From NCBI GenBank assembly GCA_947576945.1, contig CANPTH010000026.1:1-55917 (forward strand): 55,917 nt of DNA, read 5' to 3'. The position numbers and the translations under genes were made by a program. The notes under the pieces are model-generated. The model was not told where the DNA came from, ran no database searches, and saw only the letters and a list, made by a program, of their open reading frames with translations. The stretch is from an uncultured Lachnospiraceae bacterium (GTDB lineage: Bacteria; Bacillota; Clostridia; Lachnospirales; Lachnospiraceae). This document shows positions 1 through 55,917 of the stretch, in pieces; within the stretch, counting starts at the first letter, position 1; every line of letters starts with the position of its first letter.

Positions 1-49
1 CACCGTAGGACTTTCACCCACCGAATTCCAAGCCCTTAGCTGGGCGCAC
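1..49 (-). mobile_element. 5' end of a group IIC-like intron (runs off the window)
   Basis: On the minus strand the 49 bases begin with GTGCGCCCAGC and contain GGTGAAAGTCC about 30 bases in. A GTGYG start and a GGTGARAGTCC stretch in domain I are typical of group II introns, and the order and spacing resemble the Oceanobacillus-type IIC intron. The 5' splice site would be at 49, with exon ending in ATATAGG. An intrinsic terminator lies about ten bases upstream of the junction (60-88), which is the preferred insertion setting of IIC introns. The reverse transcriptase and domain V would lie outside the window, so this is a motif-based call. Confidence 0.6.
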
Positions 50-59
50 CCTATATGAT

Positions 60-88
60 AAAACAAGAATCCCCATGAATGGAGATTC
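60..88 (-). terminator. Intrinsic terminator of the AgrC-like kinase gene
   Basis: On the minus strand GAATCTCC and GGGGATTC form an 8-bp stem (one G-T pair) with a six-base loop, followed by TTGTTTT. It lies 44 bases after the stop of the sensor kinase gene and immediately before the presumed intron junction. Confidence 0.7.
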
Positions 89-131
89 CCGCACGAAATG
101 TATTCTTTTTTACACGAAATGCACAGACTGT

Positions 132-1349
132 TCACGAAAGTGACAGCGGCATGGTCACTTCCGCCGCAAAGATCCCCGGCTCGTTGGCCAGGTTAAGATA
201 ACCGTCGTACTTATCCACCGCCGCCTTTACCCGCTTCATGCCCAGACCGTGATTGCCCCGTTTTCTGCTGATATAACGGCTGGCCTCGAAATCCGGTTCC
301 TCCTTCGCCGCATTCTGCACGGAAAAGTACAGCTGACTCTTGTTGACCGTCAGATAGAGACGAAGAAACCGTTTCTCCTTCGCCACCTGGGCGCAGGCTT
401 CCAGCGCATTGTCAAGCAGATTTCCCAGAATGACACAAAGATCCACATCCTCCACAGAAAGCCTTTCCGGCGCCTTCGCGCTGCAGTTCACGGCTACCTC
501 CTGCCGTCTGGCCAGCGTCAGCTTGCTGTTCAGAATGGCATCCACCATCAGATTGCCGGATCTGACAAAGGTATCCACCCGGTCCAGTTCCCGCTCCAGC
601 TGGTCCAGATAGGCACCCATCTCCTCCGTGTTCCCCAGCGCAAGCTGCGCTTTCATCACCTGCATATGGTTATGGTAGTCATGCCGCCATCCCCGCATAT
701 CCATGTAGACGCTCTTGATCTCGTCATACTGGTGTTCCATCAGCTCCGACCGGAACTGTTCCGTGCGAAAGTCAAACCCCTTTTTATAGGAAAAAAGTGT
801 CCCCTCCACCGCCACAAACAAAAGCGCCTCCAACACAATGCCGCCCCACAGAAAGATACTGCGCGGCAGCGCCGTCGTCTCCACCTGCCCCGTACAGCCA
901 AGCAGCCATAGAAAAGCCCCTATGATGCCGTAGGCTGCCACAAGCAGCACGCCGTTCCACAGCCTGAGACTTTCCCGCTTCTTCCCCAGCAGAAGCAGAA
1001 ACACAAGCATGATCCCCCCATGCAGCACAAAAATCTCCTCGGCTTCCACTACCAATACCCCCACTGCAATACACAGGCCCGGCAGCAGAATCCGCCATCC
1101 CTGCCGCATAAAGGCTTCCGCATCAAAAAACAAGTCGTACAGCGTCAGGATTCCGGCGATCAGGATCCACGCCGCTGCCGCCCGGAATTTTATCCCGAAC
1201 AATGGTACGAAAAAGGAACAGGCCAAAACCGCACCCGTCAGGCAAATACCCAGCGCGCGCTTCCCGATTCCCTTCTCCATGCTTCCCATCTGCTCTATAT
1301 AATACCAATAACACCCCAGCCACAGCAGCTGAAAAATTTCCTGTTCCAT
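132..1349 (-). CDS. AgrC/LytS-type sensor histidine kinase (GHKL ATPase)
   Basis: 405 residues. The first 190 residues hold about six hydrophobic membrane segments, as in peptide-sensing kinases of the AgrC class. The phosphoacceptor region is RHDYHNHM (about residue 222), the N box is NLLDNALEA (about 312), and the glycine-rich lid is GNHGLGMKR (about 365), which places the catalytic part in the GHKL (HATPase_c_5) family. The upstream gene on the same strand is a LytTR response regulator, so the two probably form one two-component system. The ligand is unknown: no agrB or agrD-like gene is visible nearby. The start is the ATG at 1349, with GAGG upstream at a rather long spacing. Confidence 0.85.
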   Translation of the reverse strand: MEQEIFQLLWLGCYWYYIEQMGSMEKGIGKRALGICLTGAVLACSFFVPLFGIKFRAAAAWILIAGILTLYDLFFDAEAFMRQGWRILLPGLCIAVGVLVVEAEEIFVLHGGIMLVFLLLLGKKRESLRLWNGVLLVAAYGIIGAFLWLLGCTGQVETTALPRSIFLWGGIVLEALLFVAVEGTLFSYKKGFDFRTEQFRSELMEHQYDEIKSVYMDMRGWRHDYHNHMQVMKAQLALGNTEEMGAYLDQLERELDRVDTFVRSGNLMVDAILNSKLTLARRQEVAVNCSAKAPERLSVEDVDLCVILGNLLDNALEACAQVAKEKRFLRLYLTVNKSQLYFSVQNAAKEEPDFEASRYISRKRGNHGLGMKRVKAAVDKYDGYLNLANEPGIFAAEVTMPLSLS

Positions 1350-1400
1350 CCGGAGTTCTGCCTCTCCCTTATTCGCTTATTCCCTTATTCTTTTACGTTC

Positions 1401-2192
1401 TCACTTTTTATAATAGTTAAGATATGCCCTGTTGAGCGCCTCCCACCTGTTACGGGAGACCGGAAGCGTTTCCCCGCTGTCCATCAGCACATCCTTCCTG
1501 GTGATCCGGCTGACATAGGCCAGATTCACCACATAAGAGCGATGAATCCGGAAAAAACCGCCGTAACGCGCAAGCCGCTCTTCCAGCTCCCGGATCCCCG
1601 TCCGACAGCGCACTGCCTCTGTCGTGACCGCAGCTACCTCTGTTTCCTGAACAGTCTGCCTCTTTGTCTGCGGCGGTTCTTCTTCCATGCTGTAAGCAGA
1701 ACGGACACAATGCACCTGCGTGTCGTGGGCATCGCTTTCCAGATAACAGATCTGCGCCAGTCTGACCCGCGCCGTGCCCCCTGCCAGATCCAGCAGCAGA
1801 ACCGGTTCTTCCTGCCCGCACCGCTCCTTCGCCCGGTCAAGACAGGCAAAGAACTTCTCCCGCTCCACCGGCTTGATCAGATAGGACACGGCCTCCACAT
1901 CATAGCCCTCCAGCACATAATCCGCAAGCCCCGTCGCAAAGATGATCTGAACGCGCTTCCCTTCCTGCCGCAGCCTGCGGGCCAGACTGATACCGTTCAT
2001 CCCCGGCATGTCAATGTCCAGAAGCATAATATCCGCTTCTTCCCAGTCTTCCCTGTTAAACAGAAACTGCTCTGCGCTTTTGCACGGCGTGACAGCGATC
2101 CCGCATTTTCTCCCCGCCGCCCACTCTCTGACCAGGGTTTCCAGAAAAGAGAGCGAAGCCGCCTCGTCGTCACATATGATAACATGCAGCAT
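1401..2192 (-). CDS. LytTR-family response regulator
   Basis: 263 residues. The N-terminal half is a receiver domain: acidic pocket CDDE near residue 8, phosphoacceptor in MLLDIDMPGMNG (about residue 59), and the conserved lysine in YLIKPVERE (about 108). The C-terminal half is a LytTR DNA-binding domain with FFRIHRSYVVNL and VSRNRWEALN. It is encoded 51 bases upstream of the AgrC-like kinase, and such pairs normally control peptide-signalled genes through paired LytTR boxes. The linker (residues 150-185) carries an unusual run of about 35 residues between receiver and DNA-binding domains. The 135 bases upstream (2193-2327) contain no gene; a weak TATGAT -10 is present but no convincing -35. 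Confidence 0.88.
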   Translation of the reverse strand: MLHVIICDDEAASLSFLETLVREWAAGRKCGIAVTPCKSAEQFLFNREDWEEADIMLLDIDMPGMNGISLARRLRQEGKRVQIIFATGLADYVLEGYDVEAVSYLIKPVEREKFFACLDRAKERCGQEEPVLLLDLAGGTARVRLAQICYLESDAHDTQVHCVRSAYSMEEEPPQTKRQTVQETEVAAVTTEAVRCRTGIRELEERLARYGGFFRIHRSYVVNLAYVSRITRKDVLMDSGETLPVSRNRWEALNRAYLNYYKK

Positions 2193-2327
2193 TGGCCTGT
2201 CCGTCCTCCCTTCGCTGTCATCGTCCGGCCTGCTTTCCCATTACGTACATCCGGCCTTTTTATCATAGCACACTCTGAAAAGAAAAACATCCTGTCAGCC
2301 TGCGAAAATCGGATCTTATGTTTCCTT

Positions 2328-3071
2328 CTATTTTGAAATAACCGTTTTGTTCCCTCTGCAATATCTAATCCGGTATACCAACACACACAGCAATCCATAC
2401 AGGAAGATTGCCACACCCGACTCCAGGTATCCCATTGCAGTTTTTTCACCATAAACGTCCGACAGAAATGAGAAGCAAACTGTGACCGGATGCCAGTTAA
2501 CTGCCCTTCCATTTACTACAAATACTCCGGATATACCAAGGAGCATTGACAGTATACTTCCCCATATATATTTTCCGCCGCTCTTTCCAAACCACAAAAT
2601 CACGGGCAGTATCCCTAACGTGATACAGATGTTATATGCAAACGCTTTCATACATTCTCCTGCCATTATAAGCACGGCCGGACGGTTTTTTAACATAATG
2701 CCTGCCGCCAGAAGAAGCGCTGTTTCAAACAGTGCGATTCTGACCGTCAGCAAAAACAGGACTGCCACTTTCGCTTTTACCGCATCCTGCCATCTGACCG
2801 GTATCACCAACAGATTTTTCAGCGTATCCTTTGCATATTCCTGATCTATCATGTATCCGCCAATCAAAGATACCGTAAACGGCAGAAACAGCATTGCATT
2901 GTTGTAAAAAAACATTTCTGCAAACCCTTCCCATTCAGGCGCCCCTGCCTTAATCTGCATTTGCTGCGCAAAAGTAATGATAAACGAAAAGAGAATGCTG
3001 AGATATCCAACCAAAACCATTGTCTGCCTTTTCAATTTCTTTAATTCCGCTCTGATCAATCTCCTCATCAT
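2328..3071 (-). CDS. Lantibiotic-immunity-type ABC transporter permease (second subunit)
   Basis: 247 residues, six hydrophobic segments, with a short basic cytoplasmic N-terminus (MMRRLIRAELKKLKRQ) typical of ABC-2 permeases of the LanE/LanG (EpiE/MutG) class. Its start overlaps the end of the preceding permease gene by four bases, which implies translational coupling. It is the last gene of a five-gene set (regulator, kinase, ATPase, two permeases). By analogy with NisFEG and with CprABC of Clostridioides difficile it should help expel or exclude cationic antimicrobial peptides from the membrane. The substrate assignment rests on gene order and family only. Confidence 0.78.
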   Translation of the reverse strand: MMRRLIRAELKKLKRQTMVLVGYLSILFSFIITFAQQMQIKAGAPEWEGFAEMFFYNNAMLFLPFTVSLIGGYMIDQEYAKDTLKNLLVIPVRWQDAVKAKVAVLFLLTVRIALFETALLLAAGIMLKNRPAVLIMAGECMKAFAYNICITLGILPVILWFGKSGGKYIWGSILSMLLGISGVFVVNGRAVNWHPVTVCFSFLSDVYGEKTAMGYLESGVAIFLYGLLCVLVYRIRYCRGNKTVISK

Positions 3072-3841
3072 ACATCGGCCTCCTGTCTTTTATAAAGCCA
3101 CAGACTGATTCCGACGGAAACTGCCGCTGTTGCCCCCAGCAAAAAGAGTCCCCTGTCCATTGAATAATACAGGATGTCCAACCCCCGCTGCAGATTATCC
3201 GTATACTCCAAAATGGTAAAAGGATAGGTGATACGGTATGCTGCCAAAACAGGCAGATGCATGTCAAGACAATGAAACATGGACAACTGCCATGTAAACA
3301 AAAAATCAACGAGTACATAACAGTTAATCGCAATCATTGAAATCAGATTCCTTTTTCGAAGCAAAATGATCAGAAGCAGCACAGGCATTGTTGCACAGAT
3401 GCTGCACAGAGACGTTCCCAGATAAATCCCGAAAATGCGGACAACATCCGGCATATAATTCCGCAGGAAAATTCCTCCTGTGACCGTATAGACAGTATAG
3501 ATTCCCGAAAGTACCACGACAATCACAAGGGCTGAAGCCAGTTTTGATAAAAAAATCTGCCATCCAGGTATGCCGATCACCAGAATATTTTTCAATGTGT
3601 GATTCCTCTCCTCCAGTTCAAACAGGTTTAAAAGCATGACCGAAAAAGTAAACGGAATCATAAGAAAACTTCCAAACATGACATTCGCACCGATCAAATT
3701 CCTGAAGGGATATTGGTTTTTTATGCAGAGCAGTGTGCCAAACGCAGGGATCAGGATACCGACTGCCCACAACATCCCTGCTGTCTTCTGACGTCTCAGT
3801 TTCTTCAGCTCATTCCGGCATATGTTAAGCAATCCCCTCAC
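3068..3841 (-). CDS. Lantibiotic-immunity-type ABC transporter permease (first subunit)
   Basis: 257 residues with six predicted membrane segments and a basic N-terminal stretch (CRNELKKLRRQKT) ahead of the first. Size and layout fit the LanE/MutE permeases that pair with a dedicated ATPase. The gene overlaps the upstream ATPase gene by 17 bases and the downstream permease by four, so the three are certainly cotranscribed. It probably forms the heteromeric membrane channel together with the 247-residue permease. Confidence 0.78.
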   Translation of the reverse strand: MRGLLNICRNELKKLRRQKTAGMLWAVGILIPAFGTLLCIKNQYPFRNLIGANVMFGSFLMIPFTFSVMLLNLFELEERNHTLKNILVIGIPGWQIFLSKLASALVIVVVLSGIYTVYTVTGGIFLRNYMPDVVRIFGIYLGTSLCSICATMPVLLLIILLRKRNLISMIAINCYVLVDFLFTWQLSMFHCLDMHLPVLAAYRITYPFTILEYTDNLQRGLDILYYSMDRGLFLLGATAAVSVGISLWLYKRQEADV

Positions 3842-4751
3842 CTCCGGTTATCCTTTTAAAATAATCTTCCAGCGTATCACTGCATTTGTTGATGGCATCT
3901 ACATAAATATTTCGTCCTGCAAGAAACCTGACGATTTCCTTTGTCTGTATCCCCTCATCAAAAATCTGAATGCAGCCGTTCCTCATAATCCGATAATCAT
4001 TGATATGAAATTCCTCTTCCAGCATATGGATCACTGTTTCTGTCGAATCTACAGACAACAGGATATAATGCATATTTCTTTTCTTCAATTCCTCATAAGG
4101 GCTTTCTTCCAGCAGAATTCCTTTGTCAATAATTCCTATCCTGTCTGCCAAAAGCTCAATCTCTGACAGAATATGGCTTGACAGCAGAATCGTTTTCCCA
4201 CAGTCCTGCGCAAGCTCCCTGATAAAATTCCTTGTTTCCATTACCCCGATCGGATCAAGTCCATTAATCGGCTCGTCCAGTATCAGGACTTCCGGATCAT
4301 GGATCATGGCGGCTGCAATCCCCAGCCGCTGCTTCATGCCAAGAGAAAACGCAGAAAATAGTTTTTTGTCTTTATAAGTCAGCCCAACCCTCTCCAGACT
4401 TTCTTTTACAGCATCCCGTTTTACATATCCCCGCAGGTCAGCAAGAATTTCCAGATTTTCCGTTGCCGTAAGGTTTGGATAAAACCCCGGTGTCTCAATC
4501 ATAACCCCTGTCCGCCCCAAAAATTCTCTTTTATTCCCTTCAAAAGGCTGTCCGAACATATAGACAGTTCCTTCTGATATCATGGATAAACCCAGCAGCA
4601 TTTTCATTATTGTTGTCTTTCCGGCTCCGTTCCTTCCCAAAAGGGCATAAATTTCACCTTTATTTACATGGAGATCCACACCCTTTACCGCGGCAGTATC
4701 CCCATAATATTTCGTCAACCCTTTCGTCTCAATGATAAAGTTATCCATCAT
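3825..4751 (-). CDS. ABC transporter ATP-binding protein (lantibiotic-resistance type, BcrA/LanF-like)
   Basis: 308 residues from the ATG at 4751, chosen because GAAAGGG lies 8-9 bases upstream; the frame stays open to 4802 but without a ribosome site. Walker A is GRNGAGKTT, the signature is the degenerate SLGMKQRLG, Walker B is VLILDEPINGLDP and the H-loop is LLSSHILSEIE. A C-terminal extension of about 90 residues follows the ATPase core, as in BcrA and LanF proteins. It energises the two downstream permeases, with which it overlaps. Regulation is probably by the two-component genes immediately upstream. Confidence 0.85.
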   Translation of the reverse strand: MMDNFIIETKGLTKYYGDTAAVKGVDLHVNKGEIYALLGRNGAGKTTIMKMLLGLSMISEGTVYMFGQPFEGNKREFLGRTGVMIETPGFYPNLTATENLEILADLRGYVKRDAVKESLERVGLTYKDKKLFSAFSLGMKQRLGIAAAMIHDPEVLILDEPINGLDPIGVMETRNFIRELAQDCGKTILLSSHILSEIELLADRIGIIDKGILLEESPYEELKKRNMHYILLSVDSTETVIHMLEEEFHINDYRIMRNGCIQIFDEGIQTKEIVRFLAGRNIYVDAINKCSDTLEDYFKRITGGEGIA

Positions 4752-4876
4752 CCCGTCATCCCTTTCTTCATGCGCTGCCTGTACGTCTGTCTGCCGTTCC
4801 ATAGTATCACACTTTTTGCTCCTGTAACCTTACGAAAACCTTGCAAAAAAACTGCCCGGCCCGAAGGCAGAACAGT

Positions 4877-5788
4877 TCATGTATCATTTTCTGATAAAGG
4901 AAATTCCATGGCAAAACAAATCCCCTTCTTTTGGGGTTCTACAAAAATCTTCCCGCCCTGGATCAAAACCAGTTCCCGCACGATCGCAAGCCCCAGACCG
5001 CTTCCTTTGCTGCTGTGGGCATCCCCCGCCCTGTACAGCCTGTCAAAAAGAAATGGAATCTCTTTCTCCAAAATTCCCATGCCATTGTCACAAACTTTCA
5101 CAACAACCGTAACACCAGACCGCACAATCTCTATCCAGATTTTAGAAGCCCTGCTGTGTTCCATTGCATTCTTAAGCAGATTATTCACACAGCGCTCATA
5201 AAAAACCCGGTCCACGCTGATCTGTATTTCGTCCATGTCTGATGTGAAATCATAGGAGACTCCATTTCGTTCAAAATCTGCAACCCAATTTGCAAAAACA
5301 GCCCTTGTTTCCTCTACGATATCCAATGGTTCCATTTCTGCTTTCTCTTCTTTGGAATTGAGCTTGAACCACTGAAACAAATCGTCCAGATACTCTTTCA
5401 GGACATATGCTTTTTCCCTTGCCTGCCGGACAGATTCTGCGTTCATTTCCCCATGAACATATTGATAATAAACGGCATCCAGATGACCGATGATAGATGT
5501 AAGGGGCGTGCGGATATCATGCGATAAACCGGTCATGAGCTCTTCGTTCCTTCGTTCCAGCCGCTTTGTCTTTATGATGCGTTCCTTATTATCCATCATA
5601 ATCTGATTGAGCTTATAGCAGGTATCTGATAAAAAGGAATGTTTCCTGATCAGGATTCTTCTATCTGTTTCCCCCTTTATGATTTCATCTAATACCTGGT
5701 TGATTTTTTTAATCTGCCTGCAGATCCCTGCCAGCAATAACATGAGACCCAGACAGATTATCATCAGCGCTATCATTTCCATATGCAT
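4877..5788 (-). CDS. Sensor histidine kinase (lantibiotic-resistance module)
   Basis: 303 residues. There is one N-terminal membrane helix (residues 5-23), no sizeable extracellular domain, then a HisKA domain with the H box LSHDIRTPLTS (about residue 90) and an HATPase_c domain with N box NLLKNAMEH, G1 box DNGMGI and G2 box GSGLGLAIV. A kinase without an external sensor domain that adjoins an antimicrobial-peptide ABC transporter usually senses peptide stress in or at the membrane. Its ATG directly follows the stop of the response regulator gene, so the two are translationally coupled. Confidence 0.86.
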   Translation of the reverse strand: MHMEMIALMIICLGLMLLLAGICRQIKKINQVLDEIIKGETDRRILIRKHSFLSDTCYKLNQIMMDNKERIIKTKRLERRNEELMTGLSHDIRTPLTSIIGHLDAVYYQYVHGEMNAESVRQAREKAYVLKEYLDDLFQWFKLNSKEEKAEMEPLDIVEETRAVFANWVADFERNGVSYDFTSDMDEIQISVDRVFYERCVNNLLKNAMEHSRASKIWIEIVRSGVTVVVKVCDNGMGILEKEIPFLFDRLYRAGDAHSSKGSGLGLAIVRELVLIQGGKIFVEPQKKGICFAMEFPLSENDT

Positions 5789-6478
5789 TTACTGCCCTCC
5801 TCCAAAGCGGTAGCCGACGCCCCTGACTGTCTGTATTATCCTCGGATTTTCCGGATCGTCTTCTATTTTCTTTCTGATCTTACTGACCAATGCCATAATG
5901 TTATTATCGTCATAGACATAATCATTCTTCCATACAGCCTTATAAATCTGCTTTTTTGTATAAGCACGCTTCGGAGACGAGGCAAGAAAATACAACAGGT
6001 CAAATTCTTTTCCGGTCAACAGCACTTCTTTGTTTTCTTTCAATATTCCTTTTATCTGCGGAACAATCGTAATCTTATCGAAACAAATCTCTTCCTGCGG
6101 TAAAATTCCATTCTTTAACACCGTATTCCTCCGAATCTGGGACGCAGCCCTCGCCAGCAGTTCCTCCATATTAAAGGGTTTCGTTACATAATCATCCGCA
6201 CCGATTTCCAGGCCGCTTACCTTATCTGACGGAGAATTTTTTGCAGTCAGCATAATCACAGGAACCGCATACAGTTTCCGTATTTCCCCCAGAACTTCAA
6301 AACCATTTTCGCCATGCAGCATCACATCCAGCAGCACAAGATCATATTTTGTCCGTGACAGCTTATCAAGCCCCTGTTGCCCATTCCACGCCGTATCCAC
6401 TTCATATAACCCACACATACAGTTTTGCAGCAGCTCCAGAAGAGACCGGTCATCATCTATAATCAGAATTCTGTTCAT
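5789..6478 (-). CDS. OmpR/PhoB-family response regulator (lantibiotic-resistance module)
   Basis: 229 residues from the ATG at 6478. An earlier in-frame ATG at 6487 lies too close to the GGAG ribosome site, which fits 6478 better. The receiver domain has IIDDD (about 8), phosphoacceptor LVLLDVMLHGENG (about 51) and the conserved lysine in DDYVTKPFN (about 101). The C-terminal winged-helix domain ends with VRGVGYRFGGGQ. It heads the five-gene module and has its own strong promoter at 6541-6569, facing away from the BlaI-type gene. It probably activates the downstream ABC genes. Confidence 0.88.
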   Translation of the reverse strand: MNRILIIDDDRSLLELLQNCMCGLYEVDTAWNGQQGLDKLSRTKYDLVLLDVMLHGENGFEVLGEIRKLYAVPVIMLTAKNSPSDKVSGLEIGADDYVTKPFNMEELLARAASQIRRNTVLKNGILPQEEICFDKITIVPQIKGILKENKEVLLTGKEFDLLYFLASSPKRAYTKKQIYKAVWKNDYVYDDNNIMALVSKIRKKIEDDPENPRIIQTVRGVGYRFGGGQ

Positions 6479-6540
6479 GATCCACATTTCTCCGTTCTTT
6501 CAAATCTCATACTGTACACAGTCCATACAGCCACATTGAA

Positions 6541-6569
6541 ATTATATGTGGAAATTCGGACTATAACAA
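6541..6569 (-). promoter_or_regulatory. Promoter of the lantibiotic-resistance-type operon
   Basis: On the minus strand TTGTTA, 17 bases, TATAAT, about 65 bases upstream of the response regulator start. The -10 is a perfect match. It is divergent from the BlaI-type promoter with about 20 bases between the two -35 regions. Confidence 0.65.
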
Positions 6570-6589
6570 GCATCTAAAATATTTTCTGC

Positions 6590-6618
6590 TTGACACGCGC
6601 AGACTATCGTGATAGTCT
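6590..6618 (+). promoter_or_regulatory. Promoter of the blaI-blaR1-type operon
   Basis: TTGACA (6590-6595), 17 bases, TAGTCT (6613-6618). The -35 is perfect and the -10 is weak. The first repressor palindrome covers the spacer and the -10, so repressor binding would block polymerase directly. Confidence 0.55.
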
Positions 6619-6650
6619 GTAATCAACCAACAGACTATTGCAATAGTCTA
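6600..6650 (+). promoter_or_regulatory. Two BlaI-type operators
   Basis: Two near-identical palindromes: cagactatc-gt-gatagtctg at 6600-6619 (9-bp arms, 2-bp centre) and agactattgcaatagtct at 6632-6649 (perfect). Their centres are 31 bp apart, about three helical turns, so two dimers would sit on one face of the DNA. They lie between promoter and the BlaI-type gene. The core differs from the staphylococcal TACA..TGTA operator but has the same dyad size. Confidence 0.7.
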
Positions 6651-6724
6651 CAGGCTGGAATCGACAGAATAGAGAATGAAGATGGCCAAGCGGCAAATTA
6701 AGCTGGAATGGAGGATTGATTACT

Positions 6725-7078
6725 ATGAAACTATTCGACTCAGAATTGAAAGTCATGGAAGTGCTCTGGGAACAGGGCACGAAATCAGCCCGCGATATCG
6801 TAGACGTACTGTCACAGCGCATCGGCTGGAACAAGAACACCACCTACACGGTGATCAGGAAGTGTATCGAAAAGGAAGCTGTCAGCCGCGAAGATCCGGG
6901 CTTTCTCTGCACGCCTCTGGTCACCAGAGACGAAGTGGCGCGCAGTGAGACCGAGCAGCTGATCGACAAGATGTTCGGCGGTTCCAGTGAATTGTTTTTT
7001 TCATCATTTCTGAAAAATCAGGGAATCTCGGAGGAAGATGCCGAAAGGCTTTCCCGTATGATCAAGGAGGCGAAATAA
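6725..7078 (+). CDS. BlaI/MecI/CopY-family transcriptional repressor
   Basis: 117 residues from the ATG at 6725, preceded by TGGAGG at a ten-base spacing. The winged-helix N-terminus (FDSELKVMEVLWEQG, then NTTYTVIRKCIEKE) matches the BlaI family, where this domain binds palindromic operators and the C-terminal helix pair dimerises. Two palindromes lie just upstream in its own promoter. The gene is followed one base later by the M56 peptidase gene, whose product normally inactivates the repressor by signal-dependent cleavage. No beta-lactamase gene is adjacent, so the regulon may be something else. Confidence 0.9.
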   Translation: MKLFDSELKVMEVLWEQGTKSARDIVDVLSQRIGWNKNTTYTVIRKCIEKEAVSREDPGFLCTPLVTRDEVARSETEQLIDKMFGGSSELFFSSFLKNQGISEEDAERLSRMIKEAK

Positions 7079-7079
7079 C

Positions 7080-8768
7080 ATGTTACATTTCAGATTTTCC
7101 ATGCCCTTACATTTTATGATGCTTTACGGAAGTGTGCTGCTGCTCATGGTGCTGGCGCTGCGCCTTCTTCTGAAAAAGAGACTGCCAGGCTATGTTTTCC
7201 CCCTTTTGTGGGGACTGGTGATCGTCCGCTTTCTCGTCCCCTTCTCCTTAAGCAGCCCGCTCAGCGTGAAGGCTCCCGGCCTGCTTTCAGCGCCTGCAGT
7301 CACAAGCGTCACTGTTTCCGCAGAAGCCGCCGCCTACAATGAACCCTCTACGGAATATCTTTCCGAGGATACGGAGATTTCTTCCGTCACAGAAGACGCG
7401 GGCACAAATGATGCCATCGTCACAAGCATGCCGGGTGCATCCGCCACGGCCGATTCCCATCTGACTGCAGATACCGACTTTGTCATCTCCCAGTCAACGG
7501 AAAACGCAACAGATCGCTCCACTGTCCTGTCAACGGACGTCCTGCCTTTCTTCTACAGGTATGATTCGCTGCGAACCCTGCTGCCGGTCTTCTATCTGTC
7601 CGGCGTCATCGTTACGGCGCTCCTCCTGCTGCTGCAAAGACAACGCTATGTCCGGAGGCTGAGAGATAGCCTGCTGGTGGAGCACAACGAAACCGTCAAT
7701 ACGCTCCTGCGCGAGATGCAGATGGCACATATTCTGGTCTTTACCAATGACGAGATCGCCTCCCCTCTCGTGTGCGGCCTTCTCTCACCCCGTATTTATC
7801 TGCCGGCACGGATGGACTTTGGGAATACGGAGATGCTGCGCCACATCCTGGCTCATGAGACCATGCATATCAGACGCCGGGATAACTGGGTTAAGACGGC
7901 CATGTTGGCCACGCTCTGCCTCAACTGGTTTAACCCGCTTGTCTGGCTGATGGCCGGATGCCTGGCATCCGATCTGGAAACCGCCTGCGACGAAGCCGTG
8001 CTGCGCGCCTGCCGGGAGGAAAATGCAAGACAAAGCTATGCCTGCAGCCTCCTTGCCATGGCCGTGAGCGCCAGCCGTTCTCCCCTCCTGTACAGCGCCT
8101 TTTCCAAGACAGAGGTAGAGAGAAGGATCCAGCGCGTACTGCGCTACAAAAGGACGTCCCTCCTCATGCTGTTCGCCGTCTCCCTGCTGCTTACCTGCAG
8201 TACCGTGGTGTGCGCTACCGGCGGCCAGGCTCCCTTTGACTCCTGCCTGAGCAGTACCTGCTATTACGGGAGTCCCGATTCCCGCTGGGCCTTCAAGGTT
8301 TCTCTGACCCGCGACATCGCGCTTGGCAGGAATCCCGGAAAACGGGCAGATGACACGATCCTGGCTGTCTTAAAGGCGGACGACACCGGCGATCCCGACC
8401 TGATGGCGGAACGGATCAGGGAAGCTCTGTCTGCTGAATTCCATGTGGAAAAGAATGCCTTTGCCCTCAGCTATACCCTCTGCCTCGATTCGGAGACCGA
8501 AGCCGAAGAATACGCATCCTGGGGCCTGACCAGAAATGAAAACGGTTTTTTTCTCTATCAGGGCAGCCCGGTCCACAGTTTCGCCGATGAGCTGAACAAA
8601 ATCTGGCAGTCCAATATGAACGGCAGTCTGGATATCGTCGTCCACCGCGACCGGTACGGCTGCATCTCCACCGTCGTCGCGACAACCGAAGACGGCACCG
8701 TAGTCAGTCTCTTCTCCACCCCGGAGGAAGAAAGCGATTCCTCCTACGACCGGACAAAACACCAGTAG
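7080..8768 (+). CDS. BlaR1/MecR1-like M56-family membrane zinc metallopeptidase
   Basis: 562 residues. Two membrane helices lie within residues 1-62, followed by a Ser/Thr-rich external stretch (70-155) and another helix (about 170-188). A cytoplasmic M56 peptidase domain has the zinc motif HETMH (residues 259-263) and the downstream ligand region CDEAVLRAC. A last helix (about 360-378) leads to a C-terminal external domain of about 185 residues. That domain lacks the STQK/penicillin-binding motifs of BlaR1, so the signal is unlikely to be a beta-lactam read by a PBP-like sensor. The ribosome site AAGGAGG lies within the end of the repressor gene. The gene is convergent with, and overlaps by 25 bases, the ABC permease remnant. 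Confidence 0.86.
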   Translation: MLHFRFSMPLHFMMLYGSVLLLMVLALRLLLKKRLPGYVFPLLWGLVIVRFLVPFSLSSPLSVKAPGLLSAPAVTSVTVSAEAAAYNEPSTEYLSEDTEISSVTEDAGTNDAIVTSMPGASATADSHLTADTDFVISQSTENATDRSTVLSTDVLPFFYRYDSLRTLLPVFYLSGVIVTALLLLLQRQRYVRRLRDSLLVEHNETVNTLLREMQMAHILVFTNDEIASPLVCGLLSPRIYLPARMDFGNTEMLRHILAHETMHIRRRDNWVKTAMLATLCLNWFNPLVWLMAGCLASDLETACDEAVLRACREENARQSYACSLLAMAVSASRSPLLYSAFSKTEVERRIQRVLRYKRTSLLMLFAVSLLLTCSTVVCATGGQAPFDSCLSSTCYYGSPDSRWAFKVSLTRDIALGRNPGKRADDTILAVLKADDTGDPDLMAERIREALSAEFHVEKNAFALSYTLCLDSETEAEEYASWGLTRNENGFFLYQGSPVHSFADELNKIWQSNMNGSLDIVVHRDRYGCISTVVATTEDGTVVSLFSTPEEESDSSYDRTKHQ

Positions 8769-9571
8769 ACAACCGGCAGCACCGCCGCCGCACCAATCCC
8801 GTACAGCACAAGCAGGATGGGCACCGCTCCCATTACCCGGCCGCCCAGCGTATACAGGTCAAAGTAATCCAGCGCTGTGCCCACCTGCAGCAGTCTGTCC
8901 GGCAATAACCCCAGAATCTTATTGACTGCAGCACTTTCCAGATTCCCCAGAAAAGACGGCAGGAAAATCAGCACAAAGGGCACCATCACCGCCGGCACGG
9001 CGGATCTTACCTTGGCAGACACCAGCATACACAGGCCTGCCATAAACAGACATCCCACATAGCCGCCTGCCGCGATCAGCACATATTTCTGCCAGACCGT
9101 AAGGTGATAGAAACATTTCCAATCCCCCTGCTCCGTCTGCACCGGGCAATTCCAGCCGTCCGCACCCAGATAGCCCAGCACCGCAGCGCTGTAGATGAGC
9201 GTCACCATCCAGTAGACTGCCGTGACGATCCCGACTCCGGCCCACACCTTGGCCGCCACCGCCCTGTCTCTTCCGTGGCAGGAAGCGAAGAACACCGCAT
9301 CCGCCCGCCAGACGAATTCATTGGAGAAAATGCCGGCCACCAGATAGCCCAGAAACAGCATAGTGATCATCACCACCGTCGGCGCAAATGTAAACAGCTG
9401 CGTCCACCCCTTCCGATAATCATAGTAAAATGGCGACTCAAGGCTCTCATACTGTCCGATCAGATATGCCTTTTCCGCTTCCGAATACTGATCACCGGCC
9501 TCATCCGCAAGCCACTCCTGCAAGAGTCTTGTCCTGTTCTCATAGAAGGCTCCCGCCGCCTCTTCCGTCAA
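8744..9571 (-). CDS. ABC-2 type transporter permease, N-terminally truncated
   Basis: Up to 275 residues in frame, with no credible start: the only nearby start codon is a TTG directly at the end of the ATPase gene and there is no ribosome site. Residues 50-275 carry about five membrane segments. The first membrane helix and most of the external loop expected in this family are missing. The reading frame begins inside a hydrophilic segment rich in Glu/Ala/Tyr. The upstream ATPase also stops short, so one deletion probably removed the 3' end of that gene and the 5' end of this one. It may no longer make a functional permease. Confidence 0.65.
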   Translation of the reverse strand: MTEEAAGAFYENRTRLLQEWLADEAGDQYSEAEKAYLIGQYESLESPFYYDYRKGWTQLFTFAPTVVMITMLFLGYLVAGIFSNEFVWRADAVFFASCHGRDRAVAAKVWAGVGIVTAVYWMVTLIYSAAVLGYLGADGWNCPVQTEQGDWKCFYHLTVWQKYVLIAAGGYVGCLFMAGLCMLVSAKVRSAVPAVMVPFVLIFLPSFLGNLESAAVNKILGLLPDRLLQVGTALDYFDLYTLGGRVMGAVPILLVLYGIGAAAVLPVVYWCFVRS

Positions 9572-10350
9572 AGAATCCGCAGCTGTGCTTCCCCATGCAG
9601 GGTCTTGATATTGGAAACTTTGTATCGTTTCGTGTAGGAAGCTGCCTCATTTCGCGGTACGCTCACCCGCCATACCTGCTCCGGCATTCCGGCGGTCAGT
9701 TCTTCCGTCGTACCGGCAATACAGATTTTCCCGTCTTTCATCAACAGAATCTCATTGGCGATATACTCGATGTCCGACACGATATGCGTGGATAAAAGCA
9801 CCAGTCTGTCCTGTGCCAGCTCACTGATCAGATTGCGGAAGCGGATTCTCTCGTTGGGATCAAGCCCCGCCGTCGGCTCATCCAGAATCAGGATCCTGGG
9901 ATCATTCAGCATGGCCTGGGCGATTCCCACCCGCCGCTTCATGCCGCCGGACAGCTTCTTCATCTTCTTGTTCTCCGCCTTCTCAAGCCCCACCTGCTGC
10001 AGCAAAAGCGCGGTCCGCTGTCTGGCTGCAGCAGGCCGCAGTCCCTTGATGGAACTGATATAGCGCAGATAATCCCTGACCGTAAAATCCGGATAAAAAC
10101 CGAAATCCTGCGGCAGATACCCCAATACTCTGCGATATGCGCCGTCCAGCTCAAAAATATCTTTCCCATTCCACAAGATCCTTCCTCCCGTCGGCTTCAA
10201 CAGGGTGCACAGTATCCGCATCAACGTAGTCTTCCCCGCTCCATTCACGCCCAGAAGTCCATAGACCCCCGTCGTCAAAGTACAGGATACCCCGTCAACC
10301 GCCGTCACATCCTGAAATCTCTTTGTCAGATTTTCTATTTCCAGTTTCAT
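9568..10350 (-). CDS. ABC transporter ATP-binding protein, C-terminally shortened
   Basis: 260 residues. Walker A is GVNGAGKTT, Q-loop region GYLPQDFGFYPDFTV, signature LSGGMKRRVG, Walker B ILILDEPTAGLDP and H-loop LLSTHIVSDIE. Related ATPases continue for about 30 residues past the KVSNI segment, ending in a PTLEDVYLYYF-like tail; here the frame stops at LRIL. The adjacent permease frame lacks its beginning, so a deletion junction is likely near 9570. The start ATG follows GGAGGCGGGG, which forms the end of a purine-rich tandem repeat. Together with the membrane protein upstream it probably belongs to an ECF-sigma-controlled operon. Confidence 0.82.
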   Translation of the reverse strand: MKLEIENLTKRFQDVTAVDGVSCTLTTGVYGLLGVNGAGKTTLMRILCTLLKPTGGRILWNGKDIFELDGAYRRVLGYLPQDFGFYPDFTVRDYLRYISSIKGLRPAAARQRTALLLQQVGLEKAENKKMKKLSGGMKRRVGIAQAMLNDPRILILDEPTAGLDPNERIRFRNLISELAQDRLVLLSTHIVSDIEYIANEILLMKDGKICIAGTTEELTAGMPEQVWRVSVPRNEAASYTKRYKVSNIKTLHGEAQLRIL

Positions 10351-10363
10351 AATCCCCGCCTCC

Positions 10364-10453
10364 TTTTATCCTTCCATCTCCTTCTATCCTTCTGTCTCTT
10401 TCTATTCTTCTGTCTCCTTCTATTCTTCCGTCTCTTTCTATCCTTCCGTCTCC
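10364..10453 (-). repeat. Five tandem 18-bp purine-only repeats
   Basis: Five consecutive 18-bp units, consensus on the minus strand RGAGACRGAAGRATAGAA, with only transitions between units. They start inside the last codons of the membrane protein gene (its stop is within the first unit) and run into the ribosome site of the ATPase gene. On the transcript the stretch is all A/G apart from single C and T positions per unit. Confidence 0.85.
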
Positions 10454-11202
10454 TCCAGGACTGCCCTGCAATTCCTCTGCCCCCTGTAAATACAGTAGAG
10501 CAGGTAACAGAATGCCGTCACCAATACGCCATACCAGACAGGCACAGACACCTTTTCATAGAGATTCCCCAGCAGTACCACCTGCAGCCAGATTCCGGAC
10601 CAGAGCAGGCACAAAAACACAGTGAATGCTTCCGGACAGGCCCGCCTGCTGTACAGCGTGCGGAAACAGATGCAGCAGGTCACTGTCAGCGGCAGGAAAA
10701 ACTGGAGCATGATCTCTTCCGGCACAAGCTGCCCGCCTCCCACGTTCACTAGGAAAAAAGCTGTCAGCATCAGCACATCAACCATTGCAAATGCGAACAA
10801 TCTGGCCGCATAGATCTGCCGCAGCGAGTAAAAGGCTGCTCCCTCTACTTCCATTGCGTTCCTTTCCCGGTTCTTCCACAACTCCGGCAGCAGGAGAACG
10901 CCAAACAGCGGCGCCGCGACTCCCATGATCCGCTGCTCATAAGAATTTCCTTCCATATACCTGATGAGCATACACAGAGCCACCAGTACCATTCCCTGCA
11001 GCACCCACCACCGCCTGCGGATATAGCCGGCCTGCTGGTAGAGAAATTCCGCTCCCGTCAGGATATCGTCGCCCTCTCCCTCATAGAATGCCGCTTTTGC
11101 ACTGCGGACTACCTCCTGCAAATGCTCTCTCCTGTGCGGCGGTGACAGGGCATTCTCCTGCAGCCGCAGTCTTTCTTTGAATTGTCTGTCTGTTCTATTC
11201 AC
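10438..11202 (-). CDS. Membrane protein of an ECF-sigma-linked ABC operon
   Basis: 254 residues from the GTG at 11202, chosen because GGGGGT lies about seven bases upstream and because the extension to 11286 has no family-like sequence. The N-terminal 75 residues are hydrophilic and basic, then six membrane segments follow. I do not recognise a named family. Its place between an ECF sigma gene and an ABC ATPase/permease pair suggests a sensor or anti-sigma-like role, but no conserved anti-sigma motif is seen. An ECF-type promoter (11350-11377) identical in core to that of the sigma gene precedes it. The 3' end runs into an 18-bp minisatellite. Confidence 0.7.
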   Translation of the reverse strand: MNRTDRQFKERLRLQENALSPPHRREHLQEVVRSAKAAFYEGEGDDILTGAEFLYQQAGYIRRRWWVLQGMVLVALCMLIRYMEGNSYEQRIMGVAAPLFGVLLLPELWKNRERNAMEVEGAAFYSLRQIYAARLFAFAMVDVLMLTAFFLVNVGGGQLVPEEIMLQFFLPLTVTCCICFRTLYSRRACPEAFTVFLCLLWSGIWLQVVLLGNLYEKVSVPVWYGVLVTAFCYLLYCIYRGQRNCRAVLEETEG

Positions 11203-11349
11203 ACATGCACCCCCATATCGCCCTCTTGACAGATCATGATCGTCCTGCCTGTCAGTCTCCTGCAGACACAGCAAGACGCCGGACACAGTCTCTTTGAAAA
11301 TCGCTTTCTATAATCAATGACATCAGAAATTTCGTTTACTCTATCTATA

Positions 11350-11377
11350 ATAACGCTGGCAAATCACAAAAAGATAG
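11350..11377 (-). promoter_or_regulatory. ECF-type promoter of the membrane protein/ABC operon
   Basis: On the minus strand CTATCT, 16 bases, CGTTAT. The 12-base block CTATCTTTTTGT and the CGTTAT element are identical to those upstream of the ECF sigma gene (13152-13179), with the same spacing, while the intervening ten bases differ. This is the pattern expected of promoters read by one ECF sigma factor. Confidence 0.65.
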
Positions 11378-11396
11378 CCGCATAAAAAAGAACAGC

Positions 11397-11444
11397 AAAA
11401 AACCTCTGCTGCCCTGTTATCGCTTTCGCTCAGACCGCAGAGGT
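11397..11444 (-). terminator. Intrinsic terminator behind the methyltransferase gene
   Basis: On the minus strand AACCTCTGC and GCAGAGGTT form a perfect 9-bp stem with a 26-base loop, followed by TTTTTT overlapping the stem end. It is about 100 bases past the methyltransferase stop. Confidence 0.7.
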
Positions 11445-11489
11445 TCTCCAATATCAGATCTTTTTGATTATAGTTTTGATTATAACTTA

Positions 11490-11528
11490 CCCTCAGTGAA
11501 CAAAGGTACACACGGTTTGTTCACTGAG
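11490..11528. repeat. Dispersed 26-bp repeat, palindromic copy
   Basis: CTCAGTGAACAAA at 11492-11504 and TTTGTTCACTGAG at 11516-11528 form a perfect 13-bp inverted repeat with an 11-base loop. The left half plus loop matches other intergenic sites at 18374-18399, 19632-19657 and, more weakly, 21442-21458. It lies directly downstream of the methyltransferase stop. Confidence 0.7.
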
Positions 11529-11545
11529 AGTATTATAATGAAATA

Positions 11546-12307
11546 TCACTCGCCCTTCCTCGCGATCACGCAATACCAGTCTGCCTCATCCACATCCTCC
11601 CTCTGCAGACAAGCCGGAAAATTCATAATCTTAATATCTTCATAGCGCAGTTCCCTCAGCTTATGCAGTAGCAGCTCTCTCTTGACCGGAATGTAATGCT
11701 CCTCGAATTTCTCCTTTTGGAAAATCCTGTTGTCCTTTTCAAAAGTATAGAGCAGGTGGAACGTCATCGAATCGTCTTCGTGATAATCCCACACCTGGAT
11801 CAGATTGACCCTCGTATCCCCGTCAAAAAACGGGTTGTACAGGTAGAATCTGTTCCGCTCCCGCAGGATCTTATCCCAGTTGCGCACGTCAAAATACAGA
11901 TACCCGCCCGGGTTTACCAGCCGGTCCATCTGCCCAAGCGTCGCCAGGACATCTTCATTGCTCACATAAGGCAGCGAATTTCCCGTGCTGGCGACACAGT
12001 CAAATTTCTCCGAAAACTGTTCGGAAACCGAGCGGAAATCGCAGCACTTCACTTCTATATCCACATTTTTCTTCTGTGCCTTTTGCCTGCACCGTGCCAA
12101 CATCGTCTCACTCAGATCGGAGCCGTACAGACGAACCCCCAGTTCCGCCAACGGCAGTGTCACATTACCGGAACCGATGCTCACATCCAGAAACGTTTTC
12201 ACCGGTTTGTCCTGCAATACAATCTCCCAATGTTTTCTGTATGCCTCGTATCTGCTTTCATCCTCCAGCAGATCATAAATGTCCGCCCTGTCGTATACAC
12301 TGGCCAT
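11546..12307 (-). CDS. Class I SAM-dependent methyltransferase
   Basis: 253 residues from the ATG at 12307, preceded by GGGAGGAG at a seven-base spacing; the open frame to 12409 is an extension without support. Motif I is FLDVSIGSGNVTLPLAELG (about residue 36), motif II has YGSDLSETML and motif IV FDCVASTGNSLPYV, all typical of small-molecule or unassigned methyltransferases of the Methyltransf_11/25 type. The substrate cannot be told. The gene has its own promoter (12492-12521), a structured leader and its own terminator, and it lies between an ECF sigma gene and that sigma factor's presumed target operon, as if inserted there. Confidence 0.8.
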   Translation of the reverse strand: MASVYDRADIYDLLEDESRYEAYRKHWEIVLQDKPVKTFLDVSIGSGNVTLPLAELGVRLYGSDLSETMLARCRQKAQKKNVDIEVKCCDFRSVSEQFSEKFDCVASTGNSLPYVSNEDVLATLGQMDRLVNPGGYLYFDVRNWDKILRERNRFYLYNPFFDGDTRVNLIQVWDYHEDDSMTFHLLYTFEKDNRIFQKEKFEEHYIPVKRELLLHKLRELRYEDIKIMNFPACLQREDVDEADWYCVIARKGE

Positions 12308-12411
12308 AATAATTCTCCTCCCGTTTTTGATCAATCCTGTCTTTCTTCTTCGCTTTCTGACTGCTTGTCTAGCACTCGTCACATTCCTTAAATATATAGT
12401 AAACGGCATAA

Positions 12412-12479
12412 CAAATTTCTGTTTCCAGCTCTTGCAGGAGCCATATACGGCAGCTCCTGCAAGGCCGAAAACGAAATTT
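12412..12479. repeat. Long imperfect hairpin in the methyltransferase leader
   Basis: A perfect 11-bp inverted repeat (cttgcaggagc 12431-12441 and gctcctgcaag 12453-12463) is enclosed by outer arms aaatttctgtttc and gaaaacgaaattt that pair imperfectly. The element falls between the promoter and the start of the methyltransferase gene and just after the sigma gene stop. It could act as terminator of the sigma gene, as an attenuator, or be a small palindromic repeat. Confidence 0.55.
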
Positions 12480-12491
12480 CTAATATCGTTA

Positions 12492-12521
12492 ACTATAACA
12501 CTGCAAAGCGACCGTTGTCAA
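12492..12521 (-). promoter_or_regulatory. Promoter of the methyltransferase gene
   Basis: On the minus strand TTGACA, 18 bases, TATAGT. It starts nine bases after the sigma gene stop and would give a leader of about 180 bases that contains the long hairpin. Confidence 0.6.
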
Positions 12522-12529
12522 GGAAAACG

Positions 12530-13042
12530 CTACTCCCCGTCTCCCAAATACCCGGCCAGCAATTCCCGTGCCCGTCTGATCCTGTACTTTACAAGCGGCA
12601 GACCGATTCCCAGCATCACCGCAATATCCTTCTGTTTCTGTTCCTGCAGAAAATAGAGCACCGCAACTTCGCGCACCTCCTCCGGCAGCCGCTTAAAAGC
12701 CATCTGCACATCCAACCGCTCCTCTGCCTTGTCCGCACGCATATCCGCCTGCTCCGGCATCGTCTCCGTCGCGATCTCCTTATGCTTCCTGTGATAATCA
12801 TGGCACGTGTTGGCGGCGATCACATACAGGTAGTTGGCCGCCTTTCCATAATGCCTGTACTGCTTCAACGACCGGAAAAACCGCTCAAATGTTTCCTGCG
12901 TCATATCCTCCGCATAACCATGATCCCCGATATGCACCTGACAGTAGGACAAAATCCGGGGATAATATTTTTCCACAAAAATCTCGATCGCCTTTTCGTC
13001 TCCCATGCGCATTTTCTGCACAAGCAAAAAATCTCTGTCCAT
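12530..13042 (-). CDS. ECF-type RNA polymerase sigma factor
   Basis: 170 residues from the ATG at 13042, nine bases after GAGGGG; an ATG at 13051 abuts the ribosome site and is less likely. Region 2 has YYPRILSYCQ and DMTQETFERFFRSL, region 4 has RLPEEVREVAVLYFLQ and the helix-turn-helix KDIAVMLGIGLPLVKYRIRRARELL. The size is that of a minimal ECF factor. Its own promoter (13152-13179) shares the CTATCTTTTTGT...CGTTAT core with that of the downstream membrane protein/ABC operon, so autoregulation is likely. No recognisable anti-sigma gene adjoins it, unless the 254-residue membrane protein plays that part. Confidence 0.87.
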   Translation of the reverse strand: MDRDFLLVQKMRMGDEKAIEIFVEKYYPRILSYCQVHIGDHGYAEDMTQETFERFFRSLKQYRHYGKAANYLYVIAANTCHDYHRKHKEIATETMPEQADMRADKAEERLDVQMAFKRLPEEVREVAVLYFLQEQKQKDIAVMLGIGLPLVKYRIRRARELLAGYLGDGE

Positions 13043-13151
13043 ACCGGACATCCCCTCGCTTTGTCTATACTGGTCTTTGCACTCTGTTCCTGCCTTCTAC
13101 TTGTGCATCCCGCTTCTGCATTCCGTATCACGAATTGCTCTTTCTATCAAT

Positions 13152-13179
13152 ATAACGTTGCCAGTCAACAAAAAGATAG
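13152..13179 (-). promoter_or_regulatory. ECF-type autoregulatory promoter of the sigma gene
   Basis: On the minus strand CTATCT, 16 bases, CGTTAT, about 110 bases upstream of the sigma gene. Matches 11350-11377 in both boxes, in the T-run after the -35, and in spacing. Confidence 0.65.
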
Positions 13180-13240
13180 TTTCCGCGTATGAAAAATATA
13201 CTGCCCCATCCAGCCGCACATGATCAGCTGTTTCACATGT

Positions 13241-13289
13241 TCAACTGCTTCTCATGCTCAACTGCTTCTCATGCTCAACTGTTTCTCAC
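13241..13289. repeat. Tandem 17-bp repeat at the yccF gene end
   Basis: TCAACTGCTTCTCATGC occurs twice exactly (13241-13257, 13258-13274) and a third partial copy (13275-13289) spans the stop codon of the YccF gene. It is probably a small slippage array with no evident function. Confidence 0.75.
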
Positions 13290-13643
13290 AATCGTCGCAC
13301 CAAACGGCATCAGCGCAAGTTTTGCGATCTTAAAGCACTGCAGGCCAAAGGGGATACCGATGATCGTAATGCAAAGCAGCAGGCCGTTTATCGTCGCTCC
13401 CACTGCCAGCGGAATCCCGCTGACGATCAGCCACACGATATTCGCCAGCAGCGATATGGTCCCACCGCCATACTGTACGTCCTTCCCAAAAGGAAAGAAA
13501 GCCACGGAAGCAAACTTAAAACACTGCCGCCCGATCGGAATCCCGATGATCGTTATACACCACAGCAGGCCGGCAAATGTCCATGACAGCCCCTGCAGAA
13601 TTCCTCCACAAAAAAACCAGATCAAATTTCCCAGACAACCCAT
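13275..13643 (-). CDS. YccF domain-containing membrane protein
   Basis: 122 residues from the ATG at 13643 (AAAGG upstream). The frame is open to 13805 but that extension is Cys/Lys rich and unlike the family. The protein is two related halves, each with a membrane stretch followed by LLWCITIIGIPIGRQCFK or LLLCITIIGIPFGLQCFK, the hallmark duplicated motif of the YccF (DUF307) family of inner-membrane proteins. Function is unknown in general. The gene lies alone, downstream of the large FtsX-type permease. Confidence 0.88.
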   Translation of the reverse strand: MGCLGNLIWFFCGGILQGLSWTFAGLLWCITIIGIPIGRQCFKFASVAFFPFGKDVQYGGGTISLLANIVWLIVSGIPLAVGATINGLLLCITIIGIPFGLQCFKIAKLALMPFGATIVRNS

Positions 13644-13721
13644 ACCAGTAATATCCTTTCTCCAAAACCATGCCACTCCTGCCTGCATGCAAGAGCAGCA
13701 CATTCTCTGTTTTTTATCATA

Positions 13722-13745
13722 AAACGCCCTTTTGAAAAAGCGTTT
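13722..13745 (-). terminator. Possible terminator behind the FtsX-type permease gene
   Basis: On the minus strand AAACGC and GCGTTT flank a 12-base loop and are followed by TTATG. The stem is short and the U-run poor, so the call is weak; the position, 64 bases after the stop, fits. Confidence 0.35.
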
Positions 13746-13808
13746 CACAGGTTTACTATTTGCCTGCTGCACTTTTATGTCATCACAGCATCGGCACGGC
13801 AACACTCT

Positions 13809-16800
13809 TTATTCTATGGACTTAAGCGACTCCGCCATATTGATTTTCTCCAACTTAAAATACATCACTCCGTTCACCAGCATGGCAAATATGAAAGTAA
13901 GCAGCAGACTCCACACATAACTGGGCAGAGCGATTATCGTTTTAAAGGAGATCATATCAATATTGATCTCATACATCACAAAACTGTGCAGCCATTTTCC
14001 AAGGCCAAGTCCTACCACTGCCCCCATACCTGTCAGTACCAGGTTTTCCCTGAATACATAATCGGCCGTCTCTCTGGCATAGAAACCTAATACCTTGATC
14101 GTTGCGATCTCCCGGATACGCTCCGTGATATTGATATTCGTCAGGTTATATAACACGATAAACGCAAGGCTTCCGGCGCAGGCAACGATCAGGAATACAA
14201 TATAGTCCATACTCTCCATCATTGTCGCGATCCGCTGCCGCATATCCGCGGTAACAGAAACCGTCAGCACATTTTCCATATCTGACAATATAGCCGCCGC
14301 CTCATGAACATCCACTCCATCCTGTACCACCGTATACACACCTTTATATTCCGGTTCTATGCCTTTCTGCTCAGTATAGGTTTCTTTATTAATGTAAATA
14401 TAATTATAGACAAAATTCTCACACAGCCCCGATATCCGCACCGTAAAACTATGCCTGTCATTATCCCGGAAGACCACCTGATCCCCAACCCGGATTCCCA
14501 TATTCCTGGCCACTTTCTCCGTCAACACCGCCTCTCCTTTCCCCGGATAGGAAAGCGGCTCTCCTTCCGACGTATGCAGATTCAGAAAAATGCCCATCTC
14601 CTCCGCATCCTCCGGCACTTCCAGATAAATGGATTTAATCCTGCCGCCAAACTCCAGCTCCACACTCTCCTCACAGTGATATGCAGACAACGCCAGCATA
14701 TCTCCCGACTTCTGCGCTATTTCCTCCCTGTCCTTATCCTGTATCCGCTCTGAAAAAGTGATGCCGATATCATAAATCTGCACTTCGTCATACTGCATAT
14801 CCGCCACATTTGTCACTGAATCCTTGACTCCAAAACCGGTGAGAAGCAGCGCCGTGCAACCGCTGATGCCCAGAATCATCATAAAGAAACGTTTCTTATA
14901 CCGGACGATATTTCTGATCGAAACCTTGTGCAGAAATTTCATTCTGCCCCAGACAAAAGGAATCTTCTCCAGGAAAATCCGTTTTCCGCTCTTAGGCGAC
15001 TTTGGGCGGATCAAGCCGGCAGGAACTCCCTGCAATTCATGCCGACAGGAAAAATACGCCGTACCCATAGAACATAGAAGCGCTGCCGCCAGCGAAAGCA
15101 GGGCCATCGGAACGTCAAAATAGTACTGAATGTCACCCATACTGTACATGATACCATATCCCATCCAGATAACACGCGGGAATAACCATGTGCCGCCAAC
15201 ACATCCCAAAATTGCTCCAACCACCGCTGCTGATCCGGCATAAAACAAATATTTGCTCATAATCGCTGCATTTCCATATCCCAACGCCTTTAAGACTCCG
15301 ATCTGGGTCCGCTGCTCCTCTACCATCCGATTCATGGTTGTCATACAGATCAACGCCGCCACCAGAAAGAAAAATACGGGAAACACATTGGCAATGGCTG
15401 CAACGATACTGGAATCACTCTCATAGCAGGCATAGCCGATATTGGTGTCTCTGGTCAGCACATAATCATCCGGTTCCCCTATATCTGCAAGTTCCTTTCT
15501 GGCATCGTCAATTTTGCGCTGTGCGTCTGCAACCTCATCCTCAAACTCCTTCTCCGCATCCGCATATTCTATTCTTGCATCCGCCAGCTCACTCTTGCCC
15601 TCTTCCAGATCCGCTCTGCCCTCCTCCAGATCCACTTTCGCATCCGCCAGATCCCGTCTGGCCTGTGCAAGATCCTTTCTGCCCTGTTCCAGATCCGCTC
15701 TGCCCTCCTCCAGGTCCGCTTTCGCCTGCGCAAGTTCTGCCTTTCCTTCCTCCAATTCTTTTCGGGCCTGCGCCACCTGTTCTTCTGCAGACTTAAGCTC
15801 TGCTTCCGCCTCCAAAAGCTGCTGCTCCTGAAAGGCGATTTTTTCTCTGGCCTCCGTGATCTGGCGTTTTCCTTCCTCAAACCCGCCTTTTCCTGCCTGT
15901 ATTAGCGCAAGGCCCGCCCGTATCTGAGCAAGGCCATCCTTAAGCTGGCTGATCCCCTTCTCAATCTCCGCCTTCATAGACGAAATTTGTACCAGCGCTG
16001 CCGTAAGTTCCGCCTTTTTCTGTTCATATTCTGCCGTAAGCGCATTCTTAGACTCCTCATCCGTCGCCTGCGAAAGCGCATAAGCATACCACTGCTCCAG
16101 CTGTGCCAGCCCGGAGGTTATCTCTGCTTCTTTCTGCTCTAATTCTTCCTTCTGGCCGGGCAGCGCCTCTAACTGCGCCTGCAGCTGCGCCTCCTGCTCC
16201 AACAGTTCCGCTTCCTGCTCCAGTACCTGCGCCTCCTGCTCATGCAGCAGACGCTCCTTCTCTTCCAGTTCCCTCCTGCCCTGTTCCAGTTTATCTCTGG
16301 CAATCAACAGTTCCTGCCCGTTGGCAAAAACCTCCCATTCATGATAGCTGACCTCCTTTTCCGCATCCAGAAGTTCCGGCTCTTTCTCCGCAATCTCTCT
16401 TTCACCGTCTACAATCTCCTGCTCACCGTCTATCAGCTCCTGTTCACCGTCCACAATTTCCTGCTCACCGTCCACGATCTTCTGCTCACCATCTATCAGT
16501 TCCTGTTCACCGTCCGCAATCTCCTGCTCACCGTCCAGAATCTTCTGCCAGGCATCATCCAATTCCTCCCTGGCCTCCGCCTTCTTATCATTAAGTTCTG
16601 TCTGCGCATCCTCGATCTTTTCCTGCGCCTCCGCAATCACCCGTTCGTACCGGTCCACAGTCAGTTCATGGACAGTCTTCTCCACCTTTCCCTGCAGTCC
16701 TTCAATGTATGCATCATATTCATCCGTATAAACCTTATATTTCAGCTTGGTAGCAGCATAGATTTCCGTCAGATAATCACAGGCAAACGCCTCCTGGGGA

Positions 16801-17450
16801 ACATAAAGAAAAGCGGTAATCTTGCCGTCTCCGATGGAAGTGGTACCCCTCTCAAAATTAATATAATAAGGAGAACGCACGATCCCCACCGCCGTGAACG
16901 TGCGCTCCTGAAACATATCCAACGTATCTTCCTCATTACTGTCCGTTACGGTAATCCGGCTGCCGATCATATCTTCACCATACAAAGCGGCATCCAATAC
17001 ACATTCATCAGCAGCCTCCGGCATTCTCCCGGCAGTTACCACCACCCGATTAATCTTCTCCGGCACCGTATGGATCTTATAGACAGATTCGTTACCTTCC
17101 CCGAAAGCACACAGCGCATCAATCGATATCGCTCCCTCCGCATCAGCAATCTCAGTAAACGCCGCCACCTCCTGCACAGCCTCTCTATCAAATCCCACCG
17201 ATGACAACAGCCGAAAATCAAAAAAATCCTGTTCCTCCAGATAGTCATTCTCCGTAACAATCATCGCCGGCGTGGTTGCCTTCAATCCCATAAACAAACC
17301 TACCCCCAGCATCACAATCGCCAGAATAGCCATATAACGGCCAAGGCTTCCTTTGATCTCTCTGATCGTCGTTTTGATCATTCCATTCCTCATAAATCTG
17401 ACTCCCGCAACCAGTATTCTGAATCCGTTCAGTCTCAGCCGCCATAGCAT
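13809..17450 (-). CDS. FtsX/MacB-type ABC permease with a very long extracytoplasmic coiled coil
   Basis: 1,213 residues, against about 400-850 for usual FtsX-type permeases. There is a membrane helix near residues 38-57, a MacB-like periplasmic domain to about 270, and then more than 400 residues of Glu/Gln/Leu-rich coiled coil. The coil includes a run of seven-residue repeats of the form DGEQEIV/DGEQELI (about 300-355) and later arrays of EEGRADLEQGRKDLA type. A first FtsX core follows (helices near 735-850) and a second C-terminal FtsX domain with three helices. The partner ATPase gene is 22 bases upstream. The start is not certain: ATG at 17393 (GGGAG eight bases upstream) or 17381 are alternatives. 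The family acts in lipid, peptide or lipoprotein export or as a mechanical transducer; the substrate here is unknown. Confidence 0.83.
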   Translation of the reverse strand: MLWRLRLNGFRILVAGVRFMRNGMIKTTIREIKGSLGRYMAILAIVMLGVGLFMGLKATTPAMIVTENDYLEEQDFFDFRLLSSVGFDREAVQEVAAFTEIADAEGAISIDALCAFGEGNESVYKIHTVPEKINRVVVTAGRMPEAADECVLDAALYGEDMIGSRITVTDSNEEDTLDMFQERTFTAVGIVRSPYYINFERGTTSIGDGKITAFLYVPQEAFACDYLTEIYAATKLKYKVYTDEYDAYIEGLQGKVEKTVHELTVDRYERVIAEAQEKIEDAQTELNDKKAEAREELDDAWQKILDGEQEIADGEQELIDGEQKIVDGEQEIVDGEQELIDGEQEIVDGEREIAEKEPELLDAEKEVSYHEWEVFANGQELLIARDKLEQGRRELEEKERLLHEQEAQVLEQEAELLEQEAQLQAQLEALPGQKEELEQKEAEITSGLAQLEQWYAYALSQATDEESKNALTAEYEQKKAELTAALVQISSMKAEIEKGISQLKDGLAQIRAGLALIQAGKGGFEEGKRQITEAREKIAFQEQQLLEAEAELKSAEEQVAQARKELEEGKAELAQAKADLEEGRADLEQGRKDLAQARRDLADAKVDLEEGRADLEEGKSELADARIEYADAEKEFEDEVADAQRKIDDARKELADIGEPDDYVLTRDTNIGYACYESDSSIVAAIANVFPVFFFLVAALICMTTMNRMVEEQRTQIGVLKALGYGNAAIMSKYLFYAGSAAVVGAILGCVGGTWLFPRVIWMGYGIMYSMGDIQYYFDVPMALLSLAAALLCSMGTAYFSCRHELQGVPAGLIRPKSPKSGKRIFLEKIPFVWGRMKFLHKVSIRNIVRYKKRFFMMILGISGCTALLLTGFGVKDSVTNVADMQYDEVQIYDIGITFSERIQDKDREEIAQKSGDMLALSAYHCEESVELEFGGRIKSIYLEVPEDAEEMGIFLNLHTSEGEPLSYPGKGEAVLTEKVARNMGIRVGDQVVFRDNDRHSFTVRISGLCENFVYNYIYINKETYTEQKGIEPEYKGVYTVVQDGVDVHEAAAILSDMENVLTVSVTADMRQRIATMMESMDYIVFLIVACAGSLAFIVLYNLTNINITERIREIATIKVLGFYARETADYVFRENLVLTGMGAVVGLGLGKWLHSFVMYEINIDMISFKTIIALPSYVWSLLLTFIFAMLVNGVMYFKLEKINMAESLKSIE

Positions 17451-17472
17451 AAGACTGACCTATCGCCATATT

Positions 17473-18177
17473 CTACCACTCAATATCCTCTACCGGAACA
17501 ATATGCTCATTCATCTCCATCTTCCACACGGTCCCGCTCTTCACCGTGATGATCCGGTCCGCCATGGCCGTCAGCGCATGGTTATGCGTAATCACTACCA
17601 CCGTCATCCCTCTCTTCCTACAGGCATCCTGCAGAAGCTTCAATACAGCCTTGCCTGTATTATAATCCAGCGCTCCCGTCGGCTCATCACAAAGCAGAAG
17701 CTTCGGATTCTTTGCCAGCGCCCTGGCAATTGCTACCCGCTGCTGCTCTCCACCGGACAACTGTGCCGGAAAATTATTCTCCCTTTCCTTTAATCCCACC
17801 ATCTCGAGAACTGTTCCGGCATCCAAAGGATCTTTACAAATCTGCGCCGCCAGCTCCACATTTTCAAGCGCCGTCAGATTCTGTACCAGGTTATAGAACT
17901 GAAATACAAAGCCGATATCATAGCGCCTGTAAGCCGTCAGCTGCTTTTTGTTATAGGCAGAAATCTCATTCCCGTCCAATAACACCTGTCCGGAAGAAAG
18001 TCCATCCATACCCCCTAATATATTCAGGATTGTCGTCTTCCCCGCACCGGAAGCTCCCACCACAACACAGAATTCTCCCTTTTCAATGGAAAAATTGACA
18101 TTCTTAAGCGCCTCAATATCAACCTCACCCATATGGTAGGTCTTACCCACATTCCTAAATTCCACAAACGAACTCAT
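17473..18177 (-). CDS. ABC transporter ATP-binding protein (MacB/LolD type)
   Basis: 234 residues from the ATG at 18177, which has GAAGG nine bases upstream; the frame is open to 18246 without support. Walker A is GASGAGKTT, signature [10 protein letters not shown], Walker [14 protein letters not shown] and H-loop VVITHNHAL. Length and motifs place it in the MacB/LolD/FtsE-like group whose partners are FtsX-type permeases, and the next gene encodes exactly that. Confidence 0.9.
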
Positions 18178-18283
18178 CTTGTCATACCTTCTTTCCCTTT
18201 GGTTTGCAGTTTCATTATAACAGTTTGTGTCTTCTTTCCGCAACATTCAAAATCACTCAACTCTCCTTAAGTGGCACCATGAA

Positions 18284-18396
18284 TATCAGCCCCTGCTCAT
18301 AAGGCGATGCCGGCAGCAGTAGCATCGCTGATTGAGGACAACGCAGAAAACCGCTCAGATATCATGGTTCAGGGCGTGTATTCCTTTGTTCACTGA
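18284..18396 (+). pseudogene. Possible remnant of a gene end
   Basis: An open stretch of about 38 codons from a stop to TGA at 18394-18396 has protein-like composition (AMPAAVASLIEDNAENRS) but no start codon with a ribosome site. It ends inside a copy of the dispersed 26-bp repeat. It may be the tail of a deleted gene; I cannot name it. Confidence 0.25.
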
Positions 18397-18399
18397 GGG
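18374..18399 (+). repeat. Dispersed 26-bp repeat, copy 2
   Basis: GCGTGTATTCCTTTGTTCAC plus TGAGGG; matches the reverse complement of 11490-11515 and 19632-19657 at nearly all positions. Confidence 0.6.
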
Positions 18400-18428
18400 T
18401 AGTATCTGTCAAGAAACCGTTCTCATAA

Positions 18429-18457
18429 TTGAAACCTTCAAAAATCCATGTTAAAAT
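18429..18457 (+). promoter_or_regulatory. Promoter of azlCD
   Basis: TTGAAA, 17 bases, TAAAAT, about 100 bases upstream of azlC. The rest of the 381-base gap 18178-18558 holds only the gene remnant, the repeat copy and a GCGATGC/GCATCGC inverted repeat at 18304-18328. Confidence 0.5.
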
Positions 18458-18558
18458 ACCTAAAGTGTCAAAACAACAAAACAAAATCTCCTTAAAGGAA
18501 GACACTCCACGAAATTACATGTGCTCCGATACTTACCTGCCATCACCGAGGTGTACTT

Positions 18559-19302
18559 ATGAATAGCAGCTCCTATGATAATCTATCTTTCAGACAAAAC
18601 AGACATAAGATACGACGGGCCGCCCGCCATGCTTTTCCTCCTACCATCCCTATCTTTGCGGGATTCTGGTTTCTGGGCATAACCTACGGTGTCTACATGC
18701 ATGTATCCGGTTTCAACTTTCTCTACCCCCTGTTCATGAGTATGGCCATCTTCGGCGGCTCTCTGGAATTTGTGGCGGTGGAAATGCTGCTTTCTGCCTT
18801 TGCCCCGGTGCAGACCCTTATTATGGCGTTGATGATACAGGCCAGGCATCTGTTCTACGGAATTGCCATGCTGGATAAATTTAAGGGCACAGGCCTGAAA
18901 AAGATCTATCTCATTTTTGGCATGTGCGACGAAAGTTTTTCGATCAACTGCTCTGCCCAAATTCCCGAAGACATAGATCAGGGCTGGTTTATGTTCTTTG
19001 TCACCCTGTACAATCAGATCTACTGGGTGACAGGCGCTGCTCTCGGCGGCATATTGGGTTCCCTGATCTCCTTTAATACAGAGGGACTGGATTTCGTCAT
19101 GACAGCAATGTTTGTTGTCATCTTCCTCGAACAATGGCTCAAAGAAAAGAGGCACTATACCGCTGTTATCGGTATGCTTGCCTCCGTAGTCTGTCTTCTT
19201 TCCTGTGGTCCGGATTCCTTCCTGATCCCCACAATGGCCTGTATCCTGTTGCTGCTGACCCTGTTTCGTAAACCCATTGAAAAGGCAGGTGACCTGACAT
19301 GA
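18559..19302 (+). CDS. azlC: AzlC family branched-chain amino acid exporter, large subunit
   Basis: 247 residues with about eight hydrophobic segments. The sequence has the AzlC features [21 protein letters not shown] near the start and [15 protein letters not shown] in the middle, followed by FGMCDESFS. AzlC and AzlD together export branched-chain amino acids or analogues (4-azaleucine resistance in Bacillus). GAGG lies seven bases before the ATG. The next gene, azlD, overlaps by four bases, so the two subunits are cotranslated. The azlB regulator found in Bacillus is not present here. Confidence 0.93.
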
Positions 19303-19625
19303 CATTACCCCAGCAGATCATTACCATCGCACTCTGTGCGCTCGGTACCATGACTACAAGATTTCTGCCCTTCCTGCTGTTTTCCTCCAGGAAACCGACG
19401 CCCGAGTACATACAATATCTGGGAAAAGCCCTTCCAGCCGCCATCTTCGGTATGCTGGTCGTCTACTGCCTCAGAAATGTCAGTATCCTGTCGGGCAGCC
19501 ATGGTCTGCCGGAATTGGCCGCCATACTTGTTGTAACAGGACTGCATCTATGGAAACGTCAGATGCTTTGGTCGATTGCCGGCGGCACAGTCTTCTATAT
19601 GCTGCTTGTACAGTTTATTTTCTGA
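19299..19625 (+). CDS. azlD: AzlD family branched-chain amino acid exporter, small subunit
   Basis: 108 residues, three or four membrane segments. [10 protein letters not shown] and [24 protein letters not shown] are characteristic of AzlD. It overlaps azlC by four bases and is needed with it for transport. Confidence 0.92.
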
Positions 19626-19631
19626 ACACTC

Positions 19632-19657
19632 CCCTCCGTGAACAAAGGTACACACGG
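19632..19657 (-). repeat. Dispersed 26-bp repeat, copy 3
   Basis: Directly after azlD. On the plus strand CCCTCCGTGAACAAAGGTAC followed by ACACGG; differs by a single base from the left arm and loop of the copy at 11490-11515. Confidence 0.65.
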
Positions 19658-19692
19658 TCGAATGACTGTGGTGAATGTATCCTCCAAAAGGT

Positions 19693-20376
19693 TTATCTTG
19701 CGGGCATTTGAAAATCTGCAAGTGCTCTGTTCAAATAGTCGTTAAAGGGTTTCATGATCCGGAAAATCTCCACTGATTTTTCAAGAAATACTTCTGCATC
19801 TCTCACTTCTTCGTCCTTTAGCGGGTACTCCAGATACCAGCTCTTAAATTTCAGATACTCTGCCTGCGGGTGTGCTTTATCATACCCTGCAGGAACATTC
19901 TTCAATGCCGTTCCCTGTACGGTGAAATACTTTTCAAAATTCGGCTCATGAATCACCTCTTCCCATTCTTCGCCGTGACGGGCAATAAAATCCCGTATCA
20001 TCGCAGTCGCATCCTTAAACATATCCGCAAACAATCCGCCTCCCAGGAAAGAATGACCGCCTGGTTTTATCATAAGATAATACCCGACAGGCACAGGTAA
20101 TTTCCCCTTTGAGGATATATGGGCGCGAAACGCAGGATTATAGGGCGATTTGTCATGGCTGAACCGGGTATCCCTTACGATCTTAAACGTAAGGTCTTTG
20201 GGAACATTATGCAGAATGCTGCTGTCAAATTTCCCGATTTCCAGTATCAAGGCCTGCAGCAGTCTCTCAAATTCAGCATTTGCCTTCTTATAACTGTCCT
20301 TGTTTGCGTGATACCACTCACGGTTATTATTCATACTGAGGGAAAATAAGTAGTCAATTATAAATTGTGTATTCAT
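19693..20376 (-). CDS. DUF2461 domain-containing protein
   Basis: 227 residues, full length for the family. It has the early SMNNNREWYHANKDSY motif, then RFSHDKSPYNPAFRAHIS and GYYLMIKPGGHSFLGGGLF, which define DUF2461 (TIGR02453). These are soluble proteins without a settled function. It follows the sigma factor gene 15 bases downstream on the same strand, so both are probably one transcription unit. Confidence 0.93.
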   Translation of the reverse strand: MNTQFIIDYLFSLSMNNNREWYHANKDSYKKANAEFERLLQALILEIGKFDSSILHNVPKDLTFKIVRDTRFSHDKSPYNPAFRAHISSKGKLPVPVGYYLMIKPGGHSFLGGGLFADMFKDATAMIRDFIARHGEEWEEVIHEPNFEKYFTVQGTALKNVPAGYDKAHPQAEYLKFKSWYLEYPLKDEEVRDAEVFLEKSVEIFRIMKPFNDYLNRALADFQMPAR

Positions 20377-20391
20377 ACTCTGTCATCTCCT

Positions 20392-21243
20392 TTACGATTT
20401 CCGGATCATAGAAAACTGCGTGGAATTCAAAAATTCCTCTATCATATGTTTTATGTGTTCGGGCGATTGATAGGCTTTACAGAATGAAAAATCCTGTGAT
20501 AAATCGTCAATATCCTCCATGGCATTTTTCACATCAATCATAGTCTGCACAGGAATTTCTGCGGCTGTCATATAATCCAGCTGTAACGGGTTTAGCCTGT
20601 GACTCTGTATTGCATAATTTACTCTGTCTTTGCATTTACATCTCCCGCCGCCATATTCTCCGCAGTAGTCTCCTAAAAAGTCTGCCATCTTTTTGCGTAT
20701 TCGGGAAAGCCGGCGGCGATACGCTTCCGGAGTTATTTCCAGGATATCTCCCGCTATTCGGCTGTCGACCTTAAACATTGTACCCAATATAAAAATACAT
20801 CTGCTCTCCATATCAAGGCACTGCAGCATCACATTCGTACAGGACATTTTCAGTTCTTCTGCCAGAATATTCTTTTCCACATTTTGAGTTAAGTCCGGCA
20901 CATCCTGTATTTTCCCGTTTTCGATATCATTTCCATAATATTCAAAACTCAACGGATAATGGCTGAACATATGCTTTTTGTAATTTTTCAGGTGATTTGC
21001 CGCAATACGGAATACCCATGTTGTAAATGAACTGTCACCCCTGAAAGAAGAAAGATGCGTGATCATTTTCAATAGAATATCCTGCGTGGCATCTTCTGCA
21101 TCTGCAAATGTCCCAAGCATTCGCAGAGATAAATTGAATACCATATCCTGCACACCTGTAATAAGCGTTTCAAGGGCGTCTTTATCCCCTGATACAGCTT
21201 TGTCAACTAAATCCTGTAATTCATCATTTGTTTTTTTATTCAT
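20392..21243 (-). CDS. Sigma-70 family RNA polymerase sigma factor with C-terminal extension
   Basis: 283 residues from the ATG at 21243, with GGAGGGA five bases upstream. Region 2 has MVFNLSLRMLG, DAEDATQDILLKMI and SFTTWVFRIAANHLKN; region 4 has ESRCIFILGTMF and SRIAGDILEITPEAYRRRLSRIRKKM. A further 95 residues follow, starting with a CKCKDRVNYAI segment and containing no known domain; such tails in ECF-like factors often control activity. The frame is open upstream to 21333 only because it reads through a structured repeat element, so that extension is not coding. A DUF2461 gene follows. Confidence 0.85.
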   Translation of the reverse strand: MNKKTNDELQDLVDKAVSGDKDALETLITGVQDMVFNLSLRMLGTFADAEDATQDILLKMITHLSSFRGDSSFTTWVFRIAANHLKNYKKHMFSHYPLSFEYYGNDIENGKIQDVPDLTQNVEKNILAEELKMSCTNVMLQCLDMESRCIFILGTMFKVDSRIAGDILEITPEAYRRRLSRIRKKMADFLGDYCGEYGGGRCKCKDRVNYAIQSHRLNPLQLDYMTAAEIPVQTMIDVKNAMEDIDDLSQDFSFCKAYQSPEHIKHMIEEFLNSTQFSMIRKS

Positions 21244-21248
21244 TCTTC

Positions 21249-21458
21249 CCTCCATGCCGAAGCCGCTTTTTGCGAAGGCTGCGAGCCAAATCTCAAATTT
21301 GGCTCTGCAATCCCGAGTTTGTGGCTCCGGCACAAACTCGCAGTTGAAAAATCAGCACATCAGTGTGATTTTTCAACCTTTCCTCCATGCCGAAGCCGCT
21401 TTTTTTGTTAAACCAAATCGCTCATCAGAGAATTCATTCAACCTTTGTTCCCTGAGGA
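21249..21458 (-). repeat. Structured element at the sigma factor start: full copy plus a partial tandem copy
   Basis: A 23-bp direct repeat (cctccatgccgaagccgctt plus ttt) at 21249-21271 and 21382-21404, period 133 bp, brackets three hairpins. On the minus strand these are TTGAAAAATCA/TGATTTTTCAA, CGAGTTTGTG/CACAAACTCG and GAGCCAAAT/ATTTGGCTC. Each direct repeat includes a ribosome site (GGAGG) followed by a start-like codon; the downstream one serves the sigma gene. Between 21405 and 21440 lies a decayed further copy of the first hairpin, then a degenerate copy of the 26-bp repeat (21442-21458). The same architecture occurs at aroQ. Confidence 0.75.
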
Positions 21459-21637
21459 TACCTCCTATTTAATTAGACAATGCTCATCTTCTTTTGTGAC
21501 AGAAAAAATCAGCCATTTCCTCCATATCAAAAAAGATTCTGCCTGAATCCACCACCTATAACAAGAATAACACCTTGCCATCTGATTAACAAGCGGCTTT
21601 GCCGCTGCTGTTTTCCCTTTGATTTTTTAATCTGCTC

Positions 21638-21665
21638 TTGCCGCTTATCCCTGATATGATAAAAT
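21638..21665 (+). promoter_or_regulatory. Possible promoter of the M24B peptidase gene
   Basis: TTGCCG, 16 bases, TAAAAT, 64 bases before the start. The -35 is imperfect. The remaining bases 21477-21637 hold only a short GCGGC/GCCGC hairpin. Confidence 0.35.
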
Positions 21666-21728
21666 GAGATTACACTCTTTCCATATCGTGTAAATACAAC
21701 ATACAATAATGACAGGAGTATCCAACTT

Positions 21729-22991
21729 ATGAACAAAGAATTTTACAAGGGAAACCGCAACAGACTGTATCAGCAGATGAAAGAGAATTCACTGCTTATC
21801 CTCTTTTCCGGGACAGAAGTGCGCAAAACCAATGACGAATTTTATCCCTTCTACACCAACCGGAATTTCCTCTATCTCACCGGACTGGATGGCAAAGAAA
21901 TGGCGCTGCTGGCAAGGAAAGACAGCGAAGGCCAGATACAGGAGAAAATCTTTCTGCTGCCTCCCGACCTGCTTGCAGAACGCTGGACAGGAACCCGTAT
22001 CAAACCTGATCAGGCCTCAGAACTTTCCGGAATACAGGAATCCGGCTATGTGGGGGAATTTGAAGACGCTTTACATCGTCTTGCCGCAACAGGCTGCTAT
22101 CAGCATCTGTACCTTGACCTCTACCGTGTTTCCCCTTCCGACCGGGATGAACCTGCCCATCTCCTGTTAAAGCGTGTGGCACAAAATTATCCCTATCTGA
22201 AACTTGAAAATGCCAATACCATTCTCCGGCGGCTGCGCACCATCAAACAGCCCTGCGAGATCGAAGCCATGCGTCAGGCGGAAAGGATTACCTGCGAAGG
22301 GATCACCGCCATGATGAAAACCTCCCGGCCCGGTATGTATGAATATCAGTATAAAGCAGTATTTGACTATGTACTGGGACAGTACGGCCCTCAGGGACCA
22401 GCTTTCCCTTCCATCATCTCTGCCGGACAAAATAATTTCTGCATCCACTATTATGCCTATAAAGGACAGGCCCTGGATGGAGATATGATTCTCAACGATG
22501 TAGGTGCGTGGCATGATTACCTGATGAACGACGTATCCAGAGGATGGCCCTGCAACGGCAGATTCAACGACCGTCAGAGACTGCTGTACGAATGCGCACT
22601 CAATACCTCTGACCACATGTTTGAGATCATCAGACCCGGTATGCCCATGAAAGAGGTAGATGCCGAGGCAAGACGTTATAACGCCGGCCTTCTTACAGAC
22701 GCCGGCGTGCTGGACGATCCTGCCAATATCGGTACGTATATGTGGCATGGCGGCGCACATCATGTGGGCTTTGATGTCCATGATGCTGTAGAGACACCGG
22801 ATGTGATTGCTCCCAACATGGTATTCTGTGTGGATATCGGCATTTACCATGAAGCCTGGGGTATCGGCTTCCGGCTGGAAGACAACTGCCTTGTAACAGA
22901 TACCGGCTGTGAGAACCTCTCAGCCATCACACCCAGAACAATCGCAGAGATTGAAGATACCATGCAGAAAGCCTTTACGCCGGGGTTCTGA
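21729..22991 (+). CDS. M24B-family aminopeptidase P-like peptidase
   Basis: 420 residues. An AMP_N domain (residues 1-130) precedes the pita-bread catalytic domain. Metal-ligand regions are LNDVGAWHDYLMNDVSRGW (two Asp, about 256 and 267), HGGAHHVGFDVHD (His, about 345) and RLEDNCLVT (Glu, about 400). The canonical VEPG glutamate segment is CVDIGIY here, so one metal ligand appears to be Asp instead of Glu. Aminopeptidase P removes N-terminal residues before proline. The following EutH-like gene is on the same strand 93 bases on. Confidence 0.87.
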   Translation: MNKEFYKGNRNRLYQQMKENSLLILFSGTEVRKTNDEFYPFYTNRNFLYLTGLDGKEMALLARKDSEGQIQEKIFLLPPDLLAERWTGTRIKPDQASELSGIQESGYVGEFEDALHRLAATGCYQHLYLDLYRVSPSDRDEPAHLLLKRVAQNYPYLKLENANTILRRLRTIKQPCEIEAMRQAERITCEGITAMMKTSRPGMYEYQYKAVFDYVLGQYGPQGPAFPSIISAGQNNFCIHYYAYKGQALDGDMILNDVGAWHDYLMNDVSRGWPCNGRFNDRQRLLYECALNTSDHMFEIIRPGMPMKEVDAEARRYNAGLLTDAGVLDDPANIGTYMWHGGAHHVGFDVHDAVETPDVIAPNMVFCVDIGIYHEAWGIGFRLEDNCLVTDTGCENLSAITPRTIAEIEDTMQKAFTPGF

Positions 22992-23084
22992 TGCAGTATA
23001 GCGCTTTGAGGCATGTATGCCTTTGTTATGAAGGTGCAGAGTCAATATAACAAATTTTAAGGATCGAGAAGGAAAAACAGGATT

Positions 23085-24143
23085 ATGAATCAGATATTGA
23101 TGATCATCATGTCCGCCGGCGTCATACTCGGCGGAACAGACAGGCTTCTTGGCAACAGATTCGGCTTTGGGAACAAATTTGAAGAAGGCTTCCGGCTCTT
23201 AGGCTCCACTGCTCTGTCCATGGCCGGCATGATCTGCCTGGCCCCGGTATTGGCCGACGTTCTGGGACGTGTGGTCATTCCTTTCTATCAGCTCATCGGC
23301 GCAGACCCGGCCATGTTCGGCAGTATACTTGCCATCGATATGGGCGGCTACCAGCTGGCCGGGGAACTGGCTGTGGACAGCCGGATCGGCAGCTATGCCG
23401 GCATCGTAGTGTCAGCTATTTTCGGCTGCACCCTGGTCTTTACCATTCCCGTCGGTATGGGTATGATTCAGCCGGAAGACAGATCCCATTTCGCCAGAGG
23501 AATCATGCTGGGGCTGGCTGCCATGCCGTTGGGACTGCTTGTAGGCGGTATCCTGGCCGGTCTTTCCCTCCCGGAATGTCTGTTCCAGAATCTGCCTGTA
23601 TTTGCCGCCGCACTGTTGCTTCTCCTTGGGCTGTGGAAAATCCCGGTACAGATGGTAAAAGGCTTTTGTATTCTGGCCGATAGCATACAGACTCTGATCA
23701 CCATCGGCCTGATGCTTGCCGCAGTTGAATTTCTCTGTGGTTTTCAGCTTCTGCCCGGCATGGCCCCGCTTGAAGACGCCATGGCTGTTGTCGCTTCCAT
23801 CGGCATCGTCATGCTGGGAAGCCTGCCCGCCGCTGAGCTGCTGCGCCGCCTTCTGACAAAACCTTTCACTCGCCTTGGCTCCAAACTTGGCATCGACCCG
23901 CAAAGCCTCACCTGTATGCTCATCGGCCTGGTAAGCGCCCTCCCCGCTCTTGCCGGGTTTCACGATATGGATCAGAAAGGCAAGGTTTCCCTCGGCGCTT
24001 TTCTCGTAAGCGGCGCCAGCCTGCTGGCCGCCCACACAGGCTTCACGCTCGCCGCAGAACCCGATCTTCTGCCTGCACTGGTATGCGGAAAACTAAGCGG
24101 CGCCATAGCCGCAGTCGCTTTATCTATTCTTATAATCAAATAG
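23085..24143 (+). CDS. EutH-like ethanolamine permease
   Basis: 352 residues, about ten membrane segments. The N-terminus (MIIMSAGVILGGTDRLLGNRFGFG), the FGSILAIDMGGYQLA segment and the late AGFHDMDQKGKV segment match the EutH family, membrane proteins that bring ethanolamine into the cell. No other eut gene (eutABC, microcompartment shell) is in the window, so it may be a stand-alone transporter, and ethanolamine as substrate is an inference. AAGGA precedes the ATG. A terminator at 24158-24192 follows. Confidence 0.87.
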   Translation: MNQILMIIMSAGVILGGTDRLLGNRFGFGNKFEEGFRLLGSTALSMAGMICLAPVLADVLGRVVIPFYQLIGADPAMFGSILAIDMGGYQLAGELAVDSRIGSYAGIVVSAIFGCTLVFTIPVGMGMIQPEDRSHFARGIMLGLAAMPLGLLVGGILAGLSLPECLFQNLPVFAAALLLLLGLWKIPVQMVKGFCILADSIQTLITIGLMLAAVEFLCGFQLLPGMAPLEDAMAVVASIGIVMLGSLPAAELLRRLLTKPFTRLGSKLGIDPQSLTCMLIGLVSALPALAGFHDMDQKGKVSLGAFLVSGASLLAAHTGFTLAAEPDLLPALVCGKLSGAIAAVALSILIIK

Positions 24144-24157
24144 GCTCATTGTATCAC

Positions 24158-24192
24158 AAAAGTCCCCGAAACCGTCACATTCCGGGGACTTT
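24158..24192. terminator. Bidirectional terminator between the EutH-like gene and gdhA
   Basis: AAAGTCCCCG and CGGGGACTTT form a perfect 10-bp stem with a 14-base loop, flanked by A/T runs, between two convergent genes. Confidence 0.85.
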
Positions 24193-24211
24193 CACAGTCA
24201 GTCTTTCTGTC

Positions 24212-25573
<1,362 letters not shown>

Positions 25574-25603
25574 TTAATCTGTATTTCATTCACTCCATTT
25601 ACC

Positions 25604-25632
25604 ATTATAGTATGCTTGAGAAAAAATCACAA
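25604..25632 (-). promoter_or_regulatory. Promoter of gdhA
   Basis: On the minus strand TTGTGA, 17 bases, TATAAT, 46 bases upstream of the ATG. Confidence 0.65.
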
Positions 25633-25796
25633 TAAAATTTATCACATTAACGTGTAAAAATCCCAGCGCATTCTTCTACATTTTTTGTACATATTGTACA
25701 ATGATACCAGAATTCAAAAATACTTGTATACATTTTTAGGGTAACTGAAAATGAATCCATACATTTCATGGACTTCCGTTACATATTTATCGTTCG

Positions 25797-26228
25797 CTAT
25801 AAATATTCCTTCATACACTCTATACTTTTTTCCTCAAAATCCATTAGTTCCTTCGCCAGTTCAACGGTATCATCTCCAGCCAGCTGATTATGCCTTAATG
25901 CCTTCCACATACTGGTAATCCCTCTGTTGCTTCCCTGTATCATCATCTCTGCCAGATGCTCTTTACTGAGATTCAACGCAGTATTCACATGTATGCTTCC
26001 CTTAAGCATCAAATCGGCAATCTGGCTCCCATGGTATACTTCTCCTTCCTTTTCCAGGATTTGATCCAATGCCTTATTATGAATTTCTGAATACCGCAGA
26101 GACTGCCTCGATAATTGCAGGGAAAACTCATCATCCTCAATTTTATCAAGAATTGTTTCGATCGCAGTCATTCCCATTTCTGTATTACGCTGTATCTCCT
26201 GCAAAACCTTTGCATCATCATGTTTCAT
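25797..26228 (-). CDS. Small helical protein, ferritin-like/PA2169-like four-helix-bundle type
   Basis: 143 residues from the ATG at 26228, preceded by AAAGGAGG; the frame stays open upstream only through a hairpin-rich leader. The sequence is nearly all amphipathic helix, starting KHDDAKVLQEIQRNTEMGMTAIE and including QLSRQSLRYSEIHNKAL, with periodic Glu/His. It resembles the DUF2383-type bundle proteins of Clostridia, but the match is by general character and I cannot assign a function. It stands alone between gdhA and an SH3 protein gene. A second AAAGGAGG occurs 50 bases upstream. Confidence 0.65.
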   Translation of the reverse strand: MKHDDAKVLQEIQRNTEMGMTAIETILDKIEDDEFSLQLSRQSLRYSEIHNKALDQILEKEGEVYHGSQIADLMLKGSIHVNTALNLSKEHLAEMMIQGSNRGITSMWKALRHNQLAGDDTVELAKELMDFEEKSIECMKEYL

Positions 26229-26244
26229 GCCATACGTACCTCCT

Positions 26245-26350
26245 TTGTTCAGAATAAATTGTTCAGAATAAATATTTCTATACCTCCTTTTATGGCATAA
26301 AGCCGCTCGAGATTGCGGATCTGCAGAGCAGATCGCACAAACGATCTTTA
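26245..26350 (-). promoter_or_regulatory. Hairpin-rich leader with duplicated ribosome site
   Basis: On the minus strand AGATCG-tttgtg-CGATCT and GATCTGC-tct-GCAGATC hairpins precede GAGCGGCTTTATGCC and AAAAGGAGG (near 26283-26291). A 14-bp direct repeat TTGTTCAGAATAAA follows, in two copies (plus strand 26245-26258 and 26259-26272), before the true ribosome site. Order and parts resemble the structured elements at 21.3 and 30.2 kb, but sequence identity is low. Confidence 0.4.
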
Positions 26351-26366
26351 TCCGCCACTTATACAC

Positions 26367-26399
26367 AAAAAAAGAGTACAGGATATTCCCATACTCTTT
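26367..26399 (-). terminator. Terminator of the SH3-domain protein gene
   Basis: On the minus strand AAAGAGTA and TACTCTTT form an 8-bp stem with a 13-base loop, followed by TTTTTG, 33 bases after the stop. Confidence 0.8.
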
Positions 26400-26431
26400 A
26401 TCATTACCAAAATCACATTATCTTAAACATA

Positions 26432-27772
26432 CTATTCCACGTAATCAGATTTTACATATGCCGTCTGTCCATTATACTTAATCTTTGTCCAGCCATCAGC
26501 CTGTTTCATAATCACTTCCAGTTTCTCGCCAATGTAGGCTGTACCTAATTTCTCACCATTCTCATTGGCTGATGCACGCACACGGACATTTTCCTTAACA
26601 GTCACTGTCCCTGTAGTCTGAGCCGAACTGCTGTTATCTTCCTGCTGCTGGTCTGCATTTGCTTCATCATCCGGTGTCTCATCAGTATTCTCTGACGTCT
26701 CTCCTGCATCCGCCTGCATGGTTTCTGACGGTTCTAAGAATTCACTCTTAATATATGCTTCTCCGCCTTCATAGCTGATCTTGCTCCAGCCGTTCCCCTT
26801 CTCTTCCAGAAGTGTAAACTCATCACCGACTGCCGCCTTACCCAGCTTATCTGCCGTCTCACTGTCAGATGTTCGGATATTAACTACATCGATCGCCTTG
26901 ACTTTCGTCACTACAACTGCAGGTTCTTCTGTCCCAGGCAGATCGGAATCGCCAACCGGTTCATCCGCCGGCGCCTGCCCATCTGCATCCCCTGCCTCAT
27001 CCGAAGAAGAGCTGCCCTCTGCACGAGCCAGAGCTTCCCCGACATTCTTATCAATTTCGGAATTCAGATCCACAATAAAACCGGCCAGCACTTCATCTTC
27101 TGCCAACATATCATTGTATGCTACCGCAGCCCGATTATTCAGATCCACCACATCATCCTGGAGATTCAACTCACGGATATAATTGAGCTCCGCTTCATTC
27201 TCCTCTCCATCCTCATTGATATAATATTCCCCATTCTCATTCGTGCATACATAGTAGACCCGCATACCCGGAACCGGCTTCTCATAATCCTTAAATTTAA
27301 CTTCCGCATAAACATATGCTACATATGTGCCGTCCTTCGGCCCTGCTTTAGTATACACTTCCAACGTAGGATAGGATTCAATATATTTACTTGTCTCCTG
27401 TGCCCTCAGAATCTCCGTGGCATCAAGATGATCTACCAGCCTGCTCATGGTGTCAGTATCGCCATCCACCATCGCAGTATAATAAGTACTGAATAACTCA
27501 TTGATCTCCGGCACCGCATCCTGCTGTAACGGCACTTCCGGCACTGCGATCAGATTATCCGCAACTTCAATATTACTCTCATTCGCTGCTTCTGCTCTCT
27601 CTTCTTCTGCAATCTTTCTCTTATTGGCACTGATCGCCACCGCAACCGTACCCACCACACAAAGCACCAATACAACAGGCATAATAACCTTGGAATATCG
27701 AAAGAGCCAGTTCCGGAAAATCTCCAGCTTGGCCTTAAGAAAATCCTGTATATTGTTATTTGACGTATTCAT
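26432..27772 (-). CDS. Membrane-anchored protein with two C-terminal bacterial SH3 domains
   Basis: 446 residues from the ATG at 27772 (AAAGG nine bases upstream). One membrane helix (about 28-45) leaves the bulk outside the cell. Residues 65-215 form an NTF2-like domain (EINELFSTYYTAMVDGDTDT, then YVYAEVKFKDYEKPVPGMRVYY). After an acidic Ser/Asp/Ala linker come two SH3_3 domains (VVNIRTSDSETADKLGKA and VRVRASANENGEKLGTA) separated by a Gln/Asp-rich linker. SH3_3 domains commonly bind the cell wall. The role is unknown; it may monitor or anchor to peptidoglycan. Confidence 0.8.
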   Translation of the reverse strand: MNTSNNNIQDFLKAKLEIFRNWLFRYSKVIMPVVLVLCVVGTVAVAISANKRKIAEEERAEAANESNIEVADNLIAVPEVPLQQDAVPEINELFSTYYTAMVDGDTDTMSRLVDHLDATEILRAQETSKYIESYPTLEVYTKAGPKDGTYVAYVYAEVKFKDYEKPVPGMRVYYVCTNENGEYYINEDGEENEAELNYIRELNLQDDVVDLNNRAAVAYNDMLAEDEVLAGFIVDLNSEIDKNVGEALARAEGSSSSDEAGDADGQAPADEPVGDSDLPGTEEPAVVVTKVKAIDVVNIRTSDSETADKLGKAAVGDEFTLLEEKGNGWSKISYEGGEAYIKSEFLEPSETMQADAGETSENTDETPDDEANADQQQEDNSSSAQTTGTVTVKENVRVRASANENGEKLGTAYIGEKLEVIMKQADGWTKIKYNGQTAYVKSDYVE

Positions 27773-27805
27773 GTAAAACAACCTTTCTTAAGAATGTCAG
27801 TATAA

Positions 27806-27877
27806 TGCACCCGACAGGACTCGAACCTGCATCAAAGGCGTCGGAGGCCTACGTTTTATCCATTAGACTACGGGTGC
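27806..27877 (-). tRNA. tRNA-Arg (anticodon CCG)
   Basis: 72 nt. Acceptor stem GCACCCG/CGGGTGC with discriminator A, D arm GTCT...AAAC with GG in the loop, anticodon loop CTCCGAC (anticodon CCG, reading CGG), T arm GCAGG/CCTGT with TTCGAGT. The anticodon stem has one T-T mismatch at its outer end. CCA is not encoded. Confidence 0.93.
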
Positions 27878-28019
27878 CAGCTATCGTATGAAATGTTACG
27901 ATTTTGTTACATCTGAATTATCATACCACAAGCTGGCCTCGTTGTCCAGTACATAAAACAAATTGTTTAAAAAACAATCTCTATATCATCCTGCTCTGCA
28001 CGTTTACTGTGTCAAACCA

Positions 28020-28901
28020 CTACAGAATTTCTTCAATTTCCGCTTTCTCTCTGTCATAACGATACAGGCTGAATGACAGAATCTCTTCCGGATCCACCTG
28101 TGTTATATTCACTTCCTTTACCATCTGCCTGTAAAAATCATATTCCTGTCTGCCCTCGTCCGGCATCAGAAGCACTTCGTGAACAGAACTGGGCAGGATC
28201 AGCAGATCCGAATGCAGCCTGTTTGCCAGCAATTTCATCTTTTCTGAATAGAGCATTGCCGAAGCGCCATAAATCTTATTTCTGTTCGTCAATACATATA
28301 AAGACAATTCCTCTCCTTCTGTTTTCGTTCCCAGCATCTCTTCCAGCAGCATATGCATGGGCAGCAAAAGATCCGGCATTCTAAATCTCATATTACGATC
28401 GGCAATCCGGTAAATCTCCTCGGACGGCTTTCCCCACATATCCAAATGATTATTGTGAATCATAACAGACGCCCTTCCAATTGCCGGATCCTCCATCGCA
28501 TAGTAAAATGTAATTGCAAGATCATGCCATTTAAACCAGGGTACATCCTTAAGCAGCTCCTGATTCTTTTCATAACTGATAACCTTATGACAGATTCTGC
28601 TTTCCACCAAAGAAAAATCCCGAAAAAAATCCATATCAAATTTTGAGTTAAAGGCATGCGCTTTATATAACGCCCTGATCTCTTCCAGAATCTCCTGTAC
28701 AGAAACGCCATCCTGATATCGCCGATACGGTTCCTCCAGATAAATCGTCGGCGACATACTGTCAGATTCCTCCATAATAACAACCCCTGTCAGACGGATA
28801 TCATTATTTTTAAGAACTTTTGTCAGTGTAACTTTGTAATTATCTCCCAGTCCTTCCTGCAGTAACAGGACGATCCTGTCCGTAAATTCCTTAAAATTCA
28901 T
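28020..28901 (-). CDS. DUF5688 family protein
   Basis: 293 residues. The start (MNFKEFTDRIVLLLQEGLGD), the middle VPWFKWHDLAITFYY and the C-terminal LSLYVLTNRNKIYGASAMLY and DLLILPSSVHEVLLMP are typical of DUF5688 proteins, which are widespread in Lachnospiraceae and often occur in many paralogues. No catalytic motif or membrane segment is seen. Function is unknown. The gene lies alone between the tRNA and efp. Confidence 0.85.
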   Translation of the reverse strand: MNFKEFTDRIVLLLQEGLGDNYKVTLTKVLKNNDIRLTGVVIMEESDSMSPTIYLEEPYRRYQDGVSVQEILEEIRALYKAHAFNSKFDMDFFRDFSLVESRICHKVISYEKNQELLKDVPWFKWHDLAITFYYAMEDPAIGRASVMIHNNHLDMWGKPSEEIYRIADRNMRFRMPDLLLPMHMLLEEMLGTKTEGEELSLYVLTNRNKIYGASAMLYSEKMKLLANRLHSDLLILPSSVHEVLLMPDEGRQEYDFYRQMVKEVNITQVDPEEILSFSLYRYDREKAEIEEIL

Positions 28902-28965
28902 TTTCCCTCTTTCCCATTCTCTCCGGGCATAGGGTAAATTCGTCTCTCCGAACCAAGCCGGCAGT

Positions 28966-28996
28966 AAAAAACAACAGCTGCTTACGCTGCTGTTGT
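28966..28996 (-). terminator. Terminator of efp
   Basis: On the minus strand ACAACAGC and GCTGTTGT form an 8-bp stem followed by TTTTT, 34 bases after the efp stop. Confidence 0.8.
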
Positions 28997-29029
28997 CTTA
29001 TAGGCTTCCTGATCAAAAAATGCCAGATA

Positions 29030-29587
29030 TTATACTCTTGACAGATACTCCCCTGTTCTGGTATCAATCTTAATCACTTCTCCCTGACTTACAAATAAAG
29101 GAACCATAACCTTTGCGCCAGTCTCAACAATTGCCGGTTTCGTAGCGCCTGTTGCTGTATCGCCTTTAAATCCCGGCTCGGTATCCGTGATCTCCAATTC
29201 CACAAAAAGAGGCGGCTCGATTGCAAACACGCTGCCGTTATAAGAACAGATCTTCACCATCTCGTTCTCTTTCACGAACTTAAGCGCATCTCCCACTGTC
29301 TCCGCGTTCAAAGCAATCTGGTCATAGGTTTCTGTATCCATGAAGTTAAACAGATCGCCATCAGAATATAAATACTGCATATCTTTCCTGTCAATTCGTG
29401 CCTGTGGACATTTCTCAGTCGGTCGAAAAGTCTTCTCTACCACGCCCCCGTTGATAATGTTCTTCAGCTTTGTTCTGACAAAAGCTGCTCCCTTACCGGG
29501 CTTTACGTGCTGAAATTCGATTATCTGATAAACATTGCCTTCAAACTCAATGGTAATGCCATTTCTGAAATCACCTGCTGATATCAT
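29030..29587 (-). CDS. efp: Elongation factor P
   Basis: 185 residues, standard length. KOW-like N-terminal domain with the loop [15 protein letters not shown], whose lysine is the position modified in some bacteria, then two OB-fold domains with [21 protein letters not shown] and the C-terminal signature [20 protein letters not shown] rescues ribosomes stalled at polyproline. AGGAGG precedes the ATG. It lies downstream of the aro genes, 136 bases from aroQ; the gap holds T-rich sequence only and a possible TTGAAA-17-TAAACT promoter. Confidence 0.96.
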
Positions 29588-29723
29588 AAAACAATCCTCC
29601 TAATTTTCCACAAATATAATTCTTACTTAGTTTAAACTATAAAGTTTCTTTTTTCAACCTATTTCCCAAAAAAAGACAAAACTTTTTATTCTTTATTGAA
29701 GCTTCCATCTCCTGTTCTCTTTT

Positions 29724-30179
29724 TCACGAAATATCCGTGTCGGAACCGGCATGGGACTCAAGCACATGATCAATGGCCAGCAGATATCCGTCCAGCCCTT
29801 TCCCGTAAATCTGTCGGTCGCACGCCGGAGCTGTCACCGATATCCTCCGGAACTCCTCCCGTTCCATGATATTAGAGATATGAATCTCTACTTTGGGTAC
29901 TGTAATACTCGCCAGCGCATCCCGGATTGCATAGCTGTAATGCGTATAAGCCCCCGGGTTAATCACAATCCCTTCCGTACCGTCAAAATAAGAATCCTGA
30001 ATCCGGTCAATAATCGCTCCTTCGTGGTTACTCTGAAACACCTCGATGGTACAGTTCTCTCTCTGTCCCTTCTCTGCAATCATATGCAGGAGATCATCGT
30101 AGCTTCTCGTACCATAAACGCCCTTTTCCCGAATCCCAAGAAAATTAATGTTGGGTCCGTTGATTACCAATATTTTCAT
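29724..30179 (-). CDS. aroQ: Type II 3-dehydroquinate dehydratase
   Basis: 151 residues from the ATG at 30179 (GGAGGTAAGG upstream). Family motifs are NGPNINFLGIREKGVYG with the catalytic Tyr, QSNHEGAIID, NPGAYTHYSYAIRDAL and EIHISNIMEREEFRRIS with the catalytic His, ending in YGKGLDGY. It converts 3-dehydroquinate to 3-dehydroshikimate in chorismate synthesis. It is last in an aroE-aroK-aroQ run. Its ribosome binding site is part of a 35-bp sequence repeated 136 bases upstream at the end of aroK, the flank of a structured element. Confidence 0.95.
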   Translation of the reverse strand: MKILVINGPNINFLGIREKGVYGTRSYDDLLHMIAEKGQRENCTIEVFQSNHEGAIIDRIQDSYFDGTEGIVINPGAYTHYSYAIRDALASITVPKVEIHISNIMEREEFRRISVTAPACDRQIYGKGLDGYLLAIDHVLESHAGSDTDIS

Positions 30180-30345
30180 CCTTACCTCCATTCCGAAGCG
30201 CAAAGCGCTGAGGACGCGAACAGAATTTTAGATTCTGTTCTGCGATCAATAGAATTTGTGACGCTTCGGCACAAATTCTTGGTTGAATAAATTGCTCATC
30301 AGAGAATTTATTCATCCTTACCTCCATTCCGAAGCGCAAAGCGCT
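30175..30345 (-). repeat. Structured element between aroK and aroQ with duplicated ribosome site
   Basis: A perfect 35-bp direct repeat at 30175-30209 and 30311-30345 (period 136) includes the last codons of aroK, GGAGG, and the start codon context of aroQ. Between the copies are three hairpins on the minus strand: TGAATAAATT/AATTTATTCA, AGAATTTGTG/CACAAATTCT and GAACAGAAT/ATTCTGTTC. Loops and linkers (CTGATG, CCGAAGC, GCAGA) are shared with the element at 21.25-21.40 kb while the stems differ in a pairing-preserving way. Confidence 0.8.
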
Positions 30346-30842
30346 TCAATCTCCTGCAGGATCTGTTCAAAACTTTTGCCATCTACCTGAATGACAGCAT
30401 CTGAAGCGCTGCTGTAAGCGCCATCTCTCTGTTCAATCAAAATCCTGATCTTCTCCTGCGGATCACTGCACTGCAAAAGAGGCCTTGTCGTATCGCCCCG
30501 CAGCCTCTCGTAGATCGTCTCCGCCTCGGCCCGCAGATAGAATACCTGCCCCAGCTCATGCAGCAGCTCTCTGTTTTCCGCTCTCAAGGGAACTCCGCCT
30601 CCCACTGATATGATGTGATTTCGTACGCTTCTCGTCAGTTTACGTAAACAATCTGTCTCTTTTCTTCTGAAATATTCTTCGCCGTCCGTTGCAAAAATAT
30701 CTGATATAGAGCGTTTTTCCTCTCTCTCGATCTCTTTATCCGTATCCGTAACCGGCTTCCTCAGCCGGTAAGACAGCCTGAGTCCGACTGTTGTCTTCCC
30801 GCAGCCCATAAAACCGATCAATATCACGTTTCCCATCTGCAA
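30318..30842 (-). CDS. aroK: Shikimate kinase
   Basis: 174 residues. P-loop GFMGCGKTTVG at residue 10, shikimate-binding DTDKEIE and SVGGGVPL, and the LID-region arginine segment RLRGDTTRPLL are present. It phosphorylates shikimate at the 3-OH using ATP. The final nine codons coincide with the 35-bp direct repeat of a structured element, so the natural C-terminus may have been shaped by that element. It lies between aroE and aroQ. Confidence 0.94.
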   Translation of the reverse strand: MQMGNVILIGFMGCGKTTVGLRLSYRLRKPVTDTDKEIEREEKRSISDIFATDGEEYFRRKETDCLRKLTRSVRNHIISVGGGVPLRAENRELLHELGQVFYLRAEAETIYERLRGDTTRPLLQCSDPQEKIRILIEQRDGAYSSASDAVIQVDGKSFEQILQEIEALCASEWR

Positions 30843-30892
30843 TATACAGCTCCTTTATCTGTTGTCATTCCCGGCATGGATATACTTTTCGC

Positions 30893-31774
30893 TCAGCTTT
30901 TTCTAAACTGTTCCTCTAATCTTTCATAAACAATCTGTGCATCCCGTTCCTTTACGTGCACATCATTCCACAGTTCATAAGCAATGATCCCCTGATACAG
31001 AAGCATTTTCAGCCCGTTACAGGCCCTGCCGCCGCCCGCCTTCACAAGCTGCATGAACCTGGTCTCCCAAGGATTATAGATTAAGTCAAAACCGGTGTGA
31101 ACCTTTTCATAGAAAGCCGGGTCAGAAATGACTGCCCTGTCATTATGAGGCGCCAGCCCCACCGAAGTCCCCTGGACAGCCAGATACCGCCCTTCTGGAA
31201 TTCTGGTGTATTCTTCCAGTAACATAGGGACGACAACCTGCCTCCCTGCAACACCGTTCACTTCCTCTGCCACCCGTTCCGCCTTATCATAGGTTCGATT
31301 CAGCATATATATTGTATCTGCTCCCTTCAGTGCACACAAATGTGCCACTGCTCTCGCCGCACCGCCTGCTCCCAGAAGGATAATACGTTCCTTCTCAATC
31401 TGAATCCGCTCGCTTACCATGGCACGGTACAGACCTTCCATATCGGTATTGTACCCTTTGTAACCAGTCTTTACCCTGACCAGCGTATTCACTGCCCCGA
31501 TATTCCTGGCCAATGTATCAATCTCAGACAGAAAATCCAGCACCTCGCTCTTGTAAGGCACCGTTACATTCAGCCCCAGAAGCTGCAGCGCATCCGCTCC
31601 GTTAACTGCGTCCTCTACTCGTCCGGGTTCCACCGGAAACGGCACATAAACCAGATCATGCCCCAGCAGACCGGCCAATGTATTATGTATGACAGGAGAC
31701 AATGTATGCTCCACAGGGTAACCAATCAGGCCACAGACTCTTGTCTTTCCGTTAATTTCCACCATCTTCTCCAT
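30893..31774 (-). CDS. aroE: Shikimate dehydrogenase
   Basis: 293 residues from the ATG at 31774; ATG at 31765 or a GTG at 31843 overlapping the yqeG stop (GTGA) are alternatives, and none has a good ribosome site. Substrate motif GYPVEHTLSPVIHN, catalytic lysine in NVTVPYKSEVL, NADP fold GAGGAARAVAHLCA and LNRTYDKAE are clear. It reduces 3-dehydroshikimate with NADPH. First of the aroE-aroK-aroQ run and directly downstream of yqeG. Confidence 0.93.
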   Translation of the reverse strand: MEKMVEINGKTRVCGLIGYPVEHTLSPVIHNTLAGLLGHDLVYVPFPVEPGRVEDAVNGADALQLLGLNVTVPYKSEVLDFLSEIDTLARNIGAVNTLVRVKTGYKGYNTDMEGLYRAMVSERIQIEKERIILLGAGGAARAVAHLCALKGADTIYMLNRTYDKAERVAEEVNGVAGRQVVVPMLLEEYTRIPEGRYLAVQGTSVGLAPHNDRAVISDPAFYEKVHTGFDLIYNPWETRFMQLVKAGGGRACNGLKMLLYQGIIAYELWNDVHVKERDAQIVYERLEEQFRKS

Positions 31775-31839
31775 TTCTGCGCTGCTTTCATGCTCAATCT
31801 GGCAATAACTCCAGCGCCGCTTTCTGCCATTCCTGAAAA

Positions 31840-32358
31840 TCACAAATCGCTATAACGCCCTTTAGAACGCCTGTAAAAGAACAGCACGATCCATTCCAGC
31901 CTTCTCTTCAATACGATCTGTATCTCCTCCTTCGGGTGGACCGGCTTCACCAGCCACGTCCTGATCCCCGCCTTCTTCGCTCCCCATACATCCGTAAAAA
32001 GCTGATCTCCCACAAATATCGTCGTCTCCGGACCGGTGTGCATAAGTTCCATAGCCCTTATATAATTCTTAGGAGACGGCTTCCCAGCCTTATGAATATA
32101 ACGGGAATGCACAGCATCATTAAACATTTTCACTCTCGGTTCTTTGTTGTTGGACAACAGCACACTTTCATAACCAATCGCCTGAAGTCTCTTAAACAGC
32201 GCTATACTACGCCTGTCCGCCGGCGCTCCGTGCGGCACCAGCGTATTATCGATATCAAAGATCACGCCTCTGTATCCTTCCCGATACAGCTGCTCGAAAT
32301 CTATCTCATAAGTAGAATCCAGATAATGATCCGGATAAAATGATTCCAGAAATGACAT
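31840..32358 (-). CDS. YqeG family HAD IIIA-type phosphatase
   Basis: 172 residues. HAD motif I is FDIDNTLV with both catalytic aspartates, motif II VLLSNN, motif III lysine in KAGKPSPKN and motif IV VGDQLFTDVWGAK. The N-terminal FLESFYPDHYLDS segment is typical of the YqeG family. The family lies next to yqeH and aroE in Bacillus, and aroE follows here. Substrate unknown, possibly a phosphatidylglycerophosphate-type lipid as proposed for related HAD proteins. Confidence 0.92.
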   Translation of the reverse strand: MSFLESFYPDHYLDSTYEIDFEQLYREGYRGVIFDIDNTLVPHGAPADRRSIALFKRLQAIGYESVLLSNNKEPRVKMFNDAVHSRYIHKAGKPSPKNYIRAMELMHTGPETTIFVGDQLFTDVWGAKKAGIRTWLVKPVHPKEEIQIVLKRRLEWIVLFFYRRSKGRYSDL

Positions 32359-32469
32359 CGCTTCCCCTGCTTTCGTCTTTGTTCTATGCAGCGATTGCCG
32401 GCCGTACCTGCAATCTCCCTGAATACGTAAACCTTCCGCCCTCAGGTCAATACCCTTCCATTATCATAA

Positions 32470-32499
32470 CAAACCCCCTCACAATTATGCAAGGGGTTC
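32470..32499 (-). terminator. Terminator behind the 89-residue membrane protein gene
   Basis: On the minus strand AACCCCTT and AGGGGGTT pair (one G-T) around an 11-base loop, followed by TGTTATG. The U-run is short. Confidence 0.6.
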
Positions 32500-32510
32500 G
32501 AGGGCTGTAC

Positions 32511-32780
32511 TTACAATTTCTTAACGATCCTGTTATACCGCGCTGCAAACAGGATGCGCACGATACTGCTGAGCAGCATAAGTGCAATATCCCACAGCAA
32601 AAAGGCATATGCCTTACCGGAAAAAGCAGCATACCACGCCGCTTCCTCCCATATCTTATTCCCAAAAAAGAGAACCAGCAGGATCAGCAGCGCTATAATC
32701 ATAAAAAACCATCTGAAACCATTGGCTATCATCATCGGCACACTTGCTTTTGCCACAATTTCTTTTTCCTGTTCCGTCAT
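32511..32780 (-). CDS. Small membrane protein of unknown function
   Basis: 89 residues from the ATG at 32780 (GGGGAG five bases upstream). Two hydrophobic helices (residues 25-43 and 55-75) with a short cytoplasmic, charged N-terminus TEQEKEIVAK and a basic C-terminus RYNRIVKKL. No family recognised. It lies between nrdR and yqeG on the same strand and has a terminator behind it. Confidence 0.7.
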   Translation of the reverse strand: MTEQEKEIVAKASVPMMIANGFRWFFMIIALLILLVLFFGNKIWEEAAWYAAFSGKAYAFLLWDIALMLLSSIVRILFAARYNRIVKKL

Positions 32781-32862
32781 ACAAACTCCCCGTATCTCAC
32801 TTTCCAATCCGGTTCTTTCGTCCAGCTGTCACAATATATGCGCATTCTTTCCGTAACCGGCC

Positions 32863-33315
32863 CTAATTCTCCAATACTTTCTTCAGCTCATCCATAAAAG
32901 TATTGATATCTTTAAATTCCCGGTATACAGACGCAAACCTTACGTAAGCAACCGCTTCCAGATCTTTCAGCTTATTCATGACAATCTCACCCACCACCTG
33001 GCTGGGTATCTCTTTCTCTTCCATGTTGAAGATCTCCGTCTCCACCTCGTCCACCAGCTGATTGATCTGATTAGCGCTGATCGGCCTCTTGTGACATGCG
33101 CGCAGAACACCCGCCTCAATCTTGGATCTGTCATAGGTCTCCCTGTTATCATCCTTCTTGATGATAATGAGCGGAATTGTCTCCACCTTCTCATAAGTAG
33201 TAAACCGCTTGTCACACTCATCACAAACACGTCTTCTGCGGATAGAATTGTTCTCCTCCGCCGGCCGGCTGTCAATCACTCTCGTATTCTCATGTCCGCA
33301 AAATGGGCATTTCAT
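32863..33315 (-). CDS. nrdR: Transcriptional repressor NrdR
   Basis: 150 residues from the ATG at 33315, with AAGGGGG before it. The zinc ribbon CPFCGHENTRVIDSRP ... CDECDKRFTTYE is followed by an ATP-cone domain (VIKKDDNRETYDRSK-like segment near 50 through RFASVYREF). NrdR senses dATP/ATP and represses ribonucleotide reductase genes; no nrd gene is in the window. A consensus promoter at 33405-33433 and a leader hairpin precede it. Confidence 0.96.
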   Translation of the reverse strand: MKCPFCGHENTRVIDSRPAEENNSIRRRRVCDECDKRFTTYEKVETIPLIIIKKDDNRETYDRSKIEAGVLRACHKRPISANQINQLVDEVETEIFNMEEKEIPSQVVGEIVMNKLKDLEAVAYVRFASVYREFKDINTFMDELKKVLEN

Positions 33316-33355
33316 CCGGATATCCCCCTTACTGTCAATCATTTGACCACCGTAT

Positions 33356-33433
33356 ATTACAGACTGTTCTCAGACAGCTCGTCTGTCTGCAACAGACTAC
33401 TGCTATTATAGGTGAATACAGTAATTATGTCAA
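33356..33433 (-). promoter_or_regulatory. Consensus promoter of nrdR and leader hairpin
   Basis: On the minus strand TTGACA, 17 bases, TATAAT (33405-33433), a perfect match to the vegetative consensus. Just downstream is CAGACAG-acgag-CTGTCTG, a 7-bp hairpin flanked by further AGTCTG/CAGTCTG words; these could be a protein site. Confidence 0.8.
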
Positions 33434-33448
33434 CTATTCCATGAAAAT

Positions 33449-33682
33449 CTATACACAAATATCCACAATAATGATATCCGGCCCAATCTGCTTAATATCT
33501 TTATAACAGATAACATAATTTGAATCACTCCCAAACAGACCGCACCATTTATTCTCTCCCGGAATAATCAGTTTAAAAATCTGTCCGGTACATTCATCAA
33601 ACTCAAAATCTGTCACTCTGCCCAATTTCTGACAATTTTTCAGATTGATCACTTCTTTTTTCTTTAACTCTGAAAATAACAT
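33449..33682 (-). CDS. ylmC: YlmC/YmxH family PRC-barrel sporulation protein
   Basis: 77 residues, the usual length. LFSELKKKEVINLKNCQKLGR and DFEFDECTGQI, then IVPG-like LIIPGENKW, are the PRC-barrel pattern of YlmC/YmxH. The family is linked to sporulation and often lies next to sigG and nrdR in Clostridia, as here. GGAGAGG precedes the ATG, but the ribosome site and the start codon fall in the stem of a strong hairpin (33681-33739). Confidence 0.93.
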   Translation of the reverse strand: MLFSELKKKEVINLKNCQKLGRVTDFEFDECTGQIFKLIIPGENKWCGLFGSDSNYVICYKDIKQIGPDIIIVDICV

Positions 33683-33739
33683 AGGAACCTCTCCGGGCTT
33701 TTTATTATTAAATGCATATGCCCGCAGGAAGGTTCCTAT
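33681..33739 (-). promoter_or_regulatory. Hairpin covering the ylmC ribosome site and start codon
   Basis: On the minus strand ATAGGAACCT (33739-33730) pairs perfectly with AGGTTCCTAT (33690-33681). The 3' arm holds the end of the ribosome site and the first two bases of the ATG. Inside, CGGGC pairs with GCCCG. It lies in the 76-base gap behind the zinc-ribbon protein gene and could act as terminator and/or translation control. Confidence 0.6.
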
Positions 33740-33758
33740 TCCTTTCAGTCCTGTTTCT

Positions 33759-34784
33759 CTACTCTATGGAAATATATTCATGGAATACATAGCCTTTTGT
33801 GCCGTCTTCCAGAACAATCTCATACCATTCTTTGTCCTCCGTAACACCGTTGCAGACATAAGTCTCTCCCGCCTTCGCGACCTTCAGAACATTGGTGCCG
33901 GACGTACTCGGCTGGTCACGCACATTCACATCAGATACCACCATGAGCCTGCTGGAGCCCCCTTCAGATGTCCCATCCGTCTGTCCCTGACCATCAGTTT
34001 CCTCTCCATCCTGTTCCGGCACTTCCTCACTCTCCTCACTTTCCTGTTCTTCCTGCTGTTCTTCCGCCGCCCTGTCATAATTCCTGGGCAGATACTGCCG
34101 CAGCATCTGATAACCCAGAAAAGCCAGCACCACCAAAAGAACACAGCCAACCACCACGGTCATTACTGTGATTACATCAATTCCTTCTTCTTCCTCTTCG
34201 TCCCAGTCGTCATCCTCCCAATCTTCCTCTTCGTCCCAGTCATCCTCTTCCCAGATTTCTTCCCGATAAACAGGCTTCTTCCTGCGCGGAGGCGGCGCCG
34301 GAACAGACGGCTGCTTCTTCCTGGACCTGGCTTCTTCGGAGACGGCGCCGGCTGCACCTGCCTTCCTTGTCGGAGTACCGTCCTCCGCTCTTCTTGTCTG
34401 CGCACTCCTGGATGATCCGCCTGCGGATGCCCTGCTCCTCTCTGAAGCGCCGCCTGCCAGGACACGCCTTGCAGGCGCTTCTTTCGCCGCAGACGGCCTT
34501 CTGAGGGTGGAATCTGCCCTGCGATCCTTCTTGATCTCAGCCTCCGTTTCCGAAAGGATATTTCTCTCGATCGCCTCGATGGGAATATCCAACGTCTCAT
34601 CCGGCGCCGGCTGTCTTCTCTTCTTAGCGCCCACCACTCTGCCGCATCCTGGACAAAATTTAACACCATCGCGCAAAATCTCGCCACAATCCGGACATTT
34701 CTTCTCCCTTATTCTTTTAGCGCCGCATTTCGGGCAAAATTGATCGGTCTCCATCAAGCGCGCGCCGCATTTCGTACATACCAT
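33759..34784 (-). CDS. Zinc-ribbon membrane protein with C-terminal SH3 domain
   Basis: 341 residues from the ATG at 34784 (GAGG upstream). Two or three tandem zinc ribbons come first (CTKCG..CPKCG, CPDCG..CPGCG, residues 3-48), then a long Arg/Ser/Ala-rich disordered region, an acidic stretch (EEDDWDEEEDWEDDDW), one membrane helix (about 205-225) and an external acidic linker leading to an SH3_3 domain (VSDVNVRDQPSTSGTNVLKVA). So cytoplasmic zinc ribbons are joined through the membrane to an external wall-binding-type domain. It lies between sigG and ylmC, which suggests but does not prove a sporulation or envelope link. Confidence 0.78.
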   Translation of the reverse strand: MVCTKCGARLMETDQFCPKCGAKRIREKKCPDCGEILRDGVKFCPGCGRVVGAKKRRQPAPDETLDIPIEAIERNILSETEAEIKKDRRADSTLRRPSAAKEAPARRVLAGGASERSRASAGGSSRSAQTRRAEDGTPTRKAGAAGAVSEEARSRKKQPSVPAPPPRRKKPVYREEIWEEDDWDEEEDWEDDDWDEEEEEGIDVITVMTVVVGCVLLVVLAFLGYQMLRQYLPRNYDRAAEEQQEEQESEESEEVPEQDGEETDGQGQTDGTSEGGSSRLMVVSDVNVRDQPSTSGTNVLKVAKAGETYVCNGVTEDKEWYEIVLEDGTKGYVFHEYISIE

Positions 34785-35014
34785 TTCTTCCACACCTCGT
34801 CCCATTCCCCTTTTAATCGCTCCACAACCGTAAAAAATACCGGTTCCCGGCATCCCCAAATTCACCCTGCTGCGGAGAAATACTTTCTGCCTGTACCCTG
34901 CGCCAGCCTTGATACAGCTGCCCATAGAAACAGGATACAATACTTCTCATAATAATGTATCAAAAAAATGTCACTTTGTAAAATAATATACAAATATTTT
35001 TCCTAAATTTTTCA

Positions 35015-35044
35015 TGAATAATTATTGCCGATTCGTACATCCTT
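35015..35044 (+). promoter_or_regulatory. Likely forespore (SigF/SigG-type) promoter of sigG
   Basis: TGAATA (35015-35020), 17 bases, CATCCTT (35038-35044), close to the Bacillus SigG pattern TGAATA-17/18-CATACTA, 39 bases before the sigG start. The -35 is exact, the -10 matches at five of seven. Confidence 0.5.
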
Positions 35045-35082
35045 GTAAGAAAAGATACTTCACCGAAAGGACGGATATTACT

Positions 35083-35862
35083 ATGGTACAGGGTAAAGTA
35101 GAAATCTGCGGCGTCAATACTTCCAAGCTACCGCTGTTGAAAAATGCAGAAAAAGAGGAATTATTCAAACGGATCGGAAACGGTGACGAAGCTGCCCGCA
35201 AAGAATATATCAATGGAAATCTACGTCTTGTCTTAAGTGTCATCAAACGCTTTCATTCCAGCAACGAAAATGTGGACGATCTGTTTCAGATCGGCTGCAT
35301 CGGCCTGATTAAAGCCATCGATAATTTCGACAGCACTCTCAACGTAAAGTTTTCAACTTATGCCGTTCCCATGATCGTCGGTGAGATCAGACGCTACCTG
35401 CGGGACGCAAACAGCATCCGCGTCTCCCGTTCCCTAAAAGATACCGCCTACAAGGCAATTTATGCCAAAGAACATCTCACCCGCGTAAATTCCAAGGAAC
35501 CTACCGTAACAGAAATCGCCGCCGAAATAGGCGTTGCAAAAGAAGACATTGTCTATGCTCTGGATGCCATCCAGAGTCCAATGAGTCTTTATGAACCTGT
35601 CTACACGGACGGTGGAGACACCCTCTACGTAATGGATCAGATCAGCGATAAGAAAAACCGTGAAGAGACCTGGGTTGAGCATATCTCCTTAAGCGAAGCC
35701 ATGAAGAAGCTCAGCGAACGCGAACATGAAATCATTACGCTGCGTTTCTTTGAAGGTAAAACACAGATGGAAGTAGCCGATAAGATCGGCATCTCCCAGG
35801 CCCAGGTATCCAGATTGGAGAAAAACGCATTAAAGACCATGCGGATGTATCTTACTGCATAA
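35083..35862 (+). CDS. sigG: RNA polymerase sporulation sigma factor SigG
   Basis: 259 residues from the ATG at 35083 (AAAGGA upstream). The N-terminus VEICGVNTSKLPLLKNAEKE is the SigG signature, including the SpoIIAB/Gin-contact region. Region 2 has DDLFQIGCIGLIKAIDNFD and KFSTYAVPMIVGEIRRYLRD; region 4 has EREHEIITLRFFEGKTQMEVA and ISQAQVSRLEKNALK. SigG drives late forespore genes. In Clostridium it follows spoIIGA-sigE in the same direction; here it is on the opposite strand, convergent with sigE, and has its own forespore-type promoter. Confidence 0.96.
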   Translation: MVQGKVEICGVNTSKLPLLKNAEKEELFKRIGNGDEAARKEYINGNLRLVLSVIKRFHSSNENVDDLFQIGCIGLIKAIDNFDSTLNVKFSTYAVPMIVGEIRRYLRDANSIRVSRSLKDTAYKAIYAKEHLTRVNSKEPTVTEIAAEIGVAKEDIVYALDAIQSPMSLYEPVYTDGGDTLYVMDQISDKKNREETWVEHISLSEAMKKLSEREHEIITLRFFEGKTQMEVADKIGISQAQVSRLEKNALKTMRMYLTA

Positions 35863-35910
35863 CCAAAACGAGTAAAACCCGTTCGGGACAAATCTCGTTC
35901 CGTATCATCT

Positions 35911-35950
35911 GAAAAGGGACTGCTTCTTATCCGGCGCAGCCCCTTTTCCT
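35911..35950. terminator. Bidirectional terminator between sigG and sigE
   Basis: GAAAAGGG.CTG pairs with CAG.CCCTTTTC (11 pairs, one mismatch) around a 14-base loop, with T-rich sequence beyond on both strands, between two convergent genes. Confidence 0.75.
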
Positions 35951-35959
35951 TCTCTTTTT

Positions 35960-36700
35960 CTAACTTTCTTTGCTCATCTCCTTCTTCAGCCTGCGCATAA
36001 TTTTCTTCTCCAAACGTGATATGTAAGATTGTGATATACCCAGAAGCTCCGCCACCTCCTTCTGCGTAAGCTCCTGTCCATCCGCACTGCCCAGGCCAAA
36101 ACGCAGCTTTATAATCGTCTGCTCCCGCTCCGAAAGCCTGGAAATAGCCTTGACCAACAGCTTGCGCTCCACTTCGTTCTCAATATCCTTATAGATCACA
36201 TCCTCATCTGTTCCCAGGATGTCTGAGAGCAGAAGCTCATTGCCGTCCCAGTCTACGTTTAGCGGTTCATCAATAGATACTTCCATCTTATGCTTACTGT
36301 TTCTTCTCAGGTACATTAAGATCTCATTCTCAATACAACGTGATGCATAAGTTGCCAGTTTTATATTCTTACCGGGATTAAAGGTATTGATGGATTTAAT
36401 CAATCCGATCGTCCCAATGGAGATCAGATCTTCCACTCCCACCCCTGTATTGTCAAACTTCTTAGCAATATACACAACCAATCTCAGATTGTGCTCTATC
36501 AGGATCGCCTTGGCCTCATCTTCATATTCCGTCCCAAGATCGCTTATGATCTCATTTTCTTTCTCACTTTCAAGCGGCGGCGGAAGCACCTCCGTCCCTC
36601 CTATGTAATGAATATCACCCTGCCTCGTCATAAGGAATCTGGTATCCTTATTTACCATCCTGAATTGAACCTTGCCGGGAAATGCCACTTTTAAAACCAT
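35960..36700 (-). CDS. sigE: RNA polymerase sporulation sigma factor SigE (pro-form)
   Basis: 246 residues. A pro-sequence of about 30 residues precedes [13 protein letters not shown], equivalent to the YYIGGSEALPPPL region of Bacillus pro-SigE next to which SpoIIGA cuts. Region 2 has [16 protein letters not shown] and [18 protein letters not shown]; region 4 has [15 protein letters not shown] and [19 protein letters not shown]. It controls the mother-cell programme. The gene is 11 bases downstream of spoIIGA, with AGGAGG in the gap, so protease and substrate are made together. Confidence 0.97.
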
Positions 36701-36711
36701 TTTTAATCCTC

Positions 36712-37524
36712 CTAGTCTTCTAATAACCGGGGGTGGAGTATCATCTGATATACACTCTCTTCTGAAATACCTGCGTCACAAATTGCCAGAATAACATGTT
36801 CCTTCTGAAGCTTCCTTCCCTGTTCTTCTATAATCAGTTCCGGCAGCTCGTATGCATGCAGTATACCGCTTTCCCTGCCGACGCTTCTGAAAGGAATTGC
36901 GTGATATTTCTCAGGTCTGAAACAAGACTGCATCCTTGCCGCCAATTTCCTGCTGATCACACACACCGGCGCGCCGCTGACAGGATCCGCCAGATGATTG
37001 CCCGTATCAAGAAATGCCTGTATCTGCACGTTCTGCTGCAATGCCGGAATGTAAACGGACACCGTCCGAATACAGTTCTCTTTCCTGTTTCGAAATCCCC
37101 TGATAATACCTTTCATGATACAATATGCCAGGTAACCCGACACAAGTGTCATGATCATACTGTTTCCGCTGTTTAGAACCATTCTAAGGCGGTTAAGAAT
37201 CCATATCATGATACTTCCCGAAAAAAATCCACAGCCAGCCATAATCAGGCTCCCATGAATCAGATTTCTGCCTCGTTCCATTCGAAAGGCAACACTTAAC
37301 ATGCAAATACTGACAGGAAGTTCACTTACAAGGATCCTGAACCAGACCGGACCTGCCGGCACAAGGATCGCCGCACAGATCATGGCCGCTCCCATTACCG
37401 CTCCCAGCCAGATTCTCAGATGCGTGGCAGTACATCCAAGAATCCTTCCGGACAGAGACAGCAAATACAGGTTCCCCACCATCTGCAGGATAAAGACACT
37501 GTCAATATACAATTTGTAATACAC
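36712..37524 (-). CDS. spoIIGA: Sigma-E processing peptidase SpoIIGA
   Basis: 270 residues from a GTG at 37524 with GGAGG six bases upstream. Five membrane helices (residues 5-150) are followed by an aspartic-protease-like domain with [14 protein letters not shown], where the DTG aspartate is catalytic. It cleaves pro-SigE in response to a forespore signal. sigE follows directly. A -10 with an overlapping Spo0A-like box is at 37549-37582. Confidence 0.95.
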
Positions 37525-37548
37525 ATCTCACCTCCGTGCTTCTGCTTT

Positions 37549-37582
37549 ATTATAAGAAATGAGACATGAATATTCTGTCGTA
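37549..37582 (-). promoter_or_regulatory. spoIIGA-sigE promoter with Spo0A-like box
   Basis: On the minus strand TATAAT at 37554-37549 lacks a good -35, but TACGACA (complement TGTCGTA at 37576-37582, one base off the 0A box TGTCGAA) sits at about -38. This is the layout of a SigA promoter that needs Spo0A, as at spoIIG of Bacillus. Confidence 0.5.
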
Positions 37583-37622
37583 ACCGGGGAGCATTTCCAA
37601 TTTTTTTAAAGACAGATAATAA

Positions 37623-37652
37623 CAAAAAACCACAGGATCTGCTCCTGTGGTT
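37623..37652 (-). terminator. Terminator of ftsZ
   Basis: On the minus strand AACCACAGGA and TCCTGTGGTT form a perfect 10-bp stem, five-base loop, followed by TTTTG, 18 bases after the ftsZ stop. Confidence 0.85.
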
Positions 37653-37669
37653 CTCTTATTGTCTGTTTT

Positions 37670-38899
37670 CTATTTATTATTTCTGCTGAGGAATTCCGGA
37701 ATCTTCAAAGACTTCTCCTCAATGGAACTCTTAATATCTCCCGATTTATTGATACCGTTTATAGGCTTCAGGGAAGAAGCTCCTGCTTGTCCGGTCATAT
37801 TACCCGGCTGACGGACACCAGGCTTCAATCCTGAAGGCGCCGCAAAATTACCAAGGCCCGCTCCCGGCACAGCGCTCGGCTGCCTTCCCTGCATGGAAGT
37901 CGGAGTTATGTATCCGGATTTAAACCCAAGACCACCGGTCTGCTTTGCTTTCTCTTCAATACCGGTAGCAATAATCGTAATATTACATGTATCTGTCATA
38001 TTTGCATCATACATCGCACCGAAGATAATGTTAACTTCATCGCCGGTAAGCTCCTGCACATAACTTGCAGCATCAGAAGCATCCGCAAGAGAAATATCGC
38101 CGGATACATTGATAATCACATGCGTCGCTCCGGATATTGTCGTCTCAAGCAACGGACTTTCCACCGCCATCTTGACAGCCTCGCTGGCCTTATCGTCCCC
38201 TTTGCCGCTGCCGATACCGATGTGCGCGATTCCCTTATCCTTCATGACAGTCTGGATATCTGCAAAATCCAGATTGATCACGGACGGCACATTGATCAGA
38301 TCCGTGATTCCCTGAACAGCCTGCTGCAATACTTCATCCGCTTTCTTCAGGGCGTCAGGCATGGTTGTCCTTCTGTCAACTATCTCCAATAATTTATCAT
38401 TCGGTATTACGATCAAAGTATCAACATTATCCTTGATCTTCTCAATGCCGGCAAGCGCATTGGTCATACGTGCTTTCGCCTCAAATCGAAACGGTTTGGT
38501 CACAACACCGACAGTCAGGATCCCCATATCCTTTGCCAATTTGGCGACTACCGGAGCCGCACCGGTTCCCGTACCGCCGCCCATACCGCAGGTGACAAAT
38601 ACCATATCTGCCCCTTTGAGCGCTGCCGCCACTTCATCAGAGGTCTCTTCCGCCGCCTTCTCGCCAATCTCCGGCTTAGCTCCCGCACCAAGTCCCTTCG
38701 TAAGCTTCTCTCCTATCTGTAACAGGGTCGGCGCTTTACATAACTGCAATGCCTGTTTATCCGTATTGATCCCGATAAATTCCACACCGCCAATCTCTTC
38801 ATCAATCATTCTATTTACAGCATTATTTCCCGCACCGCCAACACCAACTACTATGATCTTCGCTGCAGAATCAGCATCATTTGACTTAATCTCAAGCAA
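37670..38899 (-). CDS. ftsZ: Cell division protein FtsZ
   Basis: 409 residues from the TTG at 38899, preceded by AGGAGG at a seven-base spacing; the in-frame ATGs at 38971 and 38923 lack one. GTPase motifs are [14 protein letters not shown], the tubulin signature [10 protein letters not shown] and the T7 loop [12 protein letters not shown] variable linker ends in the conserved tail [13 protein letters not shown] that binds FtsA/SepF-type partners. It forms the Z-ring. It is the last gene of the division run and has its own promoter at 38943-38971 and a terminator. Confidence 0.96.
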
Positions 38900-38942
38900 G
38901 GTATTTCCTCCTTCTATATCCATGCATAAACTCTCATAGATT

Positions 38943-38971
38943 ATCATATAATTATTTTTCGAAATTCGCAA
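38943..38971 (-). promoter_or_regulatory. Promoter of ftsZ
   Basis: On the minus strand TTGCGA, 17 bases, TATGAT, 44 bases before the TTG start. Confidence 0.55.
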
Positions 38972-39086
38972 CCCATTTTTAAGTTTTTCTCTATCTTAAT
39001 TTGTTACGATCCATACCCATATCCGTTTGCGCCGCTATTTACCTGTCAATTACGTAAACTGCAAAAAACGATCGTCCGGCTGTTCC

Positions 39087-39932
39087 TCAATCCTGCTCAA
39101 AACTGTAAGATTTCGTGTCCTCATTATATTCCTTCATATCCAGCACACCGCTTTTTCCTATAAGATCCGGCAGAATATACTGCAGTTTCATGATCTTTTC
39201 TTCAGTATATATATCATTTCCGAGCGCTACTCTCGCTTCCCCGAACAGCAGCGTGATCTGATAATCTGAGTCAAAATAAATCTTGTCCGCTGACATGGAA
39301 TACTTGTCCAGCTGCTGTGTGATATTAAGTATTTCCGCGAACACTTCCGGTTTCTCTACAGGCAGCGGTTCATGTAAGACTACATGGTTGAACTTAAGTC
39401 CTGTAACCTGAGGAATCCCTTCCGTTTTCTCCGTGGAAGTCTCCACTACGATACCATCCTTATCAAAGTATACATATCGCCCCAGATATGTCACATATCC
39501 GGCAAGCGCTTTCTCATAGACCGTGATCCTGATCGTATCCTTCGCCTCGACAGTCACATCCATCATCTCAATAAAAGGAACATTCTCTATCCCTCTATCT
39601 CTGTATTTAAGCGAAAGGAGCAGGGAATTGTTCCCATAAGCGCCGCCCATCACCATATCCATGATCTCCTCATTTGTATAATGGATGTTACCTTCTACGT
39701 GTACCGTCGTAATCGTATAATTGTTGATGATATAAATATATGCTGCAATCAAAAAAGCCATCAGCGAAAGCAGCACAGCGGACAGAATCATCATTCTCCT
39801 GGTCTTATCAAACCTCACTCTCTCTTTCCGTCCGCTCTTACCACTCTCCGGTTTTATGTCGTCACTTTTCACAAGACGCAGATTCGGATTTTTTTTCTTT
39901 ACTTTATTGTAAACCGCTTTCTTGTTACTCAT
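39087..39932 (-). CDS. divIB: Cell division protein FtsQ/DivIB
   Basis: 281 residues. A basic cytoplasmic N-terminus (about 48 residues) and one membrane helix (50-70) precede a POTRA domain starting TTVHVEGNIHYTNEEIMDMV and the FtsQ-type beta domain with ITVYEKALAGYVTYLGRYVYFDKDGIV. It is part of the divisome complex with FtsL and class B PBP. It lies between murA and ftsZ; ten bases separate it from murA. Confidence 0.92.
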   Translation of the reverse strand: MSNKKAVYNKVKKKNPNLRLVKSDDIKPESGKSGRKERVRFDKTRRMMILSAVLLSLMAFLIAAYIYIINNYTITTVHVEGNIHYTNEEIMDMVMGGAYGNNSLLLSLKYRDRGIENVPFIEMMDVTVEAKDTIRITVYEKALAGYVTYLGRYVYFDKDGIVVETSTEKTEGIPQVTGLKFNHVVLHEPLPVEKPEVFAEILNITQQLDKYSMSADKIYFDSDYQITLLFGEARVALGNDIYTEEKIMKLQYILPDLIGKSGVLDMKEYNEDTKSYSFEQD

Positions 39933-39941
39933 CCATAAACC

Positions 39942-41192
39942 TCATGCAAGTTCTATATCCGCCCCCAGTTCCCGCAGATGTGAAACAATATCCTCATATC
40001 CTCTGTCGATGTAATGACGATTGACTACAATACTGGTTCCCTGGGCCGCAAGCGCCGCAACAATCAGCGCTGCTCCACCCCGCAGTTCCTGTGCCTGAAC
40101 AATTGCGCCGTGAAGTCTTCTGCTGCCATTCACGTACGCCGTATTGCCTACAATGCTGATATCTGCCCCCATTTTCTCAAGCTCCGGCACGATCCGAAAA
40201 CGATTCTCGAATACGTTCTCTTCAATCCTCCCCGTCTTTCCACACACTGCCATCACTGCCATAAAGGGCGACTGCATATCCGTAGGAAAGTCAGGATAGC
40301 ATCCGGTCCTCAACACACATGGCCCACAGATACGCGCCCTGCCTGTTACCAGAATGCCATCCGGCACACATTCCACCATAGCCCCTAATCTGCATGCCTG
40401 ATCCAGCACACTCCTCATATCTCCTGCCGGTGCGCCTTTCAGAAAAATACTGCCTCCGGCACACATGCAGGCGCACATATAGGTACCCGCAACGATTCTG
40501 TCGGCAGGAATGGAATACCTGACGGGAATAAGGCTCTCTACACCATGAATAACCAGACAATCACTGCCCTTTCCTTCGATCTTAGCGCCTGCCATCCTCA
40601 AAAAATCACATAACGCCTGTATTTCCGGTTCCCTTGCAGCCGGTTTGATCACGGTGACTCCTTCTGCCAGAACCGCAGCAAGCAGCAGATTCTCGGTCAC
40701 ACCTACACTGACAAAAGGCAGCCTGAATACCGCCCCTTTCAATCTTGCCGCCTCAGCAGAAAATCCCTTTTCATGCTGTTCGATCACAACTCCCATCCTG
40801 CGCAGTGACTGCAGATGCAGATCTATAGGTCTGGCGCCGATCACGCAGCCTCCCGGATACTCCATGCTTACCCTGCCGATTCTTGCAAGCAGCGCTCCCA
40901 GGAGCATAATGGAAGAACGCATCACTCCCACGGAATCGGCCGGCATATCACACTCCCTCAGACATCTTGTATCCACCCGCACAAGCGTTCCTTCTCTTTC
41001 TACCTTACACCCAAGACTCTCCAATAACCGCTGCATATGATATACATCAGCTATATCAGGACAGTTCTCAATCTCGCAGATTCCGTTTATCAACAGCGTT
41101 GCCGCAAGAATCGGCAGTGACGCATTCTTTGACCCTTGTATCTCAGTCTGTCCTTTCAGACAGTTGCCGCCATAGATACGAACAGCGTCCAT
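39942..41192 (-). CDS. murA: UDP-N-acetylglucosamine 1-carboxyvinyltransferase
   Basis: 416 residues from the ATG at 41192 (AGAGG nine bases upstream; another ATG at 41198 is too near it). QGSKNASLPILAA with the conserved Lys-Asn pair, active-site Cys in PGGCVIGARPIDLH (about residue 116), and PDFPTDMQSPFMA are diagnostic. It transfers enolpyruvate from PEP to UDP-GlcNAc, the first committed step of peptidoglycan synthesis; Cys rather than Asp at the active site predicts fosfomycin sensitivity. It occupies the position where murG or murB usually lies in a dcw cluster. Confidence 0.95.
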   Translation of the reverse strand: MDAVRIYGGNCLKGQTEIQGSKNASLPILAATLLINGICEIENCPDIADVYHMQRLLESLGCKVEREGTLVRVDTRCLRECDMPADSVGVMRSSIMLLGALLARIGRVSMEYPGGCVIGARPIDLHLQSLRRMGVVIEQHEKGFSAEAARLKGAVFRLPFVSVGVTENLLLAAVLAEGVTVIKPAAREPEIQALCDFLRMAGAKIEGKGSDCLVIHGVESLIPVRYSIPADRIVAGTYMCACMCAGGSIFLKGAPAGDMRSVLDQACRLGAMVECVPDGILVTGRARICGPCVLRTGCYPDFPTDMQSPFMAVMAVCGKTGRIEENVFENRFRIVPELEKMGADISIVGNTAYVNGSRRLHGAIVQAQELRGGAALIVAALAAQGTSIVVNRHYIDRGYEDIVSHLRELGADIELA

Positions 41193-41264
41193 ATTCATTT
41201 ACCTCTAATCTAAAATATGACCTATTCTATCTATATGGTTTTCCACGCAAAAGTTATCTTGTCC

Positions 41265-42431
41265 TTATAAATCCTTCAACCGTATCCCCCGTGCCACACT
41301 TAAGACAAGCCCGATCTCGATCAGCAGGAACATGACCGAGGAACCGCCATAACTGATAAAGGGCAGTGAAATTCCTGTATTAGGAATGGTATTCGTCACG
41401 ACTGCAATATTTAAGATCACCTGGATGGCAATATGCCCCATAACCCCCACTACCAGAAGCGCGCCAAACAGATCCGGTGCGTTGTTGGCGATCACCATAA
41501 ACCGCCAGATCAGCAAAATAAACATGATTATCACAGCATAACCGCCAAACAACCCAAGTTCCTCGCAGATAATGGAAAAAATCATATCATTCTGCGCCTC
41601 GGGAAGAAAGCCCAGCTTCTGCATACTGCCGCCCAGACCCTTACCCAGTACCCCGCCGGAACCAATGGCATAGAGCGCCTGTATTGTCTGAAATCCCTTG
41701 CCGTTGGCATATGCTTCCGGATCAAGCCACGCCAATATACGCGCGCCTCTGAAATCCAGACTGTTCGTCTGGGCCGCTCCCATCTGCACAATGACAAAGA
41801 CAATAAGGGCAGCGCCTGCGGCCGTGGCCAGCCCCAGCAAAATAAAACGCTTATAATCCGGACAGGCGACAAACAGCATTAAAACTGCTATCCCTACTAC
41901 AATAATTGCCGAACTCATATTCTGTGTAATCTTCCATATCATCAGGGCAATCGGCAGCGGAACCAGGATCACCATCCAGAATCCTTTGCGGTATCTTATC
42001 TGTTTCCCCATGGTACAGATCATACTGGACAGAAATAATATCATGCACAATTTGGCAACCTCCGCCGGCTGCAGCGAGATCGGTCCTATGTATAACCAGC
42101 GCTTTGCGCCGTTCGCTTCGTGCCCGAAGGGAATGATCAGAAGGATCAGGACCACCGAGACCAGATAACCGATCACCGCAAATCTTTCCCAAAAATGATA
42201 CGGAACATTCGCCACAAAGATCATGGCCACAAGCCCTACTATCGTGGCAAATATCTGCTTTTTTAAATAATAGGCAGAGTCTCCAACATCCAGATTCGCG
42301 TCATAGGAACTGGTGGAGTACACCATAAGCAGTCCAAAAGCCAATAGAAACAGCACAATAAACAACAGACTGTAATCCATAAAATTCTCACTACTTGATC
42401 TTCTTCTATGGGATTCATTTCTTCGTGCCAC
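41265..42431 (-). CDS. ftsW: FtsW/SpoVE-type SEDS peptidoglycan glycosyltransferase
   Basis: 388 residues with ten membrane helices. SEDS hallmarks are present: AKLCMILFLSSMI, the extracellular loop GGVLGKGLGGSMQKLGFLPEAQNDMIF with the catalytic region, and the C-terminal PNTGISLPFISYGGSSVMF. It polymerises lipid II with a class B PBP partner. The GTG start directly follows the murD stop. Whether it acts in division (FtsW) or in spore cortex synthesis (SpoVE) cannot be told from sequence; location in the dcw run favours division or both. Confidence 0.93.
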   Translation of the reverse strand: MARRNESHRRRSSSENFMDYSLLFIVLFLLAFGLLMVYSTSSYDANLDVGDSAYYLKKQIFATIVGLVAMIFVANVPYHFWERFAVIGYLVSVVLILLIIPFGHEANGAKRWLYIGPISLQPAEVAKLCMILFLSSMICTMGKQIRYRKGFWMVILVPLPIALMIWKITQNMSSAIIVVGIAVLMLFVACPDYKRFILLGLATAAGAALIVFVIVQMGAAQTNSLDFRGARILAWLDPEAYANGKGFQTIQALYAIGSGGVLGKGLGGSMQKLGFLPEAQNDMIFSIICEELGLFGGYAVIIMFILLIWRFMVIANNAPDLFGALLVVGVMGHIAIQVILNIAVVTNTIPNTGISLPFISYGGSSVMFLLIEIGLVLSVARGIRLKDL

Positions 42432-43808
42432 TTATTCCGATTCCTCCAATCGATTCACAAGTTCCTTAAAAAGCCTTCCCCTGACTTCATAGTCAGGAAA
42501 CATACCCCAGCTCGCACAGGCCGGGGACAACAATACTGCATCTCCCCTTGAAGCTTCCCTCACACAGACTGCAAAGGCTTCTTCCAAGCTGTCCGCCAGA
42601 ACAATATTGGAAATGCCGTGCGCTTCCGCACAGGCAGCAATCTTCTCTCTTGTCTGTCCGATCAGTACAAGACACTTTACTTTACCCTCAAAAGCCTCGA
42701 TCCACTCATCGTATACACTCTGCTTATCATAGCCGCCGCCGATCAGCACCGTCGGCTTACACATAGCTCTGATCCCCTGTATGGCGGCATCGGGATTGGT
42801 TCCTTTGGAATCATTGTAATAATCCACCCCGTTTCTGGTGGCTACAAACTCAATCCTGTGTTCCACAGCCTTGAACTGTTTCACCACTTTCAGAATTGTC
42901 TCCATCGGTACTCCCATGGCCTGTGTGACCGCCATCGCCGCCATGACATTCTCCACGTTACAGGCACCTACCAGATTCATATCATGAATGTTCATAACAG
43001 GAACGCTCCTGCCATCTGATGCCTGATAAATCTCCTCGCCCTCCTGATAAAAACCATCTCTCAGCTTTCGCTTCGAAGAAAACCATACAACACGAGCCGG
43101 GCATCTGTCTCCGAAGTCACGCGTGCGGCTGTTCTCATAATTCAATACGCAGACCTGTTCCTTCGACTGCCTGCCCGCAATCGCCTCTTTGGCTGCCGCA
43201 TAATTCTCCATTGTATGATGTCTGTTCAGATGATCCGGCGTAATATTCAGGATCGCGGAAACATCCGGGCAAAACGCCTCCACAGTCTCCAACTGGAAAC
43301 TGCTGATCTCTGCCACCGTGACAGTATCCTCCGTTGAGTCCAAAGCCGTCAGCGTATAAGGATTCCCTATATTCCCGACTACATCCACATCACTGCAGTG
43401 CGCCGCCATGATCTCCCCTGTCAGGGAAGTGGTAGTGGTCTTGCCATTGGTTCCTGTAATGCCGATTACTCTGCCCTTACCGATACGATACGCCAGTTCA
43501 ATCTCTCCCCATATTCTGATTCCCCTGGCGCGAAAACTTTCCACAAACTCCGTGTCCGTCGGCACCCCCGGGCTTAAGATTACAAGCTCCACCATCTCGG
43601 CCACCTCACATGGCAGCACACCGATCAGGATCCTGACCTGTATTTCCGGCGGCAGCTTTGCCGCCACCTCCTCCCGCCGCAGCTTCTCATTGGCATCATA
43701 CAGGATCGGATCAGCTCCTGCATACACCAATGCATTCACCGCACCAATCCCACTGATCCCGGAACCAACTACCAGCACTTTCTTCCCTTTTAAATCCCAT
43801 GTATTCAT
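42432..43808 (-). CDS. murD: UDP-N-acetylmuramoylalanine--D-glutamate ligase
   Basis: 458 residues. N-terminal Rossmann-like domain (KKVLVVGSGISGIGAVNAL), ATP motif GITGTNGKTTTTSLTGEI, NITPDHLNRH, KQFKAVEHRIEFV and YNDSKGTNPDA typical of MurD, then the C-terminal domain. It adds D-Glu to UDP-MurNAc-Ala. ftsW follows directly; mraY is upstream, separated by 124 bases without a gene. Confidence 0.96.
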   Translation of the reverse strand: MNTWDLKGKKVLVVGSGISGIGAVNALVYAGADPILYDANEKLRREEVAAKLPPEIQVRILIGVLPCEVAEMVELVILSPGVPTDTEFVESFRARGIRIWGEIELAYRIGKGRVIGITGTNGKTTTTSLTGEIMAAHCSDVDVVGNIGNPYTLTALDSTEDTVTVAEISSFQLETVEAFCPDVSAILNITPDHLNRHHTMENYAAAKEAIAGRQSKEQVCVLNYENSRTRDFGDRCPARVVWFSSKRKLRDGFYQEGEEIYQASDGRSVPVMNIHDMNLVGACNVENVMAAMAVTQAMGVPMETILKVVKQFKAVEHRIEFVATRNGVDYYNDSKGTNPDAAIQGIRAMCKPTVLIGGGYDKQSVYDEWIEAFEGKVKCLVLIGQTREKIAACAEAHGISNIVLADSLEEAFAVCVREASRGDAVLLSPACASWGMFPDYEVRGRLFKELVNRLEESE

Positions 43809-43932
43809 ACCGTCAATCTTCTCCCACTTTCAAGTATGCGGCATACACGCCGACAAGCTGCATCACACATATTCACGCAGTGCAGCCGGTGCGCAAGGTC
43901 ATTGCACAGACTTCCTTCTTACAAATCTGACT

Positions 43933-44892
43933 TCACCAAACCCCCATCAAAGCTACCAGACACAAAAGAGCCGTCACAATAGAAAATACAGCTACCACCC
44001 TGGTCTCCGACCAGCCGCACAATTCAAAATGATGATGGATCGGCGCCATCTTAAAGATACGTTTTCCACCCGTCTTCTTAAAGTACGAAACCTGTATGAT
44101 GTCAGAAAGCACTTCTACCATATAAATAAATCCCACAATTACAATAAAAAGAGGCATCTGCATCATGTAAGCCGCAGCCGCCACAAATCCACCCAGCGCA
44201 AGCGAACCGGTATCTCCCATGAACACACTGGCAGGATAGACATTAAACAACAGAAATCCCAGCAAAGCGCCCACCACCGCACAGGTGACAGGTTCAATCC
44301 CGCTCTCCATACCAATCGCTACCACACTGAAAAAAGTGGCCACCAGCACAGTCACAGAACTGGCCAGCCCATCCAGCCCGTCTGTAAAATTAGTCCCGTT
44401 GACAGTGCCGATCACGACAAAAAACAGGATAGGAATATTCATCCAGCCAAAATCCAGATACTGCCCTTCCATAAAAGGCACTTTCATCTCCAGCGAAACA
44501 TCCGTATAATTCAGCAGATAAAATGCAAAAACACCGGCCACCAGAATCTGCAGCAAAAACTTCTGCCACACGCGCAGACCAAGAGAACGTTTTAATACAA
44601 CTTTAATGTAATCATCCAGAAAACCGATCAATCCAAACCCTAATGTCGAAAACAGAACCGGAACGATCTTCGGATAATCTTTCACAAAAAAAACAGAAGT
44701 TATCACAACGCTGATCAGTATAAGAATGCCGCCCATCGTCGGCGTCCCGTTCTTCTTAAGATGGCTCTGAGGCCCTTCATCCCTGACCGTCTGTCCCACC
44801 TTCAGCCTCCGCAGAAAAGGGATTACCACCGGTCCTAAAATCACACTGATCGCAAATGCTAACATAACCGACATTAAAATCGTATTCTTCAT
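43933..44892 (-). CDS. mraY: Phospho-N-acetylmuramoyl-pentapeptide-transferase
   Basis: 319 residues from the ATG at 44892 (GGAGG five bases upstream). Ten membrane helices; conserved QTVRDEGPQSHLKKNGTPTMGG, catalytic LIGFLDDYIKV, NFTDGLDGLA and the MAPIHHHFELCGWSE loop. It transfers phospho-MurNAc-pentapeptide to undecaprenyl phosphate, giving lipid I. The 202 bases up to the PBP gene hold no gene that I can support. Confidence 0.97.
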   Translation of the reverse strand: MKNTILMSVMLAFAISVILGPVVIPFLRRLKVGQTVRDEGPQSHLKKNGTPTMGGILILISVVITSVFFVKDYPKIVPVLFSTLGFGLIGFLDDYIKVVLKRSLGLRVWQKFLLQILVAGVFAFYLLNYTDVSLEMKVPFMEGQYLDFGWMNIPILFFVVIGTVNGTNFTDGLDGLASSVTVLVATFFSVVAIGMESGIEPVTCAVVGALLGFLLFNVYPASVFMGDTGSLALGGFVAAAAYMMQMPLFIVIVGFIYMVEVLSDIIQVSYFKKTGGKRIFKMAPIHHHFELCGWSETRVVAVFSIVTALLCLVALMGVW

Positions 44893-45094
44893 CTCTTCCT
44901 CCAATCAATCCGTAAATCAGCCGCCTTTCCCTCACAGCCTGTTATTCCTTTGCGCCCGCGGAAAATGTGGATTTTACGCATTCTGCCGGACATAACTTCG
45001 TATTATTCCGGTATCTTTCTTTGATAATTTGAATAACCCTTTGCGTACACATATCATGCGTTATCTCAGCATTCTCTGATGCCTCCACAGCGCT

Positions 45095-46846
45095 TTATGT
45101 CTTATTATAGTCCATCTTTTCCAAATAGGGAAGAATGTTTTCAAAAAGCTGCCGTACCACCGGCGCGGCAATCTGCCCGCCGTAATAAGTGCCCTGCGGA
45201 TTATTTATGATAGCGACTGCAAGCACCTGCGGATCGTCAGCCGGTGCAAATCCCAGAAAAGAAGCAATATACTTACCGCTTCCCCGGGGCAGTGTCTGGC
45301 TGGTAGCAGTCTTGCCACCTACACGATACCCCTCTACGGCGCCGTTTTTGCCGCTTCCTTCTGCCACAACCTGTTCCAGAATATAGCGCATGGTTTCCGA
45401 AGTCTCTGCAGATACCACATTTTCCCTGACAGGGTACGTAAAAACATGGCTCCTGCTTCCATCACTGTCTGCCGCCCTGACAGCAAAATGCGGCGTCACT
45501 CTTCTGCCTCCGTTAATAATAGAAGATGCGGTCACTGCCAGCTGAATCGGTGTAATCTGAAAAGACTGGCCAAAAGAAATCGTCGCCAGCTCCACCGGCC
45601 CGATATTTTCCACATTATGCATGATTGTGCCGGCCTCTCCCGGCAGATCGATCCCCGTCCTGTCAAGCAGTCCAAACTGCTTAAAATAATTATAATACCG
45701 CTCCACACCGATCCGCATTCCCACCGTGATAAACACCGGATTACAGGAATTCATCGTACCCTGCACGAAATCTTCCGCGCCATGGCCGCCCACTTTATGG
45801 CAGCGTATTCTGCGGTCTTCCACCATGATATACCCGGGACAGCTGAAAGTATCAGTAGGTTTGACCTCTCCCGATTCCAGGCCTGCCGCTGCCGTAATGA
45901 TCTTAAATGTAGATCCCGGCTCATAAGTATCATTGATACATCCGTTGCGCCAAATTCCATTCAGCAGATTCTGCTTTTCTTCTTCGCTGATCGCATCCGC
46001 ATCTATCGTTTCCGGCAGTGTATACGGCTCATTTAAGTTAAACTCCGGAACATTGGCCATGGCCAATATCTCTCCGTTCTGAGGATTCATGACCAGAATG
46101 GATACGCTCTGCGCCTCTTTCGTTTCCATGGTCTGCAGCGCCAGCTGTGTAGCATAACTTTGAATATTCATATCCAGACTGATATACAGGTCCCGGCCGT
46201 CGATAGGTTCCACCCGTTCTTCTCCCGCCTCCGCCACCTCTACGCCCTTTGCATCTGTCACAGTGAGGATTGTTCCCGCTTCCCCCTGCAAATATTCCTC
46301 ATAGATAACTTCCAGGCCGATAATCCCCTGGTTATCCCCTCCTGTGAATCCCAGCACTTTGGATGCCAGCGAATCATAAGGATAATAACGCTTATAGTCC
46401 TCGTCTACTTTGACGCCTGCAAGATCATAGGCGCGAATCGTGTCTCCTGTACTTTTGTCCACATTACTCTTAATCTTTTCTATCGATGAATATTTCTCTA
46501 CTCTTTTCCGGACATAGTCCTCCGAAAGGCCCAGTTCCTTACACAGCACGGCAATCACTTCTTCCGGATCCGTTACCTGGTTATGAATCACGGAAATTGT
46601 ACAGACTGTCTTATTATCTGCCAGGATTTTGCCATTGGCATCTATAATCCGGCCTCTGGCCGCCTTAATGCTGCGCTCACGTTCATGAAGCTCCCTGGCT
46701 TTCATCGTATAATATTCTGACTGAAAGATCATCAAATAGGCCAGTCTGCCCATCAATCCTACAAATGCGATCACACACAGAAATAATGCCGTTACCGTCT
46801 TACTTCTGTGATAAGTTTTATGTTGATAAGGCGTCTCTTCTTTCAT
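45095..46846 (-). CDS. Class B penicillin-binding protein, SpoVD-like
   Basis: 583 residues. One N-terminal membrane helix (18-40), PBP dimerisation domain (RGRIIDANGKILADN), then transpeptidase with the active-site serine in EPGSTFKI, SCN triad in MNSCNPVF, and KTA in GGKTATSQ instead of KTG. No PASTA domain, unlike Bacillus SpoVD. It is the second of two class B PBPs in the cluster, at the spoVD position between the small protein gene and mraY. Its ribosome site is held in a 13-bp hairpin (46852-46899), which may make its expression conditional. Confidence 0.9.
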   Translation of the reverse strand: MKEETPYQHKTYHRSKTVTALFLCVIAFVGLMGRLAYLMIFQSEYYTMKARELHERERSIKAARGRIIDANGKILADNKTVCTISVIHNQVTDPEEVIAVLCKELGLSEDYVRKRVEKYSSIEKIKSNVDKSTGDTIRAYDLAGVKVDEDYKRYYPYDSLASKVLGFTGGDNQGIIGLEVIYEEYLQGEAGTILTVTDAKGVEVAEAGEERVEPIDGRDLYISLDMNIQSYATQLALQTMETKEAQSVSILVMNPQNGEILAMANVPEFNLNEPYTLPETIDADAISEEEKQNLLNGIWRNGCINDTYEPGSTFKIITAAAGLESGEVKPTDTFSCPGYIMVEDRRIRCHKVGGHGAEDFVQGTMNSCNPVFITVGMRIGVERYYNYFKQFGLLDRTGIDLPGEAGTIMHNVENIGPVELATISFGQSFQITPIQLAVTASSIINGGRRVTPHFAVRAADSDGSRSHVFTYPVRENVVSAETSETMRYILEQVVAEGSGKNGAVEGYRVGGKTATSQTLPRGSGKYIASFLGFAPADDPQVLAVAIINNPQGTYYGGQIAAPVVRQLFENILPYLEKMDYNKT

Positions 46847-46851
46847 AGAAA

Positions 46852-46899
46852 AACCTCACAAAAGGTATTAGTATAATTTATTACTGCTTTTGTGAGGTT
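46852..46899 (-). promoter_or_regulatory. 13-bp hairpin over the ribosome site of the SpoVD-like PBP
   Basis: On the minus strand AACCTCACAAAAG (46899-46887) pairs perfectly with CTTTTGTGAGGTT (46864-46852), with a 22-base A/T-rich loop, followed by TTTCT and the ATG at 46846. The only ribosome site candidate, TGAGG, is in the 3' arm. Stem plus T-run also looks like an intrinsic terminator, placed five bases before the gene. Confidence 0.7.
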
Positions 46900-47009
46900 A
46901 TTCTTACTTCCTGGTTTCACTTCAACCTTTCCAAAGACGGCAATCCATGTAATTCACATAGCAAGGACATAAACACCTGTCCTTCTGCTCCCGGCTGTCG
47001 GACACCTGC

Positions 47010-47306
47010 TCAATATTCCCTGGATATTTCATCGATCTTACATGCTTTCATGAACGCATCCAATTCTCCGGGATTCCTGATCAGGGCAATTTCCTCAAAT
47101 TTTCCTGTACGAATATCCTTAAAGCCGGCCACCTGTTCTCCATTACAGATACTGCACTTCAAAATCGGCTTCTGCGTTTCTCTATCGTACTCATATTGAT
47201 CGAAAGAGAACGCAGCGCCCGCCTTTTGATTCCGTAATCCACCATGCCTGCCCGCTGCTGCCAGTTCCTTTAAGCGGCCTAAAATTTTCAACACTGTTAT
47301 CTTCAT
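47010..47306 (-). CDS. Small conserved protein between the two PBP genes
   Basis: 98 residues, no membrane segment. The C-terminal half (LKCSICNGEQVAGFKDIRTG, then LIRNPGELDAFMKACKI) has a CxxC pair and resembles short proteins at the same place in other Lachnospiraceae clusters. Function unknown. It starts 12 bases after the PBP stop with GAAAGG close by; the exact start is uncertain. Confidence 0.65.
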   Translation of the reverse strand: MKITVLKILGRLKELAAAGRHGGLRNQKAGAAFSFDQYEYDRETQKPILKCSICNGEQVAGFKDIRTGKFEEIALIRNPGELDAFMKACKIDEISREY

Positions 47307-47318
47307 CCTTTCGTGCTC

Positions 47319-49583
47319 TTACGGCTGCTCTTCTTCCGTAGTCTCTCCGTCCCCTGCCGGCGTACCGGTGCCCTGGGGTACTTCCTCCCCTCCCAGCAGA
47401 CTTCCGCCATACACCTGCGTACCCGTCTCCGGATCGTACAGGTAACCGGTAGCCGGATCTTTGAGATAACCCGTCTCCGGATCTTCCGGAAAATCCTTCC
47501 ATGTTTCATCGGGCTGCATCTCTTCCGGCGGCGTTGTATCGCCTTCCGCCCCTTCTTCCTCGCTGCCTTCCGCATCCTCCGGAGCGATCGGATTCCCTTC
47601 TTCATCCGTCTGCGGTTTCTCCTCTGTGCCGCCGTCCGCCATCTTGATCTGGATTTTCAATGCTTCCAGTTCCTCTCTCTCTTTATCACTGAGCTCCTCT
47701 GTCATAAAGATATTCAGATACGGCAGAACTTCGGTCAGCACTTTCCTGACGATCCCTGTTGCATGCCTTGCGTTATCCTGATACTGTACGTTAGGTCTGT
47801 CCACCACCACATAGATGGCGATCTGTGGATCATCCGCAGGCGCATATCCCATAAAGGACACAACGTATTCATCGTTGCCGCGCGGAAGCGTCTCCGCCGT
47901 ACCGGTCTTACCGCCGATCATATAACCTGCCGGTCTCGCCGTCTTTCCTGTACCCTTCTCACCGGTCACCACAGTATTGCAGAATTCCTTGATCGTATCG
48001 CTGGTGGACTGGGAAATCGTACGTTTTAACACTCTGGGCGCAATATTCTCTATGGTCGCACCGTCGGCGGTGGTAATCTTGTCCACAATATGCGGCTCAT
48101 AATAATATCCGCCGTTGATAAGAGAACAAAATCCTGTGATCATCTGGATCATGGTGGCATTAAAACTCTGCCCGAAAGAGTTTGTCGCCAGGTCAGTCGG
48201 CCCCATCGTATTCTGATCAAACACCATGGACGCAGTCCGCGCCTCTCCCGCCAGATCAATGTTGGTCTTCAATCCCATGCCGAACAGTCTCTGGTAATCT
48301 ACGAATGCATCCTTTCCAAGTGCAAACGCCACATTCATCAATACGACGTTGCAAGAACGCTCAATTCCCTGCTGTACGTTGATATAGCCGTCCCCAAAAG
48401 TCTGATGGCAGCTGATATCATGATCCCCTACATGAAGTTCCCCTTTACACTCATAGGACTCATTCCCTTTGATTGCACCGGCTTCAAGCGCCGCAGCTAC
48501 CGTGAAGGGCTTGGCCACCGATCCCGGCTCGTAGGCATCCGTGATACAGTAGTTTTTCCACAGGGCATTCAGCTGCCGGTACATAGCCGCATCATCCATA
48601 CCATTCAGAATCTCCCGGGTCACACTCTCACCGGTTCTGACACTGTCCTCATTCAGCAGGGGCATTCCGATCAAATTGTCCTTATTTCGCGTGTCGTTCA
48701 AATCATAGTTCGGATAGTCCGCCATCCCCAGGATCCTGCCCGTATTGACTTCCATGATGATACAGGCAACATGCTCCGCCGCATTTCCGGGCCTGTAGTT
48801 ATCCTTTAACTCTTCCTGAAACTCTTCCAGGTATTTGACAATTATACTCTGGATATTACCGTCCAATGCTATGTGCAGATTGTTGCCATCCTTAGCCGGT
48901 ATCGTTGTCCGCTCCAAGTTGGAGTCCTCGTTCAGATACCCGTACTCCCTTCCGTTGGTACCGCAGAGTATGTCATTATAGAACTCTTCCAACCCATAAG
49001 TTCCCACATTGTCATTTGTCGTAAATCCGATTATGTCACAGGCAAGCCGCCCGTTCGGATACTCTCGCTTATATTCAGGTTCAAACCATACGCCACGCAG
49101 ACTTACACCTGTTTCCGGATCCGTGACCATTTCCTGATAGGCATTCATCTTCTCATATTCCACACGCTTTGCCATCACATAATAGGAAGAATCCGGATGC
49201 TGCGCTATATAATTTCTCACTTCGGCCGTATCGATACCGAAACACTTACGCAAAGCTTCCAATACCGGTTCGACGTTTTCCTCCTTGTCCATCAGGACTT
49301 TCGTATCAAGAATGACATTATATACCTTATTGCTGACTGCGAGGATCGTGCCGTTAGAGTCCACTATATTTCCACGCTTAAAAGGTATTGTCGTTGAATC
49401 GTACTCCTGCTGCGACAATACCTTCTGCTTATACTCTTCTCCGCTGTCTCTCGTAATCAGATACAGCTGCGCACTGAGTCCTGCAAAGACAAGCATCAGC
49501 GCCAGGAAAAGCACTACCAGCTTCCTCTGCATCTTTATGGTAAATCTGTTGCCGGAATTTCTTCCTCTTCCTCTATCGCTCAA
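47319..49583 (-). CDS. Class B penicillin-binding protein (FtsI/PBP2B-like) with acidic C-terminal tail
   Basis: 754 residues. A basic N-terminus, a membrane helix (20-42), and the dimerisation domain with RGNIVDSNGTILAVS come first. The transpeptidase has active-site serine in EPGSVAKPF, SCN in IERSCNVVL and KTG in GGKTGTAETLP. After the enzyme domain ends (about 625) there are about 130 extra residues, very rich in Glu/Pro/Gly/Asp, with three DPETGY/DPATGY repeats (about 690-720). This tail replaces the PASTA domains of Bacillus PBP2B. It follows ftsL, the usual place of the septal transpeptidase. Confidence 0.92.
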   Translation of the reverse strand: MSDRGRGRNSGNRFTIKMQRKLVVLFLALMLVFAGLSAQLYLITRDSGEEYKQKVLSQQEYDSTTIPFKRGNIVDSNGTILAVSNKVYNVILDTKVLMDKEENVEPVLEALRKCFGIDTAEVRNYIAQHPDSSYYVMAKRVEYEKMNAYQEMVTDPETGVSLRGVWFEPEYKREYPNGRLACDIIGFTTNDNVGTYGLEEFYNDILCGTNGREYGYLNEDSNLERTTIPAKDGNNLHIALDGNIQSIIVKYLEEFQEELKDNYRPGNAAEHVACIIMEVNTGRILGMADYPNYDLNDTRNKDNLIGMPLLNEDSVRTGESVTREILNGMDDAAMYRQLNALWKNYCITDAYEPGSVAKPFTVAAALEAGAIKGNESYECKGELHVGDHDISCHQTFGDGYINVQQGIERSCNVVLMNVAFALGKDAFVDYQRLFGMGLKTNIDLAGEARTASMVFDQNTMGPTDLATNSFGQSFNATMIQMITGFCSLINGGYYYEPHIVDKITTADGATIENIAPRVLKRTISQSTSDTIKEFCNTVVTGEKGTGKTARPAGYMIGGKTGTAETLPRGNDEYVVSFMGYAPADDPQIAIYVVVDRPNVQYQDNARHATGIVRKVLTEVLPYLNIFMTEELSDKEREELEALKIQIKMADGGTEEKPQTDEEGNPIAPEDAEGSEEEGAEGDTTPPEEMQPDETWKDFPEDPETGYLKDPATGYLYDPETGTQVYGGSLLGGEEVPQGTGTPAGDGETTEEEQP

Positions 49584-49684
49584 ATCATCACCTGCTTATT
49601 TTTTAACAAAACGCCCTGTCTCATCTGCATAATCCACCCCGCAAATTCAAAATCCGCAGTGTTTTCTCAGGCCGTCAGCAGCAT

Positions 49685-50170
49685 TCACTGCGGAATATCC
49701 GCTAACTGCTTCACATAATCATTGCTTTCGCTGGCAAAAGAAATAATCTGTCCTTCCTCCGCATACTGCATGCCCAGCTCCTGGATCGCCACTCTTCTGA
49801 TCTCCTTCAGATCCACACTGCTTGTTATTCTGGTATATTCCTCATCATTTGCCAGCTTCAGATTGTTCAGCTCCTTCTCCAGTCTTGCTATATGTTTCAC
49901 ACTGTTGGTGATGTCAGACTGCAGACCAACATAATTTATCAGAATAAATCCTGTCACCAAAAGTGCCACGCACAGGAATAAAACATATCCTGCGCTCATA
50001 TGCCTGGCCTTATCCCTGTTCTTACGGGTTCGGTTGCTGACTTTCTTCTGAGGTCTCTGCTCGATCTCCCTGGCCACATTCAGCTGTCTCGCCGTATTTC
50101 CCTGCACATAATATCTGCTTCTGTTATCTGTCGTGCGCCGTTGATTTCCTGCTCTCTGCACTGCTGCCAT
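49685..50170 (-). CDS. ftsL: FtsL-like cell division protein
   Basis: 161 residues. A long basic, Arg/Gln-rich cytoplasmic N-terminus (about 58 residues) precedes one membrane helix (60-80) and a coiled coil (IARLEKELNNLKLANDEE) followed by IRRVAIQELGMQYA, the FtsL/DivIC pattern. It lies between rsmH and the class B PBP gene as in most dcw clusters, and should scaffold the divisome with DivIB. Confidence 0.88.
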   Translation of the reverse strand: MAAVQRAGNQRRTTDNRSRYYVQGNTARQLNVAREIEQRPQKKVSNRTRKNRDKARHMSAGYVLFLCVALLVTGFILINYVGLQSDITNSVKHIARLEKELNNLKLANDEEYTRITSSVDLKEIRRVAIQELGMQYAEEGQIISFASESNDYVKQLADIPQ

Positions 50171-50219
50171 GGCTGTCCATTTCCTCCATTCTATTAGTCC
50201 GCGTGCAGTCTGCGCTTTG

Positions 50220-51155
50220 CTATTCCCTGCAAAACACCCTCAATTTTGCACTTTTAGACCTTTTATTCTCAGCCAATTCCTCTTCAGAAGGAAGAATCGG
50301 CTTTCTGGTGATCACTTTACCTTTAGAAACCTGTCCGCAAACACACACCGGGAAATCCGACGGACAGGTACAGGGGGACTCATTTTTGCGAAAGGCCGTC
50401 TTCACGATCCGATCTTCCAATGAGTGAAAAGTAATGATGCAGATCCTTCCTTCAACCGTCAGCAGATCGATCATATCGTCTAAAGAATCCCGTAATACTT
50501 CCAACTCCCTGTTACACTCGATTCTGATCGCCTGAAATGTCCTTTTGGAAGGATGTCCTCCTGTCGCTCTCATTTTCGCGGGGATCGCCGCCCTGATAAT
50601 ATCATTGAGTTCCCCCGTTGTCTCTATAGGCTTATCCGCTCTTGCCTTAACAATATGCTTTGCGATGTTCTGCGCAAATTGCTCTTCTCCATAATCCCTG
50701 ATGATATGATACAATTCCGTCTGCGTATATTGATTTACGATATCTTTCGCCGTCACGGTCTTTCTCTGATCCATCCGCATATCAAGCGCCGTATCATACC
50801 TGTACGAAAATCCTCTTTCAATATTGTCCAACTGAAAGGAAGATACGCCCAGATCCAACAGGATACCGTCCACCTTCTCCACTCCGGCCTGTTTCAGCGC
50901 CTGTCTCATGTTACAGTAATTATCGCGGATCAGTGTTATCCTGTCCTGATACGGCTTCAGCCGCCGGCCGGCTGCTTCTATGGCTGCTTCGTCCTGATCG
51001 ATCCCGATCAGACGGCCCTTATCGCCCAGTGCGGATGCTATTTCATAGGAATGTCCTCCGCCGCCCAGCGTACCGTCCACATAGATACCGTCCGGTTTGA
51101 TCCGCAGATTCTCTATTGTTTCTTTCAAAAGAACTGATGTATGCTCAAATTCCAT
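50220..51155 (-). CDS. rsmH: 16S rRNA (cytosine(1402)-N(4))-methyltransferase
   Basis: 311 residues. [18 protein letters not shown] start, SAM motif [38 protein letters not shown]-like [14 protein letters not shown] and [12 protein letters not shown] are diagnostic of RsmH (MraW). It methylates N4 of C1402 in the ribosomal P site. It follows mraZ by seven bases. Confidence 0.97.
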
Positions 51156-51162
51156 CTTTTCG

Positions 51163-51594
51163 TCAAATCCCTAATCCCAGCTCTGCCATATGTTCCGCTA
51201 TCTCATCCATATCCTCGAAAGACGCTATGCCCTCGAAGCGTTCTCTGCTCCAGATCTCTATTCTGCTGGCCACGCCGATGAGCACCACATCCTTGCTGAT
51301 CTGTGCAAATTCTCTCAGTATATTCGGCACCAGGATTCTTCCCTGTTTATCAACTTCCACTTCTGCTGCTCCTGCCAGAAAAAATCTTGCAAACTGTCTG
51401 GCTTCTTTATTGGTAAGAGGCAGTGATTTCAGTTTTTCCTCGAATGCGTTCCACTCCTTGTTGTCATACACAAACAGACAGCCGTCGAGTCCTTTGGTCA
51501 CCACGAAGGTGTCACCCAATGCTTCCCTGAACTTCGAGGGGACGATCAGCCTGCCTTTTGCATCGATTGTGTGATTGTATTCTCCCATAAACAT
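51163..51594 (-). CDS. mraZ: Transcriptional regulator MraZ
   Basis: 143 residues from the ATG at 51594 (AGGTGA six bases upstream). Two AbrB-like DXXXR repeats: [13 protein letters not shown] (about 10) and [13 protein letters not shown] (about 84). MraZ binds arrays of short direct repeats in its own promoter; four AAAGTGG boxes at 10-bp phasing lie in the leader at 51713-51749. First gene of the dcw run. Confidence 0.97.
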
Positions 51595-51712
51595 CATCAA
51601 TCACCTGCCCTGAGTGTCTGCCGCAGCTAACCGCCATCATCCATACACCTTCCGCCATACAAGTGGTCTGCCACGGAATCTGTGATTCGTCATGAAAATC
51701 AGTTCAATTCCT

Positions 51713-51749
51713 CCACTTCATTCCACTTTATACCACTTTCCACCACTTT
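51713..51749 (-). promoter_or_regulatory. Four phased MraZ boxes
   Basis: On the minus strand AAAGTGG, AAAGTGG, AAAGTGG, GAAGTGG, each separated by three bases, giving exact 10-bp periodicity. The pattern equals the AAAGTGK-N3 repeat described for MraZ in mollicutes. The boxes start about 8 bases after the -10 and cover the transcription start and early leader. Confidence 0.85.
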
Positions 51750-51756
51750 GATACCA

Positions 51757-51785
51757 ATTTTATACTAAACAGGTCTACATTGCAA
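51757..51785 (-). promoter_or_regulatory. Promoter of the mraZ/dcw operon
   Basis: On the minus strand TTGCAA, 17 bases, TAAAAT. The leader to mraZ is about 155 bases. The gap 51595-51913 holds this promoter, the MraZ boxes and the lgt terminator and nothing else I can identify. Confidence 0.65.
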
Positions 51786-51825
51786 GGAAATAATTAAGAA
51801 ATTCTTTAGACAAAAAAAGGCAAAA

Positions 51826-51870
51826 AAAGAACCCTGCAGGTCATTTCCAACCTGCAGGATTCTCTTTTTA
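51826..51870 (-). terminator. Terminator of lgt
   Basis: On the minus strand ATCCTGCAGGTT and ACCTGCAGGGT pair over at least 9 bp around an eight-base loop, followed by TCTTTTTTT, 44 bases after the lgt stop. The plus strand also ends in TTTTT. Confidence 0.85.
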
Positions 51871-51913
51871 CCTGTATAATCATTGTTATTTCATGCTTTC
51901 TTACAGCCTTATT

Positions 51914-52822
51914 CTATTCGTTATCCAGCGTGTTTTCTGTCTTATCCATTATCAATCCTCTTTTGTTCAGCCGGATACGTATTACGAGATCTGCAATCAA
52001 GGCTGCCACAAAAAGTGCGGCTGCGAGCACCTGCGATACGGCTATCGTTGTATTCGGAATAAACAGGGTATCCGTCCTGATTCCTTCAATCCAGGCTCTG
52101 CCAAGCCCATAGCCGCCCAGATACAGAAGCCACATTTCTCCTCGAAATTTCCTGTGCTGCCGGTACATCAGCATAAAAAGAAGAAGCGCAAGGTTCCACA
52201 ACCCTTCGTATAGAAAAGTCGGGTGTACCTGAATGTAATTGGTACCGTCTATCATGTGGGCAGCAATACTCTCTGAGATATCGCTGCTTCTGACCGCGTC
52301 GACAGGCAGCCGCATGGCCAGCAGGCTGTCTGTATATTCGCCGAACACTTCCCGGTTCATGAAATTCCCCCAGCGTCCGATGATCTGGCCAAGCACCAGC
52401 GCCGGCACACAGATATCCGCGATCTGAAGAAAACTTAATTTCTTAACTTTACAGTATATCCACAGCGTGATAAAAGCCGCAATTACCGCACCGTAAATGG
52501 CCAGCCCGCCCTTGCGCGTATTAAAGATACTGAGCAGATCATCCCGGTAGAGATCCCAGCGGAAGATAACATAATAAATCCTCGCTCCGATAATGGAAAA
52601 AACGATCGCATAGATCGCAAAATCCCAGATCAGATCCGGATTCAGCTGCTCTTTCTTCGCAATGTGCGCCGCCAGCAGGATCCCACATAAAATACCCAGA
52701 CCGATAATCACACCATAGAAAGCAATACTAAATCCGAAGATACTAAAATTCCGCGGCACATTCCTTAAATAAATTCCCAGATGCGGAAACGCAATGTCCG
52801 CCACATCCATGATATCCTGCAT
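51914..52822 (-). CDS. lgt: Prolipoprotein diacylglyceryl transferase
   Basis: 302 residues from the ATG at 52822; a TTG at 52828 is closer to AAGGAG and possible. Seven membrane helices. GGLAIYGAVIAAF, the signature GQIIGRWGNFMNREVFGEYT with the essential Arg and Asn, and HPTFLYEGLWN are present. It attaches diacylglycerol to lipobox cysteine of prelipoproteins. Lies between ychF and mraZ. Confidence 0.96.
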   Translation of the reverse strand: MQDIMDVADIAFPHLGIYLRNVPRNFSIFGFSIAFYGVIIGLGILCGILLAAHIAKKEQLNPDLIWDFAIYAIVFSIIGARIYYVIFRWDLYRDDLLSIFNTRKGGLAIYGAVIAAFITLWIYCKVKKLSFLQIADICVPALVLGQIIGRWGNFMNREVFGEYTDSLLAMRLPVDAVRSSDISESIAAHMIDGTNYIQVHPTFLYEGLWNLALLLFMLMYRQHRKFRGEMWLLYLGGYGLGRAWIEGIRTDTLFIPNTTIAVSQVLAAALFVAALIADLVIRIRLNKRGLIMDKTENTLDNE

Positions 52823-52882
52823 GAGCAACCTGACTCCTTCCCTGCATACAACTTATGCTGCACCGGTTTCAAAAACCGTACA

Positions 52883-53980
52883 CTATACATTGAATCGGAA
52901 CAGGATCACATCCCCGTCCTGCACCACATACTCTTTGCCTTCCATGCCCACCAGGCCCTTCTCTCTGGCAGCTGCAAGAGACCCCTGCTCCAGCAGGTTC
53001 TTGTAGTTGACTACCTCCGCCTTGATAAAGCCCCGCTCAAAGTCCGTATGTATCTTACCCGCAGCCTGCGGCGCTTTCGTACCAATCTTAATCGTCCATG
53101 CTCTGGTCTCATCTTCTCCGGCCGTAAGGAAACTCATCAGTCCCAGGATATGATAGCTCGCCTTGATCAGTTTCTGCAGACCGGACTCCGAAAGCCCCAG
53201 ATCCTCCAGGAACATGGCGGTCTCTTCCTCATCCAGCTCGGCGATCTCCTGCTCGATCTGGGCACAGATCACGAACACCTCACTGCCATTTTCCGCTGCA
53301 AATTCCTTGACCCGCTTTACGCCATCATTACCGGCGCCGTCATCTGCCAGGTCTTCCTCCGCCACATTGGCCGCAAAGATCACCGGTTTATATGTCAGCA
53401 GATTATAAGAAGCAAGAAGGGCCGCCTCTTCTTCATCCTCTGCCTCATAGCGCTTCGCCAGCTGCCCGTTCTCCAGATGCTCCTTCAGCTTCTCCAGAAG
53501 AGCTGCCTCCCTGGCAAGCGTCTTGTCCATCCTGGCCGCCTTACCGGTCTTGGAGATCCTGCGCTCCAGGATCTCCAGATCCGAGAAGATCAATTCCAGA
53601 TTAATCGTCTCAATATCCCGCATCGGATCGATAGCCCCGTCCACATGCACGATATTGCTGTCCTCAAAGCAGCGCACTACATGCACGATAGCATCTACTT
53701 CCCGGATATTGCTTAAAAACTGATTGCCCAGTCCTTCCCCCTTCGATGCGCCCTTTACCAGCCCGGCGATATCCACAAATTCGATGGTGGCAGGCGTCAC
53801 CTTCTTCGACTGATACATATCCCCCAGCAGCTTCAGTCTCTCGTCCGGCACCGCCACAATACCGATATTCGGATCGATCGTACAGAACGGATAGTTTGCC
53901 GATTCCGCTCCCGCTTTCGTCAAAGAATTAAAAAGTGTACTCTTTCCCACATTGGGAAGTCCCACGATGCCTAGTTTCAT
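52883..53980 (-). CDS. ychF: Redox-regulated ATPase YchF
   Basis: 365 residues, standard length. G1 GLPNVGKSTLFNSLT, G3 DIAGLVKGASKGEGLGN, the G4-equivalent NVAEEDL (which gives ATP rather than GTP preference) and a C-terminal TGS domain (KIGTKAPQAAGKIHTDFERGFI) are all present. An Obg-family ribosome-associated ATPase. Promoter at 54090-54118. Confidence 0.97.
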   Translation of the reverse strand: MKLGIVGLPNVGKSTLFNSLTKAGAESANYPFCTIDPNIGIVAVPDERLKLLGDMYQSKKVTPATIEFVDIAGLVKGASKGEGLGNQFLSNIREVDAIVHVVRCFEDSNIVHVDGAIDPMRDIETINLELIFSDLEILERRISKTGKAARMDKTLAREAALLEKLKEHLENGQLAKRYEAEDEEEAALLASYNLLTYKPVIFAANVAEEDLADDGAGNDGVKRVKEFAAENGSEVFVICAQIEQEIAELDEEETAMFLEDLGLSESGLQKLIKASYHILGLMSFLTAGEDETRAWTIKIGTKAPQAAGKIHTDFERGFIKAEVVNYKNLLEQGSLAAAREKGLVGMEGKEYVVQDGDVILFRFNV

Positions 53981-54089
53981 ATTATCTGATTCCTCCGTGT
54001 TTGCTCATTTTATTTTCTACGTACCATTACGATACAATCATTTCTCTATACCAAAATGCTCTAAATCAAAAAGCCCTAACAGCTATGAT

Positions 54090-54118
54090 AGTATAGCATA
54101 GTAAGGCTCAAAAGTAAA
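54090..54118 (-). promoter_or_regulatory. Promoter of ychF
   Basis: On the minus strand TTTACT, 17 bases, TATACT, about 110 bases upstream of ychF. The rest of the gap 53981-54311 is AT-rich with a CTATG/CATAG hairpin and no gene I can support. Confidence 0.5.
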
Positions 54119-54311
54119 TTATATCGTTAACACAATTACTAACATCGCTGTGCCGAAGTCTTCCCTGCTGTAAAATCTCTTACTTTGTTCCGACAATTGC
54201 ATTTCCTTCATTCATCACACGACATCGCTGACTGCTTTCAAGATACAGGAACTTCAAGTACGGAATACTGGTTATCCACAACCTCTGCCACCCACGAAAC
54301 AAAATTCACCG

Positions 54312-55450
54312 CATCACTATGGATGCAAAAACTGTAAGGAGCACGGAATCACTCCTGCGATCATCAAAGGCCGGGACGGGAAAGCCCACATAATGTACGG
54401 AATGGCTTCTGCCTCCGCAGTGGCATGGGTTGTTTACCAGAAGTACTGTAACGGGATGCCTTTATACCGGATCGAACAGGATCTTGGGCGCTTAGGTGCA
54501 AAAATCAGTCGTGCAACGCTGGCAAACTGGGTGATCAAAAATACAGAGGCGTTCTTTGCTCCGATGTATGAGTATTTTCACCGGAAACTGCTGGCGAGAA
54601 ACTTTGCAATGGCAGATGAAACTCCTGTTCAGGTATTACATGAGCCGGAACGCCGTGCGCAGACAAAGTCATATATGTGGCTGTTTCGCAGCGGCGAAGA
54701 CGGAGATCATCCGATCGTCATCTACAAGTATTCCGAAACACGTGCAGGTGATACGGCAGTAGATTTCCTGAATGGGTTTCAGGGATATCTGATGTGTGAC
54801 GGATACAGTGGTTACAATAAAGTATCTGCTGCAAAACGGCTCGCCTGCTGGGCACATATCCGCAGATATCTGATTGATGCGATCCCGAAAGGAAAACAAC
54901 TGGATTATACACAACCTCGGTGCAGGGAGTCATGTATATCAACCAGCTTTTTGAGAAAGAGGACAAGATCCGTCAGAAATATAAAACGTCCGATGCCATC
55001 AAGGAAGCCCGGCTCACCCATGAAAAGCCAATCATTGAAGGCTTTTTGTCGTGGCTTGAAAAGCAGACCCCAGTCCGCAACTCACGTCTGGACAAAGCAG
55101 TGACTTATATCCGGAATCGAAAAGAACATCTTATGACCTATCTGGAAGATGGACGATGCAGTTTTTCGAACAATTTGAGCGAGAATTCTATCCGTCCATT
55201 TGTAGTCGGGAGAAAAGGGTGGCTGTTCTGTGATACGCCGGCCGGAGCCCAGGCAAGCGCCATGGCCTACACAATGGCAGAAATGGCCAAGGCAAACAAA
55301 GTAAATGTTTACCACTATCTTACCTTCCTGTTCGAGCATCAGCCGAACGATCAGATGACGGATGAAGAACTGAAACAGCTTGCTCCCTGGAACGAGGCTT
55401 TAAAAGCAGAAATCCAGAGACGGGTCGACAGCCAAAACAACAATGAATAA
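54312..55450 (+). pseudogene. IS66 transposase (TnpC), truncated and frameshifted
   Basis: The frame opens inside the zinc-finger segment (HHYGCKNCKEHGITP, from 54312) and continues through MASASAVAWVVYQKYCNGMP, the first catalytic Asp in MADETPVQVLHE and the second in MCDGYSGYNKV. After DYTQP (about 54917) it shifts: loss of one base moves the rest (QGVMYINQLFEKEDKI to the end) to the next frame, where the catalytic Glu region NNLSENSIRPFVVGRKGW and the C-terminal domain are intact. About 150-200 N-terminal residues are missing. Non-functional, but the frameshift may be recent because both halves are otherwise clean. Confidence 0.85.
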
Positions 55451-55565
55451 CTGCTCGCAATAGTTAAATCGTATGTGAATTGGCAAGGTGCTTCAGTTGC
55501 TAAACCCAACCGGGGCATTTTTGATGTAGTAAAAATTTACTTATAAGTTAATAAAGTCCCTTTTG

Positions 55566-55592
55566 TGTGACGGTCGAAAATTAAGCGCTTAC
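55566..55592 (+). repeat. IS66 right inverted repeat
   Basis: Ends AAGCGCTTAC at 55592, the reverse complement of the GTAAGCGC-type left terminus. The next eight bases, ctttttga, would be one side of a target duplication whose partner is lost. Confidence 0.6.
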
Positions 55593-55623
55593 CTTTTTGA
55601 GCGAAGTTTGAGCAAAATCTTAC

Positions 55624-55917
55624 TTATTTTTCAATAATTCCTAATGTCATCCTCATAAATCGAATATCACAAGCACTGCATGATTTAATCATACACTCCG
55701 GCAAATTATAAATCGTGCATATATAGTTATGAAAAAACACTACCCATATGTATTTTTTTAGAATATGTTCTCTCTGACTTGCTTCAATAATTGCAGACAC
55801 ATCCAAATCATCATATCCCCCATACTCATTAATTTTCTGTACGATATGTGTTCTGTGCTGTTCTAGTATAGCGTATCGAAAGTTCTTGTGTAAATAATGT
55901 GTATCTGCTATAGTGGT
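55624..55917 (-). CDS. C-terminal part of an unknown protein (continues beyond the window)
   Basis: An open frame of 97 codons runs from the window edge to a TAA at 55624. The sequence (NFRYAILEQHRTHIVQKINE, then SAIIEASQREHILKKY, Cys-rich SCSACDIRFMR near the end) is hydrophilic with an aromatic stretch and looks coding. Base composition is much more AT-rich than the housekeeping genes, suggesting acquired DNA next to the IS66 remnant. I do not recognise the family. Confidence 0.55.
   Translation of the reverse strand, partial: TTIADTHYLHKNFRYAILEQHRTHIVQKINEYGGYDDLDVSAIIEASQREHILKKYIWVVFFHNYICTIYNLPECMIKSCSACDIRFMRMTLGIIEK

Follow-up and report, generated by a model that had tools for sequence, protein, structure and literature searches.

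A dispersed, folded leader element with its own Shine-Dalgarno sequence, probably mobile and targeted to start codons, in Lachnospiraceae

The window analyzed here is the whole 55,917-nt contig CANPTH010000026.1 (assembly GCA_947576945.1) of an uncultured Lachnospiraceae bacterium, whose genome (94% complete) is referred to as G000. The gene of a 283-residue sigma factor in this window is preceded on the minus strand by a 132-nt unit, and a second copy of the unit stands before a dehydroquinase II gene (Table 1). The order at the sigma locus, read along the minus strand, is promoter-like block, native AGGAGG, decayed unit, full unit, and ATG, and the unit itself consists of AAGG, three successive hairpins and the tail GCTTCGGCATGGAGG. 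The first-pass annotation, which was made from the letters alone, had described a direct repeat, three hairpins and another direct repeat in front of this gene, and this architecture was found as described. The stems of the two copies in the window also differed in both arms, as it had claimed, with CGAG/CTCG versus AGAA/TTCT in hairpin 2, GAGCC/GGCTC versus GAACA/TGTTC in hairpin 3, and CAC/GTG versus CTC/GAG in hairpin 1. The decayed further unit that it placed just upstream is real.

Table 1. Coordinates of the features at the sigma factor locus and at the second element copy in the window.
Feature	Position	Strand	Evidence
Full 132-nt element copy, three hairpins and tail	21249..21380	-	Covariance-model match, 145.5 bits; the copy is a member of the model's own alignment A1
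Hairpin 1, loop CTGATG, bulged C	21342..21378	-	Double changes in 10/16 pairs, A1
Hairpin 2, loop 21330-21324 = CCGGAGC	21314..21340	-	Double changes in 4/10 pairs (A1) and 7/10 pairs (A2)
Hairpin 3	21281..21308	-	Double changes in 6/14 pairs, A1
Tail segment GCTTCGG, pseudoknot partner of the hairpin-2 loop	21257..21263	-	96.6% of cells paired; double changes in 3/8 pairs; swap test
Element-borne Shine-Dalgarno GGAGG	21249..21253	-	Sequence; ATG 5 nt downstream
Decayed upstream unit with a hairpin-1 relic and a tail but without hairpins 2 and 3	21382..21445	-	Sequence, repeat search
Direct-repeat tail preceding the full unit	21396-21382	-	Sequence
Native sigma-gene AGGAGG, no longer close to the ATG	21461..21466	-	GGAGG near the start in 77/80 orthologous loci
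Conserved promoter-like block TGTCACA...TTGTCTAATT, ahead of the insertion	21467..21501	-	Present in 77/80 orthologous loci; putative promoter
Sigma factor gene, 283 residues, ATG 21243-21241	20392..21243	-	Sigma70_r2
Second copy of the element, from another subfamily	30185..30319	-	Sequence, profile match
Direct-repeat tail upstream of the second copy	30321..30335	-	
Dehydroquinase II gene behind the second copy	29724..30179	-	DHquinase_II

Two side observations concern the sigma gene. The TGTCACA...TTGTCTAATT block before it is possibly an autoregulated promoter, and a longest-frame ORF caller would begin the gene within the element (GTG, 313 aa, 20392-21333) instead of at the ATG that gives 283 aa.

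The exact tail occurred 154 times in this genome, compared with 0 occurrences of the reversed control pattern, and at least 49 BLAST matches to the element were obtained (40 of 148 first-look candidates were scored). These counts indicated that the element is present far above chance. A covariance model was built from 20 diverse copies (alignment A1). At E <= 1e-3 it matched 68 of the 77 species in the genus; the best match was 1e-15 or better in 44 of the 77, and the matches counted per genome were limited to 44. Across the host family, 38 of 299 sampled Lachnospiraceae genomes, that is 37 of 298 genera, were matched at 1e-6, while the sole match in a phylum sample of 398, at 1e-8 and under strict filters, was the window's own genome. 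The sigma-gene orthologs were mostly found in Lachnospiraceae or genera of that family. Seven genomes held at least 40 element matches (G000, G002, G006, G009, G014, G059, and G090). Phage and plasmid collections queried with one element copy gave no match, and neither did viral contigs queried with one exact hairpin-1 pattern. The 132-nt unit belongs to a dispersed element of high copy number and patchy distribution.

The suggestion that units had been added in tandem also held. At L135:2484-2918, three identical 146-nt tandem units and a partial one lie upstream of the promoter-like block of an orthologous sigma gene, and the identity of the three units indicates that this amplification is very recent.

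The alignment of many copies, which the first-pass annotation had proposed as a test of covariation, was carried out on two sets. Alignment A1 (MAFFT) comprised 20 copies, namely the copy at the sigma gene and 19 of 22 non-redundant copies, three with extra hairpin sequence being left out. Double-sided changes occurred in 23 of its 48 pairs, and 94.2% of cells were paired, a level reached by 0 of 500 shuffles; when the partners were slid by 1-3 columns, pairing fell to 31-44%. Alignment A2 contained 24 copies from 22 other genomes of other genera and showed double-sided changes in 27 of 40 pairs with 96.2% of cells paired, although it was aligned by the covariance model and is therefore biased towards it. 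A loss of covariation with many copies, which the first-pass annotation had named as refuting its proposal, was not observed. The controls consisted of shuffles and slid partners, which correct only partly for the relatedness of the copies.

The loop of hairpin 2 was moreover complementary to the 3' tail, and both sides differed between copies (CCGGAGCGT with ACGCTCCGG, CGCAGGCAC with GTGCCTGCG, and TTTCTGAGCGA with TCGCTCAGAAA). In a swap test, the 23 distinct loop/tail pairs formed 8.4 bp on average and 0 of 5000 swaps were as good; the same was true of 99 distinct pairs of the genus set (0/5000). Two copies, L041 and L294, yielded no clear hairpin-2 loop. The stem covariation and the loop-tail pairing together indicate that selection acts on a fold of three hairpins and a pseudoknot, the latter lying a few bases ahead of the Shine-Dalgarno sequence. 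The earlier proposal of selection on a folded single strand is thus strongly supported by comparison of the copies: the element appears to be kept folded as RNA or ssDNA, with three hairpins and a pseudoknot. The counts of G-T versus A-C pairs were mixed (12 vs 20 in the A1 stems, 10 vs 2 in A2, and 11 vs 2 in the pseudoknot) and gave no clear pointer to one or the other. A possible frame for a short peptide in the 5' part is open in some copies and stopped early in others. L007 (contig 84) and similar copies had either a longer hairpin 3 or a further short hairpin between the first two.

Orthologous loci were then compared. Of 80 orthologous sigma loci, 77 had the promoter-like block and 77 a GGAGG shortly ahead of the start. 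None of the 80, two of which had little upstream sequence, showed an element tail at 60 nt or less from the start. At mutS, a gene named by eye, only the window genome's locus among 30 carried the element. Ortholog starts were obtained for 10 of 15 further element-bearing genes, and for these 10 genes in four near relatives 24 of 30 starts, read by eye, were empty and 6 of 30 carried the element or a remnant. At L018 the element splits a stretch that runs uninterrupted in a relative. At galE, again identified by eye, a 40-nt 5'-shortened copy stands 5 nt before the ATG, and its flanks are adjacent in four relatives. The absence of the element from orthologs at the same starts indicates that the unit is an insertion. 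Two bases beside the 3' junction at galE differ from those of the relatives, and the spacer before the ATG of the sigma gene is unlike that of the orthologs, so that the exact 3' junction can be placed only approximately. A reading of the listed sites with a 3' end revealed no consistent target-site duplication; short matches were seen at uvrA and some other sites. With its position between the conserved promoter-like block and the sigma gene, the element would be transcribed as the leader of this gene.

The distance from the element to the start codon was measured on 142 copies with a 3' end, which were reduced to 127 sites by the removal of inner tandem units and of copies with less than 60 nt downstream. 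An ATG stood exactly 5 nt after the terminal GGAGG in 103 of the 127 sites, and ATG, GTG or TTG in 106. Among ordinary GGAGG genes (ORFs of at least 150 aa, n = 84), a set that excludes the sigma gene, which had dominated a control of 171 genes, the spacing was 5 nt in 5 of 84 and mostly 6-9 nt. An ORF of at least 50 aa began within +2 to +13 in 111 of the 127 element sites. Where a downstream ORF of 50 aa was missing, an ATG was still found at +5 in 14 of 16 sites; three of these 14 stand before a long opposite-strand ORF (gene identity unchecked), and at several, judged by eye, a better start with its own Shine-Dalgarno sequence lies further on. The ATG therefore appears to be part of the target, and not only the result of selection. 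The bases between GGAGG and ATG depended on the subfamily. When the ATG was at +5, positions +2 and +3 were AA in 48 of 49 sites of subfamily A, and in the 15 sites of subfamily C position +2 was T in 13 and position +3 was A in 11; these are the dinucleotides that open the units (AAGGTTG and TAGTGTG). The six bases before single units were G/A-rich (96 sites), as expected of the old Shine-Dalgarno sequence. The proteins encoded behind the copies, judged from their translations by eye, looked mixed and included mutS, uvrA, transporters, glycosyltransferases, and others.

Many copies were shortened. A further 40 sites were selected by their tail, and an ATG was present at +5 in 31 of them. These sites, like some of the other copies analyzed, came from the top of the lists and were not a random sample. 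No trace of hairpin 1 was found in 26 of 39 tail sites, L348 being excluded because it is cut by the contig end. A cruder label gave 29 of 40 as 5'-truncated, but among these were L348 and at least two sites, L340 and L364, that may keep relics of hairpin 1. As these sites were selected by the tail, 3' truncation could not appear among them. One 3'-truncated copy was found, a hairpin-1-only site on contig 99, where no transposase was evident by eye. At L020, the relatives G009 and G091 hold the tail alone where this genome has tail-body-tail, and at L004, L020, L027, and L327 the element is more complete in this genome than in a relative, which keeps tail-type remnants only. The short and solo tails in relatives at these four loci keep the decay of full copies as a live alternative to 5' truncation, and the 5'-shortened copies could accordingly be decayed full copies of which selection retained only the Shine-Dalgarno sequence.

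Separately, nearly the same internal junction, TTTGTG|NNGCTTCGG, was seen in the short forms L335, L341, L352, L353, and L359 of this genome and L183 and L189 of G009. The 5' arm of hairpin 2 is fused there straight to the loop-pairing tail, as if the sequence between had been lost in a structure-guided jump.

We consider the element to be, with good probability, a mobile, folded, start-codon-targeted leader that carries its own Shine-Dalgarno sequence. It is likely a non-autonomous mobile element spread by a putative helper enzyme. The element lands at the translation start and gives the gene a new ribosome-binding site, which would let the target gene survive the insertion. The imported Shine-Dalgarno sequence, by keeping the gene alive, would also explain why tails persist after the body decays, and the repeated tails may let an array grow or shrink between a solo tail, one unit, and tandem units. 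To our knowledge, the known small bacterial repeats are not aimed at the translation start. If this is confirmed, start codons would belong to the target of a mobile element that has a strongly covarying pseudoknot and occurs in dozens of genera of a single family of gut bacteria.

Part of this pattern might arise without any targeting. Near-random insertion, after which selection retains only the copies with a well-spaced Shine-Dalgarno sequence and start codon, would account for the ORFs that begin shortly after most copies, since a gene that lost its native spacing would otherwise fall silent. We regard this as unlikely, because the 5-nt spacing is rare among ordinary genes, the sites without an ORF mostly keep the ATG at +5, even before opposite-strand ORFs, and the bases at +2 and +3 are specific to the subfamily. 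A cis-regulatory, riboswitch-like leader that hides or exposes the Shine-Dalgarno sequence to control a regulon would fit the pseudoknot, which is conserved and lies a short way upstream of GGAGG, and in the minimum-energy fold of the copy at the sigma gene the tail is paired with the arm and loop of hairpin 2. But the products behind the copies look unrelated and not like one pathway, orthologs do without the element, and in 121 folded copies the exposure of the Shine-Dalgarno sequence did not differ (median unpaired 0.35 vs 0.34), which makes this role quite improbable. It is more doubtful still that the element is a member of the Rfam small-RNA family TD-2 read from the opposite strand. TD-2 matched the sigma locus on the + strand, opposite to the element, with 41.4 bits (E 5e-5 for 401 bases) and more weakly, with 26.4 bits, on the element's own strand, and 7 of 9 further loci matched, each on the strand opposite to the element. 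Every match, however, lay below the gathering score of 48.7 (the best had 43.3 bits), and 16 loci from other genera gave no match at E 0.05.

The start-codon targeting and the mobility are better supported than either route by which the element may spread. One route, which we prefer although its odds are well below even, is RNA copying in the style of target-primed reverse transcription, in which a nick close before the ATG would receive an RNA copy, beginning with its 3' end. This would account for a 3' junction that is fixed, for the 5' truncations and for the lack of terminal inverted repeats, and incomplete reverse transcription would leave forms like the 40-nt copy at galE. The other is a DNA-moving enzyme, such as an HUH transposase, an IS110-type bridge-RNA recombinase or another site-specific recombinase, with the hairpins as its recognition structure and GGAGG-N-AA-NN-ATG as the attachment site; this is possible too, at about the same odds. 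The 5' end of the unit (AAGGTTG, TAGTGTG) resembles the target (AANNATG, TANNATG), the junction dinucleotide at both ends is linked to the subfamily, as a recombination core would be, and in tandem arrays each unit begins right at the end of the previous one. This genome also has two IS110 (DEDD transposase) matches over the cut-off, without a link to the element. On the other hand, the frequent 5' loss with intact 3' ends is not expected of a DNA enzyme. The Y1/HUH transposase that the first-pass annotation had suggested did not bear out: there were 0 Y1 matches in this genome, and six of the seven genomes with at least 40 element matches had none, G090 having four, while G023 with 16 Y1 matches has 5 element matches. 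Y1 was present in 30 of 77 genus genomes and did not parallel the copy number of the element.

SINE-type retroposons of eukaryotes are non-coding, have a constant 3' end, 5'-truncated copies and no terminal inverted repeats, and spread by target-primed reverse transcription. The element resembles them in being non-coding and in lacking terminal inverted repeats, and its 5'-shortened copies with a constant 3' end would be a further likeness if they are not decayed full copies. It differs in having a bacterial host and no clear target duplication, and its helper is hypothetical. The full reading as a "bacterial SINE", that is a non-coding, pseudoknotted RNA parasite which is reverse-transcribed before start codons and replaces the ribosome-binding sites of genes, is rather unlikely in our view. 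If it were true, many genes in a gut bacterial family would be translated from parasite-supplied Shine-Dalgarno sequences. If confirmed, the element would bear on how the ATG is found, on whether bacteria carry retroposons other than introns, and on the rewiring of the translation of many unrelated genes by a parasite.

REP/BIME, BOX and Correia elements and MITEs are short, high-copy and palindromic, are patchy among relatives, and occur in internally deleted forms. The element shares all of these traits, but it differs from them in its covarying pseudoknot, its own Shine-Dalgarno sequence, the mostly fixed 5-nt distance to the ATG, and the frequent loss of its 5' part, and its ends, AAGGTTG and GCATGGAGG, are not the inverted repeats by which a MITE is recognized. 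A derivative of REP/RAYT or IS200/IS605 was rejected on the Y1 results given above. IS200/IS605 and IS110 elements have hairpin ends or a structured RNA and insert in one orientation at a short target motif. The element is likewise structured and inserted in one orientation at a short motif; unlike them, it comes without a Y1 match in this genome, and the loci read held neither a coding copy with the element's ends nor any other longer, gene-bearing version.

Rfam TD-2 (RF03162, clan CL00124) was the sole Rfam match taken seriously. It shares with the element three hairpins, the hairpin-2 arms GAGUUU/AAACUC and similar hairpin-1 arms, and resembles the young copies, but it is filed as an sRNA, and its match here falls short of the gathering score and lies on the other strand. 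The mobile or repeat candidates of PMC11109978, such as MRSC-65-2, are structured and covarying, have dozens of copies per genome and are thought to be selfish, according to the parts of that paper available to us. In those parts, MRSC-65-2 is described as a single long stem, unlike the three-hairpin element, and start-codon targeting is not mentioned for the candidates. No description of the element was recognized in the literature covered, which included parts of PMC11109978 and PMC8040213 and lay mostly outside subscription journals. Near element loci in other genera, a TwoAYGGAY RNA and a c-di-GMP-I riboswitch were found (L310:2588-2752 and L299:1115-1216), both ordinary.
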